Part shown: positions 1 through 42,773 of the stretch, one piece after another | Layout of the letters: every line of letters begins with the position of its first letter | How positions within the stretch are numbered: the first letter of the stretch is position 1 | Source of the DNA: Pacificibacter marinus | GTDB lineage: Bacteria > Pseudomonadota > Alphaproteobacteria > Rhodobacterales > Rhodobacteraceae | Assembly (NCBI RefSeq): GCF_018860665.1 | Contig: NZ_JAHKPK010000040.1 | Coordinates: 106,384 to 149,156 of the forward strand | Reading direction: 5' to 3' | Length of the DNA: 42,773 nucleotides | Notes under the pieces: model-generated | What the model saw: the letters and a program-made list of their open reading frames with translations, nothing else | What the model was told of the DNA's origin: nothing | The model's database searches: none | Position numbers and translations under genes: made by a program

Positions 1-1691
<1,691 letters not shown>

Positions 1692-1692
<1 letters not shown>

Positions 1693-2492
1693 CACTGCGT
1701 ATCCTCCATATTTTGCGTCAAGAACTTAGCCAATTCGGACAACTGCCCCTGAAGCATTTTTCGGCCGCCATGCGTGGCAAATCCTAATTGCTCTGCAGCA
1801 GCTAGAAGCGGGGTCACCTCGGGTTGCATGATGACCTCTGCCACGATCGAACCAGATGACAGGCCCGCTGGATCAAAAGGCAAAGCATCGTTTGGCGCCA
1901 TGCCAAGCGACGTTCCGTTCACCGCAAGATCATGTCCGCTCGGATCATCACCCACGCAGAATTCCACATCCGGAAAGGATTCTGAAAGTCGCTCACTGAG
2001 CGCCTGCGCTTTTGCCCGTGTTCTATTGGAAATGGTGATTTTTTTCGGCCCGCGCGACGCCAAAGCAAATGCAATCGCGCTCGCGGCGCCTCCGGCCCCG
2101 ACGAGAAAGACCGCCATGCCCGTGACCGAGATTTTTGCATCATCAAGGCCGCGCGTAAAGCCCTCGCCATCCAGAATATCGCCATGCAGTTTACCTTGTG
2201 CGTCACGGCGGATTACATTCACGGCTCCGGCAGCTATTGCACGGTCAGACAGCGTATCACACAAAGGTGGTACGGCTGTTTTATGTGGCACAGTGACGAC
2301 AACCCCCGCAAAGTTGCCAATATTGCGAAACCCAGAAACAACAGCCGCGAGACCTTCGCGCGACACTTCGACAGGCACGAGAACAGCGTCTTTTCCCATA
2401 TCGGATAACATCGCATTCATCGCCTGCGGCGTGCGGACTTGAGTGACAGGATCAGCGATAATCGCGAGTAGTTTTGTACGTCCAGTAATCAT
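1692..2492 (-). CDS. Shikimate/quinate dehydrogenase-like oxidoreductase
   Basis: A 266-residue protein of the AroE/YdiB superfamily (NAD(P)-dependent dehydrogenases of cyclic hydroxy acids). Seen: the catalytic Lys in VTVPHK (K71), a conserved Asp in GDILDGEGF (D108), the nucleotide motif GAGGAA (132-137) and SNRT (155-158), a pattern common in NADP-binding AroE proteins. Two substrate-binding motifs of true AroE are altered: the N-terminal Ser-x-Ser region reads ADPVTQVRTP, and the usual NTDG reads ILDG. Being inside a catabolic operon as well, it is probably not the biosynthetic shikimate dehydrogenase. A different cyclic or keto substrate is inferred. It follows E2 with a 7-base gap. Confidence 0.8.
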
Positions 2493-2499
2493 GTTTGCC

Positions 2500-3735
2500 T
2501 CACACTAAAAGAGTCATAGGAGATTCGAGAGCGGCCTTAAACGCCGCCAACCATGTGGCTCCAACTGCGCCATCAACTGATCTATGATCCACGGATAGGG
2601 TCACGCTCATCACAGAGGCAAGCACAATCTGGTCACCGCGCCCGACGGGTCGCCTTTCCGCGGCCCCGACAGCAAGAATACAGCTTTGGGGTGGGTTGAT
2701 GATGGCGGAAAAGCTTTTAACGCCAAACATCCCGAGATTAGAGACCGAGAAACCGCCACCTTGATAGTCTTCAGGTTTAAGCCCCCCATCGCGTGCTTTG
2801 GTTGCCAAAGTTTTCATTTCCGTCGAAATGGCGCCAAGGCTTTTTTGGTCCGCATTGCGCAACACAGGCGTGATCAATCCCCCTTCGATCGCGACCGCGA
2901 CCGAAATATCAATGGATTTGAGCCGCAACATGGCCTCATCGGTCCAGATGACATTGGCCTCGGGCACTTTTGCCAAGGCATGCGCCACCCCTTTGATTAT
3001 GAAGTCGTTGACGGAAATTTTGTCCGCCTTTTCGCGCCCTTCGTTGATCTGCGCTCTCAGATCAAGCAAGGATTCGATATCGCAATCCGCCTCAAGATAG
3101 AAATGCGGGACCGTGGTTTTGGCCTGCAACAACCGGCGCGCGATAATGCGACGCATGTTGCTATGCGGAACACTGTCATATGCGCCAATACCAGCCAAAT
3201 TGGGGGCGGAGCTTAGTGCAGGCTTTGCCACAACGGGAACCGCCGCAGTCAGCTCAGCAGCGCGATCTACGTCAACCCGAACGATGCGGCCACGTGGCCC
3301 CGAACCAGTTAATCCCAAAAGGTCTACGCCTTTTTGCGCCGCAATCCGACGCGCGAGCGGCGAGGCTGCAAGCTTTTGCGATGGCACAACCGGCGTAATG
3401 TCAGACAGTGCCGCCGGGACAGGTTCAGAAGGCAGATCACCCTGCCCCGACGTCGCTCCACCAAGCACATAGCCCTCCAGCGCAGAGGTATCTTCACCCT
3501 CGACCAAAAGCACCGCGATCACTGAACTCACATCCGCGCGTTCGCCTGCAGGCACGATGATTTTGCCCAAAATGCCCGCACTTTCAGCTTCGAATTCCAT
3601 CGTTGCCTTATCTGTCTCGACCTCGGCCAACACCTCGCCCGCAGCGATGGCATCGCCTTCGGACTTGAGCCAGTTGGCGATGATCGCATCTTCCATTCCA
3701 GCTGACAGGGAAGGCAAAATAATTTCTATGGGCAT
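2500..3735 (-). CDS. Dihydrolipoamide acyltransferase (E2) of a 2-oxoacid dehydrogenase complex
   Basis: Core subunit that takes the acyl group from E1 on a lipoyl arm and passes it to CoA. Domains in order: one lipoyl domain (about 1-80) with the lipoylated Lys in ETDKA (K43), a linker, a peripheral subunit-binding domain (about 125-160, SPLARRIAAQKG) and the C-terminal catalytic domain with the His motif DHRSVDG (His 384). The 411-residue length fits a single-lipoyl E2. A strong AAGGAG ribosome site precedes the ATG. It lies directly downstream of the fused E1 gene. Acetyl, acetoin-derived or another acyl substrate cannot be decided from sequence. Confidence 0.92.
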   Translation of the reverse strand: MPIEIILPSLSAGMEDAIIANWLKSEGDAIAAGEVLAEVETDKATMEFEAESAGILGKIIVPAGERADVSSVIAVLLVEGEDTSALEGYVLGGATSGQGDLPSEPVPAALSDITPVVPSQKLAASPLARRIAAQKGVDLLGLTGSGPRGRIVRVDVDRAAELTAAVPVVAKPALSSAPNLAGIGAYDSVPHSNMRRIIARRLLQAKTTVPHFYLEADCDIESLLDLRAQINEGREKADKISVNDFIIKGVAHALAKVPEANVIWTDEAMLRLKSIDISVAVAIEGGLITPVLRNADQKSLGAISTEMKTLATKARDGGLKPEDYQGGGFSVSNLGMFGVKSFSAIINPPQSCILAVGAAERRPVGRGDQIVLASVMSVTLSVDHRSVDGAVGATWLAAFKAALESPMTLLV

Positions 3736-3746
3736 ATCGTCTCTCC

Positions 3747-5939
3747 TTATTCCGCCGCCAGAGGCAGCCCCTGATCAGCCATGATATCACGTAGACCCGC
3801 TTCAATATCTTGCGGACGCGTACAAGCCGCAGCTTCCAGCACTTTGGAAATGCTGGGGGACGCTTCTGCGCCATGCACACGTTTGATGGGTTGATCGAGC
3901 GCATCAAAACAGCGGCGTTGCAGCGCGTCAGACAACCAACCACCATAAGAGGTGCCCCCCACGCCTTGTTCAACGATCAACACATTTCCTGTTTTCTCAA
4001 CCGAAGGCTCAATGGTTTCCCAATCAAGTCCGGCACGATCGAGGCTGCGCAGATCAATGATTTCTGCATCAATACCCAGACGCTCGACCACTTCGCGGGT
4101 CTTTTCGACCATGCCGAGATAGGTGAGGATCGTTACACGAGAGCCTTCGCGCACCACCTTGGCTTTGCCCAAGGGGATACAATAATCCAGATCCTCAGTC
4201 GGAACCGCACCTTTGGACGCATAAAGATCAACATGCTCAAGAACGAGCACGGGATCTTCACACAAAAGCGCGGAATTCATCAAACCGATGTAATCAAAGG
4301 GCGTCGAAGGCGCCACTATACGCCATCCGGGCGCAGTGGCAAAAATACCAGCAGGATCCATTGAATGCTGCGAGCCATAGCCCGTGCCCATCGCCACTTT
4401 CGTGCGCAACACCACTGGCATAGGACTATCACCGCCGAACATGTGGCGCGCCTTGCCGATCTGGTTAAACACCTGATCTGCTGCGACCCACATGAAATCG
4501 GGGTACATAAATTCTATCACCGGACGCACACGCCCATCAGCGGCCATGCCACCCGCGACCCCAGTGAAGGCATTCTCGGAAATCGGCGTACCGAGGCAGC
4601 GATCGGGGAAGTCTTCAGACAGGCCGCGTGTCGCGCCATTTGTGCCGCCTTTGAGGCGATGTACATCTTCGCCTAGAACGACAATGCGGTCATCTTGCTC
4701 CATGCGGCGCCCCATGACATTTGCCACCACATCAATGAATTTCACCCCGTCTTTGAGCGGACCTGCAAAAGTCTCTTGCTCTTCAAATCGGGCATTTTTA
4801 AATTCCGATAGGTCGCCACGCAGGCCGAAATCGCGGAAATCTTCTTCTGGCCACAGAGCGGGTATGATGCGGCGCTTGCCGTCCACCTCTTCAACCAATT
4901 CAGCTGCGACATCTTCCATCAATGTCTGACACTGAACCTGCAAATCTTCGACCGCATGCGCCCCAATGATTTGACGTTCCGTCAGATCGCGCGCCATCGC
5001 ATCCAACGGATCACGACCGCGCCATTCCAGTTCTTCTTCCTTGCTGCGGTAGCCAAAAGCAGATCCGGGAAGTGCGCCATTTTGATGGAAATAACGATAG
5101 ACATCCGCCTCAATCACCACGGGACCATCGCCGCGGCGCATGATCGCATTGGCGTCTTCTGCCGCCAAATAGACAGACAGCGCATCCATTCCATCCACTT
5201 TGAGTGCAGGAATACCAAAAGCAAGCCCGCGTGCGGACAGACGTGTTTCGGCAGTCACTTCTTCGACATTTGTCGAAACAGCATAACGGTTGTTTTCAAT
5301 AAAGAAGCAAATAGGCAACTTCCACGCAGCGGCAATGTTCATCGTTTCCAGAACAGAACCTATGTTTACAGCTCCGTCACCGAAATAGGTGTAAACGACA
5401 TCTCCTGTCCCAGCCTTTTTATGCGCCCAAGCTGCCCCTGCAGCCATAGGCACGCCCCCACCGACAATCGCATTTGTGCCAAGGTTGCCACTTTCCGCCC
5501 AGCGCAGGTGCATTGATCCGCCACGACCTTTGCAAAACCCTTCGGAAAGCCCGAGAATTTCTGCCAAAGTCCGCTTGGATAAGCCGCGTAAGGTTTCACC
5601 AAAGCTTTTCTCTGGGTCAATCCCATCAGGCGCAGCATAGGCGAATGCTTTGGCCAAAAATTGGTGATGCGCACGGTGCGAGCCATTGATCTGATCAGTG
5701 CCACGCATCGCCATGGCGGACCCAACAGCACCGCCCTCTTGACCAACCGCAGAGTGTGCGGGGCCATGGATCAACCCTTGGCCTGCAAGATCGAGCACCT
5801 TTTCTTCAAACGCACGGATCAGGTGAAGTTGGCTAAGCATGGTACGCCCAACACTTGGGTGAAGTGCGGAACGATCCTCTTTTGAGGCTTTGATCGCCCG
5901 CCAAGTTGTTTTCGGTGTCAGATCATCATAGATCGGCAT
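3747..5939 (-). CDS. Fused E1 alpha-beta subunit, thiamine-diphosphate 2-oxoacid dehydrogenase
   Basis: Decarboxylates a 2-oxoacid with thiamine diphosphate and transfers the acyl group to lipoyl-E2. The 730 residues contain an alpha half (about 1-370), with the ThDP/Mg motif GDG (187-189) ending in NN (216-217), followed by a beta half (from about residue 395, with RIVVLGEDV and a C-terminal transketolase domain). Alpha and beta are usually separate genes in acetoin and branched-chain complexes, so this is a fusion. Start: ATG at 5937-5939 with AAAGGAT upstream. It begins the E1-E2-(AroE-like)-aldehyde dehydrogenase-E3 run. The substrate is unknown; acetoin- or pyruvate-like are possible. 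Confidence 0.9.
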   Translation of the reverse strand: MPIYDDLTPKTTWRAIKASKEDRSALHPSVGRTMLSQLHLIRAFEEKVLDLAGQGLIHGPAHSAVGQEGGAVGSAMAMRGTDQINGSHRAHHQFLAKAFAYAAPDGIDPEKSFGETLRGLSKRTLAEILGLSEGFCKGRGGSMHLRWAESGNLGTNAIVGGGVPMAAGAAWAHKKAGTGDVVYTYFGDGAVNIGSVLETMNIAAAWKLPICFFIENNRYAVSTNVEEVTAETRLSARGLAFGIPALKVDGMDALSVYLAAEDANAIMRRGDGPVVIEADVYRYFHQNGALPGSAFGYRSKEEELEWRGRDPLDAMARDLTERQIIGAHAVEDLQVQCQTLMEDVAAELVEEVDGKRRIIPALWPEEDFRDFGLRGDLSEFKNARFEEQETFAGPLKDGVKFIDVVANVMGRRMEQDDRIVVLGEDVHRLKGGTNGATRGLSEDFPDRCLGTPISENAFTGVAGGMAADGRVRPVIEFMYPDFMWVAADQVFNQIGKARHMFGGDSPMPVVLRTKVAMGTGYGSQHSMDPAGIFATAPGWRIVAPSTPFDYIGLMNSALLCEDPVLVLEHVDLYASKGAVPTEDLDYCIPLGKAKVVREGSRVTILTYLGMVEKTREVVERLGIDAEIIDLRSLDRAGLDWETIEPSVEKTGNVLIVEQGVGGTSYGGWLSDALQRRCFDALDQPIKRVHGAEASPSISKVLEAAACTRPQDIEAGLRDIMADQGLPLAAE

Positions 5940-5951
5940 ATCTGTTATCCT

Positions 5952-6728
5952 TTACAAATAGCTGTAGGAGGACCAGCCGCCATCAGCGACGAGGGTCTGG
6001 CCAGTCACATAAGCGGAAGCGTCCGAGGCGAGGAACAAAGCAGCGGTGGCGATTTCTTCAGGGGTGCCAAGACGCCCCGCTGGAACACGCGCATTGAGCG
6101 CATCAAGATCAAGCCGCCCCTGCTCTACAAGAGTTTCAGTCAAAGCGGTGCGCACATACCCCGGCCCAATGGCATTTACGCGGATGTTGCGGTCGGCCCA
6201 TTCAATAGCCAGCACCTTGGTCAAGGCCACTACCGCCGCCTTTGTGGCGCAATACGCGGCACGTTCGGGAGCGGCGACCACACCATACATAGAGGCCGTA
6301 TTGATGATACTTCCCCCACCGTTTGCGGCCATAACGCGTCCAGCCGCCTGCGCCATAAGAAAGGTGCCGGTCAGGTTTACATCAACCGCGTTGCGCCAAA
6401 CGGATTCTTCCAAATCAAGGGATGGCGCATTGCCGGCAATTCCGGCGTTGTTCATCACGATGTCCAGTCCTCCGCCCAATTCAACAGCCAAGTCGCAGGC
6501 GGCCTTAACGGCGGATTGGTCGGTGATGGAGCCCGTAAATGGGGTCATGCTATCTGGCCGTATCAAATTCAGTTCTGCTGCGGCTTTGGCCAGCCCATCG
6601 CCATCCAAATCGAACAGCACAAGACGCGCGCCCGATTTGGAAAGAGCACGGGCCATCGCCAAACCCAGACCTGAAGCCGCGCCAGTTACAAGCGCAGTGC
6701 GTCCGGTAAAATCGAACGATGTTGTCAT
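5952..6728 (-). CDS. Short-chain dehydrogenase/reductase (SDR), first copy
   Basis: Classical SDR, 258 residues: NAD(P)-dependent alcohol/ketone oxidoreductase. Seen: cofactor motif TGAASGLG (15-22), acidic FDLD (39-42) suggesting NAD preference, NNAG, catalytic Ser146 and YCATK (Tyr159, Lys163), and the C-terminal VTGQTLVADGG signature. The GAGGAG ribosome site fits the ATG. It lies just upstream of the fused E1 gene. A plausible role is oxidising a hydroxyl of the imported compound to the keto group used by the 2-oxoacid dehydrogenase; that is inference. Confidence 0.88.
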   Translation of the reverse strand: MTTSFDFTGRTALVTGAASGLGLAMARALSKSGARLVLFDLDGDGLAKAAAELNLIRPDSMTPFTGSITDQSAVKAACDLAVELGGGLDIVMNNAGIAGNAPSLDLEESVWRNAVDVNLTGTFLMAQAAGRVMAANGGGSIINTASMYGVVAAPERAAYCATKAAVVALTKVLAIEWADRNIRVNAIGPGYVRTALTETLVEQGRLDLDALNARVPAGRLGTPEEIATAALFLASDASAYVTGQTLVADGGWSSYSYL

Positions 6729-6809
6729 GGTAAATCTCCTCTGTTCCCGGACAAAATGCTGTGCTCGGGTCGAAAACTGTTCAGTAATGATTGCGTGCGA
6801 GTGAGACCG

Positions 6810-7550
6810 TCAGCTCATGTAGAGCCCGCCATTGACGTGAAGGGTTTCTCCATTAACGAAACTCGCAGCCGGACTGCACAAAAAGGCAATCGCTGACGCC
6901 ACCTCAGATGCCTGCCCCATGCGCCCCATCGGCGTATGCGTAAGCGTATCATCCCCCCGCGTCGCGATCAGGTCCTGTGTCATGGGCGTCTCGATCACCC
7001 CAGGCGACACAACATTGACGCGTGTTCGGGGAGACAACTCATTGGCCAGTGCGCGGCTCATCGCCCCGATCGCCCCTTTGCTGGCTCCGTAATGGACATT
7101 TGATTTTGCGCCCCGATGCGCCGCCATCGAGCTCAAGTTCACAATTGAGGAATCCGCTTTAAAATGCCCAACCGCACGGCGGGTAAGATAGAACACCCCG
7201 TCGAGATTGATCGAAAGCGTACGCCGCCATTGGTCATCTGTCATTTCCGAAAAGGGTTCCGACCGGTAGATACCAGCCGACGGCACAAGAAAATCAATCC
7301 CACCCATGTCAATCGCCACAGCGATAATCCGGTCGGCATCATCAGGATTTGCAGCGTCAATAGCGAGGGTTTCAATACGCCCTCCCTTTGGATCAGTCAG
7401 CGTCGCGGCAAAGGCCAAAAGCGCCGCACCATCAAGATCGGCAAGCACAAGGTTGGCCCCTGCATTGTGGAACATCGTGGCCACGGCTCGCCCGATCCCA
7501 CCATTGGCACCGGTCAGAACAAGCGTGCGATTGGTGAAATCAAACATCAT
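6810..7550 (-). CDS. Short-chain dehydrogenase/reductase (SDR), second copy
   Basis: Classical SDR of 246 residues. Seen: TGANGGIG (13-20), ADLD acidic turn, PSAG in place of the usual NNAG, Ser140/141 and YGASK (Tyr154, Lys158), with VNGETLHVNGG at the C-terminus. It is clearly diverged from the neighbouring SDR at 5952-6728, so this is not a recent duplication. ATG overlaps the stop of the VOC gene (ATGA), so they are co-translated. Two different SDRs in one operon suggest two successive alcohol oxidations or stereoisomer-specific enzymes (inference). Confidence 0.87.
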   Translation of the reverse strand: MMFDFTNRTLVLTGANGGIGRAVATMFHNAGANLVLADLDGAALLAFAATLTDPKGGRIETLAIDAANPDDADRIIAVAIDMGGIDFLVPSAGIYRSEPFSEMTDDQWRRTLSINLDGVFYLTRRAVGHFKADSSIVNLSSMAAHRGAKSNVHYGASKGAIGAMSRALANELSPRTRVNVVSPGVIETPMTQDLIATRGDDTLTHTPMGRMGQASEVASAIAFLCSPAASFVNGETLHVNGGLYMS

Positions 7551-8029
7551 GCCTCGCCCCCGACCAAATCGGTGCGGTACTCCGTGATATCAGCATATTC
7601 GACGATCTCCAGAATATGTCCTTCTGGGTCACGTAAAAATGCTAAAAATGTCCCTGGACGTACCTCGACAGGCTTTTCGCCTGTGATCAGAACACCTCCA
7701 GCAGCCACAGCACGTGCCACAACGGCCCGCAAATCATCCACGATAAAGGTCACATAGCTGGCCTCATGCCGATCAAGAATATGTTCACTCGGCGCTGGCC
7801 GCTCGGAGGGCGCGGTTTCTGGTGCCAACAGCTTAATCCGCTCTCCCCAAGAGGTTTGCAACCGCACGACACGATACCCTCCCAAGCTCAAAGAAGCCTG
7901 CGCGGCCTTGTCTGCAGGCACGGAAACATCGGCGGCAACAGTCAAGCCCAGCGCATCGCGGTAAAAGGCAAGCATCACAGGCAGATCGCGGACTGTCAGG
8001 CCCATTTCCATTGGTGCAGTCATTTTCAT
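7547..8029 (-). CDS. VOC-family (glyoxalase/extradiol dioxygenase fold) protein
   Basis: A 160-residue single-chain vicinal-oxygen-chelate protein: two beta-alpha-beta-beta-beta modules, the first starting MEMGLTVRDLPVMLAFYRD and the second ending FLRDPEGHILEIVEY, the typical glyoxalase/bleomycin-resistance signature. Start chosen at the ATG at 8027-8029 because a GGGAG ribosome site lies 9 bases upstream; a longer frame would run into the LivF-like gene. Members are lyases, isomerases or dioxygenases, or simply bind small ligands; the reaction cannot be named. It links the transporter genes to the SDR genes. Confidence 0.82.
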   Translation of the reverse strand: MKMTAPMEMGLTVRDLPVMLAFYRDALGLTVAADVSVPADKAAQASLSLGGYRVVRLQTSWGERIKLLAPETAPSERPAPSEHILDRHEASYVTFIVDDLRAVVARAVAAGGVLITGEKPVEVRPGTFLAFLRDPEGHILEIVEYADITEYRTDLVGGEA

Positions 8030-8043
8030 GGCATGTATCTCCC

Positions 8044-8760
8044 TTACACCGCGAGCCATTCGTCGGTAATTTCCGGCCTGTCATTCAATTCTTGGGGTGT
8101 GCCTTCGAAAACGATTTGGCCATGCCCCATCACACAAACCCGATGCGACACCCGCATCGCGATGGTGAGTTTTTGTTCAACTAAAACCACCGAAACGCCG
8201 TGCTTGTTAATGTCTTCAATCACTTCACCCACAACGGTCACGATCTTGGGCGCAAGCCCTTCGGTCGGCTCATCAATCAACATCACCAACGGATTGCCCA
8301 AAAGCGACCGGCACATCGTCAACATTTGCTGCTCGCCGCCCGACAGACTGCCTGCGCGGGTGTTGCGACGCTCTTTAAGGCGCGGAAAATAGGTGAACAT
8401 CTGGTCCACCGTCCACTTTGCTGAATCAGACGGCCCCCTTTGACGTCCCATTTCTAGGTTCTCGTCTACCGTCAAATTGTGGAACGTTTCACGTTCTTCG
8501 GGAACATAGCCTAGGCCGCGTCGACAAATCGTATAGCTGCGCAATCCAGCGACATCGGCCCCATCAAGGCGGACATGCCCCTCGGTCGGCGGCACCAAGC
8601 CCATGATCGATTTCAACGTGGTTGAACGGCCTGACCCATTGCGCCCCAAAAGGCTGACCACTTCGCCACGGGCGACATCAAACGTCACGCCGTGCAGAAT
8701 ATGGCTTTTGCCGTAATGGGCATGCAGCCCTTCGACGGATAAAATAGTCGGATTACTCAT
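8044..8760 (-). CDS. livF: Branched-chain amino acid-type ABC transporter ATPase (LivF-like) with altered Walker A
   Basis: Cytoplasmic ATPase (238 residues) of a hydrophobic-amino-acid uptake (HAAT) ABC importer. Signature LSGGEQQM and Walker B LVMLIDEPTEG are intact, and the LivF-type LVEQ switch region is present. The Walker A reads GRNGSGRST: the normally invariant Lys is Arg (codon CGT, read directly). In most ABC ATPases this change strongly reduces ATP hydrolysis. The importer may therefore depend on the intact LivG partner, or this is a loss-of-function change. It overlaps livG by 4 bases (ATGA). Confidence 0.9.
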   Translation of the reverse strand: MSNPTILSVEGLHAHYGKSHILHGVTFDVARGEVVSLLGRNGSGRSTTLKSIMGLVPPTEGHVRLDGADVAGLRSYTICRRGLGYVPEERETFHNLTVDENLEMGRQRGPSDSAKWTVDQMFTYFPRLKERRNTRAGSLSGGEQQMLTMCRSLLGNPLVMLIDEPTEGLAPKIVTVVGEVIEDINKHGVSVVLVEQKLTIAMRVSHRVCVMGHGQIVFEGTPQELNDRPEITDEWLAV

Positions 8761-9509
8761 GCCGCCTCCTCGCCCAAATAGGCTTCCTTAACGCGCGCAT
8801 TGCCGCGAATTTCTTCGGGGGTGCCTGTGGCAATGATTTCGCCATAGACCAAAACGCTGATGCGATGCGCCAGCGAGAAAACGACGCTCATGTCATGTTC
8901 CACAATCAACAGCGTACGCCCTTGGGTAATCTCGCGGATCAGCCCAGCGGTGTAATCCGTTTCCTCATGCGACATGCCAGCCATCGGTTCGTCCAAAAGG
9001 ATCACCTGTGGATCGGAAGCTAAGGTCATGCCAATTTCAAGCGATCTCTGCTCGGAATAAGACAGTTCACTGGCCAAAGACTGCGCCCGATCGGTGAGCC
9101 GGATTTTGGTCAAAAGATCATCGACTTCGTCATTCACCCGCCGCACACCTGCAGCGGATCGCCAAAACACATACTGTAGATTGTGTTTGCGCATGACCGC
9201 CAATCGCAAGTTTTCAAACACACTCACACCGGGAAAGATGTTGGTGATCTGGAATGACCGCGCCAAACCGCGTTTGTTGACCTCTGCGGGTTTCAACCCT
9301 GCAATGTTTTTCCCGTTCAGTAAGATTTCACCCTTTGTCGGGGCGAACTGACCAGAACAAAGGTGAAATAACGTGGATTTTCCGGCACCGTTCGGCCCAA
9401 TGACCGCGTGGCGTTCGCCTGCTGTCACATCAAGGGTCACCCCTTGGATGATTTTCGCTTCGCCAAAGGATTTATGGACGTTTTGCAAAGTAAGAATGGG
9501 ATCAGTCAT
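8757..9509 (-). CDS. livG: Branched-chain amino acid-type ABC transporter ATPase (LivG-like)
   Basis: Second ATPase of the HAAT importer, 250 residues from the ATG at 9507-9509, which overlaps the LivM stop (ATGA). Walker A GPNGAGKST is intact, signature LSYSEQRSLEIGM is the relaxed LivG type, Walker B is VILLDEPMAG, and the switch His is in IVEHDM. A longer in-frame extension upstream lies inside livM and is not expected to be used. It pairs with the LivF-like subunit, whose Walker A Lys is replaced. Confidence 0.93.
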   Translation of the reverse strand: MTDPILTLQNVHKSFGEAKIIQGVTLDVTAGERHAVIGPNGAGKSTLFHLCSGQFAPTKGEILLNGKNIAGLKPAEVNKRGLARSFQITNIFPGVSVFENLRLAVMRKHNLQYVFWRSAAGVRRVNDEVDDLLTKIRLTDRAQSLASELSYSEQRSLEIGMTLASDPQVILLDEPMAGMSHEETDYTAGLIREITQGRTLLIVEHDMSVVFSLAHRISVLVYGEIIATGTPEEIRGNARVKEAYLGEEAA

Positions 9510-10732
9510 GCCTGTGCCTCCTGACGGGCCGCAGCGCGGCGGTTGACGATGATGGCAAGTCTGATGCCCAGCGCAAAGACACCGATGCCCAAGCCCCAAG
9601 GCACCGCAGAAACGGGTGACCAGTCATAAGTGAAAAGTGTGATGTCAGGCCAGTGTCCGTCACGGGCCACAGCGCGATACTCAGTCGAAAGCACCCGCTG
9701 GAGGAACTCGATCACAAACACAGCGCCAAATGCTGCAATAGCGAGGCTGGCAATACGTTGCGCCATAGTGATGGCCGTCTGCGCCAACCCGTCACAGGAA
9801 GGATTTTTAATGCGCTCTGCGATTTCACCGACAATACCACGTGGCAAGAACATCATCACAAGGACGAAAATGATCCCTTGATACAAAAGCCATACACGCG
9901 TCAGATCTGACGAAATATAACCAAAGAACGTCATCACGGCGGCACCTATCGCGGGACCAAGAAAGACCCGTACGCCACCGATGAAGCTGTTTAGAACCAC
10001 TGCCGTCGAAATCTGAGACTCAAGCACAACATAGTTGCTGGCTTCGATATTGAGGGATTGCAAAGCGCCTGCAAGCCCCGCGAACATGGCAGAAACGGCG
10101 AAAATCAACGTACTTAACGCATGGGTATTATAGCCCAAGAACCGCAAGCGATGCGCGTTTTCCCGCAGTCCCAGCGCCAACCGACCCAGCGGTGTTTTGC
10201 TAAAGAGATACAGCAATCCAATGGACAATAAGGTCCACACAAGCGTCAGGTAATACACGTCAGTGAACGAACCGAATTCGATCCCCCAAGCGGGCATGCG
10301 AAAGGACGATATCCCAGCTTCACCGCCAAATACATGTTTTAGATGCGGCGCAAGTGCGTGCAACAATTCGGCCAGCGCGAGGGTAATCATCGAAAAATAC
10401 ACGCCGGTACGCTTGGTCGAGAAATATCCGGCAAGGATACCACTCACCAACCCCGTGGCTGCGCCCACCAAAGGCAAAAGAGGTGTCGGCAAAAGCCCTT
10501 CACCGTCAAAGGCATTCATCGCATGAACCGAGGCAAAGGCCCCGACCCCAAAGTAAGCGGCATGGCCAAAACTCAACATGCCAGCTTGCCCGCACAACAA
10601 ACCAAAGGCCATGGCGAACAGAGCAGCGATCAGCATTAATATGGCTGCATTCAGCAAAGAGTCAGAGACGAGCCAAGGCAGGACAGCCAGAAGCGCCACG
10701 GCGGCAAATAGAATAATATATTTGAAGTTCAT
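9506..10732 (-). CDS. livM: HAAT-family ABC transporter permease (LivM-like)
   Basis: Inner-membrane permease of 408 residues with many hydrophobic segments and the LivM core motif GLLCGQAGMLSFGHAAYFGVGAF (about residues 45-68, quoted in part). After the usual permease core (ending near PRGIVGEI, about residue 305) there is an extra C-terminal stretch of about 100 residues with two more predicted membrane segments separated by a hydrophilic loop, which is longer than the short LivM form. A ribosome site (AGGAAT) precedes the ATG, and the gap to livH is only 3 bases. Confidence 0.9.
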   Translation of the reverse strand: MNFKYIILFAAVALLAVLPWLVSDSLLNAAILMLIAALFAMAFGLLCGQAGMLSFGHAAYFGVGAFASVHAMNAFDGEGLLPTPLLPLVGAATGLVSGILAGYFSTKRTGVYFSMITLALAELLHALAPHLKHVFGGEAGISSFRMPAWGIEFGSFTDVYYLTLVWTLLSIGLLYLFSKTPLGRLALGLRENAHRLRFLGYNTHALSTLIFAVSAMFAGLAGALQSLNIEASNYVVLESQISTAVVLNSFIGGVRVFLGPAIGAAVMTFFGYISSDLTRVWLLYQGIIFVLVMMFLPRGIVGEIAERIKNPSCDGLAQTAITMAQRIASLAIAAFGAVFVIEFLQRVLSTEYRAVARDGHWPDITLFTYDWSPVSAVPWGLGIGVFALGIRLAIIVNRRAAARQEAQA

Positions 10733-10735
10733 GAC

Positions 10736-11677
10736 TTATTCCTTCTCGCCCATAAGTCCAGACGGACGCAGCATCAACACCAGCAACATGATGAAAAAGG
10801 GCAATGTTGCAGCCAGACTGGACATACTGATGGTCAACAGCCCGCCGGATTTTTCAGCCCAATCGCCAAGTCCGACGATAGACAAAACATCCACCGCACG
10901 CAGATCACTCCCGACTGCGAGAGAATTGGTAATCCCGATCAACAGAGAGGCCGCCATAGCTCCGCCCATAGATCCCAAGCCGCCAACAACAACGACAACG
11001 AACACCATCACACCAAGCTCAAGCGCCATATTCGGGTTGGTGGTATAAAACGCCCCCGCCACAGCGCCAGCCAGTCCAGCCAGCCCAGCACCGATGCCAA
11101 AGACACCCATAAAAACAAGCGGCACGTTATGCCCAAGCGCCTCAACCGTTTGCGGCCGGTAAATCGCCGATCGCACGACAATTCCGACCCGTGTTCGGGT
11201 CAACAACAGATATATGGTGATGAACATCGTAACCGCTACGCCGCCCATAAACAGTCGATAGATTGGGTAATCCAAACCGGACAACGTGAAGGCCGCAAAG
11301 CTCAATTCAGCTGGAACGCGGTAATCCACGGCGAAGTTGCCATAGACCATCTTAACCAGCTCAGCGATCACCACAGCCAGCCCGAATGTCACAAGCAGTT
11401 CGTGCGCATGTCCGAACGCGTGGACACGTCGTAGAATAAAGCGTTCAACGCAAACCCCCAGCCCCATAACAACGATGGGTGACAGTAAGATCGCGAACCA
11501 GAACCCGACGAAGGGTTCAAGCGTGTAAGCAAAATAAGCACCAAGCATGTAAAAGGATGCATGTGCGAAATTGAGCACCCCCATCATCCCGAAAATTAGT
11601 GTCAATCCGGCTGAAACCATAAAGAGCAAAAGCCCATAGATTGTGCCGTTGAGCAAAGCAAAGAGTATCTGATCCAC
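10736..11677 (-). CDS. livH: HAAT-family ABC transporter permease (LivH-like)
   Basis: Inner-membrane permease, 313 residues from the GTG at 11675-11677 (DQILFALLNGTIYGLLLFMV follows). This start is chosen because GAGGGACAGG lies just before it and the N-terminus then matches LivH proteins. An ATG 13 codons upstream lies at the edge of the stem-loop at 11713-11741 and is less likely. The motif LTLIFGMMGVLNFAHASFYM is typical of LivH. It forms the translocation pore with LivM. Confidence 0.9.
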   Translation of the reverse strand: MDQILFALLNGTIYGLLLFMVSAGLTLIFGMMGVLNFAHASFYMLGAYFAYTLEPFVGFWFAILLSPIVVMGLGVCVERFILRRVHAFGHAHELLVTFGLAVVIAELVKMVYGNFAVDYRVPAELSFAAFTLSGLDYPIYRLFMGGVAVTMFITIYLLLTRTRVGIVVRSAIYRPQTVEALGHNVPLVFMGVFGIGAGLAGLAGAVAGAFYTTNPNMALELGVMVFVVVVVGGLGSMGGAMAASLLIGITNSLAVGSDLRAVDVLSIVGLGDWAEKSGGLLTISMSSLAATLPFFIMLLVLMLRPSGLMGEKE

Positions 11678-11712
11678 CCTGTCCCTCGTTTCTGTAAAGC
11701 AGCCTTCTCTCA

Positions 11713-11741
11713 CCATGGCCGAAGGGAATCTCCGGCCATGG
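11713..11741 (-). terminator. Stem-loop between substrate-binding protein and permease genes
   Basis: Perfect 9-bp inverted repeat CCATGGCCG / CGGCCATGG around an 11-base loop, in the 108-base gap between the binding-protein stop and livH. There is no T-run after it on the minus strand, so it is more likely an mRNA-stabilising or attenuating structure that keeps binding protein in excess over permease than a full terminator (inference). Confidence 0.6.
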
Positions 11742-11785
11742 TTGTCGGTTATCCGTGAGAGAAAAAGAGTTCGGTTTCCCGAACG

Positions 11786-13018
11786 TTACATTTTGCAGCT
11801 GTCTTGCACGGGCTGTTCAGCATCTTCCGCAGAAACAAGCTTCACTGGAACAAACCCAAATTCGGATTCATCCGCTTTATACACAGCATCGCGGCTCACT
11901 TTTTGCACGACCATCGGCAAACGGGCTTGGTGATCCTCAGCCCGCATAGACATATGTCCCATAGGGGTTTCAACCGTTGCATTCTCAAGTGCGACAACCA
12001 AATCAGCGGCCTTCAAACCATCTTCCGTTGGCTCGACGGCTTTAAGTGCCTCTTTCAAAAGCATCATGCCAAAGACGCCTTGCGGCTCAACATATGTTGG
12101 GTAATGCCCGATGACTGATTTATAATCCTCAACAAAGGCCTTGGATTTTTCAGCGTTGGCCTCAGGGTTGAAAGATGTCGCAACAAAATGTCCCTCAGCA
12201 ATGGCACCAGCGTTGCCGATATTGCCCGGCTGATCGAGGAATGCCGTGCCGAAGCGCGCGTCAAGACCAGCGCCGCCGGCAGATTTCATCAACAAAAGTA
12301 AGTCATTTGACCAGTTGCCAGTGATAACTGTATCAGCGCCGCTTTCTTTGATACGAGCAACATAAGGCGAAAAGTCTTGGATTTTGTTCACTTCATGAAG
12401 CGTCTCTTCAACAACGGTGAAGCCAAGACGCTCTGCTGAGGCAAGCGTACTGTTTTGAACATCGACACCCCAAGAATAGTTCTGGTTGATGGCGTAAACA
12501 TTTTCGCCTAACGCGCCGTTTTCCTTCATCCCATCAAGCAGCGCATTCACGATGATATCTGCGTTCGGGGTCATGCGGAAATGGTATTCGTGGCACTTTG
12601 CGCCCGTCAACTCCATCGCAGCACCACCGACGTTGATGTAAAGCACTTCATTGCCCTTGTTACGCAAATTGTATTTGCGCACATCTTCGGTGATCTGTCC
12701 CGCGACAGCAGAAGACGACCCTTGAATAATAATTCTCGCACCGTCTGAAATTGCGGCACGCACACGATCAGCAGCGCCAACTGGACCGCCTTGGTTGTCA
12801 TACTCAAGCAGCTCCACCGGCTCACCGCCAAACCCGCCTTCGGCATTAATTTTGCCGATGCCGTAGATAACTCCGTTGCGATAAAACAATCCTGTAGAAG
12901 CCTGTGGTCCAGAAAGCGTTTCGACCAAACCAATTTTAAGCGGCTCCGCAAATGCAGCACCCGCGCAGCAAACAAGAGCCACTGCAGCAGTGCCGCGAAG
13001 AAGATTCCGAATTGCCAT
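11786..13018 (-). CDS. HAAT-type periplasmic substrate-binding protein
   Basis: Periplasmic receptor of the LivFGHM-like importer, 410 residues. The N-terminal signal peptide is MAIRNLLRGTAAVALVC with cleavage after GAAFA; the mature part starts EPLKIGLVETLSGPQAS, the Peripla_BP_6 signature. The ATG at 13016-13018 has the ribosome site GGGAGG 7 bases upstream; in-frame codons further upstream are not needed. Family members bind branched amino acids, amides, urea or aromatic acids, and the ligand is not readable from sequence. Transcribed divergently from the GntR regulator across a 231-base region with operator-like repeats. Confidence 0.93.
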   Translation of the reverse strand: MAIRNLLRGTAAVALVCCAGAAFAEPLKIGLVETLSGPQASTGLFYRNGVIYGIGKINAEGGFGGEPVELLEYDNQGGPVGAADRVRAAISDGARIIIQGSSSAVAGQITEDVRKYNLRNKGNEVLYINVGGAAMELTGAKCHEYHFRMTPNADIIVNALLDGMKENGALGENVYAINQNYSWGVDVQNSTLASAERLGFTVVEETLHEVNKIQDFSPYVARIKESGADTVITGNWSNDLLLLMKSAGGAGLDARFGTAFLDQPGNIGNAGAIAEGHFVATSFNPEANAEKSKAFVEDYKSVIGHYPTYVEPQGVFGMMLLKEALKAVEPTEDGLKAADLVVALENATVETPMGHMSMRAEDHQARLPMVVQKVSRDAVYKADESEFGFVPVKLVSAEDAEQPVQDSCKM

Positions 13019-13111
13019 GTTTTTCCTCCCTAACATGTGTTGAAGCATTCAAAGAGGCCTCCACCTCTTTGGATCACCGTAACAATTACATGAAATGTCA
13101 TACCAGTCAAT

Positions 13112-13128
13112 AATTGGATGGACCAATT
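13112..13128. promoter_or_regulatory. FCD/GntR-type operator candidate
   Basis: AATTGGATGGACCAATT is a 17-base near-perfect inverted repeat resembling the ATTGGTnnnACCAAT boxes of FadR/PdhR-type regulators. It lies between the binding-protein gene and the divergent GntR gene, about 95 bases from the binding-protein start. A related half-site TGTCATACCA is at 13097-13106. Proposed target of the adjacent GntR protein. Confidence 0.55.
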
Positions 13129-13201
13129 TTATTTTTAAACAAAAATCTCAAACCCCCATGCTTTTTATCATTATATACAGTAGTTTTATAAAAACTTCCT
13201 C

Positions 13202-13244
13202 TTTGATCTGTCAGACCAAATCTGTATAATGCATAAATAAGGAG
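13202..13244 (+). promoter_or_regulatory. Promoter and probable autoregulatory site of the GntR gene
   Basis: -35 like TTTGAT (13202-13207), 17-base spacer and consensus -10 TATAAT (13225-13230), followed by ribosome site GGAG (13241-13244) 5 bases before the ATG. The motif TGTCAGACCA (13209-13218) sits in the spacer and repeats the TGTCATACCA at 13097-13106, suggesting autorepression. Confidence 0.6.
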
Positions 13245-13249
13245 TAAAA

Positions 13250-13990
13250 ATGTTACAAGACACCCGAGCCCAGCCCCCCCGAAAACGCAGCAGCCACCTA
13301 CCAGATGAAATTGCCAAAGACATTATAGAGCAAATCAGCTCTGGCACTTTGATCGTGGGTGAACGACTGCCCTCAGAACGGGATCTCTGCACAAAGTATG
13401 GCGTGAGCCGCGCTGTCGTGCGCGAGGCCTTAACGCAACTCAAAGCGGATGGGCTAATCGCCGCGCGTGCAGGTAGCGGAGCCTTTGTCACCAAACGGGA
13501 TTCAACAAACGCCTTCCGTTTTCAGCACTTTTCGGTCTCTAATCGAGCGTCTTTAGAAGAAGCAATGGAGCTTTTGATACCGATTGAGGTCGCCGCCGCA
13601 AGAATCGCAGCAAAACATAGAACCGATGAAGATCTCAAAAAAATAAAACGCGCGTTGATTGGCATGGAATATGCAATTGCCAGTGACCAGCTTGGTGTCG
13701 AAGAAGATTATCTTTTCCATCAGGCCATTATTGATTCCACACACAATCAACATTTTATTTCTCTGTGTCACCATCTGGAGGCCACAGCCAAAAACATCAT
13801 TCGCCAAGCACGCAGCAACACGAAAAAAAATCTCTCCGAGCTACAAGACGCCGTTCAAGCAGAGCATAATGCCATCTACCAAGCCCTTAAGGACGGAAAT
13901 GAAGCCGAAGCGGCCCATACGGCAGAACGCCATCTGCTCAATGCCGCCGCACGGATTCAAATATACTTGGACATTCCCGAAACACTTTAG
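13250..13990 (+). CDS. GntR-family regulator, FadR/FCD subfamily
   Basis: Transcription factor of 246 residues. Winged-helix domain at about 15-85 (GERLPSERDLCTKYGVSRAVVREAL is the recognition region; the wing is ARAGSGAFV), then an all-helical FCD ligand domain with metal-type His/Asp residues (EEDYLFHQAIIDS, HLEAT, AEHNAIYQAL). FCD regulators of this type usually respond to small carboxylates and control neighbouring catabolic or transport genes. Divergent from the LIV-type importer, so it probably controls the 1-13 kb operon. Confidence 0.92.
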   Translation: MLQDTRAQPPRKRSSHLPDEIAKDIIEQISSGTLIVGERLPSERDLCTKYGVSRAVVREALTQLKADGLIAARAGSGAFVTKRDSTNAFRFQHFSVSNRASLEEAMELLIPIEVAAARIAAKHRTDEDLKKIKRALIGMEYAIASDQLGVEEDYLFHQAIIDSTHNQHFISLCHHLEATAKNIIRQARSNTKKNLSELQDAVQAEHNAIYQALKDGNEAEAAHTAERHLLNAAARIQIYLDIPETL

Positions 13991-14111
13991 AGCTAAACGC
14001 TCGTGCTGCAGGGTGCATGCCATCTTTACTGTTCTGGCCAAGAAGCACGGATGGCGTTTCTATGCACTGAAACCGAGACCCGACAAACCCAACGACTTCA
14101 ATGAGGCCTAA
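13991..14111 (+). other. Short gap, possibly the 3' tail of a lost gene
   Basis: The 121 bases between the GntR stop and catC contain an open frame ending in TAA directly before the catC ATG (its last residues read DKPNDFNEA). The tight stop-start junction resembles an operon boundary, so a larger upstream gene may have been deleted up to this tail. No family is recognised. Confidence 0.3.
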
Positions 14112-14402
14112 ATGCTTTACCATGTTAAAATGACAGTAAACCTCCCTGCGGATATGCATCCTGACGAGGCTGCCGATATCAAATCTCGTGAAACAGCTTA
14201 TTCACATAGGTTACAGACAGAGGGCATCATACGCCATATTTGGCGGATTACAGGCCTTTATGAAAACATCAGTATTTTCGATTGCCGCGACAATGCTCAC
14301 TTGCATGAGGTGCTTATGGGGTTACCGTTACGCCCCCATATGACGATTGACATTATGCCGTTGTCCCAACACCCTTCGTCCATACGCTGCGGCGATTTAT
14401 GA
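14112..14402 (+). CDS. catC: Muconolactone delta-isomerase
   Basis: Isomerises muconolactone to 3-oxoadipate enol-lactone in the catechol branch of the beta-ketoadipate pathway. 96 residues, full family length (about 92-96). Seen: the N-terminal MLYHVKMTVNLP strand, the RHIWRITGLYENISIFD core and the terminal LPLRPHMTIDIMPLSQHPSSI, all typical of CatC. The AATGAGG ribosome site is 5 bases upstream. No catA, catB or other beta-ketoadipate gene is in the window, so it is an orphan next to recombination debris and may be non-functional in context. Confidence 0.9.
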   Translation: MLYHVKMTVNLPADMHPDEAADIKSRETAYSHRLQTEGIIRHIWRITGLYENISIFDCRDNAHLHEVLMGLPLRPHMTIDIMPLSQHPSSIRCGDL

Positions 14403-14405
14403 TAT

Positions 14406-14640
14406 GTGAGGTGTCCCTTATATGTATCGGAAGTTTACGAACTCTATCACGATCCGGTGTTTTGCAAGATACTGGAACGGGAAGGTATACGCGGCTATTG
14501 GTCTTATCGCAGTTTCGCTCCGGTCTTTTTGGAGCAATATTTCGAGAGGGAGCCTGACGACCTGATGGCCGCTCCGCACGAAGACGTCGACAAAGAGAAC
14601 GAACGCCTTCGCCAGGAAGTCCGGCTGCTATGTGAAGAGT
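14406..14640 (+). pseudogene. Unidentified gene fragment joined to recombinase debris
   Basis: A GTG-start frame reads about 75 plausible residues (VSEVYELYHDPVFCKILERE, then FLEQYFEREPDDLM) and a charged, coiled-coil-like DVDKENERLRQEVRLL segment before running out of frame at the recombinase remnant. The residue pattern looks like real coding sequence but I recognise no family. It may be part of the degenerate recombinase locus. Confidence 0.35.
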
Positions 14641-15147
14641 ATCCGTCTTGGTCAAGCCGCTTTTCCAACCATTTACGATTAAAGCCGACCATGCCAAACT
14701 GGTCGACGCAATCCTCGCAGGCATCCCAGCCGATCAGGTCAAAGACCGGATGCTGACTTTGACACGCGCCGCATTGAATTGGAAGCACAGCTTGAGCGCG
14801 CCTCCCACCCCCTCAGCAATCCGAAGATGCCAGAGACCTACCGCGACAAAATCAGCGATCTGATTTCGCAACTTCAACAGACCGATCTCATGCTGGACGC
14901 CAAGGACTCCCTGCGTGGTCTAGTGGATCGGATTGTACTCACACCAACGGAGCCTGAGGGCAAGCTGTCCGTCCATATTCATGGCACCCTTGCTGTGCTG
15001 TTATCGTTAAGTGTGGGCGTAAAACGCAAAAAATGCCTGAGTGACAAAACTCAATCCCTTGATAATATTTATTTTATCCATCCTTTGCCCCGCAGGCGAT
15101 TACAACGCAACCTGTCCAGAGGAAGATGCAAATTCATGCTACAATAG
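14640..15147 (+). pseudogene. C-terminal remnant of a large serine recombinase, frameshifted
   Basis: Two frames together give the C-terminal region of a serine site-specific recombinase (resolvase/invertase with recombinase domain). Frame one (about 14648-14755) reads AKLVDAILAGIPADQVKDRM, and frame two (about 14751-15045) reads DTRRIELEAQLERA, PKMPETYRDKISDLI, LRGLVDRIVLTPTEPEGKL. These match the coiled-coil and C-terminal RGLIDRIVLTP region of the family. The catalytic N-terminal domain is absent and a frameshift near 14753 breaks the gene. Marks a decayed integration event beside catC. Confidence 0.72.
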
Positions 15148-15667
15148 TCGTCGTTTTGGACGCGCATGCGAAATCTGCGAAATGCGCGACACGTATCTGA
15201 CACAAGATCCAAGACGCAAAGGTAGACATTGGTGTTCGTGGCCCACGCACTCGTTTGCGGCTGCTGCAGCGCGCTCCCAGATTTTCTTCGACCTCGCCGC
15301 TATCCACAAAATTATAAAATCGATGGCGTCCCAAATGTCAGCAACCAAGCTGTACAGTACTATTTTTCTAATCGCATATATTATTTGAATTTGGGAAAAT
15401 CCGAGCATCATTGAACAGTACAAATTGTGATCCAGGCCATCTAAGACGTCATGGCTGGCCACCTCATATTGGTGGTATGAACCCGCACAATGGAACCGTG
15501 ATCAGTTCGATTGTGGGGTCAATATCCCATCACATTGCCCCTCGACCTAGAGCCACAGATTTTATTTCAAGACCTTTGCGCAGGTGACGATCGGAGGGCC
15601 TATATCAGAAAGCACAAAAATAAAGTCGCACCAAAAACCCTGCGATAGAGTTTAATAGAACGCACCA
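15148..15667. other. Non-coding stretch after the recombinase remnant
   Basis: About 520 bases with no supported gene, RNA or terminator on either strand. Short open frames here lack ribosome sites and family resemblance. Probably residual mobile-element or junction DNA. It ends immediately at the stop codon of tctA (minus strand). Confidence 0.5.
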
Positions 15668-17158
15668 TCAGAGCGCTCTAAGTTTTACCCAACTCCATTT
15701 CAGCAGCGGTATTGAGACCAGAGTAACGCATATTACGATTAGCACTGCCGAAATCGGACGCTCCAGAAAAATTGACCACGACCCCCGACTGATCATAAGG
15801 CTACGCCGTAAGTTTTCTTCGAGGATTGGCCCAAGGATCAAACCAAAGGCCATCGGCGTTACTGGCAAACTCAATCGCGAAAAGACAAACCCCACCACGC
15901 CAAAGGCAATCATCACGTAGACGTCGTTCATGTCATTGCGGATGGCGAAAGCGCCGATCACACAAAACACCGCGATAAAGACATACATCAACTGCGGAGG
16001 GATCCGCGTCACAAGCACTGCCGCGCGGATCATGCCAAGACCAACCACCAGCGTCGCGATCAGCGCCAAAAGAACCGATACATAAATCCAAGCCACAAAA
16101 GTCGGATTGTTAGCAAACAGCAACGGCCCCGGGGTCAGGCCATGCAACATCAATGCGCCCATAAGAACAGCCGTAATCGTATCCCCCGGCACCCCCAAAG
16201 CAATGAGTGGAATAAGAGAGCCACCAACAGAGGCACTGTTGGCCGCTTCGGGCGCTACAATCCCATCGGCATGACCGGTACCGAATTTCTCAGGTGTCTT
16301 GGACAAGCGCCGTTCTTGCGCATAAGCGATAGAGACCGCCACCGCAGAACCAGCCGCGGGGATAGCGCCGATAAACGTACCGATAACGGAACCGCGCAGC
16401 ATCACTTTCCAACGGCTAGTCAGTTCATTCAGTGGCAACATCACTTTGCCGATCTGTGGCCGCACCTTGGGTGTCTGCGCAAAGCCCACCAAATTTTGCA
16501 AAATTTCACCCAGACCAAACAGACCAATGATCATCGGCACCAAATTCAAACCCGATTGTAACATCGGCGTATTAAGTGTCATGCGTTGCGCATCTGTCAG
16601 CGCATCAAAGCCAACCATACCCAAAATGACGCCAATAAATCCGACAACACTGGCCACCAGAGTTGATCCATTTGAGGAAAAAGACAGCATCACAATACCA
16701 AAAAGCGCAACAGCGGCAAATTCAGGGCTGCGGAAATTGGTGGCAAATTCAGCCAGCACCGGTGCAAGCAAAACAAGCATCGCAAGACCGATCATGCCGC
16801 CTATCGTCGAGGACACAAGCGCAAAGTTCAAGGCATGCCCTGCTCGCCCCTGCTGCGCCATGGGGTAACCATCGATCTGCGTAAAAATAGACGCTGGCGT
16901 GCCGGGCAGCTTCATCAAAATGGCAGAAATGGACCCGCCATAGACACTCGACATAAACACCGAGATCAAGAAAAGCATCGCAACGCCTGGTTCCATGGTA
17001 AATGTCACGGGCATCAATATAGCCAAAGCCATCGTTGATGAAATTCCGGGAATGGCCCCAAGCACAAGACCTAGAACAGTCCCAAGCACGACAAGACCAA
17101 GCATCATCGGGCTAGATAGATATCCGAGCAATACGTCGATAAAAGAGGTAAGCAGCAT
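15668..17158 (-). CDS. tctA: Tripartite tricarboxylate transporter large permease (TctA)
   Basis: Large membrane subunit of a TTT-family secondary importer, 496 residues with about 11-12 hydrophobic segments. The family motif LGAIPGISSTMALAILMP is present near residue 32 and the second, repeat-related motif is GAIPAAGSAVAVSIAYAQE. Uses an ion gradient with TctB to import a carboxylate delivered by the TctC receptor. The gap to tctB is 13 bases. Proximity to the Rieske oxygenase genes suggests an aromatic or other carboxylate rather than citrate (inference). Confidence 0.93.
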   Translation of the reverse strand: MLLTSFIDVLLGYLSSPMMLGLVVLGTVLGLVLGAIPGISSTMALAILMPVTFTMEPGVAMLFLISVFMSSVYGGSISAILMKLPGTPASIFTQIDGYPMAQQGRAGHALNFALVSSTIGGMIGLAMLVLLAPVLAEFATNFRSPEFAAVALFGIVMLSFSSNGSTLVASVVGFIGVILGMVGFDALTDAQRMTLNTPMLQSGLNLVPMIIGLFGLGEILQNLVGFAQTPKVRPQIGKVMLPLNELTSRWKVMLRGSVIGTFIGAIPAAGSAVAVSIAYAQERRLSKTPEKFGTGHADGIVAPEAANSASVGGSLIPLIALGVPGDTITAVLMGALMLHGLTPGPLLFANNPTFVAWIYVSVLLALIATLVVGLGMIRAAVLVTRIPPQLMYVFIAVFCVIGAFAIRNDMNDVYVMIAFGVVGFVFSRLSLPVTPMAFGLILGPILEENLRRSLMISRGSWSIFLERPISAVLIVICVTLVSIPLLKWSWVKLRAL

Positions 17159-17171
17159 GTAATATCCCCGA

Positions 17172-17687
17172 TCAAGCAGGTAGTGGAAGCGTCAAAAGAC
17201 GCACAAAAATCAACTGGATGAACAGCGCAGCGCCCGCTCCGAAAATGAGCGCTTCAACAGCATGTCGCACCGCATGTCCCCGCAGGGCAGAAAGCAACAC
17301 GTAAATCCAGATCGAGGAAAACAGGACTACAGCCAACATTGTCCCCAGCCCTTCGATGGCCGTTGGCATCGCGAGTAAAGAGGCAACAAAACCAATTGGC
17401 AGCCCCCAAGATCGCACACCTTCAATGAATTGATGTGTTGGCAAAAGGCTGACACCTTGGTCTCGCACCCCCAGCAGCCCGATCAAAGACAGAATACCTC
17501 CAGCCAAAGCCAGACATCCAAGACACAAAGACGCCAAAAAGAACGGCCCAGGGTCGCCCCGCATAGGCATGTTGGAATACATGCCTTGACTGTCTCTCAA
17601 CAGCAGATAGCCGCCACATGCGAGGAAGAGAAACAGCAATCCTGCCGCAAATGTTTTGCGCGCCGATCCATCAATGGGGGGTGTCAT
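17172..17687 (-). CDS. tctB: Tripartite tricarboxylate transporter small permease (TctB)
   Basis: Small membrane subunit of the TTT importer, 171 residues with four hydrophobic helices (first TFAAGLLFLFLACGGYLLL, last ALIFGAGAALFIQLIFVRLL). Composition and position between tctC and tctA are diagnostic even though primary sequence in this family is poorly conserved. Confidence 0.88.
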   Translation of the reverse strand: MTPPIDGSARKTFAAGLLFLFLACGGYLLLRDSQGMYSNMPMRGDPGPFFLASLCLGCLALAGGILSLIGLLGVRDQGVSLLPTHQFIEGVRSWGLPIGFVASLLAMPTAIEGLGTMLAVVLFSSIWIYVLLSALRGHAVRHAVEALIFGAGAALFIQLIFVRLLTLPLPA

Positions 17688-17720
17688 GTCTGGCTCCTAG
17701 GGTATACCTTGAAATATGCT

Positions 17721-17745
17721 GGCGGACCCCACAAGAAGGCCCGCC
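17721..17745 (-). terminator. Stem-loop between tctC and tctB
   Basis: On the transcribed (minus) strand GGCGGGCC pairs with GGTCCGCC (one G-U) around a 9-base loop in the 69-base tctC-tctB gap, without a T-run. Likely lets receptor mRNA accumulate over permease mRNA, as at the other binding-protein genes in this window. Confidence 0.55.
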
Positions 17746-17756
17746 CGTCGTTAGCT

Positions 17757-18743
17757 TCAGTCGCGTTTGAGTTCCGGTGCAACGAGTCCAGCGTTTTCCA
17801 GCAGCGGATAAACAAGCTCTTGCTGCATGGCGAGTTCAGCAGCGGCATCAGTCGCGCCAAGCGGACGCAACACCATGCCGCTTTTCTTTGCTGCCGCAAC
17901 GAAACCTTCGCTATTGACTGCGGCCAGAAGTCCTGATTCCAACTTTGCGCGAATATCAGTAGGGATACCGACCGGCGCAACCATCATAACAAAGTCATTC
18001 ACAACCACATCGTAACCTTGTTCTTTGAACGTCGGCACATCAGGCAACTGCGGGTGACGCGTCTCAGAAGCGACGCCAAGCACATTGATCGTGCCAGCGA
18101 GCGCATGTTCAAGGATCGGTGGAATCGGCAGCGTTGCGGTTTGCACTTCGCCGGTTAACAACGCGGTCACTGTTGGCGCATGACCCGGATAAGGCAAGCG
18201 CATCATATCAGTGCCCAGCGCCTGCGGGATCACTTCAGCAAAGACGAAAGAGTTACCACCCTGTGGGTCATTGCCATTCATCAGCCCCATCGGGTCCTCT
18301 TTCATCGCCGCGACATAGGCTTCAAGCGTGTCGATGCCAGTATCGGCTGAAATTTGAAGAGCGCCCGGTTCGTCACTGACATAGGCCAGCGGATCAAGCC
18401 CATCGAGCTGTGGCGCACTGGTATTCATGTAAGATTGCGACACCGCATGCAGCCCCATCACGCCTATGGTGTAACCATCGGGGTCTGCTTTGGCGATGTG
18501 ACGTATACCCGTAGAGCCGCCAGCGCCGGTGACATTGTCTACGACGACAGCTGTGTCCATGATGGTTGATAGTTCGTGCCCAATCAGACGACCTACAAGA
18601 TCATGGCCACCGCCTGCTGGCCAAACCACAGTGATGTGAATAGGCTTACTGGGGTAGGCATCATCAGCGAATGCAGCCTGAAACGGCAGCGCGGCAAATG
18701 TGGCCAAGCAAAGGGCGGAGGTAAAGAGGTTACGTTTTTTCAT
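17757..18743 (-). CDS. tctC: Tripartite tricarboxylate transporter substrate-binding protein (TctC/Bug family)
   Basis: Periplasmic receptor, 328 residues. Signal peptide MKKRNLFTSALCLATFAAL cleaved near AAFA-DDAYP. The mature part opens YPSKPIHITVVWPAGGGHDLVGR, the Bug-family signature, and contains NVTGAGGSTGIRHIAKADPDGYTIG. ATG at 18741-18743 with a GGGAAG ribosome site; the longer in-frame extension is unlikely. Bug proteins bind carboxylates (amino acids, nicotinate, aromatic acids), so the ligand is open. An operator-like motif shared with nic promoters lies upstream at 18932-18949. Confidence 0.92.
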   Translation of the reverse strand: MKKRNLFTSALCLATFAALPFQAAFADDAYPSKPIHITVVWPAGGGHDLVGRLIGHELSTIMDTAVVVDNVTGAGGSTGIRHIAKADPDGYTIGVMGLHAVSQSYMNTSAPQLDGLDPLAYVSDEPGALQISADTGIDTLEAYVAAMKEDPMGLMNGNDPQGGNSFVFAEVIPQALGTDMMRLPYPGHAPTVTALLTGEVQTATLPIPPILEHALAGTINVLGVASETRHPQLPDVPTFKEQGYDVVVNDFVMMVAPVGIPTDIRAKLESGLLAAVNSEGFVAAAKKSGMVLRPLGATDAAAELAMQQELVYPLLENAGLVAPELKRD

Positions 18744-19044
18744 GACTTCCCTGTTCGTTTTGAAGTTGAGCGTTGGTAGATAGACACAGGCTATCCGCGC
18801 ACAGCCCACCGAACGCGGGCCGCGAATTTCTTTTCAAGATATCAGCCTTGAAGGCAGTGCATTTCACTACGGAGTTCTTTGCCCTTTTCGGGTCTTTGCT
18901 CCCTTATTCATTTAGAAAAGCTGACTAAAACTTGTTTGTATAGAAATAAAATATTCAACTGAATAATTTATTTCTATCGCATCCGATTGCACCCTAAGTA
19001 TGCCTATTTTTCAGGCAACCTCTGCTAATTTGAAGTCCGAATGC
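18744..19044. other. Intergenic region upstream of tctC
   Basis: About 300 bases without a gene, separating the reductase stop from tctC. It is AT-rich in its right half and contains the shared operator-like motif at 18932-18949. No clear terminator was seen for the upstream reductase gene. Confidence 0.5.
18932..18949 (-). promoter_or_regulatory. Shared operator-like motif (tctC copy)
   Basis: Read toward tctC the site is TTATTTCTATACAAACAA. Its core TTTCTATACAAACA is identical to the core of the site upstream of the TRAP operon (26745-26762), and it resembles those before nicC and nicA. Located about 190 bases upstream of the tctC start. Proposed binding site of a common regulator. Confidence 0.5.
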
Positions 19045-20103
19045 TTACAGATCGATTTCGACATTTCCCTCTGGTACAGAGCAACAAATGAAGACTTCTC
19101 CCTCTTCAGGCGAATCGATCAAGTCTTCCGTATACGTAACATTTCCAGACACCTTGCGGCAGACGCATGAACCACATATTCCAGATCTGCATTCAAAATT
19201 AGGAGCAAGCCCTTGAGCTTCCGCAAGCTCTAAAAGGTTTTCACTCGAACCATCCCAAGCCACCTCAATACCAGATTTCACGAAGCGAACGATAGGTCCC
19301 TGCCCTGCACTTCCAGCTTCAGAAGCAGGCAACTGGGACGCACTAGGGACAGTGACTTTTTTTGTAGCAGCCACATGAGAGGCCCCAAAAACTTCCTGCT
19401 TTATCTCACTATCAGGCACCCCAAGGTCACACAAAACCTCACGCATCGCGGTCATGAAACCACTGGGGCCGCAAAGATAGACATGGTAGGCATCAAGCGG
19501 CAGCAAATTACGCAAGCTGTCTCGCCCTAAGAGACCAATTTCTTGACAACGGCCAGAAGACAGGTCGCCATCATCCCCTTCTGCAAAGACGGTATAACTG
19601 TGAATATGCGCCGCTCCCGCGATGACCTCAGCAAGCTCCTCGGCGAAACCGTGCTGCGTCGCATCCATGCAAGCATGTACAAAATACACCGGTCGATCAG
19701 GCTGGCGTGCCAACACAGAAAGCATCGCGAGCGCCGGTGTTATCCCGATCCCGCCAGTGAGCAAAAGCACCGGACGCGCATCGTCCGCCAACACAAATCC
19801 GCCACGCGGCTTTTCCGCCGCCAGACGCGTACCGACCTGCGCCCGTTCATGCAAAAAGCGTGATCCGCCTTTACCGCCAGCCTCTAACTTAACGCTGATA
19901 CGATAACCGCTGTGATCCGCCGGATCAGAGGAAATCGTATAGGTTGCGATTTTGCGCTCTGGTAAATTCAGCCGCAAGGGCAAGTGTTGCCCAGCCATAA
20001 ATGGCTGAAATACGCCCCCCACGACCTTTAAGCGCAACGAAATCACATCTCGGCTTTCCTGAACACGGTCCGCGACTTCCAGCATCATAGGAGCGTCAAC
20101 CAT
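19045..20103 (-). CDS. Oxygenase reductase with FAD, NAD and plant-type 2Fe-2S domains (VanB-like)
   Basis: Electron-transfer partner of a Rieske oxygenase, 352 residues. Order: FAD-binding barrel (about 5-105, ATYTISS), NAD domain (LLTGGIGITPALAML, about 114-127) and C-terminal [2Fe-2S] domain with Cys305, Cys310, Cys313 (CRSGICGSC) and Cys340 or 341. ATG at 20101-20103 with AAGGTGG upstream overlaps the TIM-barrel gene by 8 bases. Class IA-type architecture like VanB/PobB, matching the oxygenase at 21230-22300. Substrate unknown. Confidence 0.9.
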   Translation of the reverse strand: MVDAPMMLEVADRVQESRDVISLRLKVVGGVFQPFMAGQHLPLRLNLPERKIATYTISSDPADHSGYRISVKLEAGGKGGSRFLHERAQVGTRLAAEKPRGGFVLADDARPVLLLTGGIGITPALAMLSVLARQPDRPVYFVHACMDATQHGFAEELAEVIAGAAHIHSYTVFAEGDDGDLSSGRCQEIGLLGRDSLRNLLPLDAYHVYLCGPSGFMTAMREVLCDLGVPDSEIKQEVFGASHVAATKKVTVPSASQLPASEAGSAGQGPIVRFVKSGIEVAWDGSSENLLELAEAQGLAPNFECRSGICGSCVCRKVSGNVTYTEDLIDSPEEGEVFICCSVPEGNVEIDL

Positions 20104-21169
20104 TTGACCCACCTTGCGGCACACCAAGTACCGTCATTTCGTCACGCAAAAACTGCGCAATTGCAGCATTTTGATCAATCAAAGAAAACCGCGCACCATC
20201 GCCATAGTCTGTCAAATTAATCATTTCAGTTGTGATCACCGCCAAACGGCTGTCAGGATGATCCGCGTGGTATTTCAACACTTTGCGGGCCACATGCTTA
20301 CACGGCTCCAACCGCCATGCTTCCCAAGGTGAATGCCATTCCCCTGGCGCTGGCCGAGTAAAGGGATAAAGGATCGCGCGCCCGTATTCCCCATCGCGCT
20401 TTCGTTGGTGCGGATCATCGGGCACGCCTGCTGCCCCATTAGATCTATCATGCCTAGACCACAGGTTACGCGGCCCAGACGGCGTCACAGAACGCAACTG
20501 AAACCACCGCACAAGTCCGGCATCCAGCCATTGATCCACCAAATTTTTTGGCTCGTAAGGATCAAGAACCACACGCCCAGCAGTCACATCTTCGCGAATA
20601 CCAGACACCTCTAATTCAGCATCATCGCCCATTTTGAACAGCATATGAGAATAATCGAGCGTCAAATTAAATGGAACGCCTTGCTTGTCCGACGCTTCAG
20701 CCACTGTCAAAATGCGGCGCGGATCTTCGCTCCACATATTCACATGCAACTCAAAGCAGGGCTCTATCCCAAGCTCCTGCCCCAATTCCCACGCATCAAG
20801 CCAAGCGCGAATGACCTCATCATCTGTGACCCAACGCTTTTCGCTGTGCCAGTTATAGACCATCATATTGTGGAACTTCGCCCCGACCCTTACCGCGCGC
20901 TCCATATTGGCGCGCAAAGCAGGAAGATACTGCTCTCCCAGCTCATAAACACCGCTCGCCGTATGCACTGGCAAAGCGTTTGCAGCTTTTAAGTCAAGAA
21001 AAGCATCAACCTCATGCTCAAGAGGCAAGCGATCAAAAAAGTCGAACACACCTGCTTGTGCAACCATTTGAAACTGGTCTGAAAGCGATGGTTCAGTGAA
21101 TGCAACAGGTCGCTCGGGCGTAGAGGCTTGCGCCCCACGGCCGTTACAACCAATCAAGATTGGCGTCAT
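20096..21169 (-). CDS. Xylose isomerase-like TIM-barrel protein
   Basis: 357 residues, sugar-phosphate isomerase/epimerase (AP endonuclease 2) superfamily: seen are strands with metal-ligand-type residues, including GIEPCFELHVNMW, FNLTLDYSHMLFKMGDD and WFQLRSVTPSG. The ATG at 21167-21169 gives a natural TPILIGCNGRG first strand; an upstream TTG exists but neither has a strong ribosome site. It lies between oxygenase and reductase genes, overlapping the latter, so it probably acts on the oxygenase product (isomerase, epimerase, hydrolase or lyase). No specific function is claimed. Confidence 0.72.
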   Translation of the reverse strand: MTPILIGCNGRGAQASTPERPVAFTEPSLSDQFQMVAQAGVFDFFDRLPLEHEVDAFLDLKAANALPVHTASGVYELGEQYLPALRANMERAVRVGAKFHNMMVYNWHSEKRWVTDDEVIRAWLDAWELGQELGIEPCFELHVNMWSEDPRRILTVAEASDKQGVPFNLTLDYSHMLFKMGDDAELEVSGIREDVTAGRVVLDPYEPKNLVDQWLDAGLVRWFQLRSVTPSGPRNLWSRHDRSNGAAGVPDDPHQRKRDGEYGRAILYPFTRPAPGEWHSPWEAWRLEPCKHVARKVLKYHADHPDSRLAVITTEMINLTDYGDGARFSLIDQNAAIAQFLRDEMTVLGVPQGGSNG

Positions 21170-21229
21170 GCGTTTACTTTCTGAATAGGATGCCCGCGAG
21201 GGCAGTGTTGCCAAAGGTGTTACGACGCA

Positions 21230-22300
21230 TCAGTCATGATAGATGAAAGACGTATCTGGCTCTGAGGCCGCATCAACCGTCCTCTCGCGTTCAAGCAACG
21301 CGTTGATACGCTTGCGATAAACCATCGGCCCGCGATCCACGGCGATCCGAATTGGGCGGCGTTTAAGGGGGGCTTGCTCTTCGGCGTGAACCGCCTCAAG
21401 GATTTCCTTGTCTTCACCAAATGCAATCCGGAACATCGCATCGATTTTCTCGGAAGCCTCTTCGGTGTCCACTGCGGTATTTCGCAAATGCATCCAGCGG
21501 TCGATTGTGTAGTTTTCTGTCACCGGCGTCATGAAGTGCAGCGCAAAAATACGGTTTCCGGAATCTCGATCATCTTCTTTAATTTTATCTGCAACATCAG
21601 CCGAACCGAAATCAATCACAGCGATGGATGGGACATAAAGATGGTAGTAGTGCCAGCGATCCACATTGCCCGTAAAACCGCCAAACGCCTTAAAGAAGCC
21701 GATCGGCTCAGCATCGCGTATCCAGCGCCACGCTGTGATCGTCTTGCCCTCTGTCGAAACATGAACCGGCACGTTTTCCGATGCAGAATTGCCAAGTGTC
21801 GTAGGATGGACAAAACTCACATGCGCCGGATCCACGAGATTTTCAGCCACATTCAGATAATTGGATTCAAGATGTAGAGCATCACCGTGATGTGCATGCC
21901 AATTCGGATCGGAAAACTGCGGCAAATCGAAAATATCGTCAGTGTTCGCACTATGCGCATCCCCCATCCATATCCAAACGATACCGTGACGCTCCTCGGT
22001 AGGGTAAGCCTCGACATATGCAGATGGCGGGATCTTATCCTGACCCGGCACCCGCGTGCATTTCCCGTCAGAGCCAAAAGTCAGCCCATGATACCCACAC
22101 TGCACAGCGTCCCCGATGCGCTTTCCCTTAGAGAGCGGCAACAGGCGGTGCGGACAGCGGTCCTCAAGAGCCGCAACAGTGCCATCTCCACGGCGGTACA
22201 GCAAAACCGGATCCCCAAGGATCACAAAGCGACGCAACTCATCATCAATTTCCGATGACCATGCCGCGACGTACCATGCATTTCTGACCAAAGTTGTCAT
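21230..22300 (-). CDS. Rieske non-haem iron oxygenase, VanA type
   Basis: Terminal oxygenase, 356 residues. Rieske [2Fe-2S] ligands Cys49/His51 (DRCPHRLLPLSKG) and Cys68/His71 (CGYHGLTF). Mononuclear iron ligands His160 and His165 with bridging Asp157 in ENLVDPAHVSFVH. Length and motifs match vanillate O-demethylase/phenoxyacid-type oxygenases that work with a single VanB-like reductase, encoded two genes downstream. The ATG at 22298-22300 is chosen because GAGGG is then 7 bases away; an ATG two codons earlier abuts it. The specific substrate is not readable. Expression probably controlled by the MarR gene upstream. Confidence 0.88.
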   Translation of the reverse strand: MTTLVRNAWYVAAWSSEIDDELRRFVILGDPVLLYRRGDGTVAALEDRCPHRLLPLSKGKRIGDAVQCGYHGLTFGSDGKCTRVPGQDKIPPSAYVEAYPTEERHGIVWIWMGDAHSANTDDIFDLPQFSDPNWHAHHGDALHLESNYLNVAENLVDPAHVSFVHPTTLGNSASENVPVHVSTEGKTITAWRWIRDAEPIGFFKAFGGFTGNVDRWHYYHLYVPSIAVIDFGSADVADKIKEDDRDSGNRIFALHFMTPVTENYTIDRWMHLRNTAVDTEEASEKIDAMFRIAFGEDKEILEAVHAEEQAPLKRRPIRIAVDRGPMVYRKRINALLERERTVDAASEPDTSFIYHD

Positions 22301-22338
22301 ATTCATTCCCTCACTGTTAGCCTGTGCGTTGAGGGGAA

Positions 22339-22352
22339 TTAGTACGTACTAA
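22339..22352. promoter_or_regulatory. Perfect palindrome, MarR operator candidate
   Basis: TTAGTACGTACTAA is a perfect 14-base palindrome about 40 bases upstream of the Rieske oxygenase start and between it and the MarR gene. Size and symmetry fit MarR-family operators. It is distinct from the motif shared by the nic, TRAP and TTT operons. Confidence 0.6.
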
Positions 22353-22482
22353 AAGTAAATAGGGATAGAAAAATCATCACAAATCGAAAATAATTGAAGT
22401 AATTTATCAAAAATGGGCGATAAAGATTAATATTTAATCAAAAATGAATAAACACCATTCGATAATTAATTTCAGTACGAAG

Positions 22483-22950
22483 TTACTGAGAGTCGGGACA
22501 ATCCGACAGAACTTTGCGCAAGAGCTCAACAAACAAGCTGCGCTCAATAGGTGTGAGCGGCGCAAGAAGGTCTTCTTTGGCCTTCAGGCTGATCGGAATA
22601 TGGACCTGCGCACAGTCGCGCCCAGCAGGCGTCAATTCAATAACTGACGCGCGCTGATCGTCTGCGCTCTTTGTTTTTTTGATCAACCCGTCTTTTTCAA
22701 GCTTTCGCACCACAACTGTCGTGGTCGACGGATCCATAGAGGTCAGACGCCCAAGTCGGCTTTGAGACACGGCACCTTCCTTAAGCAAAGTCACCAATGC
22801 CACAAACTGAGTGACTGAAAGGTTCGGCATCACGACGGCCTGCGTGAACATTTGCGCGACGCGCTGATGCACTCTACGAACGAGTTGCGCCGGATGTTCA
22901 CGCGGATCGTAACTGTCGATAGTCTCTTGAGAGACAGATTCATTGTCCAT
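22483..22950 (-). CDS. MarR-family regulator (Rieske oxygenase cluster)
   Basis: 155 residues from the ATG at 22948-22950. Winged helix: VTQFVALVTLLKEGAVSQSRLGRLTSMDPSTTTVVVRKLEKDGLI, wing KTKSADDQRASVIELT (quoted only as family pattern), helical dimerisation termini. No strong ribosome site; the longer in-frame extension upstream lacks family resemblance. Members sense aromatic compounds and repress their degradation genes. It lies in line upstream of the oxygenase with palindrome 22339-22352 between them. Confidence 0.88.
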   Translation of the reverse strand: MDNESVSQETIDSYDPREHPAQLVRRVHQRVAQMFTQAVVMPNLSVTQFVALVTLLKEGAVSQSRLGRLTSMDPSTTTVVVRKLEKDGLIKKTKSADDQRASVIELTPAGRDCAQVHIPISLKAKEDLLAPLTPIERSLFVELLRKVLSDCPDSQ

Positions 22951-23241
22951 GAGGGGCCCATTGCAATCAGAACTGTATGAACCAAATCCTATCGCCTTCC
23001 GCAACGAAACGCCAGCCAGCGAGATGGCCACGCGACTTGAAAAACGTTCCCACCATGCGCCGCCTGATTGGCGTGTTTGATAGTCATCTGAGCAGTATTG
23101 TGGCATATGACGCGTCAGCAAAAGAAACGTCGCCAGCAAACGCTGAAATCGAATTGCCCAAATTGAATCACCGCCACAACCGCTTTAGAAAATACGATTA
23201 ATACAGTACGCAAAAGTGATGAGAATACCGAGATAAAGCGG

Positions 23242-23817
23242 CTATTTGGCCTCGTCAGGTTGATGGGCGCGCCGTAGATCAGCGATGGTATCGATGTCCA
23301 AAAGCGCATGTGCTGGCAATGGCAAAACTTGATTATCGGACAACGCTTTGATTACACGCCCCGCCCCCTGATCGCCAGACAGCGCCAGAAGTTCGGCGAC
23401 GTAAGCCGCGGGAAATACCGCAGGCGGTAGAGTTTGGTCGCCACAGCTACTGGCAGCGGGTGACGCCTGCGCCATTTCAAACAAGGCCGCAATATGCGGC
23501 ACAGGCACAAAGGGCATATCCGCAAGCATGACCAGCACCTGAGTAGCCCCCAGTGATTTCGCCATATGCAGCCCAGCGCGCAGGCTGTCACTGTGCTGCG
23601 CATTTTGGGGCACCTGCACCGCTTTAATCCCAGCCGCTTGGGCGATTTTAGCCACTTGATCGCTTTGCACGCAGGCAAAGCTGGCCTCCAAGCCAAGCGT
23701 ATTCAAGGTTTCAAACGCATAGGAACACAGCGGACGCCCCTTCAAGAGCGCCAGCAATTTATCATCCGCCCCAAAGCGGCGCGAGTGGCCCGCAGCTAGG
23801 ACAAGCCCGACCCGCAT
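23242..23817 (-). CDS. MobA/MocA-like molybdopterin nucleotidyltransferase
   Basis: 191 residues. N-terminal nucleotide-binding motif VGLVLAAGHSRRFGADDKLL and the metal/NTP motif LVMLADMPFV are diagnostic of MobA-like NTP transferases. In operons with XdhC, such proteins (MocA type) add CMP to molybdopterin to make the MCD cofactor of xanthine-dehydrogenase-family enzymes. ATG overlaps the XdhC stop (TGATG). The likely client is the NicB-like enzyme at 30313-33738, also in this window (inference). Confidence 0.86.
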   Translation of the reverse strand: MRVGLVLAAGHSRRFGADDKLLALLKGRPLCSYAFETLNTLGLEASFACVQSDQVAKIAQAAGIKAVQVPQNAQHSDSLRAGLHMAKSLGATQVLVMLADMPFVPVPHIAALFEMAQASPAASSCGDQTLPPAVFPAAYVAELLALSGDQGAGRVIKALSDNQVLPLPAHALLDIDTIADLRRAHQPDEAK

Positions 23818-24815
23818 CACAGCTGCCTTTGCGAATTTTCAAACGACAGGACTTCGGCCAAAACTGACACCGCCAAAGTACGCGGGTCGCGCGTGGAGCG
23901 GATCAAACCAATTGGCCCTTTGAGACGCGCAAGATCGGCCTCATCAACGCCTTTAGCACGCAATGCTTCAATCCGTGCAGTCGCAGTACGAAAACTGCCT
24001 TGTGCCCCGATGTAAAACGCTTGAGAATTGAGAACACTCAAAAGAATATCCGCTTCCCAATCGTGACTATGAAAGAACAGGGTCACAGCCGTGTGGGCAT
24101 CAATCGCAATCTCATCGGGAATGGCCGCTTGGGTGATGTGGAGTGTGCTTAAATTCGGAATAGCACGCCGCGCCGCCGCCAGTGTACCGGTATCCGGTGA
24201 CAAAAGAACCGTGTCATACCCCGCAGACACCGCCATCGCGGCAAAGGCAGACGCCTCAGCCCCTGCTCCCAGCACCACAAAACGCACGTCAGGAATAATA
24301 TGCAGCTGTGTGGTTTGCTCTTGGGTGTTTTGGTCGCGGGCACTTTGGCCATCAACGCTTTGACCATCAAGACTGTGTGGTGTGACAGAAACCCCACCCT
24401 GATCCATATCGACTGTCAGCGTCACGGCACGCTGTTCAGTTATAGTGTCGGACACGGGCTGTAACTGGCCAATGTCAGCAATCGGAACAAGGAAAATATC
24501 CAATGATCCACCACAAGGCAGTTGGATATCCATAAAGGGTGATCCTTGCCCATAGCGCAATTTGCGTGGGATGCTATCTTTGAGCACATGCGCTGCGTGT
24601 CGCACCACATCCCCATCGATGCAGCCTGACGACAGCCCACCAAAACAAGTGCCATCTTGCATCACAAACATGCTGGCACCGATAGGGCGAAACGATGGTC
24701 CCGCGATGCCCCCGATCATCGCCAAAACACATGGCATATCATCACTCTGCGCGCGGCCTTGCGCGTGAGCGATGGCATGAGAGATTGGAAAATCAAAGGC
24801 GCGAATTGTTATCAT
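23817..24815 (-). CDS. XdhC/CoxI-family molybdenum cofactor insertion protein
   Basis: 332 residues. Family motifs: CFGGLSSGCIDGDVV and LPCGGSLDIFLVP in the N-terminal XdhC domain, then a Rossmann domain (FVVLGAGAEASAFA) ending in the IGAQGS and LKGPIGL region. XdhC proteins bind the cofactor, help sulfurate it and insert it into molybdenum hydroxylases. An unusual Gln/Asp/Ser-rich linker with the repeat DGQSVDGQS lies between the domains near residue 150. Co-transcribed with the MobA-like gene. Confidence 0.86.
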   Translation of the reverse strand: MITIRAFDFPISHAIAHAQGRAQSDDMPCVLAMIGGIAGPSFRPIGASMFVMQDGTCFGGLSSGCIDGDVVRHAAHVLKDSIPRKLRYGQGSPFMDIQLPCGGSLDIFLVPIADIGQLQPVSDTITEQRAVTLTVDMDQGGVSVTPHSLDGQSVDGQSARDQNTQEQTTQLHIIPDVRFVVLGAGAEASAFAAMAVSAGYDTVLLSPDTGTLAAARRAIPNLSTLHITQAAIPDEIAIDAHTAVTLFFHSHDWEADILLSVLNSQAFYIGAQGSFRTATARIEALRAKGVDEADLARLKGPIGLIRSTRDPRTLAVSVLAEVLSFENSQRQL

Positions 24816-24887
24816 GCAAACGGTTTAACGCACTTGTGCTGGGAGGCAAGAGGTGCCGCGCATTTTTCTGAACAGTCGAAAAACATG

Positions 24888-24925
24888 CTCCCCCACCGCC
24901 ATTTATCCAAACAACTGGGGGGGAG
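24888..24925 (-). terminator. Probable terminator of the dehydrogenase gene
   Basis: Inverted repeat CTCCCCC / GGGGGAG with a 24-base loop; on the minus strand it is followed by CATGTTTTT. Positioned 17 bases after the stop of the tartrate/malate-type dehydrogenase gene. The long loop makes it a moderate candidate. Confidence 0.45.
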
Positions 24926-24941
24926 ACACACTTATCCTGGA

Positions 24942-25991
24942 TTATGATACCTCAAGTGCCGCAAGAATCGCAGCCGTGATTTCATCTGTGGTGCTTTGAC
25001 CCTGTTTCGTGCCAACACCCTGTAAGGTGGCGGCCTCAACTGCGGCAAGCACGGCTGATGCTGCATCTTTTTCACCCAAGTGATCCAGCATCATTGCGCC
25101 AGACCAGATGGCGGCAATCGGGTTGGCTATGTTTTTGCCCGCAATATCAGGTGCAGACCCGTGAACAGGTTCAAACATCGATGGCACGGCAGGATCAGGG
25201 CAGATATTTGCAGAAGCCGCAAAGCCCAAGCCCCCCTGAATAGCAGCGCCTAAATCGGTCAAAATATCACCAAACAGATTGGACGCCACGATGACATCCA
25301 AAGTTTCCGGCGCCATCACCATCTTGGCGCACATCGCGTCGATATGCATATGGCTGACGGTCACATCAGGATACTCTTGCGCAACCTCGCGTGTCACTTC
25401 ATCCCAAAACACCATAGAGTATTTTTGCGCATTTGATTTCGTCACAGACGTCAAATGCTTGCGACGTGCGCGGGCTTGCTCGAACCCAAAGCGGATAATG
25501 CGCTCAACACCTTTACGCGTGAAAACAGACACTTCGGTGGCGACTTCATTGTCTTGACCTTGATGCACACGCCCACCAGCGCCAGAATATTCGCCTTCGG
25601 TATTTTCGCGGATGCACAGAATATCAAAGGCGTCACATTTCAGCGGTCCTTCGACCCCCGGCAACAAACGATGCGGGCGGATGTTGGCATATTGCGTGAA
25701 TGCTTTGCGGATCGGCAATAAAAGCCCGTGCAAGGACACCGAGTCTGGCACCGTATCTGGCCAGCCGACGGCGCCCAAATAGATCGCGTCGAATTTAGAC
25801 AGAGTTGCGATACCATCTTCGGGCATCATCACACCGTGTTTTATATAATATTCGCAAGACCACGGAAAGACATCGCTTTTCAACTCAAAGCCAAAACGTT
25901 GCGCAGCAGCCGTCAGCACCTCCATTGTGGCATCGGTCACGTCCAAACCAATTCCATCACCGGGGATCAGCGCAAGTTTATAAGTTGTCAT
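24942..25991 (-). CDS. Tartrate/D-malate dehydrogenase-type decarboxylating oxidoreductase
   Basis: Isocitrate/isopropylmalate dehydrogenase superfamily, 349 residues, NAD-dependent oxidative decarboxylation of a 2-hydroxyacid. Seen: LIPGDGIGLDV, YLGAVGWPD, ANIRPHRLLPGV, RENTEGEYSGAGG, the Lys in KSNAQKYS, and metal-binding Asp residues in ASNLFGDILTDLGA. The RENTEGEYSG variant and GWPD pattern fit tartrate dehydrogenase/D-malate dehydrogenase (TtuC/DmlA) rather than LeuB. ATG at 25989-25991 with GGAG upstream. It might process C4 acids from the fumarate-forming nic pathway, but this is speculative. Confidence 0.85.
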   Translation of the reverse strand: MTTYKLALIPGDGIGLDVTDATMEVLTAAAQRFGFELKSDVFPWSCEYYIKHGVMMPEDGIATLSKFDAIYLGAVGWPDTVPDSVSLHGLLLPIRKAFTQYANIRPHRLLPGVEGPLKCDAFDILCIRENTEGEYSGAGGRVHQGQDNEVATEVSVFTRKGVERIIRFGFEQARARRKHLTSVTKSNAQKYSMVFWDEVTREVAQEYPDVTVSHMHIDAMCAKMVMAPETLDVIVASNLFGDILTDLGAAIQGGLGFAASANICPDPAVPSMFEPVHGSAPDIAGKNIANPIAAIWSGAMMLDHLGEKDAASAVLAAVEAATLQGVGTKQGQSTTDEITAAILAALEVS

Positions 25992-26857
25992 GTTCAGTGG
26001 CTCCAAATCTTAGGTTTGACTCACGCCCATCCAAGAGGTGAGCAATAAATCTCGCTGCTGTTTTGCTGCCATGCGCCTGTTTTGCAATCCCTGAAAATGC
26101 TATTTTGTAAATGTCATCTGAATTTTAAGTGTCCTGACGGCGGCAAAAACACACGAGCGCATGGCGACTATAGCAACGTAATACCCGTTCAAATACGCGA
26201 CAGATTCCACTCAAAACGCCTACCAAAAAGGCCAATACTCAACTCTAGGATGCGACGCTACAGCTAACAAGAATCTATCAAATTTTTACAATTGCGGCGC
26301 TGACGACGTGAACCGACTGTAAAAGGATCAATTTTAGAGATGCGCCTGATAAAAAATTGAGCAAATTCAGAATGTGCGTATTTTTTAATCGACAGCATAG
26401 ATCCTCACTTGTCGACCCCACCCTTCAGAAGCTGTTTCTATATGCAATCTCACCTAGAGATTTATCCAAGACGAACGTGCCCCCCTCTTGGGCCAAAAAC
26501 CTATATCCTTGATGATTTATTGCTAATTACCTTAAACAGGTGCCAGATGACTCAGTGCCATCCTTGCCTTTGCAGACCCAAGCCATTTGTTCAAAAATCA
26601 GCGTCGCATCGTAAATAAATCAGGCATTTTACCCCATGTAGCTGAGAGTAATTTGCTCGAGAAATCATAGTTTACGCTATGGCACTCAACCTCATACTGA
26701 ACCGTTTCAAAGTTTATCTCTTGACTCAAAACGCTGACGCAAACATGTTTCTATACAAACATAAATTACACCCAAAAATGGTGTGTCAAAAATTCGCACG
26801 TTGCCGCAATAACGAACACGGTTGACCCGTGGCAACAGACTTCAACAGGAGAGAACA
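25992..26857. other. Long intergenic region between dehydrogenase and TRAP operon
   Basis: About 860 bases, AT-rich, with no supported gene on either strand. It holds the TRAP promoter and operator at its right end. The sequence TGTTTCTATA near 26432 repeats half of that operator and may be a remote half-site. No RNA gene or mobile element recognised. Confidence 0.5.
26721..26762 (+). promoter_or_regulatory. TRAP operon promoter with shared operator-like motif
   Basis: -35 like TTGACT at 26721-26726. The near-palindrome ATGTTTCTATACAAACAT (26745-26762) covers the expected -10 position. The same TTGACT-18/19-operator spacing occurs upstream of nicC. Steric repression by a dimeric regulator is inferred. 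Confidence 0.55.
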
Positions 26858-27838
26858 ATGAATAAAATTCTAACCGTCTTGGCAACAACGACTTCAATGC
26901 TATTACCGCTTGCTGCCACAGCACAGGACCATGATTTTCGGGTCGGCCTTATCACGCCCCCTGTCCACGTCTGGAACCAAGAAGCGCGCGCCATGGGGGA
27001 AACCCTGAACGAAACTTCCGATGGTCGTTTTTCTGTCACGACGTTCCCATCTGGCCAGCTTGGTAGCGAAAGCACAATGTTGCAGCAGCTCCAAACAGGC
27101 GCATTGGACATGGCTTGGCTCACATCTGCAGGCCTAACTTTACGCGTACCAGACATGAGTGCCCTTCACGCGCCGTTCCTTGTTGATAACATCGCAGATG
27201 CGGCCAAAGTTTTGCGCTCTGATGAGGCTATCGAAATTCTTGACGCTTTGCCTGCCGCAACAGGCACCGTTGGTTTGTGCTACGCTATGACAGGCATGCG
27301 CCAGTTGATGACGAAAGATGCCATTGAATCCGCCGAAGATCTTGACGGCATGCGTTTCCGCATCACGCCGGCACCAGCTATTCAGACGTTCTTTGAAATG
27401 TTTGGCGCAGCCCCAGCCCCCATGCCGTTGACACAAGTTTACGATGCATTGGCAAACGGTCAGATTGATGCGATCGACATGGATTACGAGTCAATCATCA
27501 ACTTTGGCTACCACGACCACGCGTCAAACTTGATGGAAACCAACCACCACTTGTTCCCAATGGTTGCTTTGATTTCTGGTCGTGTTTGGGCACAATTGTC
27601 CCCAGAAGATCAAACGATTGTACGCGCGGCGGCTCAACAGCACTGTGACGCCACGATCGATCGTTTTGTCGAAGAAGAAGCTGGCAAACTTGAGAAACTC
27701 AAAGGCATCGAAGGCCTGACAGTGACCGAAGATGTCAGCTCTGAATTTTTTGGTGACATCGTTGAGCGTTGGGATGCTGACTGGAGCAAAGAAACACCTT
27801 ACGTTGAAAAATTGCGCACACTCGTCGCAACGTACTAA
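26858..27838 (+). CDS. TRAP transporter substrate-binding protein (DctP family)
   Basis: Periplasmic receptor, 326 residues from the ATG at 26858 with ribosome site AGGAGAG. Signal peptide MNKILTVLATTTSMLLPLA with cleavage near ATAQ-DHDF. The conserved DctP region with the carboxylate-binding Arg is in GMRFRITPAPA. Followed by DctQ and DctM genes. Next to a MarR gene and nicAB, so nicotinate or a related carboxylate is the likely ligand (inference; the Pseudomonas pathway uses an MFS importer instead). Confidence 0.92.
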   Translation: MNKILTVLATTTSMLLPLAATAQDHDFRVGLITPPVHVWNQEARAMGETLNETSDGRFSVTTFPSGQLGSESTMLQQLQTGALDMAWLTSAGLTLRVPDMSALHAPFLVDNIADAAKVLRSDEAIEILDALPAATGTVGLCYAMTGMRQLMTKDAIESAEDLDGMRFRITPAPAIQTFFEMFGAAPAPMPLTQVYDALANGQIDAIDMDYESIINFGYHDHASNLMETNHHLFPMVALISGRVWAQLSPEDQTIVRAAAQQHCDATIDRFVEEEAGKLEKLKGIEGLTVTEDVSSEFFGDIVERWDADWSKETPYVEKLRTLVATY

Positions 27839-27849
27839 CCCCAAAAAGG

Positions 27850-27880
27850 CCGGCGACAGCACCCCCGTGTCGCCGGTTTT
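27850..27880 (+). terminator. Stem-loop with T-run between TRAP receptor and permease genes
   Basis: CCGGCGACA / TGTCGCCGG, a perfect 9-bp stem with a 9-base loop followed by TTTT, in the short dctP-dctQ gap. Looks like a partial terminator giving more receptor than permease. Confidence 0.7.
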
Positions 27881-27904
27881 CACTTATCCAGATTGGAAGA
27901 TACG

Positions 27905-28483
27905 ATGATCCCACGTGCCCTGAGCCGACTATCATCAGGCTTTAGCGCCATCGAACGCTTTTTGCTGAAATTTTTGATAGGTGCGCTGGCCGTTTTTATT
28001 TTGACAAATGTGCTGTTGCGAATGTTTGGCATCACCTTAGCATGGGCCGACGAATTGGCCATTTACACCATGGTTCTGTCAGGGTTTGTAGGTGCCTCTT
28101 TGATGTTACGCGCACGGATTGATCCGGCTGTATTACTGCTGCACACCTTTGTGCCGCACAAAGTTACAGTGCTCTTGCGGGCGACTGTATCGCTTATATC
28201 AGCCGCGTTTGGGATCCTTCTTCTCTATCTCTGCGTGCGATGGTTTAACCCTGTCGTATTGATGCAAAACGGGTTTGATACGCGCGCGTTTGAGGCCCAG
28301 ACGTTTAATTTCATCTACACAGACATGACACCTGTGATGGCGATTCCGACCTATTTCCTTTATTTTATCGTCCCGTTTTTCGCACTCGGGATTACGATAC
28401 ACGCGACAACAAATCTGCTGGAAGACTTAGGCTTTTTGACACGCCCTAATGATCCCGCGGGCCTTAAAATGGATAACATCTAA
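27905..28483 (+). CDS. TRAP transporter small permease (DctQ family)
   Basis: 192 residues with four hydrophobic helices (FLLKFLIGALAVFILTNVLL, the second after AWADELAIYTMV, then ATVSLISAAFGILLLYL and FLYFIVPFFALGI). The WADELA motif after helix one is typical. Start ATG at 27905 follows GGAAGAT; its stop overlaps the DctM ATG by one base (TAATG). Confidence 0.88.
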   Translation: MIPRALSRLSSGFSAIERFLLKFLIGALAVFILTNVLLRMFGITLAWADELAIYTMVLSGFVGASLMLRARIDPAVLLLHTFVPHKVTVLLRATVSLISAAFGILLLYLCVRWFNPVVLMQNGFDTRAFEAQTFNFIYTDMTPVMAIPTYFLYFIVPFFALGITIHATTNLLEDLGFLTRPNDPAGLKMDNI

Positions 28484-29742
28484 TGACCGTACTTATATTT
28501 TTCCTTCTGTTGGTCGTAGGCGTTCCAATCGGCATTATCCTATGTTCTGCCGCCTATGTTTTCATTCTAAGTTCTGGCAACACAGTGTTGCTGGACAGCT
28601 TTGGCCTGCAAATGTTCAGCTCTTTGAACAACTTCGGCCTTTTGGCAATCCCATTGTTCATCTTGATCGGTGAATTGATGAATGGCGCGGGCATCACGCA
28701 GCGCTTGATCCGCCTTGCGGCTGTCTTCGTTGGCTCCCTGAAAGGGGGGCTGGCCTATATCAACCTGATTGCGAATATGATGGTGGCATCAATTTTGGGG
28801 TCCGCCACAGCGCAGATTGCGATGATGACGCAAGTTATGGTGCCTGAGATGGAAAAAGAAGGCTACGAGCGCGACTTTTCCACGGCCGTGACGGCCTTTG
28901 GTGGTCTTCTTGGCCCGATCATTCCGCCCTCAATCGTCTTTGTTGTCTATGCTGTTTTGGCGCAGCTTGCCGTGCGTGACATGCTGCTGGCAGGCATCCT
29001 GCCCGGCATCATGCTTACGGGCTTGTTCATCGCGACAATCGCGGTGCTTGGCTACTGGCGCAACTATCCACGCGGCAAAAGCCTCAGCTGGCCTGACCGT
29101 TTTAAAGCGCTCTACCAAGCGCTGCCAATGTTGCTCATTCCCGCTGTGATTATCGGCACCATCCTTGGTGGATACGGCTCCCCAACCGAAGCCGCGGCAC
29201 TTGGTGCGCTCTGTGCAGCTTTGCTCGGTATATTCTTTACCAAAACATTGAAGGTTTCAGACTTAGGCCCCATCCTGTTGCGCACAGGGATCAATTCCTC
29301 TTTGGTGCTGTTTCTTGTTGCCTCGGCGGGTGTATTTTCTTGGGTGTTGGTGTTCGGCCAAGTACCGCAAACTGTTGCCGCATGGATTGAAACGGTCGCA
29401 ACGACGCCGGTCATGTTCATGCTGCTTGTGATGGTGATCTTGTTGATGCTTGGCACGATTATTGACGGCATCCCTGCTCTCATCATGGTCGTACCGATCT
29501 TGCTGCCCATTGCGACAGGAACCTACGGCATTGACCCTATTCACTTTGGGATTGTGGTGTCGATCAATCTTATCCTTGGATTATTATCACCGCCTGTCGG
29601 CATCGGATTGTACATCGCAGCGAATGTCGCGAAAATCAGCCCTATAGCTGTGTTCCGCACATCACTGCCGTTCTTTGTCGTCACGTTCTTTGCACTGATT
29701 ATTCTCGCACTCGTCCCACAAATCAGCCTAGCGTTCCTGTAA
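28483..29742 (+). CDS. TRAP transporter large permease (DctM family)
   Basis: 419 residues, about 12 hydrophobic segments. Conserved DctM stretches: IPLFILIGELMNGAGIT, ILGSATAQIAMMTQVMVPEM, GLLGPIIPPSIVFVVYA, and GYGSPTEAAALGAL. Forms the sodium-driven import channel with DctQ. Stops 17 bases before the end of the convergent MarR gene. Confidence 0.93.
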   Translation: MTVLIFFLLLVVGVPIGIILCSAAYVFILSSGNTVLLDSFGLQMFSSLNNFGLLAIPLFILIGELMNGAGITQRLIRLAAVFVGSLKGGLAYINLIANMMVASILGSATAQIAMMTQVMVPEMEKEGYERDFSTAVTAFGGLLGPIIPPSIVFVVYAVLAQLAVRDMLLAGILPGIMLTGLFIATIAVLGYWRNYPRGKSLSWPDRFKALYQALPMLLIPAVIIGTILGGYGSPTEAAALGALCAALLGIFFTKTLKVSDLGPILLRTGINSSLVLFLVASAGVFSWVLVFGQVPQTVAAWIETVATTPVMFMLLVMVILLMLGTIIDGIPALIMVVPILLPIATGTYGIDPIHFGIVVSINLILGLLSPPVGIGLYIAANVAKISPIAVFRTSLPFFVVTFFALIILALVPQISLAFL

Positions 29743-29759
29743 CCGACAGCAAAAGCGAT

Positions 29760-30218
29760 CTAACAAATCTGACGAAGAAGCCTTAGCAGCGTTTGGCGTT
29801 GCTGAGGCTTTAATGGTTTTAGGGTCTCTTTCGAGATCTCAGTCGCGGCCCCCATCACCTCAAGCAAGGTCGACAAACCTGTTTCGGTCAGTTCAAGCAA
29901 GATCATTCTCTTGTCAGTTGCACTTGGATTTTTTTGCACAAACCCGCGCTTAAACAATCTTTGCACCACACCATTTATGGTCGACTGATCCATCGCCGCC
30001 TGACGCCCAAGTTCGTTTTGAGACAGCCGCCCAGCTTCACGCAACCGCATGAGTACGGCAAACTGTTGAGTCGTCAGCCCATTTTGCATGTGCTCTGTAA
30101 AAATACTGATGTGACGCTGATGCGCCCGCCTCAATAAAAACCCAATTTGTTTTTCGAGTTCGTATTCTTCAATCAAAGTTTCGTCGGTGTCTTGTGATTT
30201 CAGCGTGTCAGTCATCAT
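29760..30218 (-). CDS. MarR-family regulator of the nicotinate/TRAP region (NicR-like position)
   Basis: 152 residues from the ATG at 30216-30218 (a second ATG follows directly). Winged helix: TTQQFAVLMRLREAGRLSQ, QAAMDQSTINGVVQRLFKRG, wing NPSATDKRMILLELT. Related in layout to the other MarR at 22483-22950 but clearly distinct. Lies downstream of nicB on the same strand and converges with the TRAP operon. In Pseudomonas putida a MarR protein, NicR, controls part of the nic regulon; a similar role is inferred here. Candidate reader of the motif shared by the nicA, nicC, TRAP and tctC promoters. Confidence 0.86.
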   Translation of the reverse strand: MMTDTLKSQDTDETLIEEYELEKQIGFLLRRAHQRHISIFTEHMQNGLTTQQFAVLMRLREAGRLSQNELGRQAAMDQSTINGVVQRLFKRGFVQKNPSATDKRMILLELTETGLSTLLEVMGAATEISKETLKPLKPQQRQTLLRLLRQIC

Positions 30219-30312
30219 ACCAGCCCAAATAAATTTCGCCGCCAACGGCATCGGGGCGGCGAACATAACTATTGCATGGATGAAAAGGCTTCGCCAGTCA
30301 GAGTTGGCACGG

Positions 30313-33300
30313 CTACTCGCTTGGCCAAGCATCCAAATCAGATGCGTATCGTTTACGCAAATACTGCGCCATCTCATCCATTTGAGCCGTACTCAGATCG
30401 TCCGAAAAGCTCGGCATATCACGCAGGCCAAGATTGCTTGGTGCGTGTAACCCTTGAGATATAATGGTTTTCACGGCTTGACTTGATGGTGCGCGGATCG
30501 CCATCGATTTCCCCAATGGCACTTGAGCGGCGGTAAACATGCCAGCCACAGCGGGTTCATGACAGGATGCACATGAGGTTTCAAAAATACGGTGCGATTG
30601 CGTGTTCAACATAGCAGGCCCGAGATCAGCAATGGTCGCAGATGTGGCAACAAGCGCAGACTCAGGCGTTTCAGGCAAAAGGCTCGCCAAATACTGGCTC
30701 ATAGCTTGAATATCGCTCTCGGAGAGCTCTTGAAGATTAGAAACCACTTCAGCCATTGGACCAGCTGCGGCAGCAATTTCATCTGAGTGACCTGTTTGCA
30801 GATACGTACTCAAGCTGGCCTCGGTCCAGCCTCTCGTGGCCGCATCGGGCCCAGCCAAAGGCGGCGCATACCAACCGTTGACCATGGCCCCCGTATACCG
30901 CGCCTCGCCAGTTTTCTCCGCCCCCAAGGCATTGCGCGGGGTGTGGCAAGCACTGCAATGGCCAATGGTTTCCACCAGATACCGGCCACGATTCCACGCG
31001 TCGGTTTGATTGGCCAGCGGTTCAAGCGGTGCAGACACATTTTGGAACATCCAATTCCATGCAATATTTGTCGGGCGCAAGTTCGCTGGGAATGTCATCT
31101 GCGCTTGCTCAGCCGGCTGTTTTACGGCTTGGCTTGATTGGATATAGGCATAAACCGCGAACATATCATCATCAGACATGCCCGCAAAAGACGTGTACGG
31201 GAATGCAGGGTACAGGTTTGATCCATCACGACTGATGCCTGTGCGCATGGCGCGATTGAAAGCGTCATAAGACCAGCTGCCCAAACCTGTTTCAGGATCT
31301 GAAGATATATTGGACGAATAAATCGTGCCAAATGGGGTCTCAAAGGGCTTTCCCCCAGCGCCTGGAACTCCACCGGGCGCAGTATGACAATCAATACAAT
31401 TGCCAGCTGCGAAAACCTGCCGTCCCTGTTCCAAAAGCTCAGCAGAAAAACTATTCATAGGCGGAGGGCTGGTGGGCGCAATCGGGCGATAGAGCGGCAT
31501 CGCAACAGCCCCAACCGCTAACGCGCCCCCAACAGCCAAAGCCGCAGTTGTCATACGTTTTCGCAGCCCAAATTTGGGCTTTGCAGGCGCGTCGCCTTGG
31601 ACAAAATACCCAGCGTCCCGCAATTCAGACCGCATACGTTCAGGCGTAAAGGGCACTTCGCGCAGCCGTACCCCTGTGGCATCAAAAATAGCACTCGCAA
31701 TCGCAGACGCCGACGGAACGGCGGCACTTTCCCCCACCCCAAGCGGCGGTTCATCTGGCCGCTCGATCAACATTGTTTCAATGGCTGGTGCTTGCGGAAA
31801 AGTCATAATGGGGTAATCCCCCCAGCTTTTTTGCGTCGGTTCAATCGAGTCAAAGCTAACTTGTTCGCCAAGCACGCGCCCTGCCGTTTGATGTACATTG
31901 CCGTGAATTTGCTGACGCACCCCATCGGGATTAATGACCAAACCTTGGTCCTGCCCAACGAATACGCGGGTCAACGTAACCTCCCCCGTTTCGGTGTCTA
32001 TAGCGACATCACAGACCCAAGCCGCAGAGGCCGCCGCCACACCAGGGAAATTCCCATGCACATAGGTCGCATGCGAAAATCCGCGCCCGTAAGCCATGCG
32101 CCCTTCGCGGCGCAAACGCGGGCCTGTGCGGCGCTCCCAGCCAGCAGCCTCAGCCGTGCGTTGGATTAAGTCCGCCGCCCGCGTGTCTTCGATATGCGCG
32201 AGGCGAAACTCCACGGGGTCAGCCTCGGCCTCAGAGGCGAGTTCGTCGATAAAGCATTCATGGGCAAAGGTATTCGGCAAAGCAGACACGCCGCGAAACC
32301 ATGAGGCCCGCACAACGGGCGCCAAATCATGCACGGTAATGCGTTTGTGAGGAATGACATAGGGCGGCACAACGGTTCTATCGCCCATTTCCACAGGTTG
32401 CGGATGGTTGCCCATCACTCCGGTGAGCAAAAGCGCCAAATTCGGCCCGCGATTAGACGGATACCATGTATCAAGGCGGTAAGCGTGAAAACGGCCATCC
32501 TTTAAACCGCCCTCAACATCCATAATCTGCGCAGCCCCTTTGGGTTCCCACAGGTTTTCTTGCGCGCGTGTCAATTGCACCCGCACAGGCTGCCCAACAG
32601 CGCGCGACATGATCAGCGCATCGCCCGCCACATCATCGGCGCAGTTACGCCCGTAACACCCAGCGGCCTGATACCGTCTGACGTCGATCTTTTCGGGATC
32701 CAAGCCAACAAGTTGGGCAAGATCCGCACGCAACATATGCGGGTTTTGGCTGCCACACCAAATGACGGGCGCGCCATCGGCCCAATCGGCAACCGCACAA
32801 GACGGACCGATAGAGCCGTGCAATTGGTAGGGCCAAACATAGCTGCGTTTGAGATGCTTATCGGAACTGTGCAAAGCGCTATCAATGTCGCCCGCAATGT
32901 CCAACACACGTTCTGTGCTGGGCTGTTCACGGATAGTATTGGCCAAATCACCCATATTTGGCAACTCTGGCGGCATACGCCAATGCACGGGCAACATTTC
33001 GGCCAAAGCGCGTGCAATATCGGGTTGCGTTGCGACAACGCCCAGCAGATCGCCTTGGCGAACGACCGCAACGAACCCGTCGCGGCCAGCAATCGCAGCT
33101 TCGTCATAGCCAATCAAACTTGTGCCAACAAACGGCCCACTATCGCGTCCAGAATACGGCGGACGGATGACATGGGCGTGCAACATGCCATCGATTTTGA
33201 CATCGTGAATATAGTTGAAATCACCATTCACTTTGGCAAGTAAATCTCGGCGACCCGTTTTATGCCCGACAACTTTGTACTCAGACGGGTCTTTGAGCTT

Positions 33301-33738
33301 GGCAGTCTCATCTATCAGCAACTCAGTATCAGTCGCCGCGATCAATGTGCCGACAGCCACCTTGCGCTCAGCGGCACAGGCATGACCTTGATCAAATACA
33401 ATGTCTGCTGCGGCGACATTCAACTGCAAAGCTGCGCGGCGCGTCAATTCATGACGCAAAGTTGCAGCCGCACGGCGCAGTGGAATTGCTGTCACCTGAA
33501 TGGTTTCAGAGGCAATCGTCGGCCCCTGATCTGGCGTGGCGGCGGTATTTCCAAGCACCATCGCCACATCTGTCAGCGCAAAGTCCAACTCTTCGGCAAC
33601 GATTTGTGCCAGAGCCACCTCAATGCCTTGGCCCAAATCCACATGGCCGCAAAAGCCCGTGACTTTACCTGTACCGTCGATGGACACATGCACTTGGCCA
33701 AGTGTGTCACAAATATTGAGCTGGGGCAGATTGGTCAT
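30313..33738 (-). CDS. nicB: Nicotinate dehydrogenase large subunit: molybdopterin domain plus tri-haem cytochrome c tail
   Basis: Hydroxylates nicotinate at C6 (to 6-hydroxynicotinate), passing electrons from the Mo centre to c-type haems. 1,141 residues: a xanthine-dehydrogenase-family molybdopterin-binding region (about 1-720, with GHVDLGQGIEVALAQIVAEE, quoted in part, and RASWFRGVSALPN), a hydrophobic segment near 730-755 and a cytochrome region with three CxxCH motifs: CIDCH (781), CSACH (928) and CASCH (1056). This composition matches NicB-type subunits that link to the respiratory chain. ATG overlaps the nicA stop (ATGA). Requires the MCD cofactor, for which MobA/XdhC-like genes lie at 23.2-24.8 kb. 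Confidence 0.9.
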   Translation of the reverse strand: MTNLPQLNICDTLGQVHVSIDGTGKVTGFCGHVDLGQGIEVALAQIVAEELDFALTDVAMVLGNTAATPDQGPTIASETIQVTAIPLRRAAATLRHELTRRAALQLNVAAADIVFDQGHACAAERKVAVGTLIAATDTELLIDETAKLKDPSEYKVVGHKTGRRDLLAKVNGDFNYIHDVKIDGMLHAHVIRPPYSGRDSGPFVGTSLIGYDEAAIAGRDGFVAVVRQGDLLGVVATQPDIARALAEMLPVHWRMPPELPNMGDLANTIREQPSTERVLDIAGDIDSALHSSDKHLKRSYVWPYQLHGSIGPSCAVADWADGAPVIWCGSQNPHMLRADLAQLVGLDPEKIDVRRYQAAGCYGRNCADDVAGDALIMSRAVGQPVRVQLTRAQENLWEPKGAAQIMDVEGGLKDGRFHAYRLDTWYPSNRGPNLALLLTGVMGNHPQPVEMGDRTVVPPYVIPHKRITVHDLAPVVRASWFRGVSALPNTFAHECFIDELASEAEADPVEFRLAHIEDTRAADLIQRTAEAAGWERRTGPRLRREGRMAYGRGFSHATYVHGNFPGVAAASAAWVCDVAIDTETGEVTLTRVFVGQDQGLVINPDGVRQQIHGNVHQTAGRVLGEQVSFDSIEPTQKSWGDYPIMTFPQAPAIETMLIERPDEPPLGVGESAAVPSASAIASAIFDATGVRLREVPFTPERMRSELRDAGYFVQGDAPAKPKFGLRKRMTTAALAVGGALAVGAVAMPLYRPIAPTSPPPMNSFSAELLEQGRQVFAAGNCIDCHTAPGGVPGAGGKPFETPFGTIYSSNISSDPETGLGSWSYDAFNRAMRTGISRDGSNLYPAFPYTSFAGMSDDDMFAVYAYIQSSQAVKQPAEQAQMTFPANLRPTNIAWNWMFQNVSAPLEPLANQTDAWNRGRYLVETIGHCSACHTPRNALGAEKTGEARYTGAMVNGWYAPPLAGPDAATRGWTEASLSTYLQTGHSDEIAAAAGPMAEVVSNLQELSESDIQAMSQYLASLLPETPESALVATSATIADLGPAMLNTQSHRIFETSCASCHEPAVAGMFTAAQVPLGKSMAIRAPSSQAVKTIISQGLHAPSNLGLRDMPSFSDDLSTAQMDEMAQYLRKRYASDLDAWPSE

Positions 33739-34220
33739 GGTTTGGCTTTCATTTTCTCAGCGGCCAGCATCACAGAGGCGATAATTTCAGTATGCGCCCC
33801 GCAGCGGCAAAAGTTATGGCGCAGGGCTTGACGAACTTCGACTTCGGTGGGGGATGGATTTTGATCTAAAAAGGCAATCGACGTCATGATCATGCCATTG
33901 GCACAGTAACCACATTGCGCCCCTTGCATCTCAATAAAGGCTTCTTGCACGGGGTGAAGTTGGCCTGTTTTAGCGTCGCGCAACCCTTCGAGTGTGGTGA
34001 TTTCATGCCACCCAGCTTTGCGCGAACGCAACACGCAAGACCGCGCCGGTGCGCCATCAATTAACACGGTACAAGCGCCGCATTGCGCCATGCCGCAACC
34101 GTATTTCGCGCCTGTGAGGTCCATTTCTTCACGCAGACAATCCAAAAGTGTTCTGTCTGGATCGCCCGCAACGGCCCTGCTGTGTCCATTGATGTTTAAA
34201 TGCAATTTTTCATCAGGCAT
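33735..34220 (-). CDS. nicA: Nicotinate dehydrogenase small [2Fe-2S] subunit
   Basis: 161 residues carrying two [2Fe-2S] clusters: plant-type Cys42, Cys47, Cys50, Cys62 (YGCGMAQCGAC) and C-terminal Cys103, Cys106, Cys138, Cys140 (CGYC, CRCG). Transfers electrons between the Mo site and the haem domain of NicB. The small-subunit length is typical. Preceded by a 275-base regulatory gap with two operator-like motifs (34244-34260, 34287-34301). Ribosome site is weak (GGATG). Confidence 0.92.
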   Translation of the reverse strand: MPDEKLHLNINGHSRAVAGDPDRTLLDCLREEMDLTGAKYGCGMAQCGACTVLIDGAPARSCVLRSRKAGWHEITTLEGLRDAKTGQLHPVQEAFIEMQGAQCGYCANGMIMTSIAFLDQNPSPTEVEVRQALRHNFCRCGAHTEIIASVMLAAEKMKAKP

Positions 34221-34243
34221 AGGGGCGCATCCAATACAAAGTC

Positions 34244-34260
34244 GTTAGCTTACAAACAAT
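34244..34260 (-). promoter_or_regulatory. Shared operator-like motif (nicA copy)
   Basis: On the plus strand GTTAGCTTACAAACAAT; its ACAAACAA half is the same as at the nicC and tctC sites and the inner GC/TAA half resembles nicC. It lies 24 bases upstream of the nicA ATG, so a bound protein would block transcription or translation start. Confidence 0.5.
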
Positions 34261-34286
34261 ATAACGACCATAAGAGACGGGGGAAG

Positions 34287-34301
34287 TCATAAATTTTATG
34301 A
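34287..34301. promoter_or_regulatory. Perfect palindrome upstream of nicA
   Basis: TCATAAATTTTATGA: 7-base arms around one central base, 67 bases upstream of the nicA start. Candidate operator of a second regulator (for example the TetR protein). AT-rich context means chance is possible. Confidence 0.35.
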
Positions 34302-34495
34302 AACATTAATTTTCAAGAGTGTCTCGTGGAAACGGCCAAAATTGTGATGGACTTTACGTAAAGTGATCGAAATTTTTGCACAGGAAACAAGGAAACTGTG
34401 CTTGCCCCCAACAGTGAATAACCGTGCTAAAGCCAAAGGGCCAAGATCGCATATCCGCTCAAGGCCCGATAGAGCATCAGCACTTTTTACCAGTT

Positions 34496-35116
34496 TTATA
34501 GGCTGTCGAGCCAGTTCAAGATATCATCACTATCGGTGACATCCGCGTATTTTTGATCCATGTCATAGAGGTTCGCATCATGGGGCGCTTTTGCGCGGTC
34601 AGCGCAGCAATCATGAGGTACCAAAACGTTATAGCCCGACTGCACCGCATCAACCACAGTTCCACGCACACAACCAGATGTGGTCGCCCCCGTGACAACA
34701 ACGGTATCCACGCCCGCTCCTGTTAAAAGTGCATTCAGCGTTGAGCCAAAGAACGACGACGCCCCTTTTTTGACCACGATCGCATCCTCGGGCTGGATGC
34801 CTGTTGCCACATCGATTTCAACCAAACGCGTACCTTCAACAAGTGCGCGCATTCCTGTGGCTTTTTTCAGCCAAGGCAGTATGTCAAGTTCGCCAGGATG
34901 ATAGGAAATCGTCGTAAAAATAACAGGATAGCCTTTGGCACGGGCCGCGTCACAAATGCGCTTCGTCTTTTCCAACTGCGCGGCAGCATCTGAGGCTGTT
35001 GGGTATTGAAGATCCGTAAACCCATATGAGAAATCAACCACAACAATCCCCGGACGCGTGCCACGCGGCACAGATGCGCCGAAACCTGCGGCCTTGTAAG
35101 TATTTGACTGAGACAT
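34496..35116 (-). CDS. nicF: Maleamate amidohydrolase (isochorismatase fold)
   Basis: Hydrolyses maleamate to maleate and ammonia. 206 residues of the cysteine-hydrolase family with the triad Asp28 (VVVDFSYGFTD), Lys116/117 (VVKKGASSFFGS) and Cys149 (GATTSGCVRGT), and DAVQSGYNVLVPHDCCADR typical of N-carbamoylsarcosine amidase/maleamate amidase. Ribosome site AAAGGA. Fourth gene of the nicE-D-X-F run; the neighbours make the assignment firm. Confidence 0.87.
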   Translation of the reverse strand: MSQSNTYKAAGFGASVPRGTRPGIVVVDFSYGFTDLQYPTASDAAAQLEKTKRICDAARAKGYPVIFTTISYHPGELDILPWLKKATGMRALVEGTRLVEIDVATGIQPEDAIVVKKGASSFFGSTLNALLTGAGVDTVVVTGATTSGCVRGTVVDAVQSGYNVLVPHDCCADRAKAPHDANLYDMDQKYADVTDSDDILNWLDSL

Positions 35117-35233
35117 GGTTTGTCCTTTGTGCTGATGGGATGTGTTACGGCTTCAAAACTATTTTAATGAATTTGGCAGGCGACCATATCAGGGGAAAGA
35201 TGGCCGCCCTAGAAAGAACCTAAAGAAAAGCCC

Positions 35234-36265
35234 TTAGGTGCGTTCCATCTGAATGTCTTTGACCACGATATCACCATCGATCACGATGGGCTCATCATCA
35301 AGGAACAAAGAACAATTGCGCATTGGAATATCGAGGTGACAGGCCGTGTCATTTGGTCCACCCAATTCGTTATTTGGCCCAGTCGAGAACATCACGTTGC
35401 CGTAGTAGCTGCGCGGTTCCATACCCATGCCACCGGGGAATGCGCCCGGCATCATGTTGTGCCATTTTGCGTTGGGGTTCATGCCCCAGCCAACATGGCT
35501 CATGCCCAAACCGCGTGGATCGTTAAAGGCATCCATGTAGGATTTCACCAGCTCGGTATCGAGCCCACCAGACATGTCGGTGATAAAGCCTTTTTTGATC
35601 GTATAGGTGATCGGATCACGTACATAGGTGTTCTGCGGCAACAGAACGTCACCCGCCGCCACAACGATCGTGCCATCAACACCATCATCATCGCCACCTG
35701 TGAACACAAAACCAGACGGCCAGTGATCCCAGCGACCAGCCTCATCCGTACAAGCGTATTCTGTGACGGCTGGATAGGTGTTCAATTTATACGTCACATC
35801 GGTGCCATAAGGCGACGTGATGCGCATGACTTTGGCTTTAGACAGCATTTCGCCTGCAATCGTGACCTTTTCTTTGATCTCTTGCGTGGGCAACATACGG
35901 GCCAAAAGCTCTGGCGGCTCAACTGCGGTCAAGATGCGAGTGCCCGCGGCCTGAATTGCGAATTGCTCAGGTGAGAACAGCAAAAAGATACAATCGATCA
36001 GCATCTCACAGTTTTTCAACGCTTCAACCGCGTCAGGCATTGCCGCCAGACCGGTTTGACCCACAGCCCATTCGCCGGTGATCGCAGGCGCTGGCAGGCG
36101 CATGTGGTACATATTCGCGCCAAGCACACGGCCCGCCGCCATAAAGGCGTCAGCGTAATCCAAACGCTCGTTGCCTTGGGTCAAAACGATCAGGCGTTCA
36201 TCTTTACGCACGCCTGACATCTTAAGTTGATGTAGACAGATTTCAGTAAAACTTGCGTGGTCCAT
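35234..36265 (-). CDS. nicX: 2,5-dihydroxypyridine 5,6-dioxygenase
   Basis: Extradiol-like ring cleavage of 2,5-dihydroxypyridine to N-formylmaleamate, with mononuclear Fe(II). 343 residues. His257 (GMSHVGWG), His310 and Asp312 (ACHLDIP) have the spacing of the iron-binding triad known for NicX. Glycine-rich C-terminal region typical of the family. It sits between nicD and nicF, ribosome site AGGGAA. No alternative family fits as well. Confidence 0.9.
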   Translation of the reverse strand: MDHASFTEICLHQLKMSGVRKDERLIVLTQGNERLDYADAFMAAGRVLGANMYHMRLPAPAITGEWAVGQTGLAAMPDAVEALKNCEMLIDCIFLLFSPEQFAIQAAGTRILTAVEPPELLARMLPTQEIKEKVTIAGEMLSKAKVMRITSPYGTDVTYKLNTYPAVTEYACTDEAGRWDHWPSGFVFTGGDDDGVDGTIVVAAGDVLLPQNTYVRDPITYTIKKGFITDMSGGLDTELVKSYMDAFNDPRGLGMSHVGWGMNPNAKWHNMMPGAFPGGMGMEPRSYYGNVMFSTGPNNELGGPNDTACHLDIPMRNCSLFLDDEPIVIDGDIVVKDIQMERT

Positions 36266-36284
36266 TATCTATTTTCCCTGTTGC

Positions 36285-37064
36285 TTAGGCTTTAAAATCT
36301 AAAGTTGCGGCCAAGAATCCTTCGAGATCATCCCAAGGGATCATATGCCCTGCACCCTCAACTGTGCGCACCTCAAGCGATGGCAAAAGCTCTTTGAGTT
36401 CGGCTTCATCTTCGGCCTGAATCACAGGCGCGCCGCCCGCAATGACCAACCGTGTTGGGATCGTCAATTTCGGCACATCGACATGGATGTCATCGGTGTG
36501 GAAGCCGTCATAGGCCGTGCGGATCGCGCCCCAATGACAGGTGTGCAACCATTCGGCACGCAGCGCGATTTGCTCGTCCGTCCACGTTGGGCAATAGGCC
36601 CGCATGTCTTCAGCGGAACAGCCTTTAACGGCCATGTGAATGGAGTCGCCATACCACGCCCACTGCGGTGGGTACGCACGACGATTTGGACCAGAAACAG
36701 GCGGATCAAGCAGGATCGCGCCTTTGAAAGCATCAGGTTTGGTCGCAGCCGCACGAATAGCAGTCCGCGCGCCCATAGAGTGACCCATTACAATTGGCTG
36801 GCCCATGATTTCAGCCAAGGCCAAAGCATCAGCCGCCATCGCATCTAGCGTGTAATCCAGATCACCAGTTTCACTCAAACCACGACCACGAACATCCAAA
36901 ACATGGACATCGAAAGAAGCGGCAAGACGTTCTGCAACAAAACCCCATGTGATCGCAGGTGATGTAATTCCAGGGATCAAAAGCAGCTTTGGTCCTTGCC
37001 CTTCATAATGGATCAGGTGGTGACGAATGCCATTGGCGTGAACGTTATATCCGTATCCCATCAT
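36285..37064 (-). CDS. nicD: N-formylmaleamate deformylase (alpha/beta hydrolase)
   Basis: Removes formate from N-formylmaleamate to give maleamate. 259 residues, alpha/beta-hydrolase fold: oxyanion PGITSP, nucleophile Ser96 in GHSMG, and the C-terminal His in GAGHMIPWD. Tandem ATG codons at 37062-37064 and 37059-37061 follow AAGGAG; the first is listed but the second has the better spacing. The 7-base gap to nicE shows co-transcription. Confidence 0.88.
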   Translation of the reverse strand: MMGYGYNVHANGIRHHLIHYEGQGPKLLLIPGITSPAITWGFVAERLAASFDVHVLDVRGRGLSETGDLDYTLDAMAADALALAEIMGQPIVMGHSMGARTAIRAAATKPDAFKGAILLDPPVSGPNRRAYPPQWAWYGDSIHMAVKGCSAEDMRAYCPTWTDEQIALRAEWLHTCHWGAIRTAYDGFHTDDIHVDVPKLTIPTRLVIAGGAPVIQAEDEAELKELLPSLEVRTVEGAGHMIPWDDLEGFLAATLDFKA

Positions 37065-37071
37065 AGTCTCC

Positions 37072-37821
37072 TTAGTACGCGCCGGACAGCAAAGTGCCGC
37101 CACCGGGAACGCGTGTATCAAGATCAAGTTCTTTGAGCATCTGCCATGTCGTGGCGATTGCTGCGGTGACGACAGGCTTACCAGTGATTGCCTCGGCCAT
37201 AGACACTGCAGCCAACGATGGCATTTGCACACAGGCGGACAACACAATCGCGTCGACGTCATCTGCTTTCAACCGCTTCGCGATCTCAGGCAAATTCATT
37301 GGATCATGTGCTGCGACGGCCAAATTGTCTTGGATTTCAAGCGCGATATAATCGACGACTTCGATGCCTTCGTCGCGAATGTATTCCACAACCATTTCAG
37401 TCAATGGCTTCATGTAAGGCGCAATCAAAGCAACCTTTTTGGCACCAAGCGCGCGGATACCATCAACCAATGCACCAGCAGAGGTGACAACAGGAGCAGC
37501 GCCACCGTTGTCAGCAGCAACACCAGCAAGACGTTCGCCAGAAACGCGGTGATAGCCTTTGCCCATGGACATAATCGCCACGAGGCAGGCGTAGCCCATT
37601 ACGTCAACCTTGGCATCAGAAAGTTCAAGCGCACAGCGATCGCTATCCCCATCCATCTTTGCCAATTCCTCTTTGGTCACATGCTTCATCCGCATCCGTG
37701 CGGAATGAAACGTGAAACGCTCAGGGGCGATGGCTTCACGCGCTTTGAGCAGCGCGGGGATTTCTGTTTCCATGGTGACGTTAGAACTTGGCACGATTTG
37801 CCCGATACGAAAACTCTTCAT
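37072..37821 (-). CDS. nicE: Maleate cis-trans isomerase
   Basis: Converts maleate to fumarate, the last step before the TCA cycle. 249 residues, Asp/Glu racemase superfamily, with the two catalytic-type cysteines in MGYACLVAIM and VLSACVQMPSL and the N-terminal IGQIVPSSNVTMETEIP signature. The second ATG (37819-37821) is chosen because AAGGA is 8-9 bases upstream; an ATG three codons earlier is in frame. First gene of the nicEDXF operon. Confidence 0.92.
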   Translation of the reverse strand: MKSFRIGQIVPSSNVTMETEIPALLKAREAIAPERFTFHSARMRMKHVTKEELAKMDGDSDRCALELSDAKVDVMGYACLVAIMSMGKGYHRVSGERLAGVAADNGGAAPVVTSAGALVDGIRALGAKKVALIAPYMKPLTEMVVEYIRDEGIEVVDYIALEIQDNLAVAAHDPMNLPEIAKRLKADDVDAIVLSACVQMPSLAAVSMAEAITGKPVVTAAIATTWQMLKELDLDTRVPGGGTLLSGAY

Positions 37822-37866
37822 GATTCTCATCCTTGCTGGCTTGGGTTGACCTGAGGATTAATTACA

Positions 37867-37899
37867 ACTTGGTATAATTACAAGTCTGAATAATTATTC
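37867..37899. promoter_or_regulatory. Operator-like inverted repeats upstream of nicE
   Basis: ACTTG...CAAGT imperfect repeat at 37867-37885 and the palindrome GAATAATTATTC at 37888-37899, 46-79 bases upstream of nicE and downstream of the TetR gene stop. Possible TetR operator for the nicEDXF operon. AT-rich, so only moderately convincing. Confidence 0.4.
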
Positions 37900-37943
37900 C
37901 AGCGACAGATGCACAGAAATTAAGCAACAGTCGAAATGCGTGA

Positions 37944-38618
37944 TTACGGCAGTGGCGCCTTAAGACCCGCTGACAAGAACGCAGTCAGATGATCCAACAT
38001 TGCCACCTGCCCTACATCGCCGATTTGGCCATCAGTCAAGTCATTGAGCCGTCCAAGATCATTGAGCATGAACATGTAGGTGCCAACGAGAAAGGCCATG
38101 CGCACGGAAATCACGTCTTTGGGAATATCAGGCAATACGTCACACAATGCATCAATGTACCGCTTGACAGACGCGTCATAGACTTCGCTGCGCAGGTGCA
38201 AGGCATGTTCATCCAGCTCAGAATGCAGGCGCGCCTGCAATCGCACAAATGCTGCGCCATTGGGACCAGAATACTTCATATCCCATTGAGGCTTAAGGTA
38301 ACTTCGTATGATACCCTCAACATTCAAATGTGATTTTTGAGCCAAAAGTTTATCTAAAGAAACGTGACGAGCAGCAGAAATCACCAAGCCGCGACGACGC
38401 ACAACCTCGTCAAACAGATCTTGCTTTGACCCAAAGTAATACCGCACAAGCGCTTGATTAACCCCCGCGCCCGTCGCGATATCGCGCACTTTGGCGCCAT
38501 TAAAGCCAGCTTGTGAAAAGATAAGCTCCGCTTGATCTAGGATCACATCTCGCAGCTCAACGCCCTCTTTGGGGCGTCCCGGCTTGCGTCGCGTTGTCTC
38601 TTGTATGCTATCCGCCAC
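37944..38618 (-). CDS. TetR-family regulator of the nic cluster
   Basis: 224 residues from the GTG at 38616-38618 (a TTG four codons earlier is also possible; neither has a clear ribosome site). N-terminal helix-turn-helix: LRDVILDQAELIFSQAGFNGA then RDIATGAGVNQALVRYYFGSKQDLF, preceded by a basic KPGRPKEG tail. The C-terminal helical domain binds an effector. Lies between nicE and divergent nicC. In Pseudomonas the TetR protein NicS controls nicAB; here a TetR gene lies beside nicC and nicE instead. Confidence 0.88.
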   Translation of the reverse strand: MADSIQETTRRKPGRPKEGVELRDVILDQAELIFSQAGFNGAKVRDIATGAGVNQALVRYYFGSKQDLFDEVVRRRGLVISAARHVSLDKLLAQKSHLNVEGIIRSYLKPQWDMKYSGPNGAAFVRLQARLHSELDEHALHLRSEVYDASVKRYIDALCDVLPDIPKDVISVRMAFLVGTYMFMLNDLGRLNDLTDGQIGDVGQVAMLDHLTAFLSAGLKAPLP

Positions 38619-38838
38619 GTCACTGCCCAATTACAAATATTTCATCCATTTTGACAGTCGGCCCTCTGAAACTCAAGCCTCTATATTATACAAAATATTA
38701 ATTAATGGCGTTATTCCGTCGAGAAATCATGCCTATCAACAATGCAGCCTTTCGATATCCACATTCATCTCTACTGCAGGCCATAGCCTATTTTTTAAGC
38801 ATTTTTCTCTTTCAAATGACTGTTTGAAACATAGGCTT

Positions 38839-38881
38839 TTGACTTTTGGTCAGTCTTGGATAATTGTTGGCATACAAACAA
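38839..38881 (+). promoter_or_regulatory. nicC promoter with shared operator-like motif
   Basis: -35 like TTGACT (38839-38844), possible -10 TAATTG (38861-38866), and TTGTTGGCATACAAACAA (38864-38881) overlapping the -10. The TTGACT-to-operator distance of 19 bases is nearly that of the TRAP promoter (18). The nicC ATG is 26 bases downstream. Confidence 0.55.
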
Positions 38882-38892
38882 ATTGATTCTGA

Positions 38893-40050
<1,158 letters not shown>

Positions 40051-40059
40051 AATTAAAAG

Positions 40060-40086
40060 CGGCCCCTGAAACGGGGCCGTTTTTTT
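40060..40086 (+). terminator. Rho-independent terminator of nicC
   Basis: CGGCCCC, short loop, GGGGCCG followed by seven T, starting 10 bases after the nicC stop. Textbook intrinsic terminator. Confidence 0.92.
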
Positions 40087-40368
40087 AATCAGCGTCGTGA
40101 AACTGATTCAGATTGAATACACTTTAGCCCATCATCCAGTCCTGAAAAATCATCTTATGAGTTAGGGGGTAGATAGGAACCCACCGATAGCAAAAGCGTG
40201 GAGCCCTTCTTTGTTGGGCCCCTGTCATAACAAGCTCGCTCAATCGGTTGGCGTCGGAAAAAGCGTATAAGTAGGCCCCGACCACTGAGCCTACCACTTT
40301 GAAGATGATCTGCCCCTGCAGTTAGATAAGCGCGCGAGCAACAACGCCTATCAAACCGTAACAGGTCT
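40087..40368. other. Gap between nicC terminator and mobile-element debris
   Basis: About 280 bases without a gene. Near its right end, AAACCGTAACAGGTCTAT (about 40355-40372) resembles the IS3 terminal repeat AAACCGTGACAGGTCCAT found at 42401-42418, so it may be a decayed IS3 end. Confidence 0.4.
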
Positions 40369-40646
40369 ATGCAGCATTATCTGTACCCAACTAAATTCAA
40401 ACGTGAAATGGCCCGCCAGATGAGCTCAGGAAAGCTCAGCATTGGTGACGTAGAAAAAGGCTGTCGGGTATCAAATAGGTCGGCCTATAAGTGGAGGCAA
40501 GTTTTCGGGGGGGGGGGCGCGGCCAAAGAAAAACGCCTAAAAAAAACAGCCACCACAAAAGGTATTCACTGAGATCATGGTCGACGACGAGAAGCCCAAA
40601 GTTGCGACACCCTTTGAAAAAATCACCTTGAAGCGTTGCGAGATAG
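40369..40646 (+). pseudogene. Transposase (HTH, orfA-like) fragment interrupted by mobile elements
   Basis: The frame from 40369 reads YPTKFKREMARQMSSGKLSI then VEKGCRVSNRSAYKWRQVF, a helix-turn-helix of transposase OrfA type. It meets a run of 11 G at 40507-40517 and then leaves the apparent frame; the continuing coding pattern (TEIMVDDEKPKVATPFEKIT, LKRCEIV) is in another frame up to the IS481-like end at 40647. So the gene is frameshifted and truncated by the insertion. Family uncertain (IS66-like or IS3-like OrfA). Confidence 0.55.
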
Positions 40647-40751
40647 TGTAGATATGTAGGGACTCTCGGGACACTTCCTGTAAATTACCCAATTTTGGGT
40701 GGAGGAAGTTTTTATGACGAACGAAGAACGTGACATTCAACGCAAGCTGAG
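40647..40751 (+). repeat. Left 105-bp inverted repeat (IS481-like 5' end)
   Basis: Carries the terminal repeat, the ribosome site GGAGG and the first residues (MTNEERDIQRKL) of a transposase gene, cut off after 105 bases. Followed by 26 unrelated bases and then the IS3 end at 40778. One mismatch to the right copy, at 40659. Confidence 0.8.
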
Positions 40752-40971
40752 GCCTCGCCATCCCCCCGAACTTCTTATGGACCTGTCGCGCTTTAGTGCC
40801 GCCCCAAGTGCTCGTTTAAGCCACCTTGCGTTCGAAAGCGACAGGGCTTTTCCAGCCCAATGCTGAGTGGCGACGGCGTGGATTTACGAGGCCGTTGATG
40901 TATTCGAAGATCGCCACCTCAGCCTTGCGTCGTGTCTCCCAAGGATGCCGCCAGATCAGCTCAGCCTTGAT

Positions 40972-41012
40972 CACTGCCTAGCAGGGTATTGCGCAGCAAT
41001 GTCCCGAGAAGG
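40972..41012 (+). repeat. 41-bp hairpin element, copy A
   Basis: Begins CACTGCCTA, core GCAGGGTATTGC-GCA-GCAATGTCCC, ends GAGAAGG. Deleting exactly 41 bases rejoins the minus-strand IS3 frame as FKT-IKAELIW. Opposite orientation to the transposase. Confidence 0.8.
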
Positions 41013-41284
41013 GGTTTTGAAGAACGTCTCAACAGCCGCGTTATCGTAGCAATTGCCCTTGCCAGACATTGATACCTTAAACCCGTGCTGGCGCAGGATG
41101 CATCGATAATCATGAGAACAGTATTGCGACCCGCGATCCGTGTGGTGGATGCAGCCTCTGGGCGGTGTTCTGAACGCAATGGCCATTTACAACGCACGGA
41201 TCGCCAAGTCCCGTTTCATCAGATTGCTGACCGCCCAGCCAATGACACGGCGTGAATGCAGGTCCAGAAGCGAGACCTTGTCCG

Positions 41285-41305
41285 CCATTGGTCCGAGGAC
41301 AATGG
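41285..41305. repeat. Possible further hairpin insertion (copy J)
   Basis: CCATTGGTCC pairs with GGACAATGG (one bulged base) around a 2-base loop at a point where the OrfB frame is disrupted between YLA and DLHSRR. The insert there would be about 37 bases, and it lacks the GCA entry motif of the others, so membership is doubtful. Confidence 0.4.
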
Positions 41306-41362
41306 TCGAGCGCAAGATAAAGCCAACCCTCCTGGGTCCAAACATAGCTGATGTCACCAGCC

Positions 41363-41403
41363 TGTTATCTGTCAGGGTATTGCGCAGCAATGTCCCGAGA
41401 AGA
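41363..41403 (+). repeat. 41-bp hairpin element, copy B
   Basis: Begins TGTTATCTG, same core as copy A, ends GAGAAGA. Removing 41 bases restores NQKW-AGDISYVW of OrfB. First and last bases (T...A) differ from the C...G of other copies but remain complementary. Confidence 0.8.
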
Positions 41404-41538
41404 CATTTCTGGTTCGGCGCGTTGGCGGTGAAGTCACGATCCAGCAGGTTTGGCGCAATGTTGAACTTGTGATTACTGTCGGTCGTGGCCTTATGTTTGC
41501 GGGTTCGCACACCGGATATGCCATTCTGGCCCAGTGAC

Positions 41539-41579
41539 GAGGGTTCCGCAAATGATCTGGGGGATCATTTGCCCGAGGG
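41539..41579 (+). repeat. Hairpin element with different stem, copy G
   Basis: Perfect 10-bp arms GCAAATGATC / GATCATTTGC around TGGGG (41548-41572), entered by nine bases plus GCA and followed by CCGAGGG, as in the 41-bp family. Removing 41 bases leaves OrfB in frame between RRVGR and QNGISGVRTRKHK. Confidence 0.65.
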
Positions 41580-41649
41580 ACACGGCCAACACGACGATGA
41601 CCCACATTCAAACCAATCTCCTTCAACTCTACGGTCATACGGGGGCGGC

Positions 41650-41690
41650 CACTCTCGGGACATTGCTACGCAATACCCTGACGTGCAGTG
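41650..41690 (-). repeat. 41-bp hairpin element, copy C
   Basis: Read on the minus strand: begins CACTGCACG, core TCAGGGTATTGC-GTA-GCAATGTCCC, ends GAGAGTG, so terminal CACT and AGTG are complementary. Removing it restores LGSY-GRPRMTVEL of OrfB. Confidence 0.82.
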
Positions 41691-41858
41691 CATAGCTGCC
41701 CAAGCTCAGGCGCGATTGTTCTTTAATGTGTGCCAACGTCACCATGTCAGACCGCTGTCTGCGGCTGGCAGGTCGGTTGCGATGCGCCCGCAAACCGCGC
41801 GGACTAACAGCCATAGCCCGACACATCAGTTCAATGGAAAATGCAGATCGGTGTTCTT

Positions 41859-41897
41859 CCCCTCTCATCGAAACTACGTTTCAATTGCCGGGCAGTG
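41859..41897 (-). repeat. Hairpin element with different stem, copy H
   Basis: Minus strand: begins CACTGCCCG-GCA, arms ATTGAAAC / GTTTCGAT around GTA, ends GAGAGGGG. Outer sequences match copies C/D while the stem is replaced by another complementary pair. Located between RFKFI and EHRSAFS of OrfB. Exact length 38-41 bases. Confidence 0.65.
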
Positions 41898-41935
41898 GAT
41901 AAACTTAAACCTCACGGCTTTTGGCTCGCAAAGAT

Positions 41936-41976
41936 CCCTCTCGGGACATTGCTACGCAATGCCCTGCCGGTCGACG
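41936..41976 (-). repeat. 41-bp hairpin element, copy D
   Basis: Minus strand: begins CGTCGACCG, core GCAGGGCATTGC-GTA-GCAATGTCCC, ends GAGAGGG. Removing 41 bases gives KKVTV-IFASQKP just after the frameshift site of the IS3 transposase. Confidence 0.82.
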
Positions 41977-42004
41977 CACCGTGACTTTTTTAGAATTTCC
42001 CTCT

Positions 42005-42049
42005 TTCACCGGGCAAGCCGTCCCCCGGACGGTTTGCATATCCGGATCA
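42005..42049. repeat. Hairpin element with different stem, copy I
   Basis: GCAAGCCGTCC / GGACGGTTTGC (11-bp arms, one wobble, 42013-42037) around CCC, inserted in OrfA between ENRIHK and REILKK; about 45 bases, in frame but bringing a stop codon. Enters with GCA after nine bases like the others; its tail differs (CATATCCGGA). Confidence 0.55.
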
Positions 42050-42181
42050 AGTCCTTGTGAATGCGGTTCTCACGTCGAAGCCGGTCATTCTCTTGGGCGA
42101 GGCTTAAATCCTCTTTTGACACGACATCCGTGTCTCGATGCGCCGTAATCCATTTGTTCAATGTCGACATGCCGACGCCCA

Positions 42182-42222
42182 CCTTCTCGGGACATTGCTG
42201 CGCAATACCCTGCCAGGCAATG
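42182..42222 (-). repeat. 41-bp hairpin element, copy E
   Basis: Minus strand: begins CATTGCCTG, core GCAGGGTATTGC-GCA-GCAATGTCCC, ends GAGAAGG. Removing 41 bases restores QVADD-LGVGMSTLNK of OrfA. Confidence 0.82.
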
Positions 42223-42310
42223 GATCATCAGCCACCTGCTTACGCGTCAGCCCACTGGTCAGCGCGATCCGCACTGCATCTTGGCGGAATTCGTCTGTCC
42301 GTTTCAGTCC

Positions 42311-42351
42311 CACTCTCGGGATCATGCTGCGCATAACCCTGCCGTGCCGTG
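42311..42351 (-). repeat. 41-bp hairpin element, copy F
   Basis: Minus strand: begins CACGGCACG, core GCAGGGTTATGC-GCA-GCATGATCCC, ends GAGAGTG. Inserted directly after the OrfA start codon (ATG-GGACTGAAACGG). Its inner stem has a T-A pair changed to A-T on both arms relative to the other copies. Confidence 0.82.
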
Positions 42352-42507
42352 CATAGTCCGTCTCTTTTGTTACAGTAAATGCTATCAAAGGAGCGGCATC
42401 AAACCGTGACAGGTCCATCCCGCCATCTATAAAAGCTGGATCTCCCAATCCCAAAATACTGGCATGCTTTGAGTACATTGACGATCTTCTCAGCATGCTG
42501 GAGCACT

Positions 42508-42612
42508 CTCAGCTTGCGTTGAATGTCACGTTCTTCGTTCGTCATAAAAACTTCCTCCACCCAAAATTGGGTAATTTACAGGAAGTGTCCCGAGAGTCCG
42601 TACATATCTACA
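42508..42612 (-). repeat. Right 105-bp inverted repeat (IS481-like 5' end)
   Basis: Inverted copy of 40647-40751. Its transposase frame (minus strand from 42555) continues through ACQYFGIGRSSFYRWRDG, a helix-turn-helix region, until it is interrupted by the IS3 end at 42417. The outer edge directly abuts the recombinase fragment. Confidence 0.8.
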
Positions 42613-42773
42613 GGAAAGGCGCAGGCACATGGGGGCGCTCTAAAATCATGGGCAACTGGAAACGCGGCACCGGTATTCTCAACAACGAGCTCTATATCGG
42701 CAATTTGGTTTGGGATCGCCAACACTTCATCAAAGACCCAGAACAGCAAAAACGCCAAGCTCGCCTGAACCCG
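42612..42773 (+). pseudogene. Serine recombinase middle fragment at window edge
   Basis: An open frame of 54 codons reads RSKIMGNWKRGTGILNNELY then IGNLVWDRQHFIKDPE and QQKRQARLNP, the recombinase domain of large serine recombinases. There is no start: the 5' part is cut off by the IS481-like repeat at 42612. The frame stays open to the window end. The 14.6-15.1 kb remnant is a C-terminal part of the same family, but the two cannot be shown to be one gene. Confidence 0.75.

Follow-up and report, generated by a model that had tools for sequence, protein, structure and literature searches.

Near the end of contig 7 in a draft genome of Pacificibacter marinus (65 contigs), within a stretch of 42,773 nucleotides here called the window, a degenerate copy of an IS3-family insertion sequence is interrupted by six near-identical segments of 41 nt. 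Are these segments a normal part of a transposase gene or a mobile element in their own right, and if the latter, what moves them and why do they lie inside an insertion sequence? All six are present exactly where the preliminary description had placed them, two on the forward and four on the reverse strand. That description had noticed no further copies in the 42.8 kb, and a covariance model (R1), trained on 45 sequences out of 60 chosen for diversity from 154 distinct element sequences, indeed returns only these six in the window; a seventh, 38-nt member of the family had nonetheless been overlooked. The features of the region are as follows.

About 40777..42418, reverse strand: host IS3-family copy, degenerate, with OrfA and OrfB; its ends form a 29-nt inverted repeat, 83% complementary.
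40972..41012, forward strand: element copy 1, 41 nt, antisense to the IS3 genes (R1 E-value 2.6e-13); empty homologue L158.
About 41269..41311, reverse strand: insert of a second hairpin family in the window IS3, core CCATTGTNCTCGNACCAATGGCG, ends approximate.
41363..41403, forward strand: element copy 2, 41 nt, antisense (R1 E-value 4.3e-11); site empty in L122 and L140.
41548..41572, no strand assigned: perfect hairpin GCAAATGATC-TGGGG-GATCATTTGC inside a further insert; the four aligned relatives are without that insert.
41650..41690, reverse strand: element copy 3, 41 nt, sense (R1 E-value 1.2e-12); L122 empty.
41860..41897, reverse strand: seventh family member, 38 nt, with the variant apical stem ATTGAAAC-GTA-GTTTCGAT, not found by R1; L140 is without the insert.
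41936..41976, reverse strand: element copy 4, 41 nt, sense (R1 E-value 1.7e-12); absent there in all four aligned relatives.
42008..42052, reverse strand: hairpin-bearing block of about 45 nt, ends approximate, common to both copies in genome G010; L122 and L140 are without it.
42182..42222, reverse strand: element copy 5, 41 nt, sense (R1 E-value 2.6e-14); L117 and L140 empty.
42311..42351, reverse strand: element copy 6, 41 nt, with compensating pair changes in the stem (R1 E-value 8.6e-11); L122 and L140 empty.

Alignment to insert-free homologues confirms the empty sites of the window inserts, and these homologues, together with insert sizes that are not multiples of three, uphold the earlier claim that each insertion breaks the IS3 reading frame. 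OrfB carries an in-frame stop as well, so this IS3 copy is dead for other reasons too. The 28-nt core CAGGGYATTGCGYAGCAATGTCCCGAGA is matched five times in the window with at most three mismatches, and 0 of 100 dinucleotide shuffles match it. In Pfam, pieces of copies related to the window IS3 match rve_2 and HTH_Tnp_1. A genome of the same genus (G010) holds two related IS3 copies that share insert sites with the window IS3: four same-site family inserts and the block of about 45 nt are common to the window and each G010 copy. The shared block shows very few differences, though the synonymous sites around it are near saturation.

Other repeats accompany the element in this region. On either side of the IS3 copy (40647-40751 and 42508-42612) lies a 105-nt piece from the start of another insertion sequence, the two pieces being inverted relative to each other; their end, GGACTCTCGGGACA, is similar over about 11 nt to the 3' half of the element when that half is reverse-complemented. 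The second hairpin family has eight matches in the same genome with at most three mismatches, six of them exact, and 24 in the collected loci with at most four mismatches, some of these probably due to chance; it occurs in the same insertion sequences (window, L128, L153, L160, L161, L186 and others), and its stem, TTGNNC/GNNCAA, seems to covary. A third hairpin type with a G-rich loop, for example AAAACAGTCCGGGGGACTGTTTT, occupies various positions in IS3 copies (L018, L207; in the window, 41548-41572 and about 42008-42052).

The anatomy of the element emerges from 194 collected copies, two of which proved spurious and were later dropped, leaving 192. A sequence logo of the 194 delimits a conserved block of 41 nt with a bias to YYRTC on its left and a weak bias to G on its right; 41 nt is the usual length, and lengths of about 34-45 nt are seen in the family. 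One strand folds into a 5-nt tail (CACTG), a 3-bp basal helix (CCC/GGG), an internal loop (GGCA/GAGA) and an apical hairpin, which in the main subfamily has 9 bp, a 3-nt loop and a bulged T identical in 45 of 45 aligned sequences. The base of the fold, CACTGCCCGGCAG...(C/T)GAGAGGG, is constant, while the sequence of the apical hairpin varies and is replaced in other subfamilies. Pairing is preserved through this variation: 96.9% of cells are paired, both sides have changed in 11 of the 12 stem pairs, and double-change cells number 64 against 10.6 in shuffles, with 0 of 500 shuffles as high and at most 13 in slid frames. With loose patterns, a 5' base followed by a 3' base was matched 212 times in the collected loci, 162 of them at the standard spacing and a few of the longest looking like chance; the 5' pattern occurred without the 3' pattern in 238 further places, and the 40 examined were family members with changed ends together with chance matches. 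No longer element with the same ends was noticed in the collected loci, where 40 of the 238 half-matches were read, and a longer autonomous parent was set aside on that ground. A known Rfam family was likewise set aside, since no curated model matched at E ≤ 5 over 40400-42773. At one locus (L018:1064-1079) only CACTGCCCGGCAGGGG is left of the element site, a remnant that looks like the foot of a hairpin otherwise lost.

The element is neither confined to the window nor to one genome. R1 finds 28 matches in the genome at E ≤ 0.1, the six in the window and 22 outside it; at E ≤ 0.001, 49 of 120 Rhodobacteraceae genomes have at least one match, and the richest has 34. A pattern allowing at most two mismatches picked out 13 of 148 genomes: each of the 13 belongs to the same family, represented by 91 genomes, and the 57 genomes from other families gave no match. 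In the named genome collection at least 119 stretches carry the element; among the stretches listed, most bear titles of Rhodobacteraceae, Rhodobacterales or genera recognised as such, the exceptions being two Alphaproteobacteria MAGs, one Rhodospirillaceae MAG, one Maritalea and two Enemella, and the source of the two Enemella-titled stretches is, by apparent match, a genome of the same family (G021). Two viral contigs also bear it. The preliminary description had staked its reading on other copies in the genome and on homologues with empty sites. Both exist, and the covariance-model search it had proposed for further copies and for filled and empty pairs yielded them in number.

Among the collected loci, 83 of the 194 copies have an uninterrupted homologue, and the fitted inserts measure 41 nt in 64 cases, 40 nt in 16 and 42 nt in three. 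Inserts of 40 and of 41 nt are both found, and since three divides neither length, they break the frame of the host. A test of ORF length after removal of 41 nt gave 56, 40 and 37 copies favouring the three phases, spurious frames being long in every phase. In the alignments listed, some with poor fits, there is no target duplication beyond a placement ambiguity of 1-3 nt, in agreement with what had first been seen in the window. To the left, the target is biased to YYRTC^, a bias rather than an absolute rule, and since the same motif is present in empty sites it is part of the target. Insertion 3' of a short target without duplication is also what IS200/IS605-derived elements display.

Exact same-site insertions recur in diverged hosts. 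For same-site pairs with flank identity below 85%, 38 of 109 have elements that differ at 0-2 of 41 positions, too similar for the age of their flanks and in line with the same site having been hit more than once; the other 71 differ more. Same-site pairs share the basal-stem type in 68% of cases against 38% in other pairs, an excess that shared descent or regional pools would also give. Second copies within a locus were collected with a looser pattern, an ascertainment that affects counts of local hopping. Upstream of a gene in L109 that reads as IS110-type, the same site is hit in four records (also L049, L065 and L102), and their elements differ at 0 or 1 of 41 positions in the three pairs compared. 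In the IS3 remnants of L008, L013 and L035, the sequence to the left of one insert runs straight into that to the right of a different one, as would happen if recombination between repeats had removed the intervening DNA.

The copies lie almost solely inside genes of insertion sequences, of many families and in both orientations. One ORF fragment per copy was picked by codon usage, some in the wrong frame, and 188 of the 192 were scanned, four duplicates or overlaps having been dropped. Their Pfam matches (all 22 families in one listing and the best 25 of 33 in the other, given as families rather than as numbers of matching members) are transposase or mobile-element families together with a few generic HTH domains; by name, the hosts include IS3-type integrase cores, IS4/IS5, IS66, IS21 (IstB), IS110, Mutator, Tn3 and Y2 transposases. 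As a control, 106 random fragments taken from the same loci at a distance of 2 kb or more matched 103 families, the best 25 of which include a single transposase family with one member. Individual scans of 40 copies out of a random 60 gave mobile-element families for 22, a weak generic HTH for one and nothing for 17; no metabolic family appeared among these 40. A census of five genomes of 1-6 contigs, with flanks classified by reading, placed 25 of 28 R1 matches in insertion sequences; 19 loci were read, the other nine being repeats of the same G151 insertion sequences, and L230, L233 and L251 (G151) were assigned by weaker resemblance. Of the three exceptions, L228 adjoins a putative antitoxin gene, and both L231 and L236 have flanks that read like a tRNA gene on the opposite strand. 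Several fragments next to copies in the window's own genome either had no match or matched just a neighbouring gene of the host, such as GerE, YjbF or HTH_17, and in another genome one copy (L048) lies beside an ABC transporter gene, outside any recognisable insertion sequence.

This bias could reflect survival and carriage rather than targeting. The hairpin may insert at random and persist mainly in insertion sequences, which are dispensable and carry it to new genomes; we give this explanation somewhat less than an even chance. It accords with the presence of several filled copies of one insertion sequence in a single genome (G054, G151), with the neutral drift of host genes after insertion described below, and with insertion in either orientation into hosts of many families. 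On this view copies should also be numerous in dispensable DNA between genes, yet the five-genome census found 25 of 28 in insertion sequences, and a preference for particular sites is suggested by the exact same-site insertions in diverged hosts. That so few copies are intergenic argues for a degree of targeting. Survival and carriage is the cautious answer to the bias, true targeting the bold one. In its boldest form, the element would be a dedicated anti-insertion-sequence element, its insertion machinery seeking out the transposase genes of unrelated families, often hitting conserved codons, and so putting these genes out of action, a proposal we hold to be unlikely. If it were true, a genome would accumulate disarmed insertion sequences, and the element would be a bacterial counterpart, in effect and not in mechanism, to fungal repeat-induced silencing.

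What moves the hairpin? At this length it is too short to carry a gene and must therefore be moved in trans, as the preliminary description had supposed; filled and empty pairs abound. We consider it likely that the segments are a family of non-autonomous mobile hairpins, moved in trans and inserted without duplication into the genes of insertion sequences. In the mechanism we propose, an enzyme supplied in trans would recognise the base of the fold, and the element would be inserted 3' of a YYRTC-like target through a single-stranded intermediate, with independent insertions repeated at the same sites in diverged hosts. That the enzyme recognises the fold on the folded strand seems rather probable. 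A single-stranded intermediate has about an even chance; such a route is plausible because the hairpin covaries, the YYRTC bias is one-sided and no duplication is seen.

The single-strand route had been suggested before, in company with a HUH/RAYT transposase, and it is this second part that is not supported. According to such an explanation, the hairpin would be an element of REP/RAYT or IS200/IS605 type moved in trans by a Y1 HUH transposase. The hairpin itself, the one-sided target bias, the lack of visible duplication and the compensating stem changes would suit it, and Y1 genes do exist in carriers G004, G026, G063, G074 and G083. Against it, no match to Y1_Tnp (PF01797) turned up in the window's own genome, in 11 of 13 carriers, or in 8 of the 12 carriers of a further set that partly coincides with the first, and the high-copy genomes G086 and G151 are among those with no match; moreover, the logo shows no GTAG or CGTC tag in the element, and the copies are not extragenic. 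We regard a Y1-driven element as unlikely, bearing in mind that a Y1 (TnpA) relative could have acted in earlier hosts. A dependence on reverse transcriptase, of the group II intron or retron type, was set aside, since PF00078, found in 6 of 12 carriers, was not found in the window's own genome and 5 others.

The consequences of insertion for the host gene were read from the pattern of later substitutions. In filled pairs of low divergence, some of which share a sequence and are not independent, 68 of 123 changes over 23 segments fall in the fullest codon phase, where a uniform distribution gives 60-73 and purifying selection 78-96. These 123, of 125 changes, come from all pairs except L048/L081, which is not in an insertion sequence; the other two lie in inserts. 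A smaller selection (89 of 146 mismatches, without sparse pairs, end pieces, L220/L221 and L048/L081) gave the same answer. In same-site pairs of high divergence, 665 of 1010 changes over 28 flanks, among them diverged flanks that the smaller selection omits, fall in the fullest phase, the third position. Even phases in close pairs and a third-position excess in diverged ones indicate that most of the divergence predates insertion and that sites were hit repeatedly; the neutral drift of the host gene after insertion indicates that the insert kills it. From these substitution patterns, the host gene appears to be inactivated.

A different outcome would follow if the insert were removed at the level of expression, spliced from the RNA or bypassed by ribosomes in the manner of byps, so that the transposase stayed functional and the filled elements were old. 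The window IS3 and one of the G010 copies (G010a), compared with inserts left out over 314 codons without gaps (one stretch at the G010a OrfA end is poorly aligned), give a dN/dS of 0.10 and a dS of about 1.3; with the shared insert sites, this value alone would fit old, tolerated inserts, and the several filled copies within one genome point the same way. The dS to an empty IS3 homologue is, however, as large (1.27), the close filled pairs drift neutrally, and the 38 of 109 diverged same-site pairs carry elements too similar to match the age of their flanks, the other 71 differing more. Orientation also speaks against removal: antisense copies are common (100 against 80 sense of 180; 68 and 54 with clear margins), and T-G pairs on the element strand occur at similar rates in the two orientations (16 of 68 antisense, 16 of 54 sense, P 0.54), leaving no sign of selection on the host mRNA strand. 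Finally, G054 contains three identical copies of a 919-nt IS5-type element, each with two inserts and, as read from the translation, with a stop replacing a tryptophan codon; being broken by both inserts and stop, these copies were most simply moved in trans. On this indirect evidence, the near-uniform codon phases and frequent antisense copies among it, we judge a host protein still made across the insert to be very unlikely. That the segments belong to the ordinary IS3 transposase, or are repeats by chance or artefacts of assembly, is next to impossible, for although the window ends at a contig end, there are empty homologues, other host families, 49 of 120 genomes with the element and covariation in its stem.

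The preferred reading, a family of mobile hairpins moved in trans, concerns an element spread over a large bacterial family and located almost only inside other mobile elements, of which it would be a parasite or a host-serving brake. At about 41 nt it would be, to our knowledge, among the smallest mobile elements known, and no earlier description was found among the open-access papers searched by sequence strings and topics. It explains at least some broken transposase genes in carrier genomes that would otherwise pass for plain frameshifts, and the 83 copies with natural filled and empty pairs are a resource for finding the enzyme.

Several known systems invite comparison. Small dispersed repeats of cyanobacteria are very small structured repeats inferred to be mobile; we know of neither a specificity for insertion sequences nor a plan of constant base and variable apex among them. 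Mitochondrial GC clusters, double-hairpin elements and byps are mobile hairpins of organelles, 30-60 nt long and some of them inside genes; translation skips over byps, but the genes that host the present element decay. Rickettsia palindromic elements also sit inside coding sequence and keep the frame, in contrast to a hairpin of 41, 40 or 42 nt that breaks it. The element differs from a MITE in that no target duplication is seen and its ends are joined solely by the 3-bp basal helix, in place of the terminal inverted repeats of a parent insertion sequence. Single-strand transposition of the IS200/IS605 kind offers a likeness in precise insertion, one-sided bias and absence of duplication.

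The element also resembles REP/REPIN sequences with their RAYT partners. REPs are palindromic repeats of 20-40 nt with heterogeneous stems, non-autonomous and without coding capacity; they are extragenic, and a GTAG class is tied to RAYT genes (PMC3116915, PMC3733652). The element shares the small palindrome, the heterogeneous stem, the lack of autonomy and the absence of coding capacity, and it differs in lying inside insertion-sequence genes and in that no Y1 gene was found in most carriers tested. A second class, the CGTC-tagged REPs, is mostly alphaproteobacterial, with heterogeneous stems and no dedicated transposase known; its members are described there as having a CGTC tag, stems of 8-9 bp that start with AT pairs, and a CCA tail (PMC3733652). 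By that description they stand apart from the element, with its CCC/GGG base, its GGCA/GAGA loop and a YRTC that belongs to the target. The element thus resembles a mobile palindrome of the REP class while departing from it in enzyme, location and end tag (GTAG or CGTC), and we therefore class it more broadly with the small mobile palindromes.
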